Positions 1 through 64,000 of a stretch of 64,000 bases of DNA are shown one piece after another. Both the position numbers and the translations under genes were made by a program. A model generated the notes under the pieces. The model worked only from the letters and a program-made list of their open reading frames with translations, was not told where the DNA came from and searched no databases. The DNA lies in assembly GCA_021292105.1 (NCBI GenBank), contig CM037869.1, positions 42,389,990 through 42,453,989 of the forward strand, read 5' to 3'. Every line of letters starts with the position of its first letter. Positions within the stretch are counted from its first letter, which is position 1. Source of the DNA: Anadara kagoshimensis (lineage: Eukaryota > Mollusca > Bivalvia > Arcoida > Arcidae).

Positions 1-9
1 CAAGCTTCT

Positions 10-648
10 TTGTCACAATATCGCTTTTGTGTGGACTTTCGGTACTTGAACTCGCAAACCCAAGATTTCCGATATATGATACCAGATCTTCAGGATTTGA
101 CAGAATCTTTCACTCATCGAGAACCCAATTTTATTACTACTATAGATTTAAGCTCCGGATTCTTTCAGATGGCCATTTCACCAGAATCATCTAAGTACAC
201 TGCCTTCAACACCTGCTTTGGTACATATAAATTTCTTCGTATGCCCATGGGTTTGAAAACAGCCCCAAATTCGTTTCAGTTATTAATGGACAGGATATTG
301 CATGGACTTACTTACAATATTGTACTGTGTTATTTAGACGATTGCCTGATCGTGTCACCGACATTTACGGAACATTTATCAGATATTCAGACTGTGTTCA
401 ATAGGTTTCGTGATGCCGGCCTCAAACTTGGACCAAATAAATGTCAGTTCCCACAGGAGAGATGTTTATTTCTCGGACACATGGTTTCGAAAGACGGACT
501 TGCACCTCCTCCAGATCGAGTTGAGGCTATACAAGAATATTGTACACCTACAAATGTTAAGTCTTTGCGTAGATTTTTAGGTATGATAGGATGGTTCCGA
601 AAGTATATACCTCAGTTTTCGAGTGTTGCTGATCCATCTTTTCTCTGA
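10..648 (+). pseudogene. pol: Ty3/gypsy pol, reverse transcriptase part (5'-truncated by window, frameshifted at 3' end)
   Basis: Reverse transcriptase domain of a Ty3/gypsy-type LTR retrotransposon, which copies element RNA into DNA in cytoplasmic particles. Visible RT motifs in order: FCVDFRYLN near the start, TTIDLSSGFFQ, the FLRMPMGLKTAPNSFQ block, the catalytic YLDD at 331-342, and LFLGHMVSKDGL with RRFLGMIGWFRKYIPQF towards the end. The reading frame is already open at the window edge, so the methionine at 10 is not the true start; gag, protease and the 5' LTR lie outside. The frame stops at 646-648 while homology continues at once in the -1 frame. One base has been lost or misread at about 640, separating RT from RNase H. 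Family assignment is firm; whether the break is mutation or assembly error is open. Confidence 0.92.
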
Positions 649-3638
649 AGAAAGGCGTTCAGTTTAGATGGACAGTTGAACACCAGGATGCTTTTCAACA
701 ATTGAAGGAACTTTTAATTAGGTCACCTATATTGGCATACCCTCGATTTGATTTACAATTTCACTTAGCGGTTGACACATCTTCTAGAGGTATTGGGTAC
801 CAACTTCACGATTCACAGGATTGTTCTGGAAAAGTATTACGTGTTATACGATTTGGGTCAAAGAGACTTAGTAAATGGCAACGTTCGTACGGCCCTACGA
901 AGTTAGAACTACTTGGATTAACTACTGCTGTATTAGAATGTTCCGATTACCTTCGCGGCGTACATTTTCAAGTGGAGTGCGATCACCAAGCGCTCAAGCC
1001 ATTATTTCAAAAGCGGTTAAAAGGTGCAATTTTTGACAGATGGCTTGCAATTCTACAAGAATTTAACTTTGATATTGTTTATAAACCTGCTGCCAAAATG
1101 TGTGTTGCAGACGCACTCTCACGTCATCATCATTCAACGCAGGAAGAACCAGAATTTTGTAGTCCCGATGAGACTGATCCAAATTTCCCATATGTACAGG
1201 ACCAGTTAACACAGCATAGCGCTAACCCTCATGGACAACAACTGTTTAATTTGTTACCTCAGGATCAAGTCAATAACGTTGTTATTGAACCAATCCGTGT
1301 AAATAGACATTTTAATGATGACAACGATAACAGCGATCCAGGTTACGATGCGGACACTGATGAAAATGTGTTACCATTAAAACATAAACAAGGGCGTAAG
1401 ACAAGGCAAACATCTTTGAGAAATGTTTTTCATACAAACTGTAACAAAAGTGATGTCGTGTTGACGCAACCAAAATTACCCTATGTTGACAAAGTCGAAC
1501 AATTTCATGGTAGACTAGATGAAACAGTGAACAATTTGCCTCTCGGGCAAGATAACTTCATTGATTGTTCTACAGTGACAGATACAAGCTGTGATAATGT
1601 GTGTGCAAAGTATGACGTGTCTACAGTAAATGATCCCGATAGTGACAATGCCGTTTTTCACAAGTCTACAGCACTAGATACTGATAGCAGTATTGTTCAG
1701 CAAGACGATACAAGTCTTGTTGATGTTTTACCGGATGTTCATTTAGATAGTTCACCAACTCTGTTGTCGGATAAAAACTTCAGTACAGGACAGGCAGGTC
1801 AAACGTCTAATGAAAGTATAAGTACCGAACAGGAAACGTGTCATGAAAGTACAGAACAGGGCAATAATGCCAATGACAATTTTCTTAGAGACGAACAACA
1901 CATACACGATTTGTTAGAGGAAACCTCGTTGTCCCTCAAGGACATTGCAGAGCTTCAATTCTCTGATCCTCGATTTAACCCAATTATATTGTATTTACAA
2001 AATGGTGTTCTCCCAAAGTCGCAGAAAGTTTCACGTCGTTTGTTGTTGGAGATAGGCGATTATTTTATAATTGAAGACGTTCTATTTCATAGTCGTGTTG
2101 CTAAGAGTAAACGGACTACGAATCACCATCATTCTCAATTAGTGATTCCAGAGAGACTAATACTCGGTGTCATGAAATTATTTCATGACTCGCCTATGGG
2201 AGCTCATGGCGGCATACAAGATACGCTTGATAGAGTTAAACAGCATTACTTTTTCCCAAGAATGGCACAAATTATTCAAGACTATATCAGATCGTGTCAT
2301 CAGTGTCAAAGCCGCAAGATTACGCGTCAACAGGTCCAGTCATCAGTGAAATCATTTCCTACTCCATCTGCTCCCTTTGAGGTTTGGGAAATCGATCTTT
2401 ATGGACCCTTGCCAACGTCATACCATGGCAATAACTACATCTTTACAGCACTGGACATGTTTAGTAAATTCCTGTATGCTGTGCCCATTCCCAGTAAAGA
2501 TGCTATTTCTGTCTCCGCAGTCTTAGTCAAGTTATTTACAACATATGGAGTATGTCATACTCTTGTAAGTGATCAAGGTCAAGAGTTCATGGCTCAGGTT
2601 ACAAGGACTATTTGTACGACGCTCGGTATATTACAACAATACACACCAGCATTTGTTCATCATTGTCTAGGTGCATGCGAAAGGACGCATAAAACTTTAG
2701 CAGAAAGAATAACGCCCTATGTGAAATCCAATATTAGAATCTGGGATGATGTGCTGCAATTTGTCTTGTTTGCCATGAACTCCTCTGTGAATAACTCACT
2801 AGGATATTCTCCCTTTGAAGTGATATATGGACATAGACTTCAGTTTCCGTTGACTCCGTTTTCTCGGGACATAAATTTCAACAGCATTCCAAAGGATTGT
2901 CATTCGTACATGGAAAGGCATTTGCGTGATCTTGATATTATCCGCCAAGAGATTAGAACTAATAGTTCACATGCCAAGTTTAATATGGAAACTCGGTCTA
3001 CTCAAGAACCTCATGGTCTAAAGTCAGGAGACTATGTTTATATGTCTAAGGAACCTACAGGCGTTGGCAAGAAACTACAAGATCAGTTTGCGGGACCTTT
3101 AGTTGTTCACAAGATTCACTCTGATCATATGTTAATTTTGAGAAATCCAGAGAAAGACATTATATACCAACAACCAGTTCATATTAGTCGTGTAAAGGCT
3201 GCATACGTACGTGAACCTACTCCGTCACCCTATTTTATACCATCTGTTACTACTAAGATATCACAGGACATAGCATGTGAAGATAAGGGAATACAAACGG
3301 AAATTATTAAACATACCGGTACACAGGATAATGTTCTACCTACAGCTGAGTCAGTTCGTCCTTCAGTATCTAATCAGAGAAATCCTTCGGCTAGGACTAT
3401 TCGAAAACCAGTGCGTTACATGGATACACAGGTTTCTGGAAGTGAATCAAGTTTTTCAGACTCTAAGTACTTTAAGGTAAAGAAAGTATTGGCTCAGAGG
3501 ACTGTGAATGATCAAACACAATACTTAGTGCATTTTAGCGGCGAACCTGCTCAGAATGCTATGTGGTTAGATTTTGACGATTTGAATTCTACAACCAAAC
3601 AGTTAGTTTTGAGTAACCCGCCACCACCAAGTGTATAA
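645..3638 (+). CDS. pol: Ty3/gypsy pol, RNase H + integrase + chromodomain-like C terminus
   Basis: Continuation of the pol polyprotein after the frameshift; homology begins near 645, before the first methionine at 702. RNase H: acidic residues Asp 774, Glu 906, Asp 981 and Asp 1110 (codon starts), the last inside VADALSRH. An acidic, low-conservation linker covers about 1130-1900. Integrase: H2C2 zinc-binding module (His codons near 2180-2210, CHQC at 2295-2306), then the DDE core with Asp 2394, Asp 2571 and Glu 2679; 35 residues separate the last two, the classic D,D35E. A GPL-type integrase C-terminal region follows. The last ~55 residues (from ~3465, YLVHFSG then a W) resemble a chromodomain, which in chromoviruses guides insertion to chromatin; this part is less certain. 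The 978-residue frame is uninterrupted, suggesting a fairly young insertion. Confidence 0.9.
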   Translation: MKKGVQFRWTVEHQDAFQQLKELLIRSPILAYPRFDLQFHLAVDTSSRGIGYQLHDSQDCSGKVLRVIRFGSKRLSKWQRSYGPTKLELLGLTTAVLECSDYLRGVHFQVECDHQALKPLFQKRLKGAIFDRWLAILQEFNFDIVYKPAAKMCVADALSRHHHSTQEEPEFCSPDETDPNFPYVQDQLTQHSANPHGQQLFNLLPQDQVNNVVIEPIRVNRHFNDDNDNSDPGYDADTDENVLPLKHKQGRKTRQTSLRNVFHTNCNKSDVVLTQPKLPYVDKVEQFHGRLDETVNNLPLGQDNFIDCSTVTDTSCDNVCAKYDVSTVNDPDSDNAVFHKSTALDTDSSIVQQDDTSLVDVLPDVHLDSSPTLLSDKNFSTGQAGQTSNESISTEQETCHESTEQGNNANDNFLRDEQHIHDLLEETSLSLKDIAELQFSDPRFNPIILYLQNGVLPKSQKVSRRLLLEIGDYFIIEDVLFHSRVAKSKRTTNHHHSQLVIPERLILGVMKLFHDSPMGAHGGIQDTLDRVKQHYFFPRMAQIIQDYIRSCHQCQSRKITRQQVQSSVKSFPTPSAPFEVWEIDLYGPLPTSYHGNNYIFTALDMFSKFLYAVPIPSKDAISVSAVLVKLFTTYGVCHTLVSDQGQEFMAQVTRTICTTLGILQQYTPAFVHHCLGACERTHKTLAERITPYVKSNIRIWDDVLQFVLFAMNSSVNNSLGYSPFEVIYGHRLQFPLTPFSRDINFNSIPKDCHSYMERHLRDLDIIRQEIRTNSSHAKFNMETRSTQEPHGLKSGDYVYMSKEPTGVGKKLQDQFAGPLVVHKIHSDHMLILRNPEKDIIYQQPVHISRVKAAYVREPTPSPYFIPSVTTKISQDIACEDKGIQTEIIKHTGTQDNVLPTAESVRPSVSNQRNPSARTIRKPVRYMDTQVSGSESSFSDSKYFKVKKVLAQRTVNDQTQYLVHFSGEPAQNAMWLDFDDLNSTTKQLVLSNPPPPSV

Positions 3639-4266
3639 TTACCAGTAATAGTGTAAACATCTGTGTGTATTGGTGACTTAATGATACAATACATTTATTA
3701 CTTGTTTTTGTAGGTTTTTTTTCATATCTACTTCTTAGTTGGAAGTAATTTTACATATTTTAGCAAGTTCATGTTGGGTTCATGTTCATACTTTCTCGTG
3801 TTCATTTTCGTTTTTATAATAACCCTTAATCCAGTTTATTTACTGCATACAAATATATATTCCATGATTTGCAAATGTCGACCCAAATGGTAGGCTTAGT
3901 AGTCCTATACCTCGTATTCATATGTTATTGTGATACCAATTTGAAATGTTATGATTATTGTACCAGAAATATTTATCACACATAGAGGTTATTGTGTACC
4001 TATATTTTCAATATAATCATCTTTGTTAGTGATATAATTAGTTTTCAAGGGTCAAGTCTCTGCTGGTACTATAAATATACCCCATAACACAGGCCATGAA
4101 CCTAACTAGTGGTATTTTACAGACATATATCGTGGTATTATACCAACATATTTTGCATATGAATATTCATGCATGGTTACTGGAAGGTTGTTTTTCATTA
4201 TTGTTATAAAATTGAACTGGTTTATTTGTTTAAAATTGGGGACCAATTTTTGTTTGTAGGGGGGGA
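3639..4266 (+). other. Ty3/gypsy 3' untranslated region with polypurine tract
   Basis: Non-coding AT-rich stretch between the pol stop and the LTR. It ends in a run of seven G followed by A (4259-4266), the usual polypurine primer for plus-strand DNA synthesis placed directly before an LTR. Small ORFs here show no domain. Confidence 0.7.
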
Positions 4267-4435
4267 TGTTGTATATAATGAAAACCGGATATTGTTCAGG
4301 TCCGTTGCGTTTTTCTTTGTAATTATTATGTTAACGGATATTGCTTCCGTGATGCTGGAAAGACGAATAAATGGTGATGTTGTGCCGATTTTCTTATTAT
4401 TTATAGAGACACAAATATGATCAATCAAGTGATCA
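4267..4435 (+). repeat. 3' LTR, 5' portion of the Ty3/gypsy element
   Basis: Starts with TGTTGT immediately after the polypurine tract, as expected of an LTR beginning TG. The right end cannot be fixed because a SINE-A copy and half a MITE-C follow at 4436-4873; LTR sequence may resume after 4873. The partner 5' LTR is outside the window, so insertion age cannot be estimated. Confidence 0.6.
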
Positions 4436-4790
4436 GTACAGCGGTAACTTGTTTGGTAGGGTGCTCGCTCCATAAGTGGGATGTCGTGTGTTTGATTCCA
4501 AACCGGGTCTGACCCAAGACTTGAAAGTGGGTAGTAGCTGTTCTGTCGCCAAGCACTCGGCATTACGAAATGAAAGTCACAGTTCTTTCGGATGGGAACC
4601 TAAAGTAAACGGGGTCTCGTGTCACGGTTGGCTTGGCACGATAAAGAACCCTGCTGTATAATGCCATCAACGCAACGCACAGGCAAACTTTCTGCACTGT
4701 GACCTTTGCCTATAGCTGGCGACGTCTCGATATAAGTGAAATATTCTTGACTGGGATGTTAAACACCATTACTCAACTCAACTCAACTCG
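4436..4790 (+). mobile_element. SINE-A copy 1 (tRNA-derived SINE)
   Basis: Reference description for SINE-A: ~340 bp. A tRNA-like head has box A (TAGCTCAGTTGG in good copies) and box B (GGTTCGATCCC). A body contains GTGACTGTTCTTTCGCCAAG and a conserved tail block with GGCGACGTCTCGATATAAG. The 3' end reads GTTAAACACCATTACTC followed by short ACTCA/CTCAA repeats. Such SINEs are transcribed by RNA polymerase III and moved by a partner LINE. This copy has a mutated head and sits at the Ty3 LTR. CAGTACAG, the MITE-C terminus, directly precedes it and the right half of a MITE-C follows, so it probably landed in a MITE-C. Confidence 0.9.
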
Positions 4791-4873
4791 GTCATTTGGC
4801 AGCCAAGCTTCGACTCTACTACCCCTTTTCGTTATTTCTGTGTTAAACTTTCGACAGGTCTGTACTGTACGCA
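4791..4873 (-). mobile_element. MITE-C right half
   Basis: Carries the inner segment (CATTTGGCAGCCAAGCTTCG) and the terminal segment CGACAGGTCTGTACTGTA of the MITE-C family (see 4998-5191). Confidence 0.8.
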
Positions 4874-4997
4874 CAACACAATGGAATGCACTTATTACAA
4901 TATTAAAACCGAGTATCATTTTATTACTTTTTCAAGTACAGTGGATTAAACACTGAACCTCTGACATTTCCTCAAGAGGCAAACGGTTTCAGCGATT

Positions 4998-5191
4998 TAC
5001 AGTACAGGCCTGTCGAAAGTTTAACACAAAACCCACGAAAAAGGCGTAGAAAAGCCCTGTTGTCGAAAGGCCGAGATATGGATAGCAACTGACAAAAAAG
5101 ATGTCGAGAGCTTACGAGGGATCGATATGAGCTGTCGACTCGACACTAGGTTGTTAGTTTGGTGTTAAATTTTCGACCAGTCTGTATTGTA
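4998..5191. mobile_element. MITE-C, complete copy
   Basis: Reference description for MITE-C: ~190-220 bp, non-coding. Long imperfect terminal inverted repeats begin TA-CAGTACAGACCTGTCGAAAG and TTTAACACTGAGCTAACG; the mirror copy ends in CTGTACTG-TA. The inner part holds GTGACCGAGATATGGATAGC, AGAAAAGCTGCCGAGAGATAG and GAGGGATCGAGATGAGCTG-like blocks. TA at both borders and a CAGT terminus fit Tc1/mariner-type elements, so a non-autonomous Tc1/mariner derivative is inferred. No transposase is seen in the window. Confidence 0.85.
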
Positions 5192-5386
5192 ATTCAAGAT
5201 ACAATAAAACAGGTTTTATTTCAGAATGAAAGAGAAAAATAGGTTCTGAAAATTGAGCTAGATAGGTCGTACCAGAAAAAATCTATAAAAATTATCATCT
5301 CCCGTTTGATTGGAAATGTCCTTCTAGTAAGTCATCAGTCATGTTGAAGTTTTTAATAAGGCTCAAAAAGTCCTTTAACATTAATA

Positions 5387-5574
5387 ATCAAAACCAAACA
5401 TACTAATCCATGTCCGAATCACAATCCAGAAGCAAAGTAAAAACTTTTGAACTGGCAAGTTAGGTTAGACACGTAACCTTCCATCAGGGAAGTGATACCG
5501 GGTGTTCCAGAAGGGTAAGCACCTCCTGTTAAGCTAGCTACACCCGCCAAGTATGTAATGAAAATTGTGTGAAA
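5387..5574 (-). repeat. Element G copy 1 (dispersed ~175-bp repeat)
   Basis: Family recognised from six copies here: AAACATACTAATCCATGTCC near one end, GACAAGTTAGGTTAGACACG in the middle, GGTAAGCACCTCCTGTTAAG and CTACACCCGCCACGTGTGTAA at the other. On the minus strand it reads as a cysteine- and tryptophan-containing peptide fragment often seen as spurious ORFs in bivalve annotations (recollection). No TIRs seen; class unknown. Confidence 0.7.
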
Positions 5575-5689
5575 GGATCATGGAACTATGGGACGTCAAA
5601 TATATCCAGGACAATAGAGAGAGAACTAATCACAGTTTTATGTATATTTCAAAATTTAACAACGGTGATCATCAAATCAAATAATATAT

Positions 5690-5926
5690 TTCATCTATAT
5701 AGAGACATCACCAGCTAAAGGTGAAGTGGCAGAATTTTTTACTTTAGCAATGCGCTTAGGGTTTGCCACGTCTGTTGTGACACGTCCCATCGGTTTTAAG
5801 GTCTTTTTCGAAAGACGGACCCCGTGTCGTGACTTTGATTTCTTTATTCCGAGTGCTTGGAGAAAAAAAGACCCCGGTCGAGATTAGAATCCACGACATC
5901 CTGCGAACACTCTACCAACTGAGCTT

Positions 5927-5928
<2 letters not shown>
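5690..5928 (-). mobile_element. SINE-A copy 2, degenerate
   Basis: Minus-strand SINE-A; the head is readable as CTCTACCAACTGAGC at the right end, the body is strongly diverged, and the tail is lost around 5690. Confidence 0.7.

Positions 5929-5965
<37 letters not shown>
5929..5965. repeat. (AG)n microsatellite
   Basis: About 18 uninterrupted AG units directly abutting the head of SINE-A copy 2. Confidence 0.95.
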
Positions 5966-5969
<4 letters not shown>

Positions 5970-6249
5970 GCTTTGGGTTTGAAGTACATGTAATTGCAAT
6001 TTTGATACAAAGTGTTTGCTTTGAACTAATTACAATTTTATGCAAAAAACATTAACGGTTTTTAAATAATCTATTAACATTAATGTTTATTTTCAATATT
6101 TAACAATGGTAATAGACAAGGATTGATTTATCATCAACACGAAATCTGACACCTTTGAAACAAAAAATGCCTGATACACTACACTGTCGTTTATTTAATA
6201 TAGAATCTGCTGGAGCAATTCAATACCAAACCGTATCATCATTAATGCA

Positions 6250-6290
6250 TATAGGCAAACAGCATTGACATGTCCGCTTGACCTTAAATT
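6250..6290 (+). repeat. Element J terminal fragment
   Basis: Matches the terminal inverted repeat of element J (see 40627-40880): GGCAAACAGCATTGAC then TGTCCGCTTGACCTT. The other end was not found nearby. Confidence 0.6.
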
Positions 6291-6301
6291 GTAATATTTA
6301 T

Positions 6302-6492
6302 TACAGCCCAACCTGCCTTAAAAGCCACCTCTATATAAGGGCCAGCTGCTTATAAAGACATTAAATTACATTGAATTTTATTCAAATTGTTCTTTATTCA
6401 TATTATTTGAACATGTATATAAAGGTCATCTGCCCATAAAGGCCACTTTTACTGGTTCCCTTGGGTGGTATTTATAGACAGGTTTGACTGTA
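6302..6492. mobile_element. MITE-D, complete copy
   Basis: Reference description for MITE-D: ~175-190 bp palindromic element. Ends are TA-CAGTCAAACCTGTCTATAAAG and, inverted, GCAGGTTGGACTG-TA. The inside holds CCTTGGGTGGCCTTTATAGAC, GAACCTGTATATAAAGGCC and CAATTGTTCTT blocks. TA flanks and CAGT ends of this type resemble pogo/Tigger-like (Tc1/mariner) non-autonomous elements (inference). Confidence 0.85.
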
Positions 6493-6504
6493 TAAGATAT
6501 TTTG

Positions 6505-6666
6505 GAATTTAAAGTGTCATTTTAAAGATTATATCAAGCAAATGCCAACTGCATTTAGTTTTGGCAAAAATGTTTATTCGTAATTTCAAAAAAGCTTGCC
6601 AAAATTTGCTAAATTTAAGTTAAGGAAAATCTTAGTTAAGGAATGCATGGTTGTGAAACCGGGACC
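6505..6666. mobile_element. MITE-E, right half
   Basis: Contains the inner block AAATTTAAGTTAAGGAAAATC and ends in TTGTGAAACCGGGACC, the terminus of MITE-E (reference entry at 19489). Confidence 0.8.
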
Positions 6667-6715
6667 TACGTTTACAGGAAACTGGTGTTAATTGCGAATA
6701 TCATGAAATGCATAT

Positions 6716-6842
6716 GGGCAGGTGGTCTTTGTATACAGGTTCAAATTATTTGAATAAAGAATAATTGGGATACAATTCTACTGGCTTTTACAAGCAGATG
6801 ACCCTTATATAGAGGTGGCCTTTCAGGCAGGTTGGACTGTAT
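6716..6842. mobile_element. MITE-D, truncated at left
   Basis: Has GGCAGGTGGTCTTTGTATAC through to GCAGGTTGGACTGTA; about 50 bp of the left end is missing. Confidence 0.8.
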
Positions 6843-6884
6843 ATGCAATGATGCTATATATATATGATATTGAAAACACGTTTT

Positions 6885-7400
6885 TTATATAGTGACCGAA
6901 ACACATATTTTCTATCCGTTTTCCACGTGCATTTTCCAAATGGTACCCAGAACACTTATGTCATTTTCAACATGGGTTTAAATGCATTTTCCGCATAGTT
7001 CCCTCGTAACACATGTTTACCCATGCATTTTTAACATGGTTTTTCTATTCATTTTCACTCGGGGCTCATATTCCAATGTGTTTTCGCATGTATTCCGAAA
7101 AACATAAATTCCATATACAACTGTATTGAAATTATGTTGGTGGGCGTACCTAGTTATTCAGGAGGTACTTTTCCTTTTGGAGCACCTTTCTGGTACAAGT
7201 TCACGTGTGATATTTAATTGGCCAATTTCAAATGTTTTACTTTGCTTTGAGATAGTGGTTTGGACATGGATTCCCAGAATAAGTATTCCCCGTGCATTTT
7301 ACACATGTTGCCCGGAACACATTCCCATGCATTTTCTATATGGGTACACTAATATTTCCCATGCGTTTTCGCGTGTTGCCCGGAAACATATTTTCCATAT
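6885..7400. repeat. Degenerate ~45-50-bp tandem array
   Basis: Repeated phrases CCATGCATTTTC, ACATGTTGCCCGGAACACAT and close variants recur every ~45-50 bp. Open reading frames here have no recognisable domain and are taken as by-products of the repeat. Confidence 0.55.
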
Positions 7401-7426
7401 ACTACAATTACATTTAATTAACTCTT

Positions 7427-7512
7427 AATTTATAAATACTAGATTTGACAGGTGTAAATTTTAGTGCATGATTTATAAATACTAGATTTGACAGGTGTAA
7501 ATTTTAGTGCAA
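7427..7512. repeat. 43-bp tandem duplication
   Basis: TTTATAAATACTAGATTTG with its continuation ACAGGTGTAAATTTTAGTGCA occurs twice in direct succession with no visible differences, implying a recent duplication. Confidence 0.85.
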
Positions 7513-7654
7513 CTTTTATTATCAGCTTTTAGCTGGCCTGACGTGTACAAAGTCCAGGGTTGAGGAGTTAACAAGTTCAAGTGGGGAAATTCAGACAATT
7601 TGTAAATATTAAACGGGATGTTTTGATATAGGACGGATACAAGTACTTTGTTAC

Positions 7655-7939
7655 AGTGAAGTATATTTTATTAATATCAAGACGTCGTCAGCTATAGGCA
7701 AAGGTGCAGAAATGTTGCCCGTGCATTGCTGATGACATTATACACCAGGGTTGTTTAGCGTACCACGCCTACCATGACATGGGACCTCGTTTATTTTAAA
7801 TTTATATCCGAAAGAACCGTGACTTCCATTTCGTAATGCCGAGTGCTAGGCGAAAGAACATTAAAATATTGGGTCGGGTTCGAATCCACGATCTCCCACT
7901 TACAGAGCGAACACTCTACCAACTGAGCTACCGCAGTGG
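7655..7939 (-). mobile_element. SINE-A copy 3
   Basis: Minus-strand copy with intact head (CTACCAACTGAGCTACCGC at the right end) and tail domain (AGACGTCGTCAGCTATAGG at the left). It abuts the decayed hammerhead element at 7940. Confidence 0.88.
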
Positions 7940-8030
7940 TTACCAAGTATTTTGATTACACGTTAACTTTACAACACTAGACAGCCGTTTCGGATTTCAA
8001 TTCCTCAGCAGTGGTACTTTTTTTTTTCAA
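7940..8030 (-). ncRNA. Hammerhead-ribozyme element copy C, decayed
   Basis: On the minus strand this matches copies A (47621) and B (62600). The 3' stem I strand TAGTGTT (7973-7979), stem III ACGGCTGT, GAAA (7988-7991), a stem II of GGAAT/AATCC type and the core box are all in order. The core box reads CTGCTGA (8005-8011) instead of CTGATGA, changing the invariant A6, and the 5' stem I strand is mismatched. Self-cleavage is therefore not expected. It supports a dispersed, multicopy family. Confidence 0.7.
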
Positions 8031-8634
8031 GGCGTTCAAAAGATATAGTAAATTTATAAATAAGAAGAAAAAAGAAAAAAAAAAAGAAAAAAAAGATACA
8101 TTGCAATCCCACAAATAACTAAACAACAAATTTTTATTATCAATACATATAGTTTTCATGTCAAAGTTTATCCACAGAGTTGAAATACTAGTACAAGAGT
8201 TTTTTGCAGTATTTTGAGGTTTTTTATTTTTATTTTATTTATTTTTTTTTTTTTATTAAATCGATTTTCATGGACTTATCTTAAATTTTGGAAATAAATT
8301 ATAAAAACGTTGGAAAATATATTTGTTTTAAAATACAAACACTATTTTAGCTGAAAAACAGTTTTACCAACACGATTTTCCCTACAATATAATTAGGCAG
8401 TAATGATATGACCGGTCCTGGACATAAGGGACAACTTGATCTTAACGTTTTTATTTTTCCGATGTACCAGTTTTCGCTTATTTTGCGGTCGTTTGTTTAT
8501 ATGCTTATTGTGACATAGTTCATTTCTCAAAAACCGCGAAAATGTAACTACGCGGATATGTCTATTAGAAATTTCTTATACCGCGAATCGAAAATACATA
8601 CACGCGAAATGAAAAACGTTTACAGCATTATATT

Positions 8635-8701
8635 AAATAGAAAACATACTGCTCCATGTCGAAATTACAATCGCAAAAGCGTAGTAAAAACTGGCAAATT
8701 A
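8635..8701. repeat. Element G fragment
   Basis: AAACATACTGCTCCATGTCG and AGTAAAAACTGGCAAATTA match the left third of element G. Confidence 0.5.
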
Positions 8702-9625
8702 TACAGCACAGACCAACAAAAAGTGTAGCACTAAGCTAAAGAAATTGTTTCGCAATCGGCAGATCATCTCGACCCCTTTATTAGCTTATTCTCGACAGCT
8801 TTTCTGTAACTGCCATCTGTCTATCTCTTGGCAGCTTTTCTGTAATTGCCATCTGTCTATCTCTTGGTAGCTTTTCTGCAACTGCCATCTGTCTATCTCT
8901 TGGCAGCTTTTCTGCAACTGCCATCTGTCTATCTCTTGGCAGCTTTTCTGCAACTGACATCTGTCTATCTCTTGGCAGCTTTTCTGCAACTGCCATCTGT
9001 CTATCTCTTGGCAGCTTCTCTGCAACTGCCATCTGTCTATCTCTTGGCAGCTTTTCTGCAACTGTCATCTGTCTATCTCTTGGCAGCTTTTCTGCAACCG
9101 CCATCTGTCTATCTCTTGGCAGCTTCTCTGCAACCGCCATCTGTCTATCTCTTGGCAGCTTCTCTCCAACCGCCATCTGTCTATCTCTTGGCAGCTTCTC
9201 TGCAACCGCCATCTGTCTATCTCTTGGCAACTTCTCTGCAACCGCCATCTGTCTATCTCTTGGCAGCTTCTCTGCAACTGCCATCTGTCTATCTCTTGGC
9301 AGCTTTTCTGCAACTGTCATCTGTGTATCTCTTGGCAGATTTTCTGCAACCGCCATCTGTCTATCTCTTGGCAGCTTCTCTGCAACCGCCATCTGTCTAT
9401 CTCTTGGCAGCTTCTCTGCAACTGCCATCTGTCTATCTCTTGGCAGCTTTTCTGCAACTGTCATCTGTCTATCTCTTGGCAGCTTTTCTGCAACTGTCAT
9501 CTGTCTATTTCTTTGCATCTTTTCGGCCACAAGCTATCCATATCTCGGTCACTCGACAACGGAGCTTCGATTCCGCTTCCGTTAGCTCTTAAAATAAGTC
9601 TTACATTTTCGAAAGGCTTTATTGT
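8702..9625. mobile_element. MITE-C copy expanded by an internal 36-bp minisatellite
   Basis: Left terminus TACAGCACAGACC with GCACTAAGCTAAAG, and right inner block CTATCCATATCTCGGTCACTC followed by CTTCCGTTAGCTC and TTTCGAAAGGC, are those of MITE-C. The region between is almost all 36-bp repeat. Confidence 0.8.
8790..9525. repeat. 36-bp minisatellite (~20 units)
   Basis: Unit built from CTGCCATCTGTCTATCTC plus TTGGCAGCTTTTCTGCAA. Its reverse complement equals the MITE-C inner blocks AAAAGCTGCC and GAGAGATAGATAGCAG, so the array grew from the element's own interior. The period is a multiple of three and stop-free on both strands, giving ~250-residue artefactual frames of 12-residue repeats. 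Few substitutions separate units: recent amplification or homogenisation. Confidence 0.95.
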
Positions 9626-10180
9626 TTATTTTTTTGCAAAGAAAAGTAAAAGAAGTAGAATACATTAAAAAATAAAAAAGAAAAAAATGTATTTTAAAGA
9701 ATAAAATTTTTTATTTGAAAGCCGTCTTCCCGATACATTATACAGACGCGTTAATAAATAAATAATACGAATTTGTCGACGGATGCACGGAAGTCACGAA
9801 CGACAAAAGATACAAAGGTTTCCATCCATTAAAATTGTATTGGTAAATAAAGCCAAAATCGATAGCTCTAATAGTTTTTACTAGAAGCGCTAAATTTGAC
9901 TCAAAATGTCAATCTCCAAACAAACCCTCATTGTCTCACAAATTATAGGTTTATCCGTAATATTCAAGAGTCTGTTTGTTTGTCAGTTTACCTTGCTGTA
10001 ATGGAAGACCGCCTCTGATTAAACAGTAATTGTCTAAAATACGGACCGCGGTATTCGGATTTTATTTCTTTAATACACCTTTGATCTTTTTCTTCATGTA
10101 TTGAATTCTGTGTGTTTGTTGGTTTATGATGCTATTGTCTCAAATATAAGTAATGAAATCCATATAATTACTGTTGTTAG
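9626..10180. other. AT-rich spacer, no gene seen
   Basis: Poly-A/T-rich, no conserved frame, splice pair or known repeat family recognised. Confidence 0.5.
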
Positions 10181-10181
10181 G

Positions 10182-10535
10182 TTTGGTTGGTTGAATGTGC
10201 GTCGCATCAGCAATTTTTTAGTTATTCGCGACGAGAACTATTTTATTAATCTCTATGGATTAATCTATGAACAGTTTCGTGTATGCATATGAAGTGCGAG
10301 TGTGTTGTATGGTCTGTCATGTACTAGCGCGCAATTAGGGCGACTTTAAAGTGCTAGCTCACAGAGTCAGTACGCCGCAGACAAGCGTCTCCCAGTCCAT
10401 TATACTGATACCAGGTGAACCAGTAACGGCCTACAGCAAGGAAAATTTACTTTCCCACATGTGGTTTGAGCGGGACTCGAACTCACAGCGGTGAGAGACT
10501 CTGGATTGGCAGACTGACGTCTTATTGTTGTTAGA
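10182..10535 (-). mobile_element. SINE-B copy 1
   Basis: Reference description for SINE-B: ~370 bp. The tRNA-like head reads GGTGGCCTAATGGATAAG (box A) and GAGTTCGAGTCCC (box B). The body contains ACTGGTTCACCTGGTATCAG, GTACGCTTGTCTGCGGCG and CGCGCTAGTACAAGGCAGAC. The tail reads GAAAAATTGCTGATGCGACG, then TTAA and ATTCAACCAACC. This copy is inverted and its head beyond 10525 is diverged. Confidence 0.85.
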
Positions 10536-10605
10536 TTGTCCTGTTTGGAACTAGGTGGCCGCGTGGCATAAAATGCTAGCCACCTCATATAATATAGACT
10601 AGAAT

Positions 10606-10815
10606 TTGTGTCCGAGCAGATAGGAGTATGAGTTTAGATTGAAGGGAATTTTAAATCCCCGTCAAGATTCTTTTACTTACATTGTAGATCGAGGCAGCAA
10701 GTTCTGGGATGATGGACGAAATTAAGTGCCTTGAAAAAAACATACCGACCTTCGACCAAAATTCAAGTCTAGATTGGTCGAGGTTGCTAGCATCTTATGT
10801 CACAAGGCCACCTAA
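10606..10815. other. Unclassified repeat-like stretch
   Basis: Contains GGCAGCAAGTTCTGGGATGA and ACCGACCTTCGACC, similar to 16385-16480. Possibly the body of a tRNA-derived SINE; no clear ends. Confidence 0.35.
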
Positions 10816-10819
10816 TTGG

Positions 10820-10917
10820 AGACAGGACACTCGGCTAACGACGCAACTCATCTCAGTCCCTCAATAGCTATATCTCGACTTTTTCGGCAGTTGCTATCTA
10901 TCTCTCGACAGTATTTT
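10820..10917 (-). mobile_element. MITE-C inner fragment
   Basis: Has GGACACTCGGCTAACGACGC, CTCAATAGCTATATCTCGAC and CTATCTATCTCTCGACAG in MITE-C order. A SINE-A copy begins immediately after. Confidence 0.65.
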
Positions 10918-10918
10918 T

Positions 10919-11045
10919 ACCACTGCGGTAGCTCAATTAGTAGAGTGTTCGCTCCGTAATTGAAAGGTCGTAGGTTCGAATCCCGATCGGGTCTGACGCA
11001 GGACTTTGAAAGTGGGTAGTGACTGTTCTTTGGCCAAACACTAGT
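10919..11045 (+). mobile_element. SINE-A copy 4, 3'-truncated
   Basis: Intact head (CACTGCGGTAGCTCAATTAG) and body up to GTGACTGTTCTTTGGCC, then lost. Inserted beside MITE-C sequence. Confidence 0.85.
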
Positions 11046-11054
11046 TAAATTAAA

Positions 11055-11215
11055 AGCGATCTGACACATTTTTTCACACTAGGATCTGCCCCGAGTGGGA
11101 TTCTAACCTAGGCTGTTTTGAGAGGCATTGTGATCTGTAGGTGCGGACTTTAGACCACTCGGACACCGATGACCTCTGACCTCTGGACCAATAAGTGTAT
11201 TGGTGTTATCCTTAA
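11055..11215 (-). mobile_element. tRNA-Leu-like SINE, fragment
   Basis: Reverse complement shows a head of the GGTGTCCGAGTGGTCTAAAG type and a diverged box B; related to the copy at 32832-33075. Confidence 0.65.
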
Positions 11216-11530
11216 TAAAATTAAATTGGGAATGGCTAGGGACCACCTCGAAAAGTAAACAACGAAATATTTAAAAATATAAAACATTGATAAATAGCCA
11301 GGACCACCACGAACAGTAAACAACAAAAATATTTAAAAGTACAAAGATTTACTCAATGAATCTCGCGTTTTTAAAAAACTTAAATACACATTAAAAGATC
11401 GAATTTTTCCCGAAAAAGAATTTTGTTTATTTTTCACATTTTTAAATACGTTATATGGATTCCTGTTTTATTAACGCACCACAAGGTGCAGTACAGACCT
11501 GTCTGAAGTTTAACACTCAGCTAACGGGCG

Positions 11531-11878
11531 TTGAGTTGAGAAATGGTGTTTAACATTCCAGTCAAGAATATTTCACTTATATCGAGACGTCACAAGCTTT
11601 AGGCGAAGGTGCAGAAGTTTTGCCTGTGCGTTGCGCTGATGGCATTATACAGTAGGGTCCTTTAGCGTGCCAAGCCCATCGTGACACGGGACCTCGTTTA
11701 TATATGTTTTAAGTTCCCATCCGAAAGAACCGTGACTTTCATTTCGTAATGCCGAGTGCTTAGCGAAAGAACAGTCATTACCCACTGTTAAGTCTTGTGT
11801 CAGACCCGGCCGGAGTTCGAACCCACGACCTCCCATTCATAGAGCGAGCACTGTACCAACTGAGCTACCGCAGTGGTT
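11531..11878 (-). mobile_element. SINE-A copy 5
   Basis: Full-length inverted copy, tail (TTGAGTTGAGAAATGGTG) to head (GAGCTACCGCAGTGGTTA), nested in MITE-C. Confidence 0.92.
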
Positions 11879-12184
11879 ACTCAGCTATCGGATTAAGTAC
11901 CGGATTGACAGCTCATCTTGGCTACACATGAGCTACAGTACAGACCTGTCAGCCAACGGATTTTGTACCGGATCAGCAGCCATCTTGGCTACACTTTGGC
12001 TATTTCTTGGCTCCTTTTCGGTACATGTATCTGCCCTCTATCTTTCTGAAACTTGTCAGCTACTAGCTGTCTATATGTTTCTTTGGTAGCTTTTCTATCA
12101 CTTACTATCCATATCTAGCTGATCATGAGATTCGACTCCTTTTTTTTTTTTTTTAGCTCAGAGTTAAATTATGGATACTAGTAA

Positions 12185-12537
12185 GTCGTCAGTCTTAAAA
12201 TCCAGTGTCTCTCCCCTCTGTGAGTTCCATTCCCACTAAGACCACATGTGGGAAAGTGACTTTTCCTTGCCTTTGACCTTTACTGGTTCACCTGGTATCA
12301 GTATAATAGACGGGATGAGTGGTACGCTTCTCTGTGGCGTACTGACTCTGTGAGCTAGCACGTTAAAGTCGCTCTGAGTGCGCGCTAGTACAAGACAGAC
12401 CATACAACACACTCGTACTTCACAAGCATACACGAAATTGTTCATAGATTAATCCATAGAGAGTAATAAAATAGTTCTCGTCGCGAATAGCTGAAAAATT
12501 GCTGATGCGACGTTAAGTAACATTCAACCAACCAAGC
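12185..12537 (+). mobile_element. SINE-B copy 2
   Basis: Direct copy from GTCGTCAGTCTTAAAATCC through CATTCAACCAACCAAGC; 5'-most head bases missing. Flanked by similar CAGAGTTAAATT sequences. Confidence 0.88.
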
Positions 12538-12723
12538 AATCAGAGTTAAATTTTGGACAGATCTGTATAGGTTTTATTCGTTTTGATTGGGAACACATAA
12601 TAAGCAGTTCCCGGAATCTCAATTGTTTTTGCACAACACTCGGAATTTCTTTAAATAGACAATATTACCTACAGCAATTGTGTTTATAAGAGTAAAGAAT
12701 AAAAATTGATTAGGCTGTGTATG

Positions 12724-13120
12724 TACAGTACAGACCTGTCGAAAGTTTAACACTAAGCTAACGAAAAGGAGTGGATCCCTGGTTGTCGATCGAGTGACCG
12801 AGACATTTATTACTAAGGAAGAAAAGCTACCGAGAGATTCAGTCCAACCCGCCTTAAAGACCACCTCTATATAAGAGCCACTTGCTTATAAAGATCAGAG
12901 GCATTATATCCCAATTGTTCTTTTTCATATTATTTGAACCTGTATATAAAGGCGACCTGCTCATCAAAGTCACTTTTATTGGTTTCCTTGGGTGGTCTTT
13001 ATAGACAGGTTTGACTGTGAATAGTAGGTGTCGAAAAGTTTACAGTTAACGAGAAACCGAGATGTATTGTCGATTCGAAATTTATTCGTTTTCTTAGTGT
13101 TAAATTTTCGTCAGATCTGC
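12724..13120. mobile_element. MITE-C interrupted by MITE-D
   Basis: Left half 12724-12837 (TACAGTACAGACCTGTCG onward) and right half 13019-13120 (ending GTTAAATTTTCGTCAGATC) are split by a MITE-D. Confidence 0.8.
12838..13018. mobile_element. MITE-D nested in MITE-C
   Basis: Complete: CAGTCCAACCCGCCTTAAAG to ATAGACAGGTTTGACTGT. Confidence 0.85.
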
Positions 13121-13262
13121 AATTTACTTGAGTATTTTATTTTTACAGTACAGGCCTGTCGGAAGTTTGAATCTGAGCTAACGAAAAGGAGTTTAAGATC
13201 GGCTACCGAGTCGCCCAGATATGGAAAGCTTCTTGTGGCAAAATAATACTGTCGAGTTGGAA

Positions 13263-13598
13263 GTTGAGTAATGGTGTTAAATGTCACAGCCACGATTTCA
13301 CTTATATCGTGACGTCGCCAGCTATAGGCAAAGATACAGAATTTTTGTCTATGTGTTGCACTGAAGGCATTATACATCAGGGTTCTTTATCGCACAACGC
13401 CTACCATGCCACGAGAACTCGTTTAATTTAAGTTCCCATCCGAAAGAACTGTGGCTTTCATTTCGTAACGCCGAGTGTTTGGCCAAAGAACAGTCACTAC
13501 CCACTTTCAAGTCTTAGGTCAGACCCGGTCGGGGTTCGAACCTACGACCTTTCAATTACTGAGTGCGCAATCTACTAACTGAGCTACCAGAGTGGTAG
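13263..13598 (-). mobile_element. SINE-A copy 6
   Basis: Full-length inverted copy within MITE-C; diverged tail, head at TCTACTAACTGAGCTACC. Confidence 0.9.
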
Positions 13599-13632
13599 AG
13601 ATAGATAGCAACTGCCGGAAAAAGTCGGAATA

Positions 13633-13824
13633 TACAGTCAAACCTGTCTATAAAGGTCACCCAAAAAAATCATTAAAAATAACCTTTATGAGCAGGTGAA
13701 TTGAATTGAATTGAATTGAATTGGTTCAAATAATATGAAAAAAGAACAATTGGGATACAATGCCACTGGTCTTTATAAGCAGGTGGCCCTTATATAGAGG
13801 TAGCCTTAAGGCAGGTTGAACTGT
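13633..13824. mobile_element. MITE-D
   Basis: TACAGTCAAACCTGTCTATA to GGCAGGTTGAACTGTA. An ATTGA pentamer is repeated about 4x inside (13699-13721). Confidence 0.85.
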
Positions 13825-14074
13825 AGCTTATGAGGGATCGGAATGAGCTGCGATTCTGCATTAATTCGTTAGCCGAGTATCAAAATTTCGACGGGTCTGT
13901 ACTTTCTTTGAAAACCTTGTAAAACATTTATAGCTTAAGATAGACTACACAAAAAATTTAAATCGCATGTCGATTCCTTTTATGGTAACTATATATAGAA
14001 ATGTACATAAAGTGCGATTAGAAGAAATTGATTTGTAATTAATAATGTAGTAACAACATAAAATAGTTAGTTAA

Positions 14075-14092
14075 ACACACACACACACACAC

Positions 14093-14143
<51 letters not shown>
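14075..14143. repeat. (AC)n microsatellite
   Basis: About 34 AC units with one GC interruption. Confidence 0.97.
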
Positions 14144-14144
<1 letters not shown>

Positions 14145-14199
14145 ACAAATCAAATGTAGATTGATCGATTAATTGAATGGGTTTTAATTTCAAGACATA

Positions 14200-14500
14200 A
14201 ATAGTTCAGTCATATCGAGACGTCACCAGCTTTAGGTGAAGTGAGGGAATTGTTTTTACCTTTTTCAGTGTGCATAGGGCAATAGGCAGAGAGGGTTCTT
14301 TAACGTGGCCCACCTGTCGTGAAATGGGAATCGGTTTTAAATGTCTCTGTCGAAAGACCCCATGACTTTTATTTCTAAATGTTGATCATGAGTGCTTGAC
14401 GAAAGAACAGTCACTATGTATTTTCAAGTCCCGGTCAGACCCTAGCCACGGTTCAAACCCACAGCGTCCATCATACGAAGCGAGCACTCTACGACTTAAT
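14200..14500 (-). mobile_element. SINE-A copy 7, old
   Basis: Highly diverged inverted copy; ATATCGAGACGTCACCAGC and GAGTGCTTGACGAAAGAAC remain readable. Confidence 0.75.
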
Positions 14501-14509
14501 TAGGTCCAT

Positions 14510-15300
14510 AAAACATTGATGTCAAGATTTACGAGATCCATCAAACACTGAAAACAATATTTACGTGGCCCATAAAACAATGATGTCAACATTTACGTGG
14601 TCAATCAAACTTTGATGTCAACATTTACGAGGTCCATTAAAGACTGAAAACAATATTTACGTGGTCCATCAGACATAGATGTCAACATTTACGAGGTCAA
14701 TCAAACATTCATGTCAATATTTACGAGGTCCATCAAGCATTGAAAACAATATTTATGTGGTCCATCAAACATTGATGTCAACATTTACGAGGTCCATAAA
14801 ACATTGATGCTAACATTTACGTGGTCCATCAAACATTGATGTCACATTTACGTGGTCCATCAAACATTGATGTCAACATTTACAAGGTCAATCAAACATT
14901 GATGTCAACATTTACGTTGTCTATCAAACATTGATGTCAACATTTACGACGTCCATCAAACATTGATGTCAACATTTACGAGGTCCATCAAACATTGATG
15001 TTAACATTTACGAGCTTCATCAAACATTGATATCAACATTTACGTGGTCCATCAAACATTGATGTCAACATTTACAAGAGGCATCAAACATTGATGTCAA
15101 CATTTACGTGGTCTATCAAGCATTGATGTCAACATTTACGAGGTCCATCAAATATTGATGTCAACATTTACGAGGCCCAAACATTGATGTCAACATTTAC
15201 GAGGTCCATCAAATATTGATGTCAACATTTACGAGGCCCAAACATTGATGTCAACATTTACGAGGTTCATCAAACATTGATGTCAACAATAACAATATTG
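14510..15300. repeat. 32-bp minisatellite (~24 units)
   Basis: Unit CATCAAACATTGATGTCAAC plus ATTTACGAGGTC, with GAGG/GTGG variants and occasional deletions. Left units are more diverged than those after ~14880, as expected if the edge is older than the core. Any ORF across or just beyond it is incidental. Confidence 0.95.
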
Positions 15301-15659
15301 ATGTCAATTTTGACGAGTTGCGTGGTTTCTTTAGTTCGAATGAGTAAGGAAAAGATTTCAAAGGCACAGAAGTTGATGAATTACCATTGCCATGGTTACC
15401 GCGTCCTTAGATCCCTGACCCAGGATTCATTCATTTCTGTATACATCAAATATAAGTTAATCAATACCAATATATACATAATGGTGCATGGAAACGATTG
15501 TTTTTATTGTTCATTCATGTTAAGTAATAGTTTAATAAATATTTAATATTTAAATAAAATTATGTGACGCAAATACAGACATGTATTTGATCTCGGCATT
15601 GGAAGAATGCGTATTGATAACCCGAATACCCCACGCAGCTTTTAACCTGGAGTATACAC

Positions 15660-15990
15660 ACGTCTATTCAAACTGAAATGTACATTTGGAGATGTTCCCG
15701 ACCGGATATAAAACACACCTTCAAATTCGGAGATGTCCCCGACCGGATACCTCATGCAGATGCACATTGTGACATGTCTCCGACGGTCATTAAACTCGAA
15801 AATGTACATTTGGAGATGTTCCCGACCGGATATAAAACACACCTTCAAATTCGGAGATGTCCCCGACCGGATACCTCATGCAGCTTCAAACTCGAAGATG
15901 CACATTGCGAGATGTCTCCGACGGTCGTAAATCTCGAAAATGTGCATTTCGATATGTTCCCGACCGGATATCCCACACAGCTTTAAAAGC
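15660..15990. repeat. Tandem repeat of composite ~124-bp unit
   Basis: GAGATGTTCCCGACCGGATA, GAGATGTCCCCGACCGGATA and GATGTCTCCGACGGTC sub-units recur. One ~124-bp stretch is duplicated almost exactly (15676 and 15800). An apparent 100-residue frame follows the repeat and is not taken as a gene. Confidence 0.85.
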
Positions 15991-16056
15991 TTTTAGAAGC
16001 AAGTCAAAGTATATCAATGGATTTGCACATATTAAAAGGAGTAATGATGTGAAGTA

Positions 16057-16270
16057 GTCTGGGTACGCCAGTGGTAGAACAATCGCCTATAGTGCGGGAG
16101 GTCCCGGGTTCTATCCCCGGTCTGACCCTGTATTTTCCCCCTTCCTTTTGCAGTTTGGTGGCAAGTGTGGCCGTTGAAAGATTTGGGCTGGCAATTATGA
16201 TCCAAAAATGTCCTTCCGAAGGGAATTAATGTGTGCTTGGGAGCGTGGGAAACTCAAAAATAACAGGGGA
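16057..16270 (+). mobile_element. tRNA-headed SINE, third type, copy 1
   Basis: GTCTGGGTACGCCAGTGGTA and box B GGTTCTATCCC form a tRNA-like head followed by TGACCCTGTATTTTCCCCC. The acceptor stem does not pair well, so a working tRNA gene is unlikely. Confidence 0.65.
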
Positions 16271-16283
16271 GCATTTTAGGGTC

Positions 16284-16490
16284 TGGGTAGCTCAGTGTTA
16301 GAGCACTCTCGCCAATAGTGAAGGAGGTCCCCCGATGCGACCCTGCATTTTTTCTCCTTCTTCTTACATATGTTTTATGCCCCAGTCAAAATTCTTCAGC
16401 TTATATCAAGGAGGTCAGTTCTGGGATGGTGGAGGAAACCATATAATCAAAAGTAGCCGTCGACCTTGGCAAGCAAAATGACAATCGTTC
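16284..16490 (+). mobile_element. tRNA-headed SINE, third type, copy 2
   Basis: GTCTGGGTAGCTCAGTGTTA head with diverged box B; body ends with GTCAGTTCTGGGATGGTGG. Confidence 0.6.
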
Positions 16491-16504
16491 TCACAATAGG
16501 ACCT

Positions 16505-16690
16505 TAATAATCAAATCAAACATACTAAACCATGTCCAAATCACAATCTAGAAGCAAAGTAAAAACTTTTAAACTGACAAATTGGGTTAGACACGTGAAC
16601 TACCACCAAGACAGTTAGGCGGTTGCTCGGGAAGGGTAAGCACCTCCTGTTAAGCAAGCTACGATCGCCAACTGTGTAATCAAAATTGAG
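16505..16690 (-). repeat. Element G copy 2
   Basis: AAACATACTAAACCATGTCC through AAGCTACGATCGCCAACTGT. Confidence 0.75.
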
Positions 16691-16779
16691 TCAAAGAAAC
16701 ATGGAACTATGGAATATTGAGATATTAAGTGGTACATTAGCAAAGTCTGCTGCTGCAATAAAAAGCAAAATACGTGTAA

Positions 16780-16822
16780 AACACACACACACACACTCAC
16801 CCACACATACACACACACACAC
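16780..16822. repeat. (AC)n microsatellite, interrupted
   Basis: AC dinucleotides with TC and AT interruptions; produces spurious ORFs on both strands. Confidence 0.9.
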
Positions 16823-17262
16823 GTCTGCATTTTGTTGTGCTATCAGATACCAGATTGTACTGGCTTGTACCAGAATATGTTTTTTATGAGATGCAAGCAA
16901 TGTTCTGTTTTTCAGACATAAATAATTTAATCATGTCGTCTGTTAAAGATTTCAAGGCCAAGCTAGGTCAACCAAGGTCAATTATCGTCTGTGAAACATT
17001 AATATTTCAAGGTCAACCAAGGCCAGACAAACATAGTCAATGCTGTAAAAGTTATTTTTCCTTGTCTGTCAACCTCGTCCCTGTACTTCAGTCCGTCGTG
17101 CGATAATCTCACTAGAGATAAAAGAGGTAAAATGTACTAATAATTTAATATGCATAACAGACCTGTCCAAAGTTAAACACTTAGCTACTATAAAAGATTG
17201 GATTGGATTTGGTTCAACACGGTATTAACGAAAAGGAGCCGAAACTCTGTTGACGAGAGAGG

Positions 17263-17614
17263 ACCACTGCGGTAGCTCAGTTGGTAGAGTGCTCGCTCCG
17301 TAAGTGGAAGGTCGTGGGTTCGATCCCCAGCCGGGTCTGACCCAAGACTTGAAAGTTGGTAGTGACTGTTCTTTCGCCAAGTACTTGGTATTACGAAATA
17401 ATAGTCACGGTTCTTTCGGATGGGAACTTAAAATTAAAGAGGTCCCGTGTCACGGTGTGCTTGGCACGCTAAAGAACCCTGCTGTATAATGCCATCATCG
17501 CAACGCACAGGCAAAATTTCTGCACCTTCGCCTATAGCTGGCGACGTCTCGATATAAGTGAAATATTCTTGACTGGGAAATTAAACACCATTACTGAACT
17601 CAACTCTCAACTCG
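17263..17614 (+). mobile_element. SINE-A copy 8, well preserved
   Basis: One of the best copies: intact box A (TAGCTCAGTTGG), box B (GGTTCGATCCC) and tail. Confidence 0.93.
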
Positions 17615-17634
17615 GTTGTCGAGGGGTCAAGATA

Positions 17635-17795
17635 TACAGTCAAACCTATCTATAAAGGCAACCCTTTATGGGCAGGTGGCCTTTATACACAGGTTCAAAC
17701 AATATGAAAAAAGAACAATTGGGATACAATTCTACTGGCCTTTATAAGCAGGTGGTTTTTATATAGAGGTGGTCTTTAAGGCAGGTTGGACCGTA
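17635..17795. mobile_element. MITE-D
   Basis: TACAGTCAAACCTATCTATA to GCAGGTTGGACCGTA, with ~20 bp missing internally. Confidence 0.85.
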
Positions 17796-17835
17796 GTTAA
17801 GTTGTGACCGAAAATCTGTTGAGACTAACGTAGGT

Positions 17836-18172
17836 ACGAGGTAAGTTGAGGTATGGCGTTTAGCGTCCCAGTCAAGAATATTTTACTTATATCGAGACGT
17901 CGCCAGCAAATAGGCGACGATGCAGCAATTTTGCCTGTGCGTTGCGCTGATGGCATTATACAGCAGGTCTCTTTATTGTGTCACGTCTACCGTGACACGG
18001 GACCTCGTTTATTCCCATCCGAAAGAACCGTGATTTTCGTAATATGAATGCCGAGTGCTTGGCGAAAGAACAGTCATTGCCTACTTTCAAGTCTTGGATA
18101 AAACCGGTCGGTGTTCGAACCTACGTCCTCCCACTTACGAAGCGAGTACTCTACCAAACGAGCCACCGCAAT
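17836..18172 (-). mobile_element. SINE-A copy 9
   Basis: Full-length inverted copy; head at CTCTACCAAACGAGCCACC. Confidence 0.9.
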
Positions 18173-18351
18173 ACGAGATAAGCCGAAGATTGAGTAATAA
18201 TTCGTTAGCTCAGTATTAAACTTTTGACAGGCCGGTACTGTAGATACGTATGAAGTAGCTAACGAAAGGTAGATAATTCAATTTGTACTTTAATAACTTT
18301 GTAGATTGGCTGGTTGGTTGTAATGTTGTTTAACGTCGCATCAGCATCATG

Positions 18352-18515
18352 ATTATTTAACCATTAAACTGTCTAGAAATGGCGTTTATAGTGCTATAAC
18401 TTCCATTGTCGTGCAAAGCAAACCGAATAACGCGCGCGTTATGACTAGTTTGCTTTGCACGGCAGTGGAAGTTATAGCACTATAAACGCCATTTCTAGAC
18501 AGTTCAATGGTTATA
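18352..18515. repeat. Element H, near-perfect foldback
   Basis: Inverted arms of ~75 bp (AACCATTAAACTGTCTAGAA on the left, TTCTAGACAGTTCAATGGTT on the right) around a GCGCGCG-rich centre. A transcript would form a long hairpin. A second copy at 26897-27050 shows this is a dispersed MITE-like family. Confidence 0.9.
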
Positions 18516-18669
18516 TTTACATTTCGCATTTTTTGAAAATCTTATTTTTGTTTTTGAATCCTGAAATAAATTTGAAACACTATCGTGTACGACATGCAAT
18601 TCCAATTCCTGGAACAGCCTATCAATGACGAGCATAGGTGTCAGCAAGAAATGAGTGACGTCACATTAG

Positions 18670-19485
18670 CAAATGTAATTATAATGCTCCTATTGAAGGT
18701 TCAATCGCCATTCATTAAAATTAACCTATTGTCATTAAAGGTTTGAGAAGAATGTACAAATAGACATTGGACCACTTATTAGAAAACTCCCGACTTTGGA
18801 CGGGCAATGGATCAAATTTAAAATCAATATGTGGTAATACTACTGCTGAAGGACCCATAAGTATTTTAACGTTTCATTCAATTGTGATTTAAAACAAGAC
18901 AAAAAGCCTAACACACATATTGACCACTGATTATGAATCTCCCGACTTTGGACAGGCACCGGAGCAAATGTCAAAGGATGTGGTTATAGGTATATTTAAG
19001 TGGACCATTTAAATTTTTACCCATTAAAATTAACCTATCGTAATTTCAAGAAAGAAATACCAAACACACATTTTGACCACTGGTTATGAAACTCCCTACT
19101 TTGGACAGACACTTGAGAAAATGTTCCGTGATGTGTTTATAATACAATCGAAGGTCTCAAAGACCATTTAAATTTTCATTCATTAAAACTTACCAATTGT
19201 AAACATGGCAAAATAAGAGATGTTAAACATATATTTGGACCACTGATTATAAAACTCCCGACTTTGGACAGACACCAGAGCAAAGGTACTGTGATGTGGT
19301 CATAATACCTCTATTGAAGGTCCCATGGATAATTTAAATATTCATTCATTCATTCATTAAATTTAACCTATTGTGATTTGAGGCAAGGTAATAAAGACCA
19401 ACCACATATTTTAACCATTTATTATAAAACTGCAGACTTTTGAGGGGCACTTAAGCAAATATCTGGTACCGGTGGTGTGGTTATT
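18670..19485. repeat. ~160-bp tandem repeat, ~5 diverged units
   Basis: Each unit has AACTCCCGACTTTGGACAG, then ATGTGGTTATAATAC-like, then CATTCATTAAAATTAACCTA. No coding frame persists. Confidence 0.8.
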
Positions 19486-19488
19486 AAA

Positions 19489-19753
19489 GGGCCTGGTCCC
19501 GGTTTCACAATCACTCCTTAGCTAAGATTTTCCTTAACTTAAATCTTGCAAATTTCCAAATCTTTATAATTTTGTTAATTTTCAAAATATTAAGGAATTA
19601 AAGGTGACATTTTCAAGATCACCTCTAGATTAAAACATTTGCATTTAATTTTAACAAAAATATTCATCAGTAGTTTCAACAAGTGCTTAACAAAATTTGC
19701 TAAATTTAAGTTAAGGAAAATATTAGCTAAGGAATGATTGTGAAACCGGGGCC
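19489..19753. mobile_element. MITE-E, copy 1 of a tandem pair
   Basis: Reference description for MITE-E: ~255-265 bp. The long inverted termini are GGCCCCGGTTTCACAATCAT with TCCTTAGCTAAGATTTTCC and their mirror GATTGTGAAACCGGGGCC. The AT-rich inside holds a TTTTGTTAAAA-type core. Superfamily not assigned. Confidence 0.88.
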
Positions 19754-20026
19754 TGATCTGAGTTTCACAATGATTCTTTAACTAATAATAATATTTTCAT
19801 TAACTTAAATTTAGCAAATTCTTTTGGCGAGCACATATTGGAATTAAAAATAAATATTTTTGTTAATTTTTAATCCAAATGACATAAACTTGATCAAATC
19901 GTTAAAATGACACCTTAAATTCCAGAATATCTTAAAAATTTAACACAATTATAAAGGTTTTAAATTTTTAAGATTTTACCTAAGAAAAATCTAAGTTGAG
20001 ATATAATTATGAAAACAAGAGCTGAA
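19750..20026. mobile_element. MITE-E, copy 2 of a tandem pair
   Basis: Starts GGGGCCTGATCTGAGTTTCA, sharing the GGGGCC junction with copy 1; diverged right end ATTATGAAAACAAGAGC. Confidence 0.75.
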
Positions 20027-20089
20027 AATTTTATTTGACTTAACCGATTGCGATCTAAAACAAAGATTATGTTGTTATGATTGATTGTA

Positions 20090-20404
20090 AAATTGCCCTG
20101 TTGTTGCCCGGCAAGTGAACCCAGTGGCCCAGACCCTGGAGCCGTTGGCCTTTACTGGTTCGCCTGGTATCAGTATAATGGACTGGGGGAGTGGTACGCT
20201 TGTCTGCGACATACTGACTCTGTTAGCTAGCACCTTAAAGTCGCCCCGAGTGCGCTCTAGTACAAGGCAGACCATACAACACACTCACATTTCACATGCA
20301 TACACAAAATTGTTCATAGATTAATCCATAGACATTAATAAAATAGTTATCGTCGCGAATAGCTGAAAAATTGCTGATGCGACGTTAAGCAACATTCAAC
20401 CAAC
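20090..20404 (+). mobile_element. SINE-B copy 3
   Basis: Head lost or rearranged; body from GCCTTTACTGGTTCGCCTGG to tail AACATTCAACCAACTC. Confidence 0.85.
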
Positions 20405-20790
20405 TCACGAACCCAAACCCTGGCACTTACCTTCTCATATTAATGTCTGCTGGGTCAATAAAAATATAAAAACCATTGATTACATGTTGATAAAACAAAC
20501 TTAATTTCAGAAAAAAATAAAAATAAAAATTTAAAATAAAATAAAAAGGGAAGAAAATAAACAAATAAATATGTAAAAAAAATTCTTGGATACTACCGGT
20601 GATTTCACCTGATATTACAATCCATGTTCACATTGTCATTGTCACAAAAATGCGTGATGGAATTAATTCAATTATTTATAAATCAAAAGAAAAAACGATA
20701 AAAAATTCATGTAAAATTGTTCAATACGTTTGCGTCAATGTTAATTGTAAACCTCTGATTGATTCGAGACCGTTCCATAAATTCAATGTC
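20405..20790. other. AT-rich spacer, no gene seen
   Basis: A-rich tract and small frames without domains. Confidence 0.5.
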
Positions 20791-21010
20791 TACAGTACAG
20801 GCATGTCGAAAGTTTAACACAAAGCTAACGCGTTGGTGCTGCATCTCGGCCACTCGATACTTAATTTATTTCGAAAGCTTTTCGATATTGACAATATAAC
20901 ATATCTTTCGACAATTTTTCGATCACTAGCTATCCATATCTCGTCCACTCGACACCTGAGTTTCGATTTCTTTTTCGTTAGGTCAGTGTTAAACTTTCGA
21001 CTGGCCGGTT
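20791..21010. mobile_element. MITE-C, complete copy
   Basis: TACAGTACAGGCATGTCG to TTTCGACTGGCCGGTTATA; no nested insertion. Confidence 0.87.
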
Positions 21011-22313
21011 ATATATCTGTCCGTTAACACAAGCTTGAATTTACCAATACGGTTTCATTTAAAATGATAAAAGACCTGGAATCATTACATTCATGAGAGA
21101 TGATAAAACCAACTGCAAGCAAACAGTTCCTGCAAAGTGTGAGCTTTAGGGAAATTTAAAAATCCATTTTTTAAAGGTATGTGAAATTTTCATGTTCTTA
21201 AATCTTAATTCTGTTTCAGAATTTTTAAAAATATTTATAATTAGCAAATATTACTGATTTTGAAATCTGAATTCTAAAACGACCGTCTTTTAATGTAAAA
21301 TTAACACTTGTGTAATATTTGATTGTAGATTTTGAAAATTTGAAATCAAAAACATACATACTAATCCATGGCCAAATCACAATCTAGAAACAAAGTAAAA
21401 ACTTTGAAACTGACAAGTTAGGTTAAATACGCGAACTTCCTCCAGGGAACTGCGGCCGGGTGCCCAGGAAGGATAGGCACCCCTGTTTAGCTAGCCACAC
21501 CCGCCGCGTGTGTAATCAAAATTGAGTGAAATCCACTTTATAAGGTATGTTCATTTTTAGAATTTTGAATATTTTTTGCAAATACGTGTATATGTATTAC
21601 TTATTTTCAACTATGAATTTTAGATTTGAAAAATTAAATTTTGAAAGTAATGTGCAATTTGAACATGTTTTTAATCTATTACAAAATTTTGAATATTTTT
21701 AAGCAAAAATATTTTACGTATTTTTAACATTGACTTTTAAATATGTTTTTATTTATAATAATTGTTTTTGCAAACCTGAATTCCAGACACTCAAAATACC
21801 AATGTCTCCTTTTTAAAATTTGAAAACTTTTTTTCAAGTTAAATGTTTGTGGCAAGTTGAATTTAAATACTTATATATAATTGTTTTACGCTTATTTAAA
21901 TTTTAGATAATTAATATACCCATGCCTCATTTTTAATTTTTTTTTTGATGATCAATTTGGATTTAAGAAATTTGGTTTTACAAATCTGACTTTCGGATGG
22001 TCTGTTTTTATGCTGTTTTTATATCATTTGCCATGGAAGATATTGCCGACAATTAAGGCACGCAAATAATACAATTTTATGGAAGAATGACAATACACGA
22101 AAACAGATACAAGTATATCGAACACTGGTTGTAAATCTGATATTTAAATTTTTAATTGCTTTTGAAAATTGAATTTTAAATGCTTCAGATTGATTTTTTC
22201 ATTTTGTCATTGTATTCTTGCCTTTCATGCGAAAAATTCGTCAAACACGTACTTTTCTTATTTGATCTCGACTGTCATTCGGCAAACCTCGACAAAACTA
22301 GTAATTCTCTTTC
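21011..22313. other. AT-rich spacer; element G copy inside
   Basis: Apart from element G at 21349-21525 nothing recognisable. TTTTGAAAATTTGAATT-like low-complexity phrases recur. Confidence 0.5.
21349..21525 (-). repeat. Element G copy 3
   Basis: AACATACATACTAATCCATG to CCACACCCGCCGCGTGTGTA. Confidence 0.75.
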
Positions 22314-22487
22314 AAAAACAAACATACTAATCCATTTCCGAATCATTATCCAGAAGCAAAGTAAAAACTTTGTGGAACTGACAAGTTAGGTTAGACGCGT
22401 GAACTTCCACCAGGGAAATGAGACCGGGTGCTCCCGAGGGGTAAGTACTTCCTATTAAGCTAGAGACACCTATCACGCATGTAATCG
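22314..22487 (-). repeat. Element G copy 4
   Basis: AAACATACTAATCCATTTCC to AGAGACACCTATCACGCATG. Confidence 0.75.
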
Positions 22488-22517
22488 TCCACTTGCTATT
22501 TGAAATCCGAACTTGCT

Positions 22518-22600
22518 ATTGATATTATGGCCACTCAATAACCGAGCTTTAAATTTTTTTGGTTAGTTCTGTGTTCAAAATTCGACATGTCTGTACTGTA
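22518..22600 (-). mobile_element. MITE-C right-end fragment
   Basis: GGCCACTCAATAACCGAGC to CGACATGTCTGTACTGTA. Confidence 0.75.
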
Positions 22601-23039
22601 TGTCAAAATTGTCAAGAATGAACAGTTTATTATTTAACGTATATTTTAATTTCTATAAAAGTTTATGTTGCTATGGTAATGAATTCGAAAAAATAATTTC
22701 TCTCATTTCTAAGAAAACATTTCAGAAAATATTTTGGTAACTTATTCGCAACAGATTTCTAAATTATGAGAATAATCGCCACTCCTAATATGACGTCATT
22801 CATCTCACTTGTTTGTGCCTATACGCGTGACGTCATTGAGTGGCTGTTCCAGCAATTGGAAATTCATGCCGCAAATGACAGTGTTTTAAGGATTAAAAAC
22901 ACCAAAATTAAGATTTCAAAAAAGAGAAATGAAAATATAATTATTGGGCTGTCTATACCAGACAACAGTGTAAAGCAATGCCTCGATGTGAAACCATATT
23001 GGATACGGAACTAAATATTTTGTTGAAAAAAAACTGATA
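22601..23039. other. Spacer, no gene supported
   Basis: An 82-residue frame (22766-23014) lacks homology I recognise and has no splice context. Confidence 0.4.
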
Positions 23040-23222
23040 ATCAAAAACATACAAATCCCGGTCCAAATCACAATCCCAAAACAAAGCATGACATAACGTT
23101 TGAAACTGGCAAAATAAGAAAAACACGGGAACTTCCACCAGGATAATGAGGTCGGGTGTTTCGGAAGGGGAAGTTTAGGCACTTCCTGTTTAGCTAGCTA
23201 CACTCGCCACGTGTGAAATCGA
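23040..23222 (-). repeat. Element G copy 5
   Basis: AAACATACAAATCCCGGTCC to CTACACTCGCCACGTGTG. Confidence 0.75.
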
Positions 23223-23600
23223 AATGAAGAAATGGAAGGAACTGATCAGGTTATATTGTATATTTTAGATGAAAATATGCATATTATTAGGTAATTATGA
23301 AAGCCCCATCCAGCCCGTGCCCGTCCCAGTCCCGCTTCATACTCCAGTCCTTAGAGCCAATCATTTTAACGCCTAGGTCAACAGTTCTACAAGTCATCCC
23401 TGATACCTTGGGACATTGGTCTTGCATGTTTTGTCATATCAGTGCTGCAGCTATATGCCACATCAGCATTTTTCAGAACATTAACTTTTCTATAAGTAAA
23501 AGTCTGATATATTACACATTTATTTCCATGATCGTTTTCGTTGTGTATCAGATCCATCTTGTTTGCGAAATGCGACTAATCAACTACCTGGTCAATAGGT

Positions 23601-23803
23601 AATTGACGTATCGCCGGCCACGCCCACAATGTTCCGACACTGGCTGCCATCACGGTACCAAAGCAGCGTCACGGCAACAAATGACGTATTAGTGTCTGTG
23701 ACGTCATTAAACCGCACAATTTAGTTTTATTCTTTTTGCGTGTCATTCAAGCATGTCGACCCTTTGTCGGAACATAATGGACGTGGCTGGCGATTCGTCA
23801 ATT
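23601..23803. mobile_element. MITE-F, complete copy
   Basis: Reference description for MITE-F: ~205-215 bp. The inverted termini are CAATTGACGTATCGCCGGCC with ACGCCCACAATGTTCCGACA and mirror TGTCGGAACATTGTGGGCGT. The inside has CATCACGGTACCAAAGCAGC and two TGACGTCA-like palindromes (CRE-like by sequence only). Confidence 0.88.
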
Positions 23804-23939
23804 CGCGGAGATGAAGTATAACAATTTTTATTCGTGGTGATAAAATGCAGCCGTTTGACTGTCCTCAAACAGCCAATTAATTTATTGGATTCATGGTGCT
23901 TCGCCGGCAACATCCTCAGGCGAGGCCAATTTTGATTTA

Positions 23940-24075
23940 AGCAATAAGGTAACTTTCCAATGTCTTTTTAAACTTGCAAAGTATAATGGACTGTCTCAAA
24001 TTGTATAAAAGGCGAAGCCCATTATACATGTACTTTGCAAGTTCATAAAGACATTAGAAATTTACCTTATTTCTT
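23940..24075. repeat. Foldback repeat (~47-bp arms)
   Basis: AATAAGGTAACTTTCCAATG with AACTTGCAAAGTATAATGG on the left is mirrored by CCATTATACATGTACTTTGC and AGAAATTTACCTTATTTC on the right. Confidence 0.85.
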
Positions 24076-25305
24076 ATATTTACAATATTTATAAAAATAA
24101 TTTTGTTGCCGTCTCACATTTTCTATGTTAATTTGGAAACAATTTCGAAATGCGCTGTTGTTGCACCTTCTCATAAAATGGGTTGTCTCCTGTCAGTCAA
24201 CAAGAGCATTTGACATCTGACGTCATTACGTCAGCGCGTGGAGCAATGTCTCTATGAAGTTGCAAAGTATAGTCAATTCTTATATTCAAAATATTTTTCC
24301 TAGTATTTTTTTTTACAAACTTCTCGATTGCATCATATAATTAAGAAAAAAACCCGATAAATATCGAATCTGTCGGCAATGTAAATACATGTATTCTGGG
24401 AACAGCCAATATGTCAATCAAGATAATTCCCGCCTATTCATTGGTGATATGACGTAATAGGCGGCTTAAAAAATAGTACGCTTAAAACAAAAGAACATTT
24501 CATAAAATTTTATTAGAATTGACAAACAAAGTTACAAATTCATATTGAATGTCAAATTACAACTATTAAATGTTTAATTTGTTAAAAATCCCGATTGTAT
24601 AGATGACAGGTCATTAGAAACATCAATGCGCGATTTTTGTTGGACTGGGTAGTGCATAGGTGTATTAATACGCACAATGTATGTGAAAAAGCGTGGGTCA
24701 TTGCCGAATGTCCCAAATGTTCTACAATGAGTTCATCATAGACATTCAATAGGTATTGTAAATATTGTCAAATGCCTTATTGAAGCAAATATATTGCAAT
24801 TGTAAATACTGTGTGTTTTGTCCCCTTTCTACTTATTTGTATATTGCCAGACGTTGTAATAGGGGCAAGTTGAGTGGAATATTTCCTGACTTAAAAGTCA
24901 AGGGTTATGTGTTTGAAACCAGAGCTGAGCTGTGAGGTATTTCCTTTAGCTAGGCACATACTGCCTTCTGTCAGCCTAGTCAACCAAGCTTAATTGATGA
25001 AGATGTTGAGTTGTGTTTAAGCAATAGACGAGGGATCTGTTGCGGGACTGGGATGGGCTAGGGAGTGGTTGAAGCTAGGGGCTGGTATTGTATAGTTAGT
25101 TGCTTCAAATGTTTGTTAAATTGTTGCCTTTGTCAAATGGTACAAAGTGAATTATTAATTAAACCATAAAAAGCAAATCAATTGGCGCAGTGATAATGGT
25201 TTTATTAATTAAGTGTTTTAGCAGCTGGGTCCCAGGTCAGAAGGAAATTCATTAAATTTCACATTCTTATTTAATCCAAATGTTACAACTGAATGGCAAA
25301 AAAAA
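24076..25305. other. Spacer, no gene seen
   Basis: No splice-consistent frames, SINE heads or arrays recognised. Confidence 0.45.
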
Positions 25306-25789
25306 TACAGTACAGACCTGTCGAAACACTGAGCTAACATAAAGAAGACGAATCTCCGGTACCAAGTGGCCGATATATGGATAGAAAGTGATAGAAAAGC
25401 TGTCACTCAGACCAGAAATGTGGACCTACGCGATAACAAATAACAACAAAATACATTTTCTTTTTTGACATTTATTGGTCAGAATTATATTTTTATAACT
25501 AATAAAGATAAAATAGAATTAAAAATTATAGAAATCAGTTGTTAGGAAAATAGCTCTAATATGCGATGATATCCCTCGTATCATGAATTACGTCCCTTGC
25601 TTTTTTTGAAAAAGTAGTCCCCGTTGTATTGAGATACCCCACACGCGCTTACGCGGGATGCGATATGGAAAAAATATCGTACCACCTGTCACATATGCGA
25701 GAAATAGGCATCCATGAGCCGAGATGAGATGCCGATTCGGTTGTAATTCGCTAGCTCAATGTTAAACTTTTTGACAGGTCTGTATCGTA
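25306..25789. mobile_element. MITE-C, split by ~250 bp of unknown sequence
   Basis: Left part 25306-25405 (TACAGTACAGACCTGTCG) and right part ~25690-25789 (ends TTTGACAGGTCTGTATCGTA). Confidence 0.7.
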
Positions 25790-25934
25790 AAATATGTGTA
25801 AAACGTATGAAATAAACAAGTTACATGCATAAACAATAAAATATTCTCATGGGAGGACTTACATCAATACATATTGCATGATACAGTGCTTAGTATCATA
25901 TGCCATGTACAAATGTTGTAATGTTAAAAAAAAT

Positions 25935-26000
25935 TAACCATTAAATTGTCTAAAAATGGCGTTAACAGTGCTATAACTTTTATTGCCGTACAAACTAATC
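25935..26000. repeat. Element H half copy
   Basis: AACCATTAAATTGTCTAAAA and TGGCGTTAACAGTGCTATAA match one arm of element H. Confidence 0.65.
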
Positions 26001-26307
26001 ATAATGCTCTGAAATTTAATTTTAGTTTTTCATTCCTAACTAAATTTTTAACACCGATACTTACGGGTTATAATTACTTACAAGTTCAGTCGCTGGAACA
26101 GGACTTCAATAAATGACGTCACACATATATGCATAAACAAAATAGGTGACGTCAATTTGTCGAGGTACATTGTAATTATAGCTCCAGGGAATGCTTACAT
26201 TTGGTGTAAAAAAATTATTTATAGAACAAAATCATTAAAATATAAATTAATATTTAATTTTAAACTCTGTTTGAGACTTAATGGCAATTATAGGAGGAGT
26301 TTAAATG

Positions 26308-26355
26308 CAATTGACGTATCGCCGACCATACCCACAATGTTACGACAAAGGCCCG
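26308..26355. repeat. MITE-F left-end fragment
   Basis: CAATTGACGTATCGCCGACC then CCCACAATGTTACGACAAAG. Confidence 0.75.
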
Positions 26356-26400
26356 GTGTGGTTGAAATGGACATAAAAACTGAATGCACATAATGCATGA

Positions 26401-26786
26401 TTGGTTGGTTGGTTGAATGTTGTTTAACGTCGCATCAGCAATTTTTCAGCTATTCGCGACGAGAACTATTTAATTAATCTCTATGGATTAATCTATGAAC
26501 AATTTTTGTGTATGCATGTGAAGTGCGAGTGTGTTGTATGGTCTGCCTTGTACTAGCGCGCACTCAGGGCGACTTTACCGTGCTAGCTCACAGAGTCAGT
26601 ACGCCGCAGACAAACGTACCACTCCCCCAGTCCATTATACTGATACCAGGTGAATCAGTAAAGGCCAACGGTAAGGAAAATTCACTTTCCCACATGTGGT
26701 CCGAGTGGGACTCGAACTCACAGCGGTGAGAGACCCTGGATTTGAAGACTGACGTCTTATCCATTAGGCCACCGCGCCCTCTCACC
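26401..26786 (-). mobile_element. SINE-B copy 4, near full length
   Basis: Best head of the family: on the minus strand GGGCGCGGTGGCCTAATGG and GAGTTCGAGTCCCACTCGG; tail runs into a TTGG repeat at 26401. Confidence 0.93.
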
Positions 26787-26896
26787 ATAATGCATGAAGT
26801 GTGCTATTTAATGACGTCACTCTCTTTGTGACCTTCTTAAACTTATTTCAGGATAAAAAAAAAATAAGATTTAAAAAAAAGCCAAATGTAAATATA

Positions 26897-27050
26897 ACCA
26901 TTGAACTGTCTAGAAATGACGTTTATAGTGCTATATAACTTTTTTCATTGCCAACTAGTTTGCGTTAACTCAGTTAACTTTACATGGCAAGCAATGGCAG
27001 TTATAGCACCGTTAACGCCATTTTTTATTTCTAGACAGTTCGATGGTTAA
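26897..27050. repeat. Element H, foldback copy 2
   Basis: AACCATTGAACTGTCTAGAA mirrored by TTCTAGACAGTTCGATGGTT, with the same inner arms as 18352-18515. Confidence 0.88.
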
Positions 27051-27163
27051 ATAAATACATGACATATTTTTTTCTCCGCTTCTAATAAATATTAAGCTAA
27101 TTTTTTATTTGTGAATTATTCAAATTAAATGCACGTTAAACAAAAATAACAAGCAGTTCATCA

Positions 27164-27506
27164 GTGAGTTGAGTAATGGCGTTTAACGTCCCAGTCAAGA
27201 ATATTTCACTTAAATCGAGACGTCACCAGCTATAGGCGAAGGTAAAGAAATTTTGCCTGTGCGTTGCGCTGATGACATTATACAGCAGAGTTCTTTAGCG
27301 TGCCAAGCCCACCATGACACGGGACCTCGTTTATTTTAAGTTCCCATCCGAAAGAACCGTGACTTTCATTTTTTAATGCCGAGTGCTTGGCGAAAGAACA
27401 ATCACTACCCACTTTCAAGTCTTGAGTCAGACTCGGCCGGGGATCGAACCCACGACCTCCCACTTACGGCGCGAACACTCTACCAACTGAGCTACCGCAG
27501 TGGTTA
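27164..27506 (-). mobile_element. SINE-A copy 10
   Basis: Full-length inverted copy, head CTACCAACTGAGCTACCGC. Confidence 0.93.
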
Positions 27507-27529
27507 GTTGATCAGTGAATTAGGACCCC

Positions 27530-27700
27530 TGCCAACATGTACTTTTTGTGATTTGCACTGATGTTCAAAGGGCTATAACTCCCAGGAAAATGAGCAAAAC
27601 AACTCGGGTAAATAATATGTGTTCATGCTTTGCACCAAGTTTCGTTAAATAGTGCTTTAGTTTCGGAGAATTTGGTTCACCAGTGTACCACGTGACATTT
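27530..27700 (+). repeat. Dispersed repeat K, copy 1
   Basis: GTTCAAAGGGCTATAACTCC, AACTCGGGTAAATAATATG and GCACCAAGTTTCGTTAAA match, inverted, 42112-42292. Confidence 0.7.
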
Positions 27701-28330
27701 CGCTAATGTGGAAAAACATTTCCATTGGCGATGGAAAAGTTTCAGTTCACGTTTTCCCGTAAAAATGACGTTACGTTCCTCCAGGAAATTTCGACGTAAA
27801 ACGTTTTCCCAAAACGTCCCGTACAAACGGTAAGGGGGTATTAATCACTTGGTACGCTGGCAAACTCCATTACTGCGGACAAAAATGTCTGTACGGACAG
27901 AATGACGGAATATCATTAAACATTCCCTTCTTACTTCGAAAAGCAGAGATGAAAATAGGCAATGGGAAGTTTTAGTCATAAAACCAGTTTATGTTTAATT
28001 CAAGGTCAGATTGTTTTAACTGAATCAGATATTCAGGTCAAATTTAAATATCGATAATAAAAATCAACACTGAAGCTGTTGTATGTATTGTTTCAAAAAG
28101 ACAATAGCATAATAACTAAATCAATTCAAAATTACAACGGAGTTCATGAAGATGACAATGGGCATTTTATTGTACAGACCTGTCGAAAGTTTAACAATAC
28201 CTAACGAAAAGAAGTCGAAACTCGGTTATCGAATGGTCGAAGTGACGAGAAAACTGCCGTCAGATAGATAACAGCTGCCGAAAAGGCTGTCAAGATACAC
28301 CAATGCAGTTAAGGAAAGACCTTGATGAGT

Positions 28331-28590
28331 TGGTCCTAATTTCGCAATCATTCCTTAAGTAAGATTTTACTTAATTTAAATTTAGCAAATCTTGGTAATT
28401 TTTTTTTGGAACTACGAACAAATATTTTCGTCAAAACTAAATGCAGATGTCATAAGCTTGGTATAGTCTTTAAATGCCACCTTGAATTTCCCCATAACTT
28501 AACAATTATCAAAATTATAAAGGGTTTTAATATAAAAGATTTTAGTTAAATAAGGAAAATCTTAGTTAAGAAATGATTGTGAAACCAGGC
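28331..28590. mobile_element. MITE-E (first of tandem pair)
   Basis: TGGTCCTAATTTCGCAATCA to TTGTGAAACCAGGCC. Confidence 0.85.
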
Positions 28591-28846
28591 CCCGGTTTCA
28601 CAATCATTCCTTAGCTAAGATTTTCCTTAACTTAAATTTATCACATTTTGGTATTCTTTTTCGGAACTAATGATGAGTATTTTTGCCAAAACAAAATGCA
28701 AATGTTTGAATCTAGAAGAGATCTTAAAAATTGACACCTTAAATTTCTAAATATATCTTGGTAATCGATAGAATTATAAAGATTTGAAATTTGCCAGATT
28801 TAGGTTAAGGGAAATCTTAGCCAAGGAATGATTGTTAAACCGGGGG
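28588..28846. mobile_element. MITE-E (second of tandem pair)
   Basis: GGCCCCGGTTTCACAATCAT to GATTGTTAAACCGGGGG; shares GGCC with its neighbour. Confidence 0.87.
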
Positions 28847-29288
28847 TGGAGGTGGGGGTTAGGGCTGCACTTACTCGCTAGCTTAGTGTTAAACTTTCGA
28901 CAGGTCTTTACCTGAACATGATCTGAATAGCGTGGTTGTCACCTTTCACTCCTTGATTATAATGGACATAGTTTAATTACTATAATTAATGGAATTTGTC
29001 ACAAAATACAGTTTCAAAGGAAAAAAATATTGCTGATGACGTCATAAAATGACTGACCTACATTTAGCGATTCCTAATACAAACAATTACATTATGCCTT
29101 TGAACAAAAACATACTTTGTAATTCAAATAATTTTAAAATTGTGTTAATAGTTGAAAAATCAGTATATTTGTTTAATTAACCCTTGCAAAACAAATACAC
29201 AAAATCCATGCATAGATTAATACGGGATTTCTGAGTTCGAAAATTTCCTCGGTTGACGGCGAAAATATCTTCATCACGTGACTATATA

Positions 29289-29472
29289 TACAATCGAACC
29301 TGCCATAAAGGCCAACTGTATATAAGAGCCAACTCCTTATAAAGGCCAGTAAAATTTTATCCCAATTGCTCTTAATTCATATCATTTGAACTTGTATATA
29401 AAGGCCACCTGTCCATACAGGCCACTTTTACTGGTTCCCTTGGGTGGCCTTTATAGACAGGTTTGGCTGTAT
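29289..29472. mobile_element. MITE-D, complete
   Basis: TACAATCGAACCTGCCATAA to ATAGACAGGTTTGGCTGTA. Confidence 0.87.
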
Positions 29473-29589
29473 TTTGTGGTAGGATTTAGGGATGGTAAGA
29501 ATAATTTTAAAGGGTCACAATTCGAAGAAATTTGCATAGAGTTACGGTTTCAGAAGGTAGTTTACAAAACCGGCAGCACATTTGGCCTC

Positions 29590-29723
29590 TTTCGTTAATT
29601 ATATCTTGACATTTTTTCGGCAGCTTCCCTTATCTCTCGGTAGCTTTTTGTCAATTTACGAGTATTTGCCATCCGAGCTTCGACTCCTATTCGCGCGCTC
29701 ATGATCGACAAGTCTGTACAATA
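29590..29723 (-). mobile_element. MITE-C right half
   Basis: TTTCGGCAGCTTCCCTTATC to TCGACAAGTCTGTACAATA. Confidence 0.7.
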
Positions 29724-29944
29724 TATTTTTACTCCTTATTGCAAGTTTAAATTAGTTTAATTGCTAATTGACGTACCTTGTGAGATGAAATAGTTTCTTT
29801 GTAAAAAAAATCACTGTTGATTACACAAAAAGCGACTTTAAGTTAAAAACACTAAAAATTTAAATAATTGAAAACGTCTTCCTGTTCTTCCGTTAATCGA
29901 TGAAGAAAATTAATTGAATCAATACATTGATGATCAAGTTAGAA

Positions 29945-30260
29945 GATTCTGGAAGCTGTTCGTTAGACCGTGGCGGAGGTAAAAACGTAAATCAAACAGC
30001 CTGTCATCCTTTGTTCGATGGACCGTGGCAGCTCATCTGGACCTCCGTTAGCTACACAGTCAAACGTGTCTATAAAGGCCACCCAAGGGAACCAGTGAAA
30101 GTTGCCTTTATGGGCAGGCGTCCCTTACATAGAGGTTCAAATTATATGAAAAAAAAAAAAAAACAATTGGGATACAATTGTACTGGCCTTTATAAGCGGT
30201 GGCCTTTAAGGCAGGTTGGACTGTATCTCGGCAGTATTTCAAGTTGTCATAGCTATCAGG
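29945..30260. mobile_element. MITE-C remnant with nested MITE-D
   Basis: CGTGGCAGCTCATCTGGACC and ATCTCGGCAGTATTTC are MITE-C-like; MITE-D occupies 30053-30225. The 118-residue frame here is formed by the repeats and is rejected. Confidence 0.55.
30053..30225. mobile_element. MITE-D
   Basis: TACACAGTCAAACGTGTCTA to GCAGGTTGGACTGTA, with an A run inside. Confidence 0.85.
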
Positions 30261-30791
30261 AATTTTCGGCCCTAATGACGTAACTTTGATTTATAAAATC
30301 GTTTATTTCAATGGGGGTAATCTTAAAAACCGAATTGTTTCAGTGAAACGTTTTTGCAAATAAATTGTCAAAAGTACTTTTTGAGTAAAAAGAATTAGTG
30401 GTGTTCGTTTCAATGTTGAATTAAGTCTTGTTAGAATTTAAAAAAATCAACATTTACCCATGGTATATCGTATAATAATAATGATAATACAAGTCCCGGA
30501 ATTTATATACGGAAGAATATATCACGAGGTATCGAAGCGAAATTAATCTTTATTAATTAAAGTACGTGCTTCTAAATCCATTTGTATAGCGTTAGGTAGA
30601 TTAAACTTGTGTCTTTGCGTGTTGATTTGAACTAAGAGTTTGCATCTTGCATGTTGGAAAATCCTCGCTTTACCGCTTACTTCCGGACGATATCCTGTTG
30701 TGTTTTTCAGATAAAGGAATTCCGTATGAATATCCATAGATTTTATTTTCTGAGTGATAATCCTTGTTTTCTTGATTATGAATAATTCAGA

Positions 30792-31209
30792 TACAGTACA
30801 GACCTGTCGAAAATTTAACACTGAGAAAACGAAAAAAGTCAAAGTTCAGCTACCAATTGACGTATCGCCGGCCACGCCTTTTATGTTGCGACACTAGCCG
30901 CCATCACGGTACCAAAGCAGCGTCACGGCAACTAATGACGTTATAGTGTCAGTGATGTCATTAAAATTCACAATCCAGGCCGATTTTTCATTCTTTTTGC
31001 GCGTAATTAAAGCTGCTAGGCCTTTGTCGGAACATTGTGGGCATGGCCGGCGATCCGTCAATTGACCGAGATACTGATAGCTAGGGGTCTAACAGTTGCA
31101 GAGCACAAGCATGGATGACAATTTTGGAGATATATAGCCAATGACAAGTCATTTCTGCACTAATTCGTTAGTAGTTTATTGTTAAATTTTCGACAGGCCT
31201 GTACGGTAG
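30792..31209. mobile_element. MITE-C with nested MITE-F
   Basis: Left end TACAGTACAGACCTGTCG at 30792, right end TTTTCGACAGGCCTGTACGGTA at 31209, interrupted by MITE-F. Confidence 0.82.
30854..31065. mobile_element. MITE-F
   Basis: CAATTGACGTATCGCCGGCC to GGCCGGCGATCCGTCAATTG. Confidence 0.9.
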
Positions 31210-31248
31210 GTTAATTGAAGATTCTGAAGATTATGCACAATTTGATAT

Positions 31249-31330
31249 ACGGTACAGACCTGTCCAAAGTTTAACACCGAGCTTACGAAATTGAGTCGAG
31301 TGACCGAGATATGGATATGAAACCAAAATT
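31249..31330 (+). mobile_element. MITE-C left end, truncated
   Basis: TACGGTACAGACCTGTCCAA to GACCGAGATATGGATATG. Confidence 0.75.
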
Positions 31331-31412
31331 GATTACTCAGAATCGCTATTTTTGAATGAATTAAAGCGACGGAAATTGACATCGGTCATAAATAACGGAA
31401 GTTGACAAACAT

Positions 31413-31695
31413 TACATACAGGCCTACCGAAAGTTTGACACTTAGCTTACGGAAAAAAGTAAAAATTCGGCTCCCGAGTGCATGGCCAATGTATGAACAG
31501 CCAGTGGCTAAACAACTGCTGAGAGATTTTAAATAAAGATAGGAGCGGTCGAAATGATGTGGAGATATAGATAACGGGGTGGGTGGGTGGGTGGCGTTGT
31601 TGGGTGGGGTGGGGGTGGGGGTGGCATTAGCTGTCTATTCGGCACTGATATGATTCCTTGGCTTAGTGTTAAACATTCGACAGTTCTGTACTGTA
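31413..31695. mobile_element. MITE-C with G-rich expansion
   Basis: GCCTACCGAAAGTTTGACAC to CATTCGACAGTTCTGTACTG, with a G-rich insert at 31576-31624. Confidence 0.78.
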
Positions 31696-31715
31696 TTTAA
31701 AAAAATAGAGCAGAA

Positions 31716-31908
31716 ACAGTACAGACCTGTCGAAAGTTTAACACTGCGAACGTTAGCGGACAAAACCCAAAGCTCGACTATTGAGTGACTGATATACGGA
31801 TAGCTAAAAAAAGCGATGGGTAGCAGTTGTCGAAACATAGTTAACAAGGAGCCAAAAGAGTACTAATTCGTTCGGTTAGTGGTAAACTTTCGACAGGTAT
31901 TTGTTGTA
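31716..31908. mobile_element. MITE-C, complete
   Basis: ACAGTACAGACCTGTCGAAA to ACTTTCGACAGGTATTTG. Confidence 0.83.
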
Positions 31909-32831
31909 CTTTAATCACTTATTTCTGATATTAAAAATAACACACTATACTTAAACATATAACACAAGGTATCCATCACATGCTATCCAAATGTTGACCC
32001 GCCCATTGTTTTTTCTTTTGTTTTTGACGTAAAGCTTGGGAATTTAAAAAAAACACAACATATACCATTCTTTGCGAATTCGACGTATATTCTGCTAAAG
32101 AATGATGTATAAAATGTCCATCATTGTCGTCTCTAAACCATGTCACGGGATCTAAACGTTATTTAGCCATTGCACTTTCTGACATTTCCACAGTCAACTG
32201 AATTTCGATAAACGTTCTGATTGGCTAAATCAATCTTCTTTTGGTTGTTCGAATCTTTTATGTACTTTCACTTTTAGCCAATCAGAACTTTTACCGTATT
32301 CGGTACGGGATCAACATTAACAAAATCCTTCATGGTCAAAAGGTGTGTGTCATGACCTTAAACCAAGGTCATATCAGAAAGGTCAAGGTCGGAGGAAAAC
32401 ATGAAAACCTTCTACATGTTTAAGCCGGGGTATTTGGCTTTCAAGAGACAGTTCTATTTTTTCTAAATCTTATCATTCAATACAAATGGCACATGTGCAA
32501 CTTCAACAAACAGAAAATATTGTTGTTGTTTAAAATGCTTTTAAAACAATCTTTCCACAGAATCTTGATAAAAACGTTTTACATATACACAATATTCAAG
32601 ATAGTGTCAGTCTTTATCATGTTTAATGTATTTCAACTTCCGTCGCCTATAACGGATGTTAACTTCCGTCGCTTTACTGATTCATTCAAAAATATCGATT
32701 CCGAGTAATCTATTTTGGTTTTCAGTACTTTAGAGTCACGTGATCATTTAAAAAGCCAATCGGTACAGTGAACTTTTCCAACTTATAACATCACTAGCCC
32801 TTACAATTAGCGGGGACAGCGGACTTTGGGC
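31909..32831. other. Spacer, no gene seen
   Basis: Only a short dispersed-repeat tail near 32330-32450 (GGTCAAGGTCGGAGG, CAAGAGACAGTTCT) resembling 59090-59165. Frames at 32241 and 32493 lack domains. Confidence 0.45.
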
Positions 32832-33075
32832 TTCGGTGGCCGGGTGGTCTAAAGCGGTCACTTACGAACCATAGCGTTTTTCATCGACTAGGATCGAATT
32901 CCACTTGGGACATATCCTAGTGTGAGAAAGTTTGTATGTGTCGCTTGTCGAAGGACTGTAGTCTGTGGTTTTTCTCCAGGTACTCCGGCTTCCCCAACCA
33001 TCCTAGAATTGTCTGGTCATATATTAGTGAAGAAATCTTGAATATGTCATAAAACATCATTACTTCACTTCTCAA
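32832..33075 (+). mobile_element. tRNA-Leu-like SINE
   Basis: GGTGGCCGGGTGGTCTAAAG head, box B-like GATCGAATTCC, body TCTCCAGGTACTCCGGCTTC and tail CATCATTACTTCACTTC. Confidence 0.75.
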
Positions 33076-33089
33076 TAAAATGGTGCAAC

Positions 33090-34320
33090 TAGACAAAATA
33101 TTTTACTTTTTGTTTAATGTGGCTACAATCTCTGAAAAAAGTTTCTTTTATAAAATTAATAATTGATTTAAAATAAGATTTTGAAAAGAGGCTGACAATG
33201 TACATTAGGTCACTTGGTAATAAAATAATGCCACAGGAGAAATTTATAGATTTTTTGAAAAAAATGAAATGTGGCTACAATCCCTGAAAAATGTTTTTTA
33301 TTAATGAATTTTACAGAGTGCACAAGACTTTTTTTTTTAAAAAAACGTGGCCGTGGCTACAATCTCTGAAAAAAAGGTTTTGTTTATTAATAATGAGTTT
33401 TATGGTGTGTACAAGACTTTTTTAAAAGAGAATTTTGATGAGAGACTTGCAATGCACATTTTGTTCACTTCGTAATAAAATGATGCCACTAAAATAAATT
33501 TAAAATAAAATGTGGCTACGATCTCTAAAAAGTTTTTTAAAGTTAATTTAAATTAATTTTACGGTGTAAACAAGGTTTTGTAAAATAAGATTTTGAGAAG
33601 AGACTGACAGTGTACATTGTCACTTCGTAAAAAATGATGCCATTGGAAAAAAATTGTAAAACAAAATGTGGCTACAATTTCTGAAAAAAAAAAGTTTTTT
33701 ATTAATGAATTCTACGGTTTTGAAATAAGATTTTAAGCAGAGACTGGCAATGCACATTAAGCCACTACGAAATAAAATCATGCCACTAGAATTTTTTAAC
33801 AACAAAATGTGGCTACAATCTCTGCAAAAGTTTTTTATTAATGAATTCTACGGTTTTGAAATAAGATTTTTAGCAGAAAGTGGCAATGCACAATAGGCCA
33901 CTTAGCAATAAAATGGTGGCACTAGAATCGCAATAAAATGATGCCACTAGAAAAAAAAAATATTTTTTTAGAAAATGTGGTTACAATCTCTGAAAAAGGG
34001 TTTTTATTAATGAATTCTACGGTTTTGAAATAAGATATTGAGCAGAAACTGACAATGGGCCACTTAGTAAGAAAACGGTGGAACTAGAATCATCAAAAAC
34101 TGATGCCACTAGAATTTTTTGTTTTTGTTTTTAGAAAATGTGGCTACAATCTCTGAAAAAGATTATTTATTAATGAATTCTACGGTTTTGAAATAAAATT
34201 TTGAGCAGAAAATGACAATGGGCCACTTAGTAAGAAAATGATGGCACTAGAATCATCAAAAACTGATGCCACTAGAATTTGTTTCTAGAAAATGTGGCTA
34301 CAATCGAGTTTTACTTATAT
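33090..34320. repeat. ~140-150-bp tandem repeat, ~9 units
   Basis: Unit: TGTGGCTACAATCTCTGAAA, TTATTAATGAATTCTACGG, GAGACTGACAATGCACATT, then AAAATGATGCCACTAGA. Indels in the A/T runs vary unit length. No coding frame. Confidence 0.9.
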
Positions 34321-34445
34321 TGGATAAAATTTAATATATTTCTAATCTGAGAGATAAAAGTTCTTCGATTTTTATAATCACTAAAAGTGTATTTTATAGA
34401 TATTTTGTTGAATAAACAAAGAAATTCAAGTATTCAAGTTCAATT

Positions 34446-34664
34446 TACAGTAAAGACCTATCGAAAGTTTAACACTAAATTCACCAAACCCAGTCAAAAT
34501 GACTGAGTATTGAATAGCTAATGGCTGGAAAGCTGTCACGATATAGATAGTGGCTGCCGAAAAGCTGCCTTGAAATAGTTAACAAGGGGCCTACATGGGC
34601 TGCTGATTCGGTATAACATGTAATTCGTTGGCTCAGTGTTAAACTTTGGACAGGTCGGTACTGT
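34446..34664. mobile_element. MITE-C, complete
   Basis: TACAGTAAAGACCTATCG to TTTGGACAGGTCGGTACTGT. Confidence 0.85.
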
Positions 34665-34884
34665 GTTTTGTAATGCTTGCCATAAACATAGATTTTAACC
34701 ATCAAAAGGTTGAGCTGAGATAGGTAAATATTATCTATATTGGCCTGCGTTACCATGAGTCGTTAATACAATGGGATAAAATAGCCAATTTGTTTAAAAC
34801 CATATTCTCTAGATTTTAAAATCAAACGCTATTAGTGTCAACAAAAATGAAAAATCAAAATCAATTTTTACTCATATTTATATA

Positions 34885-34960
34885 CACAGTACAGACCTGT
34901 CGAAAGTTTAACTTCGAGATATAACAAAAACAGTAGAAGTTAGGCTGCTGAGTGGTAGAT
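34885..34960 (+). mobile_element. MITE-C left end, cut by SINE-A
   Basis: CAGTACAGACCTGTCGAAAG then inner block; the right half was not found beyond the two SINEs. Confidence 0.75.
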
Positions 34961-35082
34961 GTTGAGTTAAGTAATGGTGTTTTACGTCCCAGTCAAGAAT
35001 ATTTCAATTATATTGAAACGTCGCAAGCTATAGGCGAAGGTGCAGAAATTTTGCCTGTGCGTTGCGCTGATGGCATTATACA
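34961..35082 (-). mobile_element. SINE-A copy 11, tail half only
   Basis: GTTGAGTTAAGTAATGGTG to GCTGATGGCATTATACA; abuts a SINE-B. Confidence 0.88.
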
Positions 35083-35474
35083 ACCATTGAATTGTTGTTG
35101 ATTGTTGCTTAAGGTATCATCAGCAATTTTTCAGCTATTAGCGAAGAAAACTATTTTATTAATCTCTATGGATCAATCTATGGACAAGTATGTGTATGCA
35201 TGTAAAGTGAGAATGTGTTTTATGGTTTGCCTTGTACCAGCGCACACTCAGAGCGACTTTAAGATGCTAGCTCACCGAGTCAGTATGCCGCAGACAATCG
35301 TACCACTACCCAAATCAAATTATACTGACACCAAATGAACCAGTAAAGGCCAACGGCAAGAAAAGTTCACTTTCTTACATGTGGTCTGAGTAGGACTCGA
35401 ACTCACAGCGGTGAGAGACCCTGGATTAGTATGTAGACTAACGTCTTGTCCGTTAGGCCATCACGGCCTCCACT
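35083..35474 (-). mobile_element. SINE-B copy 5
   Basis: Inverted full-length copy, tail at 35090, head ending TTAGGCCATCACGGCCTCC. Confidence 0.9.
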
Positions 35475-35924
35475 GAGAGGTAGAGATATGAAACGTAAGA
35501 AGCCCAAACCTGCGTTGGACATTTGAGTGAAAGTATAGGACAAAAGAGCGAAAATCAACGAACGTCTGAGCGACAAAATTTTAACCGATTTGAGCGAAAT
35601 TCCAAATATATGGTAGACATTTGAGCGACATTTTTTTAACCTCTTCGTTAGCCAGACTGGAGTCTGTTGCCCCCTGCTCATCGCGGGGATGTGGAAGTGG
35701 GATTGTGAGCAGAATAAAGTTTTAAGAATCTATAAAATGCACTACAGTTTTTATTTTATAAAACTCTGATGAAATTCTCTCAAATATTCAGCCTTTTCTC
35801 TCTCTATCCTTCATACTGGAGCAGTGAGAAGATTAAAACTGTCGCTCCAATGTTCCTCGTAAAATACATGTAACATTTAAAATCTGCTCAAATGTCCACT
35901 AAAGTCGTTGCTCAAATGTTCACT

Positions 35925-37332
35925 ATAAGTTTAGTACCGACTTAGAGCTAACGAGAGGCTGAGATAAGCCGCCAAGTACCGACTTAGAGCTAATAAGAGG
36001 ATGGAATGAGTCGCCGAGTACCGACTTAGAGCTAACAAGGGGCTGAGATCAGCCGCCGAATACCAAATTAGAGCTAACAAGGGGCTGAGATCAGCCGCCG
36101 AATACCGAATTAGAGCTAACAAGGGGCGGAGATCAGCCTACGAATACCGACTTAGAGGTGACGAAGTACTAAGATCAGCCGCCGAGTACCGACTTAGAGC
36201 TAACGAGAGGCTGATATCAGCCGCCGAGTATCGATTTAGAGCTAACGAGAGGTTGATATCAGCCGCCGAGTACCGACTTAGAGCTAACGAGAGGATTACT
36301 ATTAGATCAGCCGCCGAGTACCGAGTAACTTAAGCTAACGAGAGGTTGATTAGCCGCGAGTACCGACTTAGAGAACGAGAGGCTGATATCAGCCGCCGAG
36401 TACCGACTTAGAGCTAACGAGAGGTTGATATCAGCCACCGAGTATCGACTTAGAGCGAACGAGAGGCTGAGATCAGCCGCCGAGTACCGACTTAGAGCTA
36501 ACGAGAGGCTGAGATCAGCCGCCGAGTACCGACTTAGAGCTAACGAGAGGTTGATATCAGCCACCGAGTATCGATTTAGAGCTAACGAGAGGATGATATC
36601 AACCGCCGAGTACCGACTTTGAGCTAACGAGGGGCTGAGATCAGCCACCGAGTATCGATTTAGAGCTAACGAGAGGCTTATATCAGCCGCCGAGTACCGA
36701 CTTTGAGCTAACGAGGGGCTGAGATCAGCCACCGAGTATCGATTTAGAGCTAACGAGAGGCTGAGATCAGCCACCGAGTATCGATTTAGAACTAACGAGA
36801 GGATGATATCAGCCGCCGAGTACCGACTTTGAGCTAACGAGGGGCTGAGATCAGCCACCGAGTATCGATTTAGAGCTAACGAGGGGCTAAGATCAGCCAC
36901 CGAGTATCTATTTAGAGCTAACGAGGGGCTGAGATCAGCCACCGAGTATCGATTTAGAGCTAACGAGAGGCTGAGATCAGCCGCCGTGTACCGACTTAGA
37001 GCTAGCGAAAGACTGAGATCAGCCACCGAGTATCGATTTAGAGCTAACGAGAGGCTTATATCAGCCGCCGAGTACCGACTTTGAGCTAACGAGGGGCTGA
37101 GATCAGCCACCGAGTATCGATTTAGAGCTAACGAGAGGCTTATATCAGCCGCCGAGTACCGACTTTGAGCTAACGAGGGGCTGAGATCAGCCGCCGAGTA
37201 CCGATTTAGTGCTAACGAGTGGCTTAGATCAGCCGCCGTGTACCGACTTAGAGCTAGCGAGAGACTGAGATCAGCCACCGATTTATTACTCATTCGTTAC
37301 TTTACTGTTAACTTTTCGACTGGTCTGTACTG
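35925..37332. mobile_element. MITE-C right end with 42-bp minisatellite
   Basis: A recognisable right terminus ends the array (ACTTTTCGACTGGTCTGTAC at ~37311-37330). The array unit contains GAGCTAACGAGAGGCTGA and the GAGTACCGA motif, corresponding to the mirrored TCGGTAC..TTCGTTAGCTC portion of MITE-C. Confidence 0.75.
35935..37280. repeat. 42-bp minisatellite (~32 units)
   Basis: Unit: TACCGACTTAGAGCTAACG, AGAGGCTGAGATCAGCC, GCCGAG. Two unit types alternate (GCCGAGTACCGACTT and ACCGAGTATCGATTT), giving an 84-bp higher-order pattern from ~36500 to 37200. The period is a multiple of three, so long repeat-peptide frames arise (328 residues on the minus strand). Confidence 0.93.
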
Positions 37333-37639
37333 TTCATTAAAATCAAACATATATATATTAAATAAATTTTGTCCCGTTATTTTAAAATAATCTATATACA
37401 TCCCAATAAAATATATCACCACATATTGAACGACTCGGAAACGATCAGGCGGGTGTGTATGTAAGTACCTTGTTTTTCAATGTCAGGTGTTAACTTGTGA
37501 AATCTATGATATGAACGTAATTTAGAGGATGAACATAATTTTAAGAGATTGTATGCACGTTTTGTTTAGATTTGCGTTTTGATCTTTTTTAAACAAGCCT
37601 GCGATTATAATAATAGTTTTCACGTTTTTAATACAACAG

Positions 37640-37816
37640 AAAAATTTATTTTTATTATAAAACAACAATTTTTTATTGGAGATGCTAAGTAAAGTGTTGT
37701 TTTAATAATTATGTTTAAACTCTAGACAGAAAAATTTATTTTTATTATGAAACAACCATTTTTAATGGGGATGCTAAGTAAAGTGTTGTTTTAATAATTA
37801 TGTTTAAACTCTAGAC
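37640..37816. repeat. ~88-bp tandem duplication
   Basis: GACAGAAAAATTTATTTTTA to TTATGTTTAAACTCTAGACA occurs twice with three or four differences. Confidence 0.85.
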
Positions 37817-37969
37817 AGTAAAAGTTTAACAAATTTTAATTGATTTTTTTTTTGGTTTTTAGTGTCTCGTAAGCCACAGAGGCTGGACATTTAGTTTTAT
37901 ATGTGTTAGTTGTTATCTGAATGTGTGACACTCTAATAAAATATTTTAGTAATAGTAGTAGTAGTATTG

Positions 37970-38250
37970 ACTAATACGGTAGCTAAGTTGGTAGAGTACT
38001 AGTGCTCGCTTCGTATGTGCAAGGTCGTAGTTTCGAACGATACCGGAGCTAACCGGGGCTTATGGTAGGTAGCGATTAGTGACTGTTCTTTCGCCAAACA
38101 CTCTGCATTTAGAAATGAAAGTCACTGTGTGGCCCGTGTCATGATAGGCGAGGCATGTTAAACATTACCCTGAGAAAAGCTAAAAATTTCCGCAACTTTA
38201 TCTATAGCTGGTGGTGTCTCGATATTATTAAAATATTTTATGACTAGACT
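37970..38250 (+). mobile_element. SINE-A copy 12, old
   Basis: Head ACGGTAGCTAAGTTGGTAGA, tail TATCTATAGCTGGTGGTG; strongly diverged. Confidence 0.7.
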
Positions 38251-38356
38251 GTTCTTTAATCAATTAATTAATCGATAGCTCATTTTCATGTGTTGTTTTC
38301 TGAAATGTCATCATTAGCGTCCTTAGAACAACACCAGACTAAGACTAATGAGCTTA

Positions 38357-38640
38357 TTATGATTCCCCACCACCGAAGGTGGGGAATCATATTGTTTTCG
38401 TTCTGTTTCTTCTTATTATTATTCTTATTCCTTTTATTCCTATTATTCTGCCTTTCTCAAAACCTACTGTCATAGTATATGCTGGATCAGATCTCGAAAA
38501 CGGCTTGATGGATTTAGATGAAATTTGGTACCAATAATCTGTTATCTGTGTAGATATGCAAGACGTGTTCATTTTTGTTAGCTTGAAGGTGGGTGGGTGT
38601 AAATTGCGTAATTAAATACGACGTTGAATACACAGGAAAC
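38357..38640 (+). repeat. Dispersed repeat starting with a hairpin
   Basis: ATGATTCCCCACCACCGAAG and GTGGGGAATCAT form a tight hairpin followed by a pyrimidine-rich tract. I recall similar repeats in bivalve genomes. Confidence 0.5.
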
Positions 38641-38879
38641 CAATTCTAAATGGACATAAGCTTGTTAATACACTTTAATTATACCAAGCCAATGCTTTCA
38701 CCTTTGAGTTCATCCAATTAGTGACCGTCAAAAAAGTCCACTCGAGCATGAATTCTTATAACTGAACAATGTAATTGAGTAATAGATCTGTACGACCGCA
38801 GGACAAAACGTACCCATACCATAACGTACCCTACCAGAACGTACCCATTTTTGGACGAAACGAGTGTGCTGAAATAGAT

Positions 38880-38992
38880 TGGTTTATAGAGATTATTAAA
38901 GTAGCTCGTCGCGAATACATATAGCTAAAGTATTTCTAAGTATTGCTAATGCGACATTAAGCAACATTCAACAACAACACAACAACAGCAAC
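38880..38992 (+). mobile_element. SINE-B copy 6, 3' fragment
   Basis: CTCGTCGCGAATACATATAG to ATTAAGCAACATTCAACAAC. Confidence 0.75.
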
Positions 38993-39029
38993 ACATCAAA
39001 ATATTGTGACGAAAAAAAAGTTGGCAAAG

Positions 39030-39420
39030 ATATTCAAAGACATTATTTTGAGGTTTTATTGTACTTAAATTTGAATTTATTTTTTTTTGAAATAAGTAAA
39101 AAATGGAAGTCGAATGATTTTGAAATACTTAAAAATTTGAAGTTGAATATTTTTTAAATAATTTGAATGTTGATTGTTTTTTGAAATACTTAGTTGGAAG
39201 TCAAATGATATTGAAATACTTAAAAAAATGGAAATTGAATATTTTTTTTAAATAATTTGAATGTTGATTGTTTTTTGAAATACTTGGTTGGAAGTCGAAT
39301 GTTTTTGAAATACTTAAGTTTAAAAGTTGAACGCTTTTGAAAAAAAACTTACATTTGAACAGTGAATGTTATTGAAAAAAACTTAAATGTGAATATTGAT
39401 TTTTTCAAATACTAGTACTC
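39030..39420. repeat. AT-rich tandem repeat (~105 bp units, diverged)
   Basis: TTTTTTGAAATACTTAGTTG and AATTTGAATGTTGATTG recur three to four times. Confidence 0.7.
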
Positions 39421-39504
39421 TGGGTTTGACGGTTGAATGTTTCAACTGATTGGGTTTGAATAAAAGATTTTAAATAATACAATTATTTTCCATTATTTTT
39501 TCAG

Positions 39505-39615
39505 ACACAACCGGAAGTTTTAGATGATGATTATTAGCACTATGATTCACCCAAGGAAGGCCGTATAAATGAGACATGGCACTCGGAGATAAACCGACGT
39601 TCCTTACGACTTTAG
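39505..39615 (+). CDS. Exon with start codon of a single-pass membrane protein (CDS 39576-39615)
   Basis: A strong acceptor (T-rich tract then CAG, 39491-39504) opens this exon. ATG at 39576 has a good context (G at -3, G at +4) and an in-frame TGA two codons upstream, which fixes the start. The 40 coding bases end in a single G before a consensus donor GTGAGT (39616). Joined in phase 1 to the acceptor at 42366, they give an N terminus starting MALGDKPTF whose hydrophobic run continues into the next exon as a secretory signal peptide. A TATAAAT at 39564 is probably chance because an acceptor precedes it; further 5' UTR exons should lie upstream. Gene structure is inferred from splice motifs and frame only. 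Confidence 0.7.
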
Positions 39616-39712
39616 GTGAGTTTTTAGTAATCGGGGATGAGGTGTTTGAAGTTAAGTTGGTTTAATCAATTGTTTATTCAAAATTAGAATTTTGTAAAAT
39701 TTCATTGGATGG

Positions 39713-40008
39713 TTTGTTGGTTGAATGTTGCTTAACGTCGCATCAGCGATTTTTTCAGCTATTCGCGAGAGAACTATTTTATTAATCTCTATGGATTAAT
39801 CTATAAACAATTTCGTGAATGCATGTGAAGTGCGAGTGTTGTATGGTCTGCCTTGTACTAGCGCGCACTCAGGACGATTTAACGTGCTAGCTCACGGAGT
39901 CATGTCAGTACGCCGCAGACAAGCGTACCACTCCCCCAGTCCATTATACGGATACCAGGTGAACCAGTGAAGGCCAACGGCAAGAAAATATTCACTTTCC
40001 CACATGTT
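39713..40008 (-). mobile_element. SINE-B copy 7, head missing
   Basis: TTGTTGGTTGAATGTTGC to TTCACTTTCCCACATGT; intronic. Confidence 0.88.
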
Positions 40009-40192
40009 AAATTTAACATATAATGTGAAATTAATGTTGAAATTGTGGAAAATAATTAAAATTCCATCAAACTAATAAACATTGTTATAAATTTATCGAT
40101 TTTATAATAATATGTTAATTTTTATTCATGTTTTTATATTTTGTTAATCTTTGATAAAACTAATCAAGCTTCGAACAACTAGCTAGGTAAAG

Positions 40193-40449
40193 GCCCCGGT
40201 TTCACAATCATTCCTCAGCCAAGATTTTTCTTATCTTAAAATTAGCAAATTTTAGTTATCTATTTTTGGAACTACTGATGAATATTTATTTTTAAAACTA
40301 ATGGAAATGTTTTAATCTGGATGTGATCTTTAAAATGACACCTTAAATTTCTGAATATCTTGAAAATTAACAAAATTATAAAGATTTGTAATTTTACAAA
40401 ATTTAAGTTAAGGAAAATCTTAGTTAAGAAATGATTGTGAAACCGGGGC
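40193..40449. mobile_element. MITE-E (first of tandem pair)
   Basis: GGCCCCGGTTTCACAATCAT to ATTGTGAAACCGGGGC. Confidence 0.88.
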
Positions 40450-40550
40450 AAGTTTCACAATTATTCCTTAACTAAGATTTCCCTTAACTGACAAATTTGA
40501 AATCTGAACAATTTTGTTAATTTTTACGATATTGATGTATTTAAGACATC
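40444..40550. mobile_element. MITE-E (second of pair, truncated)
   Basis: GGGGCAAGTTTCACAATTAT then CCTTAACTAAG; the right half is missing. Confidence 0.75.
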
Positions 40551-40626
40551 AATGTGAAGATCTTTACAATCTTTTGTATTTGTATAACATTTGTATTCAG
40601 CTTTTGTCAAAAATATTAACACACTA

Positions 40627-40880
40627 TATAGGTAAACAACATTGACCTGTCCGCTTGACCTTTGATTTAAATATTCATTATGGACGAGTAAATTTAAGTT
40701 TTAGGTATCACGCGCGTATTTTCCGTCTACCTGATGTGAACACTAATCAAGGGGAATGTGTATATGTATTAACTGCGAATCCTAATGCTACCCATGTATC
40801 GGGTGGACCCTCCTATATGAATATTCCTAATGAAAGGTCAAACGGACAGGTCAATGTTGTTTTACCTATACCAACAGAGA
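40627..40880. mobile_element. Element J, complete copy
   Basis: Inverted ends TATAGGTAAACAACATTGAC with CTGTCCGCTTGACCTTT and mirror AAAGGTCAAACGGACAGGTC with AATGTTGTTTTACCTATA; ~250 bp. The inside includes CTACCCATGTATCGGGTGG. Other copies lie at 6250, 46530, 46750 and 47400-47850. A 77-residue frame inside is not conserved as coding. Confidence 0.83.
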
Positions 40881-40942
40881 TACCGTAATGCATGGTTAAA
40901 ACGTCTGTAGAGATTGAACTTAAATTCTGCATGTTCATCATG

Positions 40943-41620
40943 TACAGTCAAACCTGTCTATAACAGAAACCCAAAGGGAGTGAGTGAGTAATGGCGTTTA
41001 ACGTCCCAGTCAAGAATATTTCACTTATATCGAGACGTCGCCAGCTATAGGCGAAGGTGCAGAAATTTTGCCTGTGCGTTGAGCTGATGGCATTATACAG
41101 CAGGGTTCTTTAGCGTGCCAAGCCCATCGTACACGGGACATCGTTTATTTTAAGTTCCCATCCGAAAGAACCGTGACTTTCATCTCGTAATGCCTAGTGC
41201 TTGGCGAAAGAACAGTCACTACCCACTTTCAAGTCTTGGGTCAGACCCGGCCGGGGTTCGAACCCACAACCTTCCACTTACGGAGCGAGCACTCTAGCAA
41301 CTGAGCTTCCGCAACCCAAAAGGAACCAATTAAAGTAACCTTTTTGGCCAGATGGCCTTTATATAAAGGTTCAAATTACATGAATAAAGAGCAATGATGG
41401 GATAAAATTTTAATGACTTTTAAAAGCAGTTGGTCTTTATAGGAAGGTTCAAATAACATTAAAGAACAATTGATATAAATTTGTTTTGGCTTTTTGAAGC
41501 AGTTGGTCTTCATATGAAGATTCAAATAACATTAATAAAGAGCAATTGCAATTGAATTTTTTTACTGGCTTTTAAAAGCATTTGACTTTAATATAGAGGT
41601 GGTCCTTAAGCAAGGGCCTA
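40943..41620. mobile_element. MITE-D, internally expanded, with nested SINE-A
   Basis: Left end TACAGTCAAACCTGTCTATA at 40943, then SINE-A. From 41317 the MITE-D centre occurs three times (AAATTACATGAATAAAGAGC and similar); the right end is degraded. Confidence 0.75.
40979..41316 (-). mobile_element. SINE-A copy 13
   Basis: Full-length inverted copy with GAGTGAGTGAGTAATGGCG tail; young-looking. Confidence 0.92.
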
Positions 41621-42111
41621 GCTGAGCATACGCACATACGACCGTGCATAAGTTACTTTTGTCAAATATCATATTTAAAAAATGTTAAAAAATAATTATA
41701 TGACAGCTATATTTTAAAACATGAAATCAATACAAAATTTAACCCTCGAAACTGAAACTATCATAATGAACAAGACGATTTATGCATATGAATCAATGTA
41801 CAATTAAGTGGTCGTTTGAATTTCGTTTTGAAGTTTAGTCGAAAAATTTTGCAGATAAGGGTCGAAATTCACGGAAAACGCACCACTTTTGTTGTATTTT
41901 TTTCAAAATTTCCTGGGGGAGCATGCCCCCATACCCCTAGAGAAAGGCGCATTTTTCACGTTTACAGTGCGTATTTTACCAACATGATAAGCTACACCCC
42001 TGTCCTTAAGGCAAACTTGGTTGTACCTAATTTAGAACATCTTTTATTCTCCGCCTTTTGAAGAACGAGGGGATATTAAATTCTAGTTTCCGTCCGCCCT
42101 TTCTTCCACCT
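41621..42111. other. Dispersed-repeat-like intronic stretch
   Basis: GGGGGAGCATGCCCCCATAC and GTGCATAAGTTACTTTTG resemble common repeat debris; no gene. Confidence 0.4.
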
Positions 42112-42292
42112 TTCCCAAATTGTTGTCCGCGCTAATTCTCCAAACTATGAAACACTATTAACACTGTTTCACGAAACTTGGTGCAAAGTATCAACATAGA
42201 TAGGAGATGCGCATATCGTTAACCCGAGTTTGTTTGGTAATTTTCCTTGCAGTTATGGGCCTTTGAACATAAGTGCAAATTGAAAAAAAACT
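42112..42292 (-). repeat. Dispersed repeat K, copy 2
   Basis: Inverted relative to 27530-27700: ACGAAACTTGGTGCAAAG, AACCCGAGTTTGTTTGG, GGGCCTTTGAACATAAG. Confidence 0.7.
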
Positions 42293-42366
42293 TGCTGGCG
42301 GGTGATAATTATTTATTGAACTTGCTTGTTATTTGAGATAACATTTTTATGTGTTTCTACTTGCAG

Positions 42367-43939
42367 CGTTTCCATTATTAATATACTGTTTTAACGGCAT
42401 TTGTGGCGAGGATGAATTCGAGGGGAATATTTTACGTCGACACCGGAGAGATACAAACTCCACCGGAAGTGGCGCATTTTTCGATGACCCAAATAACGCT
42501 GCTATGTATCTTGTTTTACCCATCATGGTTTTGGTGTATGGAGGATGCGCGTGCATCTATTGTTGCCATAGATGCAGAGAATATTAGAAGAAAAGCAGCC
42601 ACTTACAGTTATCAAACTGAAAATGCAAGGAAAATCATTTGAAGAAATAAAAAAGATAAGGGAAAGAGAAAAACAAAAAGAGACCACAGAACCAATACCG
42701 CAAGATATATTTCCGGAATCTGAAGAACGGCCCCATTCTGTGAAAAGTGTACCTGAACCCATACGTTCGTGTGACTATTTAAATGTTTCAGACGGACAAC
42801 GGTCTGTACTTTCTTCTCCAGGAATAGGTTATAGAGGCCGCCCTGTCACTTCTCCCGCCAAAAATGAAAGTATAGCTTTAACAAAAGCAGACGACAAAAG
42901 TCATCCGTTTACAATACAATCTGAAGATGACATGCGGATATCGAGTCAAATTTCGTCTGTTGACACAGACAGACGAGATTCTGGTATCCAAGACGACCGT
43001 GACGGCGATATTGATAGACAGTATGCTTCTACTCTGTCACGTGGACATAGTTCGAGAAGTTTTGGTTCAGTAAGTTTACGATCAGAGCTGCTAACGGCCA
43101 CTTATACGCACAAGAAAGAGGAGGACGGAGGTAGTATGTATCCGAACTGGTCAGAACTAAATGAAGTTTCTATACATAATACACCGCCTCCGGCAGCTCA
43201 ATACGAAACCGAAAGCTATAGCGCACCGGAAAACGGTAGTTCGTCCATCACAGCAAAAGCACTTCCGCCGGAAATAAACAACGCGTCAGTTACTGCCAAG
43301 GAAACGGGTAACAATGATGTTAATGCAAAGACACTTCCATCAGAAACAAGTAATATGCTCGTTTTTGAGGAAAATAAAACTTCCGAACATTTGGTATATC
43401 CTGATATCATTAGAAGCACGGAGCAATCAGACAGTTATTTACGGCGCCAGTCTTCAGACCATCGTGTCTTGAATCAATCCACAAAGAACAAAATCCAAGC
43501 AGTAAACAATTTCAAAAACAGAAGAAATTCAAAAAGGAGGGAAAATTCCTCGATATCAAAAGACAAAAATGATCTCTTTTCCTCTACATCGAAAGACAAA
43601 AATGATCTTTTTTCAGACATAAGCGAAGTTGATGGAAACAGTTATCAGAATAAAAACAAATTGAGATCTGATAAAGACTCTCAGAGAAGAATAGACTATC
43701 TTGACGAGACGCCACAAATAAATGGTCGATTTCGAATGTATTACCAAAACAGACGTTTGAGACAAAATGTCGAAAATGGAAATTTGTCGTCTGTTCCTAC
43801 TGTATCAGGCAGTATTAAAGAGGCGAAAATTAATCCCATACATATTAGCATGACGTCTGATGGGGATGTTAAAATTACCGAACCGAAAAAACGACCAAGA
43901 GTCACCAATGTTAGACAATTTTACCCTACCTCTGACTAA
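42367..43939 (+). CDS. Last exon: single-pass membrane protein with long cytoplasmic tail (one apparent frameshift)
   Basis: Unrecognised family. Following the acceptor at 42366, the first frame supplies the signal-peptide core (PLLIYCFNGICG), a short ectodomain with an RRHRR basic cluster (possible convertase site) and one NST sequon, then a membrane segment AAMYLVLPIMVLVYGGC followed by a cysteine-rich juxtamembrane stretch. That frame stops at 42585-42587. A 455-residue frame in -1 register begins at 42572 and runs to a TAA at 43937. It is charged at first (EEIKKIREREKQKE), then Ser/Thr/Asn-rich, with a direct repeat SKDKNDLFS twice (~43556-43612) and a basic C terminus with KKRPRV. One missing base between 42572 and 42587 would join them into ~535 residues, type I topology. 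No slippery heptamer is seen, so assembly error or allele-specific indel is more likely than programmed shifting. Loss of function is the alternative. Confidence 0.65.
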
Positions 43940-44350
43940 AATCTATGAAAGTGATTGGTTAAATCGAATCACATGACCAACCCAGTATCATTCCGTACAT
44001 AGGCGCACGTGCAAAAATACTGGGTCAGTGAGGCTCATACCGGGTGGGTTAGAGTTACGTCCCCTGTCTCTAACGTAAACGTCAACAAAAATGGCGACCG
44101 TAAAAAAGGTTTGCAGATCTTCTGCTGAAGATAGTGATTTAAAACTCATGAAAGTACCATTTTGAGACATTGAAAGCCAACGAAAAACTTATAGACTTCG
44201 TTAGTATGCTTAACTTTAGTATCCGTTTTATTTTTGCTGTAGTATTTTATTGCAGTCAGATAACTATTTTGTACTCATTTCACTGCACCGACGTCGGCAA
44301 CTTTTTTTAAAAACTTTTTTTAAAATAGCGCCGGGTCATCGGTAGGGTAA
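43940..44350 (+). other. Probable 3' UTR / downstream region
   Basis: No AATAAA close to the stop; the first, at 44551-44556, lies at the edge of the satellite. 43985-44050 is a diverged copy of the foldback below. Confidence 0.35.
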
Positions 44351-44352
44351 AA

Positions 44353-44493
44353 AAGTTACATGGTTTGTAAGTGTCCGGTACATAATGATACAGGGTCAGT
44401 AGGAAACATACCAGGTTCGGCTGACGCCTCACCCGGTATGTTTTCTACTGACCCTGTATCATTCCGTACCGGACACTTACAGACCATGTAACT
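44353..44493. repeat. Near-perfect foldback (~62-bp arms)
   Basis: AGTTACATGGTTTGTAAGTG to AACATACCAGGTT is mirrored by ACCCGGTATGTTTTCTACTG to CAGACCATGTAACTT with a short loop. Arms include GATACAGGGTCAGTAG and its complement. Confidence 0.92.
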
Positions 44494-44504
44494 TATAATA
44501 CTAT

Positions 44505-46295
44505 CCTTATTGGAATTGACACATCTGTAAACGACCAATCAAGTGTGACCAATAAATGACAATTTTGAAATCCAAATAGAAATGTGGTAAATAAAGTTCG
44601 ACCAACGTCAGACAATTGTGCTATCCTTATAGAAATTGACACACCTGAATATGGTGAATTAAGTTTGACTAATAAAAGAAAATTGTGCTATCCTAATGAA
44701 CACCGTAAGTTTGATTAATAAATGAAAATTGTGTTTTCCTTATAGAAATTGACATTCCTGAATATGGTGAATCAAGTTTGACCAACAAATGACATTTGCG
44801 CTATCCTAATGGAAATTGGCATACCTGAATATGGTGAATCAAGTTTGACCAACAAATGACATTTGTGCTATCCTAATGGAAATTGGCATACCTGAATATG
44901 GTGAATCAAGTTTGACCAACAAATGACATTTGCGATATCCTAATGGAAATTGACACAACTAAATATGGTAAATAAAGTTTGACCAACGTCAGACAATTGT
45001 GCTATCCTTATAAAAATTGACACACCTGAATATGGTGAATTAAGTTTTGACTAATAAATGAAAATAGTGTTATCCTTGTAGAAATAGACACAACTGAATA
45101 TGGTGAATCAAGTTTGACCAACAAATGACATTTGCGATATCCTTATAGAAATTGACACACCTGAATATGGTGAATCAAGTTTGACCAACAAATGACAATT
45201 GTGCTATCCTAATGGAAATTAACACACGAATATATGGTGAATCAAGTTTGACCAACGTTAGACAATTGTGCTATCCTAATGGAAATTGACACACCTGAAT
45301 ATGGTGAATTAAGTTTGACTAATAAATGAAAATTGTGCTATCCTTATAGAAATAGACACAGCTGAATATGGTAAGTTAAGTTTGACCAATGTTAGACAAT
45401 TATACTACCCTTATTGGAACTGACACACCTGAATATGGTAAATCAAGTTTGACCAATAAAAGAAAATTGTTCTATCCTAATGGAAATTGAACACCTTTAG
45501 TTTCATTAATAAATGAAAATTGTGCTTTCCTTATAGAAATTGACACACCTGAATATGGTGAATCAAGTTTGACCAACAAATGACAATTGTGCTATCCTAA
45601 TGGAAATTGACATACCTGAATATGGTGAATCAAGTTTGACCAACAAATGACAATTGTGCTTTCCTATAGAAATTGACACACCTGAATATGAAATATCAAG
45701 TGTGACCAATGTTAGACAATTATACTATCCTTATTGGAATTGACACATCTATATATGGCCAATCAAGTTTGACCAACGTTAGACAATTGTGCTATCCTTA
45801 TAGAAATAGACACACCTGAATATGATAAATCAAGTGTGACCAACGTAAGAAAATTGTGCTATCCTTATTGGAATTGACACATCTATATATGGTCAATCAA
45901 GTTTGGCCAATGTTAGACAATTGTGCTATCCTAAATGCCATTTTCCTTATTGGAACTGAGTATTTATATATGGCCAAACTCACCAACGTTAGACAATTGA
46001 CGTATCGCCGACCACGCCCACAATATTCCGACACTGGCCACCATCACGGTACCAAAGCAGCGTCAAGGCAACTAATGAGGTACTTGTGTCAGTGACGTCA
46101 CTAAACGGCACAATTCAGGCCGAGGTTTCATTTTCTTGCGTCTAATTTAAGCAATTCGGGGCTTTGTCGGAACATTGTGGGCGTGGACGGCGATCCGTCA
46201 ATTGACACAAATAAATATGGTAAAAATCAAGATTGACCAATGTTAGAGAACTTTACTATTCTTATAGGAATTGACACACGTAAATGTGGTGTCCT
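44505..46295. repeat. 67-bp satellite (~22 units), interrupted by MITE-F
   Basis: Unit: GACACACCTGAATATGGTGA, ATCAAGTTTGACCAACAAAT, GACAATTGTGCTATCC, TTATAGAAATT. Variants differ in the AACAAAT/AACGTTAG segment. Two more diverged units follow the MITE-F insertion. Confidence 0.94.
45994..46204. mobile_element. MITE-F inserted in the satellite
   Basis: CAATTGACGTATCGCCGACC to CGATCCGTCAATTG; it sits exactly in the satellite's GACAATTG segment. Confidence 0.9.
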
Positions 46296-46530
46296 TCACG
46301 CAACAAAAGTACACGTGACTCAAACAGGACACATTATTGGATGTTACAGAAAAAGAATTCCCGCCATTCTATCGAAACGAGAGGGTATTTTATGAATTAT
46401 CTTACAGTGGTAGAGTAACGAAAAGGGGGATAACTCTTGAAATATAATTAGTATGTTTTGAAGCATATTTCACTGAGAACGCGGGAAGTTCTTATTGAAT
46501 AGTTTTCAATTTTGAGACATAGACAAATAT
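46296..46530. other. Spacer, nothing recognised
   Basis: No frame or repeat family seen. Confidence 0.4.
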
Positions 46531-46790
46531 AACACTGACCTGTTCGCTTGACTTTTCATAAGGAATATTTATAAACGGTGGTCAGCCCAATACATGGGTA
46601 ATGTTAGAACAAAATGCATGTTTTCCCATAAAGCAGGTGTGTTTCCTCAACATAAATCTATAATATTTTACTTAAAGGTCAAATGGACAGGTCAATGTTG
46701 TTTGCGTGTATACATGTATTTACTTAATAGTATTCACTTTTCCAGAAATTGACGAACTGAACATTGACCTGTCCGCTTGAACTTTCATAA
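46530..46790. mobile_element. Element J, diverged copies
   Basis: CTGACCTGTTCGCTTGAC (46538) mirrored by GGTCAAATGGACAGGTCAAT (~46677); another left end begins at 46760 (CATTGACCTGTCCGCTTGA). Confidence 0.7.
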
Positions 46791-46990
46791 GAATTATTAT
46801 TCATAAACGATGATCTTACATACTCAAAATTGAATCAAAGAAAGACAAGAAACTTCGGTCAATAACATTTTTTCAATCAACTTTTTTTGCACGTGCCAGG
46901 TCATTACATTGTTTAATTTGATCACGTGACGACTTTTAGCCCACTAATATCATTTATATGGACCGCACGTGTTTACTTCGTTTACGTAAT

Positions 46991-47290
46991 GAGTTGAATT
47001 AGGTAATGGCGTTTAACGTCCGAGTCATGAATATTTCACTTATATCAAGCCGTCGCCAGCTATAAGCGAAAGTGCAAAACGTTTGCATCTGCGGTGCGCT
47101 GATACAACGTGGTTCTTTATCGTACCACGCCTACCGTGGCATGGGACTTCGTATTTTAAATTGTCATCCGGAAGAATCGTGACTTTCATTTCGTAATGCC
47201 GGGTGCTTGGCGAAAGAACAGTCACTTGTCCACTTTCAAGTCTTGGGTCAGTCAGACAGGGTCGGGATTCGAACCCACGACCTCTGTCTA
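46991..47290 (-). mobile_element. SINE-A copy 14
   Basis: Inverted; head beyond GGATTCGAACCCACGACCTC replaced. Confidence 0.88.
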
Positions 47291-47394
47291 CATAATGGGT
47301 AACACTAATACGCGCGAACACGGTTCATATAATGTGTAAACTTCTAATTTTAATTCTAACTACGTAATGGGTTGATTTTTTTTACATATCGACA

Positions 47395-47456
47395 TTCCCA
47401 CTGAAAGGTTAAAGGATAAGCGGACAGGTCAATTTTGTTTGCCTATATTTTAGAGT
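47395..47456. repeat. Element J right end
   Basis: AGCGGACAGGTCAATTTTG then TTTGCCTATA; it is immediately followed by the left end of the next copy. Confidence 0.7.
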
Positions 47457-47620
47457 ACAGGCAAACAACATTGACCTGTCCGGTTGACCTTTAATTTAAC
47501 CAGTGCATTTATGTATAGGTGACACGGGTGTTTAAATTATCTACATCATAGAAAAGTGTATTGTTCAAGCAATAATCGCACAACCAAATACGCCCATCTA
47601 CTACCCATGTATTGGATGTA

Positions 47621-47790
47621 CTCCCTCATGAAAAGTATTTCCTTAGCTAATTTTGGTAAAATATATTTTGGTCCTTTGGGTTTCTTTTCAACATCTTCTG
47701 GTTTCATAATTTTGGTCCAAGCACTACTGATGAGGAATTGTATCCTGAAACGCTCGTCTAGTGCTGTAAAATTAACACTGGTATAATATG
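47621..47790 (+). mobile_element. Hammerhead-ribozyme element (retrozyme-like), copy A
   Basis: ~165-170 bp, homologous along its length to 62600-62775 (both begin CTCCCTCATG and end with CTGGTATAA, shared inner TTGGTAAAATATATTTTGGT). ATGTA occurs directly at both borders (47616-47620 and 47788-47792), a possible 5-bp target duplication in element J. The ribozyme occupies 47720-47765. Confidence 0.8.
47720..47765 (+). ncRNA. Hammerhead ribozyme, copy A
   Basis: Type I layout: stem I AGCACTA (47720-47726) with TAGTGCT (47759-47765), 7 perfect pairs; core CTGATGA (47727-47733); stem II 47734-47746; GAAA (47747-47750); short stem III ACG/CGT; predicted cleavage after C47758. Stem II is weakened relative to copy B (a G.U closing pair and one A/C mismatch), so activity may be reduced. 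Confidence 0.82.
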
Positions 47791-47989
47791 TAATGGGTAA
47801 TCGTTTGTGAATATTTCGAATGAAAGGTCAAGTTGACAGGTCAAACTTGACGCACTATAAAAATGTTGTTCGTTAATATTACTACCATTAAATCTCTCTT
47901 TTTGTGTTTTGTTATGTAAATAAATGGTTATGTATTTAATTGATTAATTTATTTATTTTTATCATTTTATTTTATTTTTTATTTTATTT

Positions 47990-48303
47990 TATCAACGTCC
48001 CAGTCTGGAATATTTCACTTATATCGAGACGTCGCCATCCATAGGCGAAGGTTCAGAAGTTTTCCCTGTTTTGTTGCGCTGTTAGCATTACACAGCAAGA
48101 TTCTTTAATGTGCCACACATACCGTGACATCGTTTATTTTAAGTTCCCATCTAAAAAACAGTGACTATAATTACGTATGCTCGGTGCTTTGCAAAAGAGT
48201 ATGTCCTTCCATCTTTCAAGTCTTGGGTCAGACCCGGCCGGGGATCGAACCCCACAACCGACCACTTACGGAGCACACTACTAACTGAACTACCGCAGTG
48301 GTT
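47990..48303 (-). mobile_element. SINE-A copy 15
   Basis: Inverted, diverged; head GAACTACCGCAGTGG. Confidence 0.87.
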
Positions 48304-48466
48304 TCTTTTTATTCAGAGAAAGTTTGTCAATTTGCTTGTAGATTCTTTCTGTCAGGTACTCCGGTTTTCTCAAGCATCTCAAAACTGACTGGTTCCATAT
48401 AAATTAGTTCACAAGAACGCAAAACACTATAAATGTTCTCTTCTGTTCGAAATAGTTGAATCAAAA

Positions 48467-48640
48467 ACAAACATACTTATCAATGTCCGAATCACAATCC
48501 AGAAGCAAAGTAAAAACTTTGGAACTGACAAGTTAGGTTAGACACGTGAGCTTCTACCAGGGATGTCAGGCAGGGTGCACCGGAAGGGTAAGCACCTCCT
48601 CTCCTGTTTAGCTAGCTACACCCGCCACGTGTGTATTTAA
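48467..48640 (-). repeat. Element G copy 6
   Basis: AAACATACTTATCAATGTCC to CTACACCCGCCACGTGTGTA, with a small CTCCT duplication. Confidence 0.77.
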
Positions 48641-48745
48641 ATAAGATACCATTTTATCATTATTATATCGAGTGCCTGTTAAAAATCTGGTATATTAAAA
48701 GTACACAACTACGTACATATCATCTATAAAATAATAGCGTTGCGG

Positions 48746-48830
48746 TCTGGGTAGTTCAGTGGTAGAGGATTCGCCTAAAGTGTGGGAGGTCCCGTGATCA
48801 ATCCCCGGTCCGACTCTGCATTTATCTTTT
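48746..48830 (+). mobile_element. tRNA-headed SINE, third type, copy 3
   Basis: GGTCTGGGTAGTTCAGTGGT with box B-like TGATCAATCCC. Confidence 0.6.
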
Positions 48831-48917
48831 TTGACTGGTTCCTCACATTCAAGCTTAATTCTCAAATTCTCACCGACTTTGATGAAAATCGGCTCTAATG
48901 ATTTACATTTGGTACTT

Positions 48918-48942
48918 TAAAAAAAAAAAAAAAAAAAAAAAA
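48918..48942. repeat. Poly-A tract
   Basis: About 25 A, possibly a retroposon tail. Confidence 0.9.
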
Positions 48943-48978
48943 CCTACGAATTTTATTTACACGCATAAGCCTTGTTGG

Positions 48979-48979
<1 letters not shown>

Positions 48980-49041
<62 letters not shown>
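48980..49041. repeat. (AT)n microsatellite
   Basis: Two blocks of AT separated by AA; self-complementary. Confidence 0.97.
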
Positions 49042-49042
<1 letters not shown>

Positions 49043-49187
49043 GATCTATCCGGTAAGCTGACTTTACATTTAAATATAGCTCGCTCAATGACCTAGTTAC
49101 ATATAATTAAGGCATTTTCTGAAATACTGCATACTTTTGACCTTTTTAATGAAAACGAATTTTGAAGCACACTCGGCTGTAAAGTGA

Positions 49188-49302
49188 CTAGCGGTGGAGA
49201 GAAAGCTGCTGAAACGCTTTTGAGGTATGGGTAAGAATATAAGCTGCCAGTTCGGAACCGTTCCGTTAGCAAAGTGTAAAACTTTGGACAGGTTTGTACT
49301 GT
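49188..49302 (-). mobile_element. MITE-C right half
   Basis: AGAAAGCTGCTGAAACGC to CTTTGGACAGGTTTGTACTG. Confidence 0.77.
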
Positions 49303-49368
49303 TTATCAACACAGGGATGAAGATAAGCAGGGGCCCAGAAGCCAATGGCTACTAAAAATCAGGGTCCC

Positions 49369-49402
<34 letters not shown>

Positions 49403-49553
49403 TATTTATTACTATTATAACCTCTTTTCTGAAGTGAACTGGGCCGTAACTCAAAATAGTTAAGCTTCTAATCTATCAACACAAATTTAAATATAGGTCA
49501 CTCAATGACTAAATTACATGCAATTAAGATATTTTTAGAATTCTTTATTGATG

Positions 49554-51430
49554 ATACAGACATGTCGAAAGTTTAACGCTGAGCTAACGGAAACGAACGT
49601 CGAAGCTCACTTGGCTGTCAAGTGACCAAGATATGAATAGGTAGCTACCAAAATGCGGCTGAGAGATAGATAGAGTACAGCCCTGTCGAAAGTTTAACGC
49701 TGAGCTAACGGAAACGAACGTCGAAGCTCACACGGCTGTTAAGTGACCAAGATATGGATAGGTAGCTACCAATTGCAAAATGCTGCTGAGAGATAGATAG
49801 AGTACAGCCCTGTCGAAAGTTTAACGCTGAGCTAACGGAAACGAACGTCGAAGCTCACTTGGCTGTCAAGTGACCAAGATATGGATATGTAGCTACCAAA
49901 ATGCTGCTGAGAGATAGAGTTCAGACCTTTCGAAAGTTTAACGCTGAGCTAACGGAAACGAACGTCAAAGCTCACTTGGCTGTCAAGTGACCAAGATATG
50001 GATATGTAGCTACCAAAATGCTGCTGAGAGATAGAGTTCAGACCTTTCGAAAGTTTAACGCTGAGCTAACGGAAACGAACGTCAAAGCTCACTTGGCTGT
50101 CAAGTGACTAGGATATAGATAAGTAGCTACCAAAATGCTGCTGAGAGATAGATAGAGTACAACCTTGTCGAAAGTTTAACGCTGAGCTAACGGAAACGAA
50201 CGTCGAAGCTCACTTGGCTGTCAAGTGACCAAGATATGGATATGTAGCTACCAAAATGCTGCTGAGAGATAGAGTTCAGACCTTTCGAAAGTTTAACGCT
50301 GAGCTAACGGAAACGGACGTTGAAGCTCACACGGCTGTCAAGTGACCAAGATATGGATATGTAGCTACCAAAATGCGGCTGAGAGATAGATAGAGTACAG
50401 CCTTGTCGAAAGTTTAACGCTGAGCTAACGGAAACGAACGTCGAAGCTCACTTGGCTGTCAAGTGACCAAGATATGGATAGGTAGCTACCAAAATGCTGC
50501 TGAGAGATAGATAGAGTACAACCTTTTCGAAAGTTTAACGCTGAGCTAACGGAAACGAACGTCGAAGCTCACTTGGCTGTCAAGTGACCAAGATATGGAT
50601 ATGTAGCTACCAAAATGCTGCTGAGAGATAGAGTTCAGACCTTTCGAAAGTTTAACGCTGAGCTAACGGAAACGAACGTCGAAGCTCACTTGGCTGTCAA
50701 GTGACCAAGATATGGATATGTAGCTACCAAAATGCTGCTGAGAGATAGAGTTCAGACCTTTCGAAAGTTTAACGCTGAGCTAACGGAAACGAACGTTGAA
50801 GCTCACACGGCTGTCAAGTGACCAAGATATGGATAGGTAGCTACCAAAATGCTGCTGAGAGATAGATAGAGTACAGCCTTGTCGAAAGTTTAACGCTGAG
50901 CTAACGGAAACGAACGTCGAAGCTCACACGGCTGTCAAGTGACCAAGATATGGATATGTAGCTACCAAAATGCTGCTGAGAGATAGATAGAGTACAGCCT
51001 TGTCGAAAGTTTAACGCTGAGCTAACGGAAACGAACGTTGAAGCTCACACGGCTGTCAAGTGACCAAGATATGGATATGTAGCTACCAAAATGCTGCTGA
51101 GAGATAGATAGAGTACAGCCTTGTCGAAAGTTTAACGCTGAGCTAACGGAAACGAACGTCGAAGCTCACTTGGCTGTCAAGTGACCAAGATATGGATAGG
51201 TAGCTACCAAAATGCGGCTGAGAGATAGATAGAGTACAGCCTTGTCGAAAGTTTAACGCTGAGCTAACGGGGGGTGGGGAGCTGAAGCTCAACTGTTTAG
51301 TGGCAGAGATAGTGATAGCAAGCTAGTAGCCGATAAACTGGCGAGGTAGATATCAGCTGCCATAAATATATAGGTAACGAGGGGTCTCGAGAGTTAAGCT
51401 GCTTATTCAATACCAATTCGTAAGCTTAAG
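49554..51430. mobile_element. MITE-C copy expanded into a satellite
   Basis: Starts with TACAGACATGTCGAAAG and, after the array, continues into the MITE-C right half (GATATCAGCTGCCATAAATA, ACGAGGGGTCTCGAGAG, TACCAATTCGTAAGCTTA) before decaying near 51430. Confidence 0.85.
49560..51270. repeat. ~118-124-bp satellite, ~14 units
   Basis: Each unit repeats the whole MITE-C left half: TCGAAAGTTTAACGCTGAGC, TAACGGAAACGAACGTCGAA, GTGACCAAGATATGGATA, CAAAATGCTGCTGAGAGATA. Two junction types exist: GATAGATAGAGTACAGCC (longer) and GATAGAGTTCAGACCTTT (shorter). Units are very similar, implying recent expansion. Confidence 0.95.
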
Positions 51431-52261
51431 ACCAAGTGGTACAAATGAATGCTGATGTTACGCACGTCGTGTACAAATCTATGTTCTTTAATGGTAGTAT
51501 TCTAAGTCCTAACTTTAAGTAACTGTATAATAATAATAAATAATTTGCAAGGAATTAAATACATAATTAAAATGTCAATTAAAATATTAATGAAATTATA
51601 CATGTATATTTTCACATCAGATTACGTCTTTGAAGTTTTATACCGAAAAATCAAGCAAGGCGACATAATTATGAATTTCTTAACATTTTCAGAAAATTTT
51701 AATTCAGAACTACATTATGTTGTTTTTATTCGCGAATGATCTTGATCATTCTCGAATTTAGCTGTTACATGCAGATTTCTCAACCCGAATATTCTTCCGT
51801 TACAGATAATCAACTCTCTCTCGTATGTAGGTTCAAAGTTGAAATAAAGGTAGATAACTCAAATTTTGAATGCGGGTTATGGACGTTTCGCCCCAATATT
51901 AATATTTTCCGCCCCAACTATATTCTCCGCTTTATCATACCTGCCAACCCTCCCGATCAGGGATTGAGATTAACGGGCGCCCAGTTTTTCGCTCTGGGCG
52001 ATAAATGTATCATACACAGGTCGCCCAGGGCTGCCAGGTGGCGATTAGAATTTTCAGTTCAGGTGTATTTGACATTCCGATCCGTTTACCGATTTCCTGT
52101 TTATATTTCTGACTGGCGACAATAATAGTAAAATTGAAAAATGGGTATCATATAGTTAACAAGTGTAAATGGACCGGTGTTCCGACCGGAATTCAAATAC
52201 GGTGCCATTTCGTTTCCTTTTCTGATATTTATGTATAAAATGATACTTCCGGCTTTCTGCC
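51431..52261. other. Spacer; weak ORF 51736-52125
   Basis: A 129-residue plus-strand frame has no domain I recognise. GGGCGCCCAGTTTTTCGC and TCGCCCAGGGCTGCC form an imperfect inverted pair. Not called as a gene. Confidence 0.4.
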
Positions 52262-52680
52262 ATGTGGAAATTTTTAGGAGCATCGACTCCAAAGGCTAAA
52301 CAAGGACCTGCGGAAAAACGAAAGTACTATCAAGAGTATGATAAGTCCAAACGCATCGGAGCATATAAAAAGCCATGGGAAGATGGCAGGCCTTGGTTGT
52401 ATGATACGCAGGACGGAATGAAGTGTGCCGATTGTGTAGAGTTCGACAGGAAAAAAATCTGTATTTACCGAGGGTTGCACTAGTTATAAACTTGACAGTG
52501 TAAATAAACATGACATTTCTGAATCTCACAAACAGGCCCAAGCCTTTAGTAATGCAAAACAAGTTCCTGCTAATAAATCAAAATCTGCCAAAATTATACA
52601 GTCATTGACATTGGCAGTACCTATAGATCAACATTTTCTGCAAAACCATTCGTCAATGTAATTGCAGATGTTGAATATCG
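52262..52680 (+). pseudogene. TTF-type zinc-finger fragment (ZNF862/KIAA1586-like, hAT-related)
   Basis: The plus-strand frame from 52262 contains a lysine-rich N terminus, then GRPWLYDTQDGMKCADCVEF: an aromatic block and CxxC as in TTF-type zinc fingers of hAT transposases and their domesticated relatives. The frame ends at 52481. Homology continues in another register through a HDISESH motif, the expected His pair, to a stop near 52669. A single indel in the A7 run at 52451-52457 accounts for the switch. The catalytic hAT region is absent or unrecognisable downstream. Probably a decayed transposon or retrogene 5' end. Homopolymer sequencing error cannot be excluded for the shift. Confidence 0.55.
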
Positions 52681-53238
52681 AAAAGTAAAGCAAGGGATAG
52701 AATAATCCAAATGTATATGCCTGATATATTCAGATCAACCATCACTCTTGACAGTTCATTGTATGGCTCATCGAAAAGTTAAGCTCAATCCCTGCTGATG
52801 TGAGGAGTCTCCCCATATTAAGACAAAAAATTTGGAATTTTGTGCTATCATACTGCTTTTCCCGTTTTTCAAAGCATTCCGTGAAGTCATCCTTAAAAAA
52901 TTATAAATTGATTAGAGTGAAATCTGGGATAGCGATCACTTTGTAGAGTGGTCATCTGTCAACTACGTTTTTATCATGTACAGAACCTTTGTAGAGGGGT
53001 CACCTGTCAAACCCAGTCAGCGGGGATCCTAACGGTCACCCGATTTAAAAAATTGTTGTTTACAAGATTTACTAAAATTATGCTGGTCTCGGGAATAAAA
53101 AGTCTTCCAAAAATTATCTAATTCTTAAAACACAACTCTGGTGATATAAATAATAATAAAATAATAATTAATTTTTTCAAGTTATTAATTTATTTAAAAA
53201 ATATCCTCAATTATGACATGAAAGATATCAGAAGCTTA
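52681..53238. other. Decayed continuation / spacer
   Basis: AT-rich, with TTTGTAGAGTGGTCATCTGT and TTTGTAGAGGGGTCACCTGT as a short direct repeat. No gene supported. Confidence 0.4.
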
Positions 53239-54643
53239 TTAGCTCACCTGAGCCAAAGGCTCAGATGAACAATTGTCATCTGTCTTCATCCGTCTTGTAT
53301 CTTGTATCGTCTTATAACGTTTTAGCTCACCTGAGCCAAAGGCTCAGATGTGCAATTGCCATCTATCTTCGTCCGATGTGCGTCATGTATAAACTTTTCA
53401 CATTTTTTATCAATTCCTCCAAAACTACAGAGCCAAATTGGATGATATTTGACAGTAATGGTCAAGTAAGGGGTTTTCAGATTTGCACAAATGCAAGGAT
53501 TATGTCCCCTTGGGGCCCCATAAAGGGGAAATTTGTGAAAATCTTTAAAAATCATCTGCTCTGAACCTACAAGAGATATAACTTAGATATTTCATGTAAA
53601 ATACTATGGGCACCTAGTTTTAGATTTGCACATACTGTAGCTTTAGGGGCCAAAATGAGATAATGGCAAGGTACTTGAGGGGGAAATTGCAAAATTAATG
53701 TATTTGTCAATATATTTGAAAACTATAAGCTTTTTGTATGGGCATCATCATCATGTGTATTGGAATACTGTAGGCATTTGCACAACGGTCATTTTGATAT
53801 ATGAATAGAGGTCATAAGTTCAAAGGTCAAGGTCATAGATGTAAACGAATACTGAAATGGTTAATTATCTCAAAAACTTTGAACTCTTTGTGTAGGCATG
53901 TATATTAGAATATTGTAGGCATTTGCCTTACGGTCATTTCCATATATGAACGAAGGTCATAGGTTCAAAGGTCAAGGTCATAGATGCAAACAGATACTGA
54001 AATGGTGAATTATCTCAAAAATGATAAACTTTCTCTATAGGCATGTATATCAGAATGTTATAGGCATTTACACAATGTTCATTTTGATATATGAATGTAG
54101 GTCATAGGTCTAATGGTCAAGGTTATAGATGCAAATGAATACTGAAATGATTAATTGTCTTAAAAACTATTAACTTTTTGTATAGGCATACATGTTAAAA
54201 TATTGTAGGTATTGGCCTAACGATCATTTTGATATATGAATGAAGGACATGAGTTTAAAAGTCAAGGTCACTGATGCAAACAAACACTGACATGGTTAAT
54301 TATCTCAAAAACTATAAACTTTTTGTATAGGCTTCTAAATTGTAGGTATTGACCTAATATTCATTGCGATATTTAGATTAAGGTCATGGGTTCAAATTTT
54401 TCTTTACCTTTTTAGTTGTTATAAACAATATATTGTAGCTAGATTTCAGATATATTATATGTAGCACTCTTATGACTAGTTATGTTATAATACATTTGCA
54501 AAAATTCCTTACATATAATTGGCCCTTACTGCTGAAAATTTATTTGGACATTCTCTTTAATTAATGTCAATGACCATTGAACCTCTGCATGAGATATGTA
54601 CTCAGCTGCATGTGAGCATTAAGGCTCATGGACCTCTTGTTTA
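53239..54643 (+). repeat. Long dispersed repeat (GCTCACCTGAGCC type)
   Basis: Begins TTAGCTCACCTGAGCCAAAG, where CTGAGCC and GGCTCAG make a small hairpin. It restarts with the same block at 53322 and ends AAGGCTCATGGACCTCTTGT. The interior (53745-54340) holds ~5 units of ~120 bp with AGGTCATAGGTTCAAAGGTC. I recall closely similar repeats in bivalve genomes; transposon class unknown. Confidence 0.7.
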
Positions 54644-55212
54644 ATATTAGGGTCTCCATGACGATGGAAGTAACTTTGACCATCCTTGATGGTTCCATAC
54701 ATGCATTTATTCGGATTGAACTATTTCCTACACGAATCCTTAATATTGGTCCAATGTGTGAATATTAAAACAGCCCCATGCTCATAGTCTGCACATTGCA
54801 CACTACATGAACCCGCTATGTTGTGTTGGGAGCAATGCAAGGTGAACATAACAACCTCCTTTCAGTTACCTGACAACTTCATATACCTGACACTACATTG
54901 ATGGAGACACTGAACTCCCTGTCTTTCTAATCTTTCGCGAATTTTAGTACTTTCAGTACTTTGATTAAAAAACTTGTAGAACAAACTGTTATTTTTCTAC
55001 ACTTTTCCCTATTTTTCAGAGCCTGAAAATTTCGATTTCCTATTAATCCTATGTTAAAATCCCGACATTTTTTTTTTTTACATTTTTGACGCTTTATAGC
55101 TAAAAAGTATAAAGGGGACCCCTATATTTTTTTTACATTTTCAGATACGCCTCAAAAATTTTTACAAGTATGGAAAAAATCAGTAACTTGTAGAATAGTG
55201 CCCATTTGTACC
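54644..55212. other. Spacer, no gene seen
   Basis: T-rich tracts; no frame of interest. Confidence 0.45.
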
Positions 55213-55253
55213 ACTTGACTTAATGTTCAACTTTCGACTGGCATGTACTGTAG
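55213..55253 (-). mobile_element. MITE-C right-end fragment
   Basis: GTACCACTTGACTTAATG to TTCGACTGGCATGTACTGTA. Confidence 0.7.
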
Positions 55254-55274
55254 CAGCTGATAAAAATGTCGAGA

Positions 55275-55491
55275 TACAGTACAGACCTGTCGAAAGATTA
55301 ACACTGAGCTAACGAAAAGGAGTCGAGTTGGGTTGCCGAATGGCTATAAGATATGAATAGGAAGTAGCCAGTTGAAAGGTGGCAGCTGTCAAAATGCTGT
55401 CTATATATAGGAAGCGAGGGATCGAGATTAGCTGCCAATTTGGCACTAATTCGCTAGCTTAGTGTTAAACTTCTAACAGGCCGGTACCGTA
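55275..55491. mobile_element. MITE-C, complete
   Basis: TACAGTACAGACCTGTCG to CTAACAGGCCGGTACCGTA; one of the best full copies. Confidence 0.9.
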
Positions 55492-55855
55492 CAATATATA
55501 GCTAATATAACGAGGAACCAATCAAAACTTAGTTTAGAATGTGAGAAAATAAATTTTTTTGTCGTTGGCCTTAACTGGTTCACCCGTTGGCATTAATCTT
55601 AGCCTCTACTGTATTTCCACAAATTCAGTGCACATGGTAAATGCAAGAATAAAGTCGTATTTTCCAACAAACTCATAAAAAATTGTCAAAACGTAATACA
55701 ATATATACATGAAAAAGTGAACTTAATTCTGTACATAGAGCAATTTTTTAACTCTTTAACAAAACAACAATTATGACTATGTCAAAATTATCCCTTCTGT
55801 ACCTTTTTGCTTGGAACAACTATTTATATAAACGTTATGTCATAATTGGAATATA
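55492..55855. other. Spacer, nothing recognised
   Basis: AT-rich, no frame. Confidence 0.45.
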
Positions 55856-56189
55856 CCACTGAGGTAGCTCAGTTGGTAGAGTGCTCGCTCCGTAAGTGGG
55901 AGGTCGTGGGTTCGATCCCCGGCCGGGTTTGACCCAAGGCTTGAAAGTGGGTAGTGACTGTTCTTTCTCCAAGCACTCGGCATTGCGAAATGAAAGTCAC
56001 GGTTCTTTTGGATGGGAACTTAGAATAAACGAGGTGGGCTTTGCACGCTAAAGAACCCTGCTGTATAATGCCATCGCAACGCACAGGCAAAATTTCTGCA
56101 CCTTCGCCTATAGCTGGCGACGTCTCGATATAAGTAAAATATTCTTGACTGTGACGTTAAACACCATTACTCACTCACTCACTCACTCA
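55856..56189 (+). mobile_element. SINE-A copy 16, well preserved
   Basis: Head GGTAGCTCAGTTGGTAGAG, box B GGTTCGATCCC, (ACTC)n tail of 5-6 units. Confidence 0.95.
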
Positions 56190-57857
56190 TAATTGGAATA
56201 TTCATGATGATCATACCTGGAAAAAACCCGAACAACAATGACCTACCTGACCCTAAATGCCCTATTGTAACTTTGAATGAGGCCCAATTGGTGTATAAAC
56301 ATGATCAAATTTCCAAACTTTTCGAAAAAATGTCTCTATGTACAAGAGAACTGAACAATAATGTTTTTAATTTGGTTAGGTCAGTGCATTTTAAATACAT
56401 ATTTATTGAAAGTTTAAGAAAACATTTTCAATTAAAAGAAATATATAATACAAACCATGTGCACTCAATTTATGGAAATACAGTAGTCAGCTATATTGTG
56501 ATGTCCAGCATTTCGACAGCTGATACATGTATCAATTCAGCTTCTAGATATCGATATATATATATGGGCCATGACTCGGAGTCCGAGTTTCAAACCCCTT
56601 TTCATTAGTTTAGCGTTTAACTTTTGACCGGCCTGTACGGTATGCATCTATATATATATCACACCCGTTTAAATGACCTATTTATTTGGAATCGAAATTC
56701 CCATGTCTATATATAGAATGTATTTCGCAGAAACTCAAAACGACGCCATACTGGATAAATAATATATCGTGAACGTATACGTAAGTAAAAACTATAATAA
56801 TAATAATATTATTAATAATAATTTTGACAAAACATAAATGTTCAACATTAGGATCATATAAAACATTTTTTGAAAATACGATTCGCTTCAAAATTTGAAC
56901 AGATTCAGTAATTATTACAATCACTTGGTTGGTATCCCTGCTGGTGTAATAAACACCCCCCTCCCCGAGAATAATACCGTTAACCCAGGAGGCAATACTA
57001 AATATTGGTTATGAAATTTTCTGCTTCCTGAATTTTTTAACGAAGTGGTTATTGCCCCGTACAAATGTGTTTTATATTATACTCGTATTTTATAGTATAC
57101 TTCGACTGTATTTCACAAAAACAGGAGAAAAGGGAAATCTAGTGAACGAATTCGTTTTAGTTTCATTTTCATTGCCTTATTTCGTATCATTTCTAAATCA
57201 CTTTCACATTTTTTCACAATTAAGATATTTCAAGGAGTTAGTATTTTCTGCTTAAATCTAAGTTTTTGACTCCACCTCTTATGACAAACCTAACCATTAT
57301 TACTATGGGCTCCATTCAAAGTTTAAAAGGTGTTACAGATGATTGACTTAAAGACTGGACAGCAGTTTGATGACAACATAATTAGGCCAAGGGAAAATAA
57401 ACACTTGTGTATATGGTTATAGAGAGATTACAAATGATCCCACAATTGTCAAGTAAATTGCAAAATTACTTGCATTTGAAGTGAATACAATTTATACATG
57501 TTTCTTATGTAACTAAAAATCCGAAAGCACGCACTGTCGCCATTAACATAAATAATTCGACAATATTCAAATTAAGTGGCGAACCCAAAACACCCCGAAC
57601 AGCACGAACGCGTGGGTCTATAGTATCTTTTGGAATGGAGGAGAATTTTGGATCAAAAGATGCCGTTAACACAAAGAAATCAACAGATTTAGAGCAGTTA
57701 AACGACAAAAAATATTTAAAAGAGATCGAAAGCTTTACCGACTTGATGAATGTTTCCATTTTAGATCATTTAACACTTAAATTGGAATTTAAAGTGTTAC
57801 AATTTCAGTGGATATGGGATTATACGGACCTGACCAAAGTAATTTTAATATTTTGCC
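56190..57857. other. Intergenic or intronic stretch, no gene supported
   Basis: Contains a MITE-C right end (56605-56642, TTGACCGGCCTGTACGGTA). Frames at 56204 (134 residues) and 57635 (83 residues) have no domain and no usable splice donor in a matching phase. Confidence 0.45.
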
Positions 57858-58117
57858 CAGGACCCGGTTTCACAAACATTTCTTAGCTAAGATTTTCCTT
57901 AACTTAAATCTTGCAAAATTTGAATCCTTAAAATTTTGTTAATTTTGAAAATATTCACGATTTTTAGGTATCGACCTTAAGATATTTTCTAGATTAAAAC
58001 ATTTGCATTTAGTTTTGACAAAAATGTTCATTAGTAGTTCTAAAAATGATTAGCAAAATTTGCTAAATTTAAGTGTAGGAAAATCTTAGCTAAGGAATGT
58101 TTGTGAAACCGGGGCCT
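57858..58117. mobile_element. MITE-E, complete single copy
   Basis: AGGACCCGGTTTCACAAAC to TTTGTGAAACCGGGGCC. Confidence 0.88.
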
Positions 58118-58154
58118 GTGATGCTATTGTCAGAATGGTCAAACTAATGTACGC

Positions 58155-58378
58155 CCATGTAACCATGGGTGGTAGTGTGTATTATGCGTATGTCTGCTTT
58201 GTAACAGCTTGCACTCAAGACGACTATTAGGTCCTTAGTTAACCGAACAGCAGTTGCAGACATTGCAAACCCATAATCCGGGTATTCAGCCTCAATGTAA
58301 AATGTGACAAGCTCCGACCAGGAATCGATCCCACGACCTTCAGATCTGCAGCCTCTACGAACTGGGCTACGTATTTCC
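58155..58378 (-). mobile_element. tRNA-headed SINE, fourth type
   Basis: Minus strand shows ACGTAGCCCAGTTCGTAGAG (box A-like) and GTGGGATCGATTCCTGG (box B-like), then a body unlike SINE-A/B. Confidence 0.7.
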
Positions 58379-58419
58379 ACTATCATTTATGTTTGTTGAA
58401 AATATTTATTATTTTTCAG

Positions 58420-58465
58420 ATTTTATTGCTATTGTTAGTGCGAGCATTTTAGACGACAATGCCAA
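58420..58465 (+). CDS. Possible small exon
   Basis: A good acceptor (TTATTTTTCAG) and a consensus donor (GTAAGT) enclose 46 bp with one open frame (FIAIVSASILDDNA). It enters in phase 1 and leaves in phase 2, which does not match the next exon at 60021 (phase 1). If real, an exon is missing between them or it belongs elsewhere. Confidence 0.28.
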
Positions 58466-58469
58466 GTAA

Positions 58470-58920
58470 GTATTGATAATAAGATTTTACCATTTCCGCG
58501 TATTCTGATTGGCTTAAAAGTTACGGTTATTTCCTCATAGACCTGTTTTTTTACGAAGACCCGCCCACGACACTTTCACGCATTCTGATTGGCTTAAGTT
58601 AGAGTTATTTCCTAATACACTTGTTTTATTTTACCACGACCCACCCACGTCATTTTTTACGCATTCGGATCGGCTTAATAGATAGTTTATTTAATCAAAG
58701 GTCTATTTTTACCAAGACCCGCCCACTACATTTTCACACATTCTGAGTGGCAAGAAAGTTACGGTTATTTCTCCATAAACCATGATTTTGTGCAATATGG
58801 CTGCCTGATATTAAATTCATGCGCACAATTCAATCTTGTTAACATTGAGGCAATTTGTTTGATAAACATTTAATATTTGCACAATATCTTGTACGTTGGT
58901 CTCTTTATTATGCTATTATA
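58470..58920. repeat. ~95-bp diverged tandem repeat
   Basis: ATTCTGATTGGCTTAA, GTTATTTCCTCATAGACC and GACCCGCCCAC recur four times (58500-58780). No gene. Confidence 0.65.
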
Positions 58921-59165
58921 CCTCCGCAAACGAAGTTTTTAGGGGGTATATAGGAATCGCACTGTCTGTCCGTCTGGTTGTCCGCCCCAATACCGTGTCC
59001 GCTCCATATGTTCCATGTCTATAGATGGATTTTGCTCAATCTTGACACAAATGTAAATCAACATAGACAATGTATCGCATACCAAATGTATGTGTATAGG
59101 TCAAAGGTCAAGGTCAGGAGGTCAATGTTGGGTCAGAAGGCATTTGATTCCAAAGAGACAGCTCT
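58921..59165 (+). repeat. Dispersed repeat (CCTCCGCAAACGAAG type)
   Basis: CCTCCGCAAACGAAGTTTTT and GGGGGTATATAGGAATCG at the start, GTCAAAGGTCAAGGTCAGG and a TCCAAAGAGACAGCTCTAG end. I recall it as common in molluscs; class unknown. Confidence 0.6.
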
Positions 59166-59467
59166 AGTTTTATCATATGTATTGCGTTTAAGTTTTGTTT
59201 GGTCTATTGAGATATAACTTAAACGAGGACTGTGTAATTTTTTACATAAGCCCGCTACGCTACGCAGGGTTTATACAAAATGCAGAATCTTCATTCAAGG
59301 TATTTCTCAAGAGACAGTTCCAGTTTAATCATATGTATTGCGTTTAAGTTTTGTTTGGTCTATTGAGATATAACTTAAACGAGGACTGTGTAATTTTTTA
59401 CATAAGCCCGCTACGCTACGCAGGGTTTATACAAAATGCAGAATCTTCATTCAAGGTATTTCTCAAT
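59156..59467. repeat. ~155-bp tandem duplication
   Basis: GAGACAGCTCTAGTTTTATC to ATTCAAGGTATTTCTCAA is repeated from 59312. Both contain CCCGCTACGCTACGCAGGG. Confidence 0.93.
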
Positions 59468-59589
59468 AGACTGAGGCAATGCTTAAATGTCATCTGTTAA
59501 TTATTGTGTTTTCCACACTTGGCGTAAGTCATCTACTTCAGATATGGCACGGAAACACAGATTAACTTATCATTATCTCGAGAAAATGA

Positions 59590-59847
59590 TATACTATCCT
59601 GAGGGAACGAGATAGTATCTTGAGGGAACAAGTTACTATCTTGAAGGAACGAGATACTAACTTGAGAGAACGAGATACTAACTTGAGAGAACGAGATGAC
59701 TATCTTGAGGGAACAAGTTACTATCTTGAGGGAACAAGTTACTATCTTGAGGGAACGAGATACTTACTTGAGGGAACGGAATACTATCTTGAGGGAACGA
59801 GATAGCTATCTTGAGGGAACGAGATACTAACTTGAGAGAACGAGATA
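59590..59847. repeat. 21-bp minisatellite (~12 units)
   Basis: Unit TTGAGGGAACGAGATACTAT plus C, with GAGAGAACG and CAAGTTAC variants. The 61-residue frame over it is incidental. Confidence 0.93.
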
Positions 59848-60020
59848 ACAAAATTCACATTACCTTATTCAGCCTTATTAGGATTGTTATGTTCGAGCAA
59901 TTGACTTTATGTAGGTTGGTTGGTTTTAGAATTTGTACATACGTTATCTAGGGTTAAAGAAAAAAGTTGTGCTTTTTATAAAGTGTTAAATGTTGCATAT
60001 TATATCCGTTTTACACAAAG

Positions 60021-60317
60021 GTATCGAAGGCAAACTATTGGAACAAGACATGGTACAAAGAATATGCGGACAATTTGACCCAGCAATACCAGCGACTTGG
60101 CGTCAATTTTGCATATTGATAACACCATACATTGAAAGAGAAACCATGAAAAAGTTGAAAAGTTTCAGGACCGTATTCGAGAATTTTAGGGACAACAATT
60201 TGATAACTTTAGGCTATTATGAGCGATTGACCAAAATAGTTGGAGATATTCATGCCCCTTGTGGAAGACTCATGACAAGTATGCAGGAACAAATAGAACA
60301 AAAATTGGACGAAACGG
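60021..60317 (+). CDS. Exon with a death-fold (death-effector-like) module
   Basis: 297 bp, acceptor ...TTTTACACAAAG, donor GTATGT at 60318, phase 1 in and out. The ~99-residue all-helical peptide (LLEQDMVQRICGQF, TMKKLKSFRTVFENF, NNLITLGYYERLTKIVGDIH) follows the spacing seen in death-effector domains, where an F..F/L helix is followed by a turn, a (G)(N)Y..L helix and a closing helix. A whole domain on one phase-1 exon suits domain shuffling in apoptosis or innate-immune adaptor genes of molluscs. Fold assignment is by eye; a death domain or unrelated helical domain is possible. The exon itself is well supported, because joining phase 1 to 62804 and 63933 keeps one frame open. Confidence 0.6.
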
Positions 60318-61061
60318 GTATGTTAAAAATTTTCTTTTTATCTAACTGTCCTGTTACACTATGGTAACTAAGTTTGTAGAGTGTACTCTAAAGGAAAAAA
60401 AATGTCGTGTATGAAAGAACAATAGAATCTACCTCTGCCTTGTAGTGGAGACAATTCCAAAAGGAAATATCAACGTTAGAGATTATATTTTATATTATAA
60501 GCCTCAGCCAAAAAAAGGCTCTAATCAATTGAGATTCATTGGTCATAACAATTTGTGACGTCATTTATCGCGAGTACAAAGTCCAAAGTAACGATAAAAA
60601 GCTTTAAAAAGAAATATACTGGATATGGAAGACTAAGTCTGGAAAAATAAAGAACCTCTTTCCTTAAGTTAAGATTGCTATGTTTCCACTACAAAGCAGG
60701 GGATGTTTATACATATTCCCATCCTAGGGTTGGATCCCTTTTCCCACTTCTGATGTTACAATCATATATTTACAACATGACTGTATCTCTCTTCGATGAA
60801 ACATACAGAAGCAATTGTATTTCAATTCCCGTTGAAAGACAATAGGGGTTATGACCCTTAATGTGTATCAATTTTCCCGCAATATTACGTCATGTCCCGC
60901 ACAGGGGGTCACGTGATCACATGAGATACGCCGATCTCACATGGCTAAAAACTCTATCTCACACGAGCAAATATGGAAAAAATAGCGCCAAGGTAAAAAA
61001 TATTTATTAAAAAAAAAGAATTGTAAATATAAGAAATGCATTTCTGCTCAATGTATTTTAA

Positions 61062-61152
61062 GGGGTAATGACAGGTAGTGTGGCGCATGGCAAATTCAAA
61101 GCCCTTCATCGAATTTGGCAAGCGCCACACTATCTTTCATTACCCCTTGAAA
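61062..61152. repeat. Short foldback (27-bp arms)
   Basis: AAGGGGTAATGACAGGTAGT with GTGGCGC is mirrored by GCGCCACACTATCTTTCATT with ACCCCTT. Confidence 0.88.
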
Positions 61153-61264
61153 TATCATGATTAGAATATCACCTGTGGCCGTTACAGAGGACGCTTACAA
61201 CTAGAAGCGAATGAAACAGACTGAGCAAGAAGAAAAGATATTCTTCCATCTTTCTATGTTTGAG

Positions 61265-61735
61265 ATTAATAGAATCTTACACCAGTACCAGGGTAAGATA
61301 GAGATTTCTTGCACCCCAGATAGAAAAATCCATAAAATGAGAGGTTCAAGATATCTCCATCTTGTACCCCCCTGTGCAAGATAGCCTACACGCCGTTTTT
61401 TCCGCAAAAATTTTAGGTGTATCAAAGGTTGAAAATGGTTTTAAATTGAAAAATTGTACTTTTTGACGCAAGAAATAGAATCAATCACAACTTGTAGTGC
61501 CAGATAAGGAAATCTCAACCCTCGGCAAGCCTCGTTCTGGACCAAATATATTAGAACTCGGGTTGTAATTTCCCTATCTGGCACCACAAGTTGTGATAGA
61601 TTCGATTAATCTCAAACAAGGATGAATATTTTACTGTCCAGAACAAGCTTTAGCGAGTTCTGGACATTGAAAATATTCATCCGAGTTTGAGATATCTCAT
61701 TCTTACTCTGTCACTGGTGTAGGATTCTTTTTCTC
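61265..61735. repeat. Nested inverted repeats
   Basis: Outer arms AGAATCTTACACCAGTACCA and TCACTGGTGTAGGATTCT enclose an inner foldback (61484-61602: ATCACAACTTGTAGTGCCAG with GGAAATCTCAACCC mirrored by GGGTTGTAATTTCCC with CACCACAAGTTGTGAT). This looks like one MITE inserted in another. Confidence 0.75.
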
Positions 61736-62146
61736 ACACATTTTCTGAAACATTATTTGTAAAATCAAATGTTCAGTTTTCATGTCACCATCCATGCCTG
61801 CTGGAAATGACGTAAACAATTATTGTTGACATTCTCACGTAAAATGATTATGACGTCATCAATTAAGCGTGTGTAAGTGATTGTGACGTTGAAAATATTG
61901 TTGGTTGACTTCGGAACTTTTCTCATGTTATTAAGTCCGCAAAACGATAAATCTAGAGCAGGTATACCTACGTGGGAAATTCAGCGTGTAGCCTGTCTCA
62001 ATCCTAGGGTGGGACAAGGAAATCCCACATGGGTAAAAACGTAGGATATCCATGACACAGGTTTTGCCATCGTCTGAGATATCTTCATTAATTTTCATTA
62101 CTAAGCCACAGTCACAGAAAAGCTTTGGCTTTCGTCCAACATAGGA

Positions 62147-62488
62147 CCATTGCGGTAGCTCAGTAAGTAGAGTGCTCGCTCCGTAAGTGGGAGGTAGTGG
62201 ATTTGATCCCCGACCGGGTCTCACTCTAGACTTGAAAGTGGGTAGTGACTGTTCTTTTGCCAAGCACTCGGCATTACGAAATGAAAGTCACTGTTCTTTC
62301 GGATGGTAACTTAAAATAAATGATGCCCGGTGTCAGAGCGGCCTGGCACTCTAAAGAACCCTGTTGTATAATGCCATCAGCGCAACGCAAAATTTCTGCA
62401 ACTTCGCCTATAGCTGGCGACGTCTCGATATAAGTGAAATATTTTGACTGGGACGTTAAACATCGTTACTCAACTCAACTCAATTCGT
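62147..62488 (+). mobile_element. SINE-A copy 17
   Basis: Direct full-length copy, ACCATTGCGGTAGCTCAGTA to CTCAACTCAACTCAATTCG. Confidence 0.92.
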
Positions 62489-62599
62489 CCGACATAGGTT
62501 TTATAATATAAGGACCGGCTGTGACTATTAATACTTTAGATATAATTGTCTAAATTTCCTGCAAGTTAAAATTTGAAATTTATCAAAAACTAAGGTATA

Positions 62600-62775
62600 C
62601 TCCCTCATGCAAAGCATTTCCTTAGCTTAATTTGGTAAAATATATTTTGGTCCTTGGGTAGATTTTCAACATCTTCAAAATAATTTTGGTTTCATAATTT
62701 TGATCCAAGCACTACTGATGAGGAATTGTATTCCGAAACGGCCGTATAGTGCTGTAAAATTAAAACTGGTATAAA
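62600..62775 (+). mobile_element. Hammerhead-ribozyme element (retrozyme-like), copy B
   Basis: ~170 bp, non-coding, homologous to 47621-47790. GGTATA occurs both just before the start (62594-62599) and at the end (62768-62773), as expected if the element derives from a circular monomer opened inside that motif. It lies in an intron in sense orientation. Confidence 0.8.
62708..62753 (+). ncRNA. Hammerhead ribozyme, copy B (core intact)
   Basis: Stem I AGCACTA (62708-62714) with TAGTGCT (62747-62753); core CTGATGA (62715-62721); stem II GGAAT/ATTCC with TGT loop (62722-62734); GAAA (62735-62738); stem III ACG/CGT around GC; UA at the site, predicted cleavage after A62746. All invariant positions agree with the hammerhead consensus. 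The two-nucleotide loop on a 3-bp stem III is the minimal form known from Penelope-like elements and retrozymes, where dimeric RNAs often fold better. Confidence 0.88.
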
Positions 62776-62803
62776 ATGTAATTAGTTTGGTATTAAATTT
62801 CAG

Positions 62804-62845
62804 ACAAAGAGGATATTCGAAAGTGCAAAGAGAACGCACCACAGG
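62804..62845 (+). CDS. Small exon (42 bp) of the death-fold-like gene
   Basis: Acceptor TTAAATTTCAG, donor GTAAGT (62846). Phase 1 on both sides; encodes KEDIRKCKENAPQ between shared codons. The frame continues from 60317 and into 63933. A linker exon with no domain. Confidence 0.6.
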
Positions 62846-63479
62846 GTAAGTGTTATCGACAAACACCACTTTAATTAATTTTGAAGTCAAGGAAATATAG
62901 CCTAACAAACTGTATTTGATATTACAAGCCCATAAAATTAACTATTAATTAACAACATGTCTTATTCATACAATACGTAAAAATCTGCTTCGCCAATAAT
63001 TTCACAAAAATGGTTGATCACATAGCGCTTCTGAAAATCCACTAGGCGGAATGCAAATAAATTTTTTTTTTCGATTACAAAATATGTTTTTTTGTATGGA
63101 AAAGTTGCTTTTGTGTGATAAAAATATTGTCAATAAAAGTATCTCACAAAATATACAAAAGCTACACATTTTTATTCGCCCGTTTCTCGTCTTGTAAGCT
63201 TAAGCTTTTCTTTGACGTGGTATGTTTACAAACAATCGGACGATAATGTCTAACGTGATGCAGCGAATGTCAGACAGACATGCTTGAGGTTTTATCGCAT
63301 GACCTAACTCGCTATGAAATGATAACAGAAATTTAAGATTCTGACTTAGATACCGTTCTCTGATACCAATCAACACTTGTCACAAAATAGTTTTGTTGAG
63401 GTAACAATCGACGATACTGATAAATTTATTGAAAGTATGAAATGTTAATTCATAAAATTATCATTAATCTGTTTTTTAA

Positions 63480-63567
63480 TATTGACCCAGTTATTTAGCC
63501 TCGGTGTTCTATATTAGCTCGAGGCCGAATATGACACACCTTGGCCAAATAACTGGGCCTGATCAAT
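63480..63567. repeat. Foldback element
   Basis: ATTGACCCAGTTATTTAGCC mirrored by GGCCAAATAACTGGGCCTGA; the inner TCGGTGT/ACACACC segment also pairs. Confidence 0.82.
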
Positions 63568-63578
63568 AATATGATAGT

Positions 63579-63777
63579 ATTGACACGCCCTCAATTTTCC
63601 GAGAAAGGCCCGGCATGCTTGAATTACACGCAGAAAGAATGAAAACTCGGCATGAATTGTGGCGTTTAATGACGTCACTGACACTAGTAGTCATAAGTTG
63701 CTGTGACGCTGTTTTGGTACCACCGTGATCGCGGTCATTGGCGGAACAATAAAGGCATGGCCGGCGTTACGTCAATT
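63579..63777. mobile_element. MITE-F, diverged
   Basis: ATTGACACGCCC (8 bp shorter at the left end) to GGCCGGCGTTACGTCAATT. Confidence 0.82.
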
Positions 63778-63932
63778 TTAATTCAGATGAGTAGTAAGAT
63801 AATGATGTCAAAAGAAAATTGATGGTTAAAGATTCATACAATTGGCAAGAATGCGTATAAATGCGTAGTTGAGGCTTAAAGGGGTTAACAAGATAATATA
63901 AATAAATTGTATTTGATTTATTTGTATTGCAG

Positions 63933-64000
63933 GAACTCTTTTGAGTAGTAAATCCGCTGCAGATTTAGAAGCTGTTATGGTCAAAAAATTGTCAGGAGAA
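63933..64000 (+). CDS. Exon of the death-fold-like gene, cut by window end
   Basis: Acceptor TTTGTATTGCAG, phase 1. The open frame (TLLSSKSAADLEAVMVKKL) continues past the window. The amphipathic sequence could be the start of a further domain. Confidence 0.58.

Follow-up and report, generated by a model that had tools for sequence, protein, structure and literature searches.

A coral, a mussel and a salamander are published hosts of retrozymes with type I hammerhead ribozymes (PMC7229834). Judged by the published description rather than by sequence alignment, the family that we describe here from the bivalve Anadara kagoshimensis shares with the non-LTR retrozymes of the mussel Mytilus galloprovincialis, for which RNA circles are known, a type I hammerhead, a short stem III, tandem units and perhaps, judging by eye, a low GC content, with repeats of ~350-390 bp and ~5,000 hammerhead copies described there and ~339 bp and 6,269 strict matches found here (PMC7229834). 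Penelope-like elements are likewise described with type I hammerheads in tandem arrangement, but no coding partner was seen beside the copies looked at here (PMC7761336). A repeat-related hammerhead in the intron of a protein-coding gene has been described in the schistosome SmPoMuc genes, where it is found in all genes of the family between exons 9 and 10, whereas the present case is one insertion among thousands (PMC2576457). Similarly, the Cpeb3 ribozyme is self-cleaving, intronic and located upstream of an exon, but it has an HDV-like fold, and its kinetics and mRNA effects have been measured (PMC10919898). Our search for literature on bivalve or clam retrozymes, in which plural word forms were partly missed, turned up no publication on this animal; the kind of element is known, and its occurrence at this locus and in this animal appears to be new. 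The ultraconserved intronic hammerheads of amniotes are conserved single-locus motifs; the present motif shares their intron location, but lies in a repeat copy instead.

Within the window (the whole 64,000-nucleotide stretch of DNA analysed here), the putative host intron extends from 60318 to 62803 (+), begins with GT and ends with AG, and follows a predicted exon at 59990-60317 (+) with a provisional 5' limit. It is succeeded by a 42-nt exon at 62804-62845 (+), with the acceptor CAG at 62801-62803 and the donor GTAAGT from 62846, and then by an exon that starts at 63933 (+), reaches the window end at 64000 and continues to position 241 of the adjoining region L090 (L090 continues the window, and its position n is extended position 64000+n). 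These three exons and a fourth from L090:1884 onward can be joined without a stop, each join in phase 1. This supports the reading of 62804-62845 as a predicted 42-nt exon, in phase 1 on both sides, and bears out the observation of the earlier note that its frame joins its neighbours. At the L090:1884 join three further donor/acceptor pairs are also open, and the pairing of the donor at L090:2082 with an acceptor ending at L090:3396 is, by eye, in phase 1 too; the introns that follow would occupy extended 64242-65883 and 66082-67396. A search for a second gene copy in which to check the 42-nt exon gave one match at E <= 0.001, the host gene itself. The predicted product has a trypsin-like domain, as the frame of the last exon scores 31.9 bits with Trypsin_2 against a cut-off of 27.6. 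The exon at 59990-60317 has weak Pfam matches, all under the cut-off (BAR_3, E 0.011; DED, E 0.017; PAH_ZNF598, E 0.098), and no Pfam match was found for a presumed partner domain in the next exon; a pair of death-effector-like domains in the host gene is a guess.

The sequence reads as a type I hammerhead at 62708-62753 (+). Stem I pairs AGCACUA (62708-62714) with UAGUGCU (62747-62753) in 7/7 pairs, the core CUGAUGA lies at 62715-62721, and stem II pairs GGAAU (62722-62726) with AUUCC (62730-62734) in 5/5 pairs around the loop UGU. The GAA at 62735-62737, which reads GAAA with the next base, is followed by stem III, the palindrome ACGGCCGU at 62738-62745, which can form either two pairs with a tetraloop or three pairs with a 2-nt loop. 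H17 is A62746, and cleavage is predicted after this base, with a 5'-OH then expected at 62747; the distance from the predicted cleavage site to the acceptor's last base (62803) is 57 nt. The motif combines a CUGANGA and GAA core, three stems, an open stem I and a UH cleavage site, as is characteristic of type I. All parts of the intact hammerhead described in the earlier note were located where it had placed them, and the sequence confirms both the intronic position and the spacing to the acceptor.

A descriptor that required at least 5 pairs in stem I and at least 3 each in stems II and III matched this single site in the 64-kb window and gave no match on either strand of a 10.24 Mb Markov-1 random control; a looser core-only pattern gave 9 matches against 5.17 expected, which is not significant. 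The covariance check that had been proposed succeeded in part: RF00163 fits the motif over the full length of the model in a 76-base scan (21.7 bits, E 0.0015), but the score is below the gathering score of 34, a curated database threshold and not a property of the fold, and the motif is absent from the wider scans, with nothing returned for the whole window at the gathering threshold and no hammerhead among the 7 matches that a 901-base scan gave at E<=10. Scans of four other family loci at E<=1 picked up a single hammerhead, with 28.1 bits and one loop base off the family majority, and missed the remainder; scoring low with Rfam is thus characteristic of this retrozyme family. We further note that, with sampled hammerheads at 21.7 and 28.1 bits against a threshold of 34, default Rfam annotation probably misses thousands of copies of the family, an example of which is at L002:1501-2900.

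Free folding gives the window hammerhead a modest advantage over shuffled sequences (z -1.97, with 10/200 shuffles equally good), and its lowest-energy fold retains stems I and II and loses the native core. Over three choices of flank, the pairing probability of stems I and II ranges from 0.33 to 0.95, and it is 0.33-0.46 in 62600-62803, the longest stretch reaching the acceptor. A cofold of two strands has an energy of -34.9 kcal/mol against -12.3 for the single strand; in these models the palindromic stem III favours the two-strand form.

In the genome searched (1.115 Gb, 36 contigs), the strict core pattern has 6,269 matches (3,158 + 3,111), while the same pattern read backwards has none. 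This agrees with the mention of retrozymes in the earlier note as a known source of hammerheads. An array at C1:310542-311927 contains five hammerheads spaced 338-339 bp, which gives a repeat unit of ~339 bp in tandem arrangement, with no space for coding sequence between the units. By eye, the array unit is A/T-rich, and no LTR was seen in the flanks viewed. Cleavage is predicted after unit position 303, 36 nt short of the 3' end that most sampled copies share. A type I hammerhead repeat in the ~150-450-bp range, present in many copies and as tandem units, is what defines animal non-LTR retrozymes, and the family has these features.

The window copy occupies 62541-62785 (+), corresponding to unit positions 98-339 with the last ~4 bases placed by eye, and is a single 5'-truncated piece. 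It is 93.8% identical to the natural unit of the C1 array over 62541-62781 and 97.1% identical to the nearest sampled copies. Relative to the family majority, taken from up to 102 aligned pieces, it differs at 6/245 positions, of which one falls among the 46 ribozyme positions and five among the 199 flanking ones (Fisher p = 1.0); measured against repeat copies and not orthologues, the ribozyme in the window is without excess conservation. Within the ribozyme it departs from the majority at the cleavage site alone, with an A in place of C. In the otherwise identical pattern, C is found at 6,979 sites genome-wide and A at 88. An A is permitted at a hammerhead cleavage site by the NUH rule. Of 127 pieces covering the whole ribozyme, 56 are fully intact under the criteria used. 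Two-sided changes are rare, six over the 14 stem pairs in these 127 copies, and speak neither for nor against stem covariation; as the core pattern had led to most of the loci, intact cores are over-represented in this sample.

The ends of the copies were examined in 45 copies kept from 64 C1 loci, after copies cut by a region edge or without a piece of at least 88% had been dropped. In this sample, which was drawn by the hammerhead pattern and is biased to copies retaining the 3' part, the 3' end reaches unit position 334 or beyond in 37 copies and falls short of it in the other 8. Most (35/45) are single pieces with 5' starts scattered from unit position 1 to 282, and the other 10 are made of more than one piece. 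Among 20 tail matches without a strict hammerhead, five retain just ~24-26 nt of the element. The common 3' end and the scattered 5' ends look like the outcome of reverse transcription with a single fixed start on the retrozyme RNA and frequent early stops. Starts at the cleavage site, considered as a sign of processed RNA, give no basis for a claim, as a mixed set had a few near the site and none of the 45 copies of the cleaner set starts in unit positions 300-308.

Target-site duplications were sought by comparing the best local match between 5' and 3' flanks with 20 shuffles for each of 54 rows, and are mostly not evident across them. Clear repeats, far above the shuffles, are present in three rows (L010, L032 and L075); those of L010 and L032 sit at the junctions but in repetitive DNA, and that of L075 lies away from the junctions. 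Flank matches at L025, L043, L047 and L069 barely exceed the 20 shuffles, and the window copy, with a flank match of 6.5, falls below its shuffle mean of 7.2. The unit length of ~339 bp and the predominance of single 5'-truncated pieces among the sampled copies set the family apart from the retrozymes described for M. galloprovincialis, and the mostly inapparent target-site duplications may be a further difference.

Additional copies of the family are found in the window and beyond it. A second copy at 47619-47793 (+), 87.6% identical to the array unit, is altered in stem II and in the loop of stem III; a third, decayed fragment lies at 7968-8019 (-; 86.5% over 52 bp), and 21268-21318 (+) is a weakly matching fragment (76.9% over 52 columns, E 1.5e-4). 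In the next host intron, a sense copy at extended 65127-65367 (L090:1127-1367) carries a hammerhead of the family-majority type, with C at the cleavage site, at extended 65294-65339, ~550 nt before its acceptor. By its sequence, this hammerhead is a better candidate ribozyme than that at 62708-62753. The second next intron contains a decayed sense fragment at extended 66973-67045, and beyond the last exon there are a sense copy at extended 69314-69467, preceded by small fragments, and an antisense copy at extended 78217-78374. With one sense copy in each of three introns, the number is too small for an orientation bias to be claimed.

These comparisons suggest, with a probability of roughly 0.85, that the hammerhead at 62708-62753 is part of a 5'-truncated animal non-LTR retrozyme that sits in sense orientation in the host intron as a passenger. 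As the genome contains thousands of copies of this mobile element, a chance insertion is most likely, rather than a switch dedicated to splicing; in such a case the repeat family is the first thing to consult when interpreting a striking intronic ribozyme. For animal retrozymes the literature documents cutting and circles and proposes that another element carries out the reverse transcription (PMC7229834, PMC7761336), with the helper left open and LINEs or Penelope-like elements as candidates (PMC7229834). By this route, transcripts of the arrays would be cut into monomers by their own hammerheads, the monomers would be circularised, and the reverse transcriptase of another element would copy them from a set point 36 nt beyond the cleavage site, early stops giving rise to 5'-truncated copies such as that in the window. 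Against the passenger reading, target-site duplications, which when present in animal retrozymes are described as >4 bp (PMC7229834), are not clear at the window copy or in most of the 54 rows.

The retrozyme ends only ~18-22 nt before the last base of the acceptor, which probably places the branch point within the retrozyme tail, 3' of the cut; no clear branch-site motif was seen by eye. The single ribozyme of the window, with its short stem III and the A at its cleavage site, may be slow or inactive relative to splicing; alternatively, the intron may be spliced even when cut, in which case the branch point and the exon would remain together and the upstream exon would have to be joined while held near the polymerase. 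Invertebrate retrozyme hammerheads are described as mostly efficient as monomers (PMC7229834, PMC7761336), and self-cleavage of the mussel monomer is reported at a kobs of ~0.1 per min (PMC7229834). By analogy with these self-cleaving monomers the window copy may well cut rather than be silent, and at a mussel-like rate, equivalent to a half-life of about 7 min, splicing could in many cases precede the cut. The locus is in this sense a natural test of how far a transcript tolerates a self-cleaving sequence near an acceptor.

The nearest competing explanations concern the origin and the use of the insertion. The copy could derive from the pseudo-LTR of a Penelope-like element, as these elements are described with tandem minimal type I hammerheads (PMC7761336) and such an origin could also yield a fixed 3' end and 5' truncation, but five tandem 339-bp units leave no coding space between them and we consider this origin unlikely. 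About as doubtful is the proposal that the inserted ribozyme has been co-opted to cut the intron during transcription and tune host splicing, as proposed for Cpeb3. The intact core and stems, the closeness of the cleavage site to the acceptor and the sense copies in the same and the next two introns, one of them also intact, would fit such a role, as would the reported inverse correlation of splicing efficiency with intronic ribozyme cutting (PMC10919898, citing Fong et al. 2009), a correlation by which a fast intronic ribozyme would also carry a cost. Yet the ribozyme is no better conserved than its flanks (1/46 vs 5/199), its cleavage-site base is the minority one, thousands of equal copies exist, and three copies in one gene are insufficient for an orientation bias. 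A dedicated, domesticated intronic ribozyme was rejected on the same comparison with repeat copies (p = 1.0). The splicing modulation raised in the earlier note accordingly finds no support in the 6,269 matches, the conservation, the cleavage-site base or the other sense copies, and its alternative, a tolerated ribozyme, fits better than a dedicated splicing role.

More improbable again is an extended form of co-option in which the two intact of the three sense intronic hammerheads would cut the nascent pre-mRNA and set the level of full-length message; if true, a mobile element would have equipped the three introns with a dial that works by self-cutting. Ancient conservation, as in the intronic hammerheads of amniotes, agrees with the intronic position of the motif and is effectively refuted by its place inside a dispersed repeat with copies up to 97.1% identical. 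Finally, a chance match to the descriptor, to which the score below the Rfam cut-off might have pointed, is refuted by the empty 10.24 Mb control and the thousands of homologous copies.

Besides the retrozyme copy, the host intron and the rest of the window contain other repeats. A tRNA-like SINE at 62146-62483 lies just upstream of the retrozyme copy and is flanked, by eye, by 15-nt repeats with one mismatch (62131-62145 and 62484-62498); ARAGORN called no tRNA over the window. At 7850-8019 (-) the head of a comparable tRNA-like SINE comes shortly after the decayed hammerhead fragment. An open frame of 1001 aa at 633-3638 (+) resembles the RNase H-integrase region of LTR retrotransposon polyproteins, and tandem repeats at 8781-9668 and 36010-37296 are open in several frames on both strands. 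In the host intron, imperfect inverted repeats at 61042-61166 (56-nt arms, 82%) and 61474-61607 (48-nt arms, 88%) are perhaps remnants of small DNA transposons.
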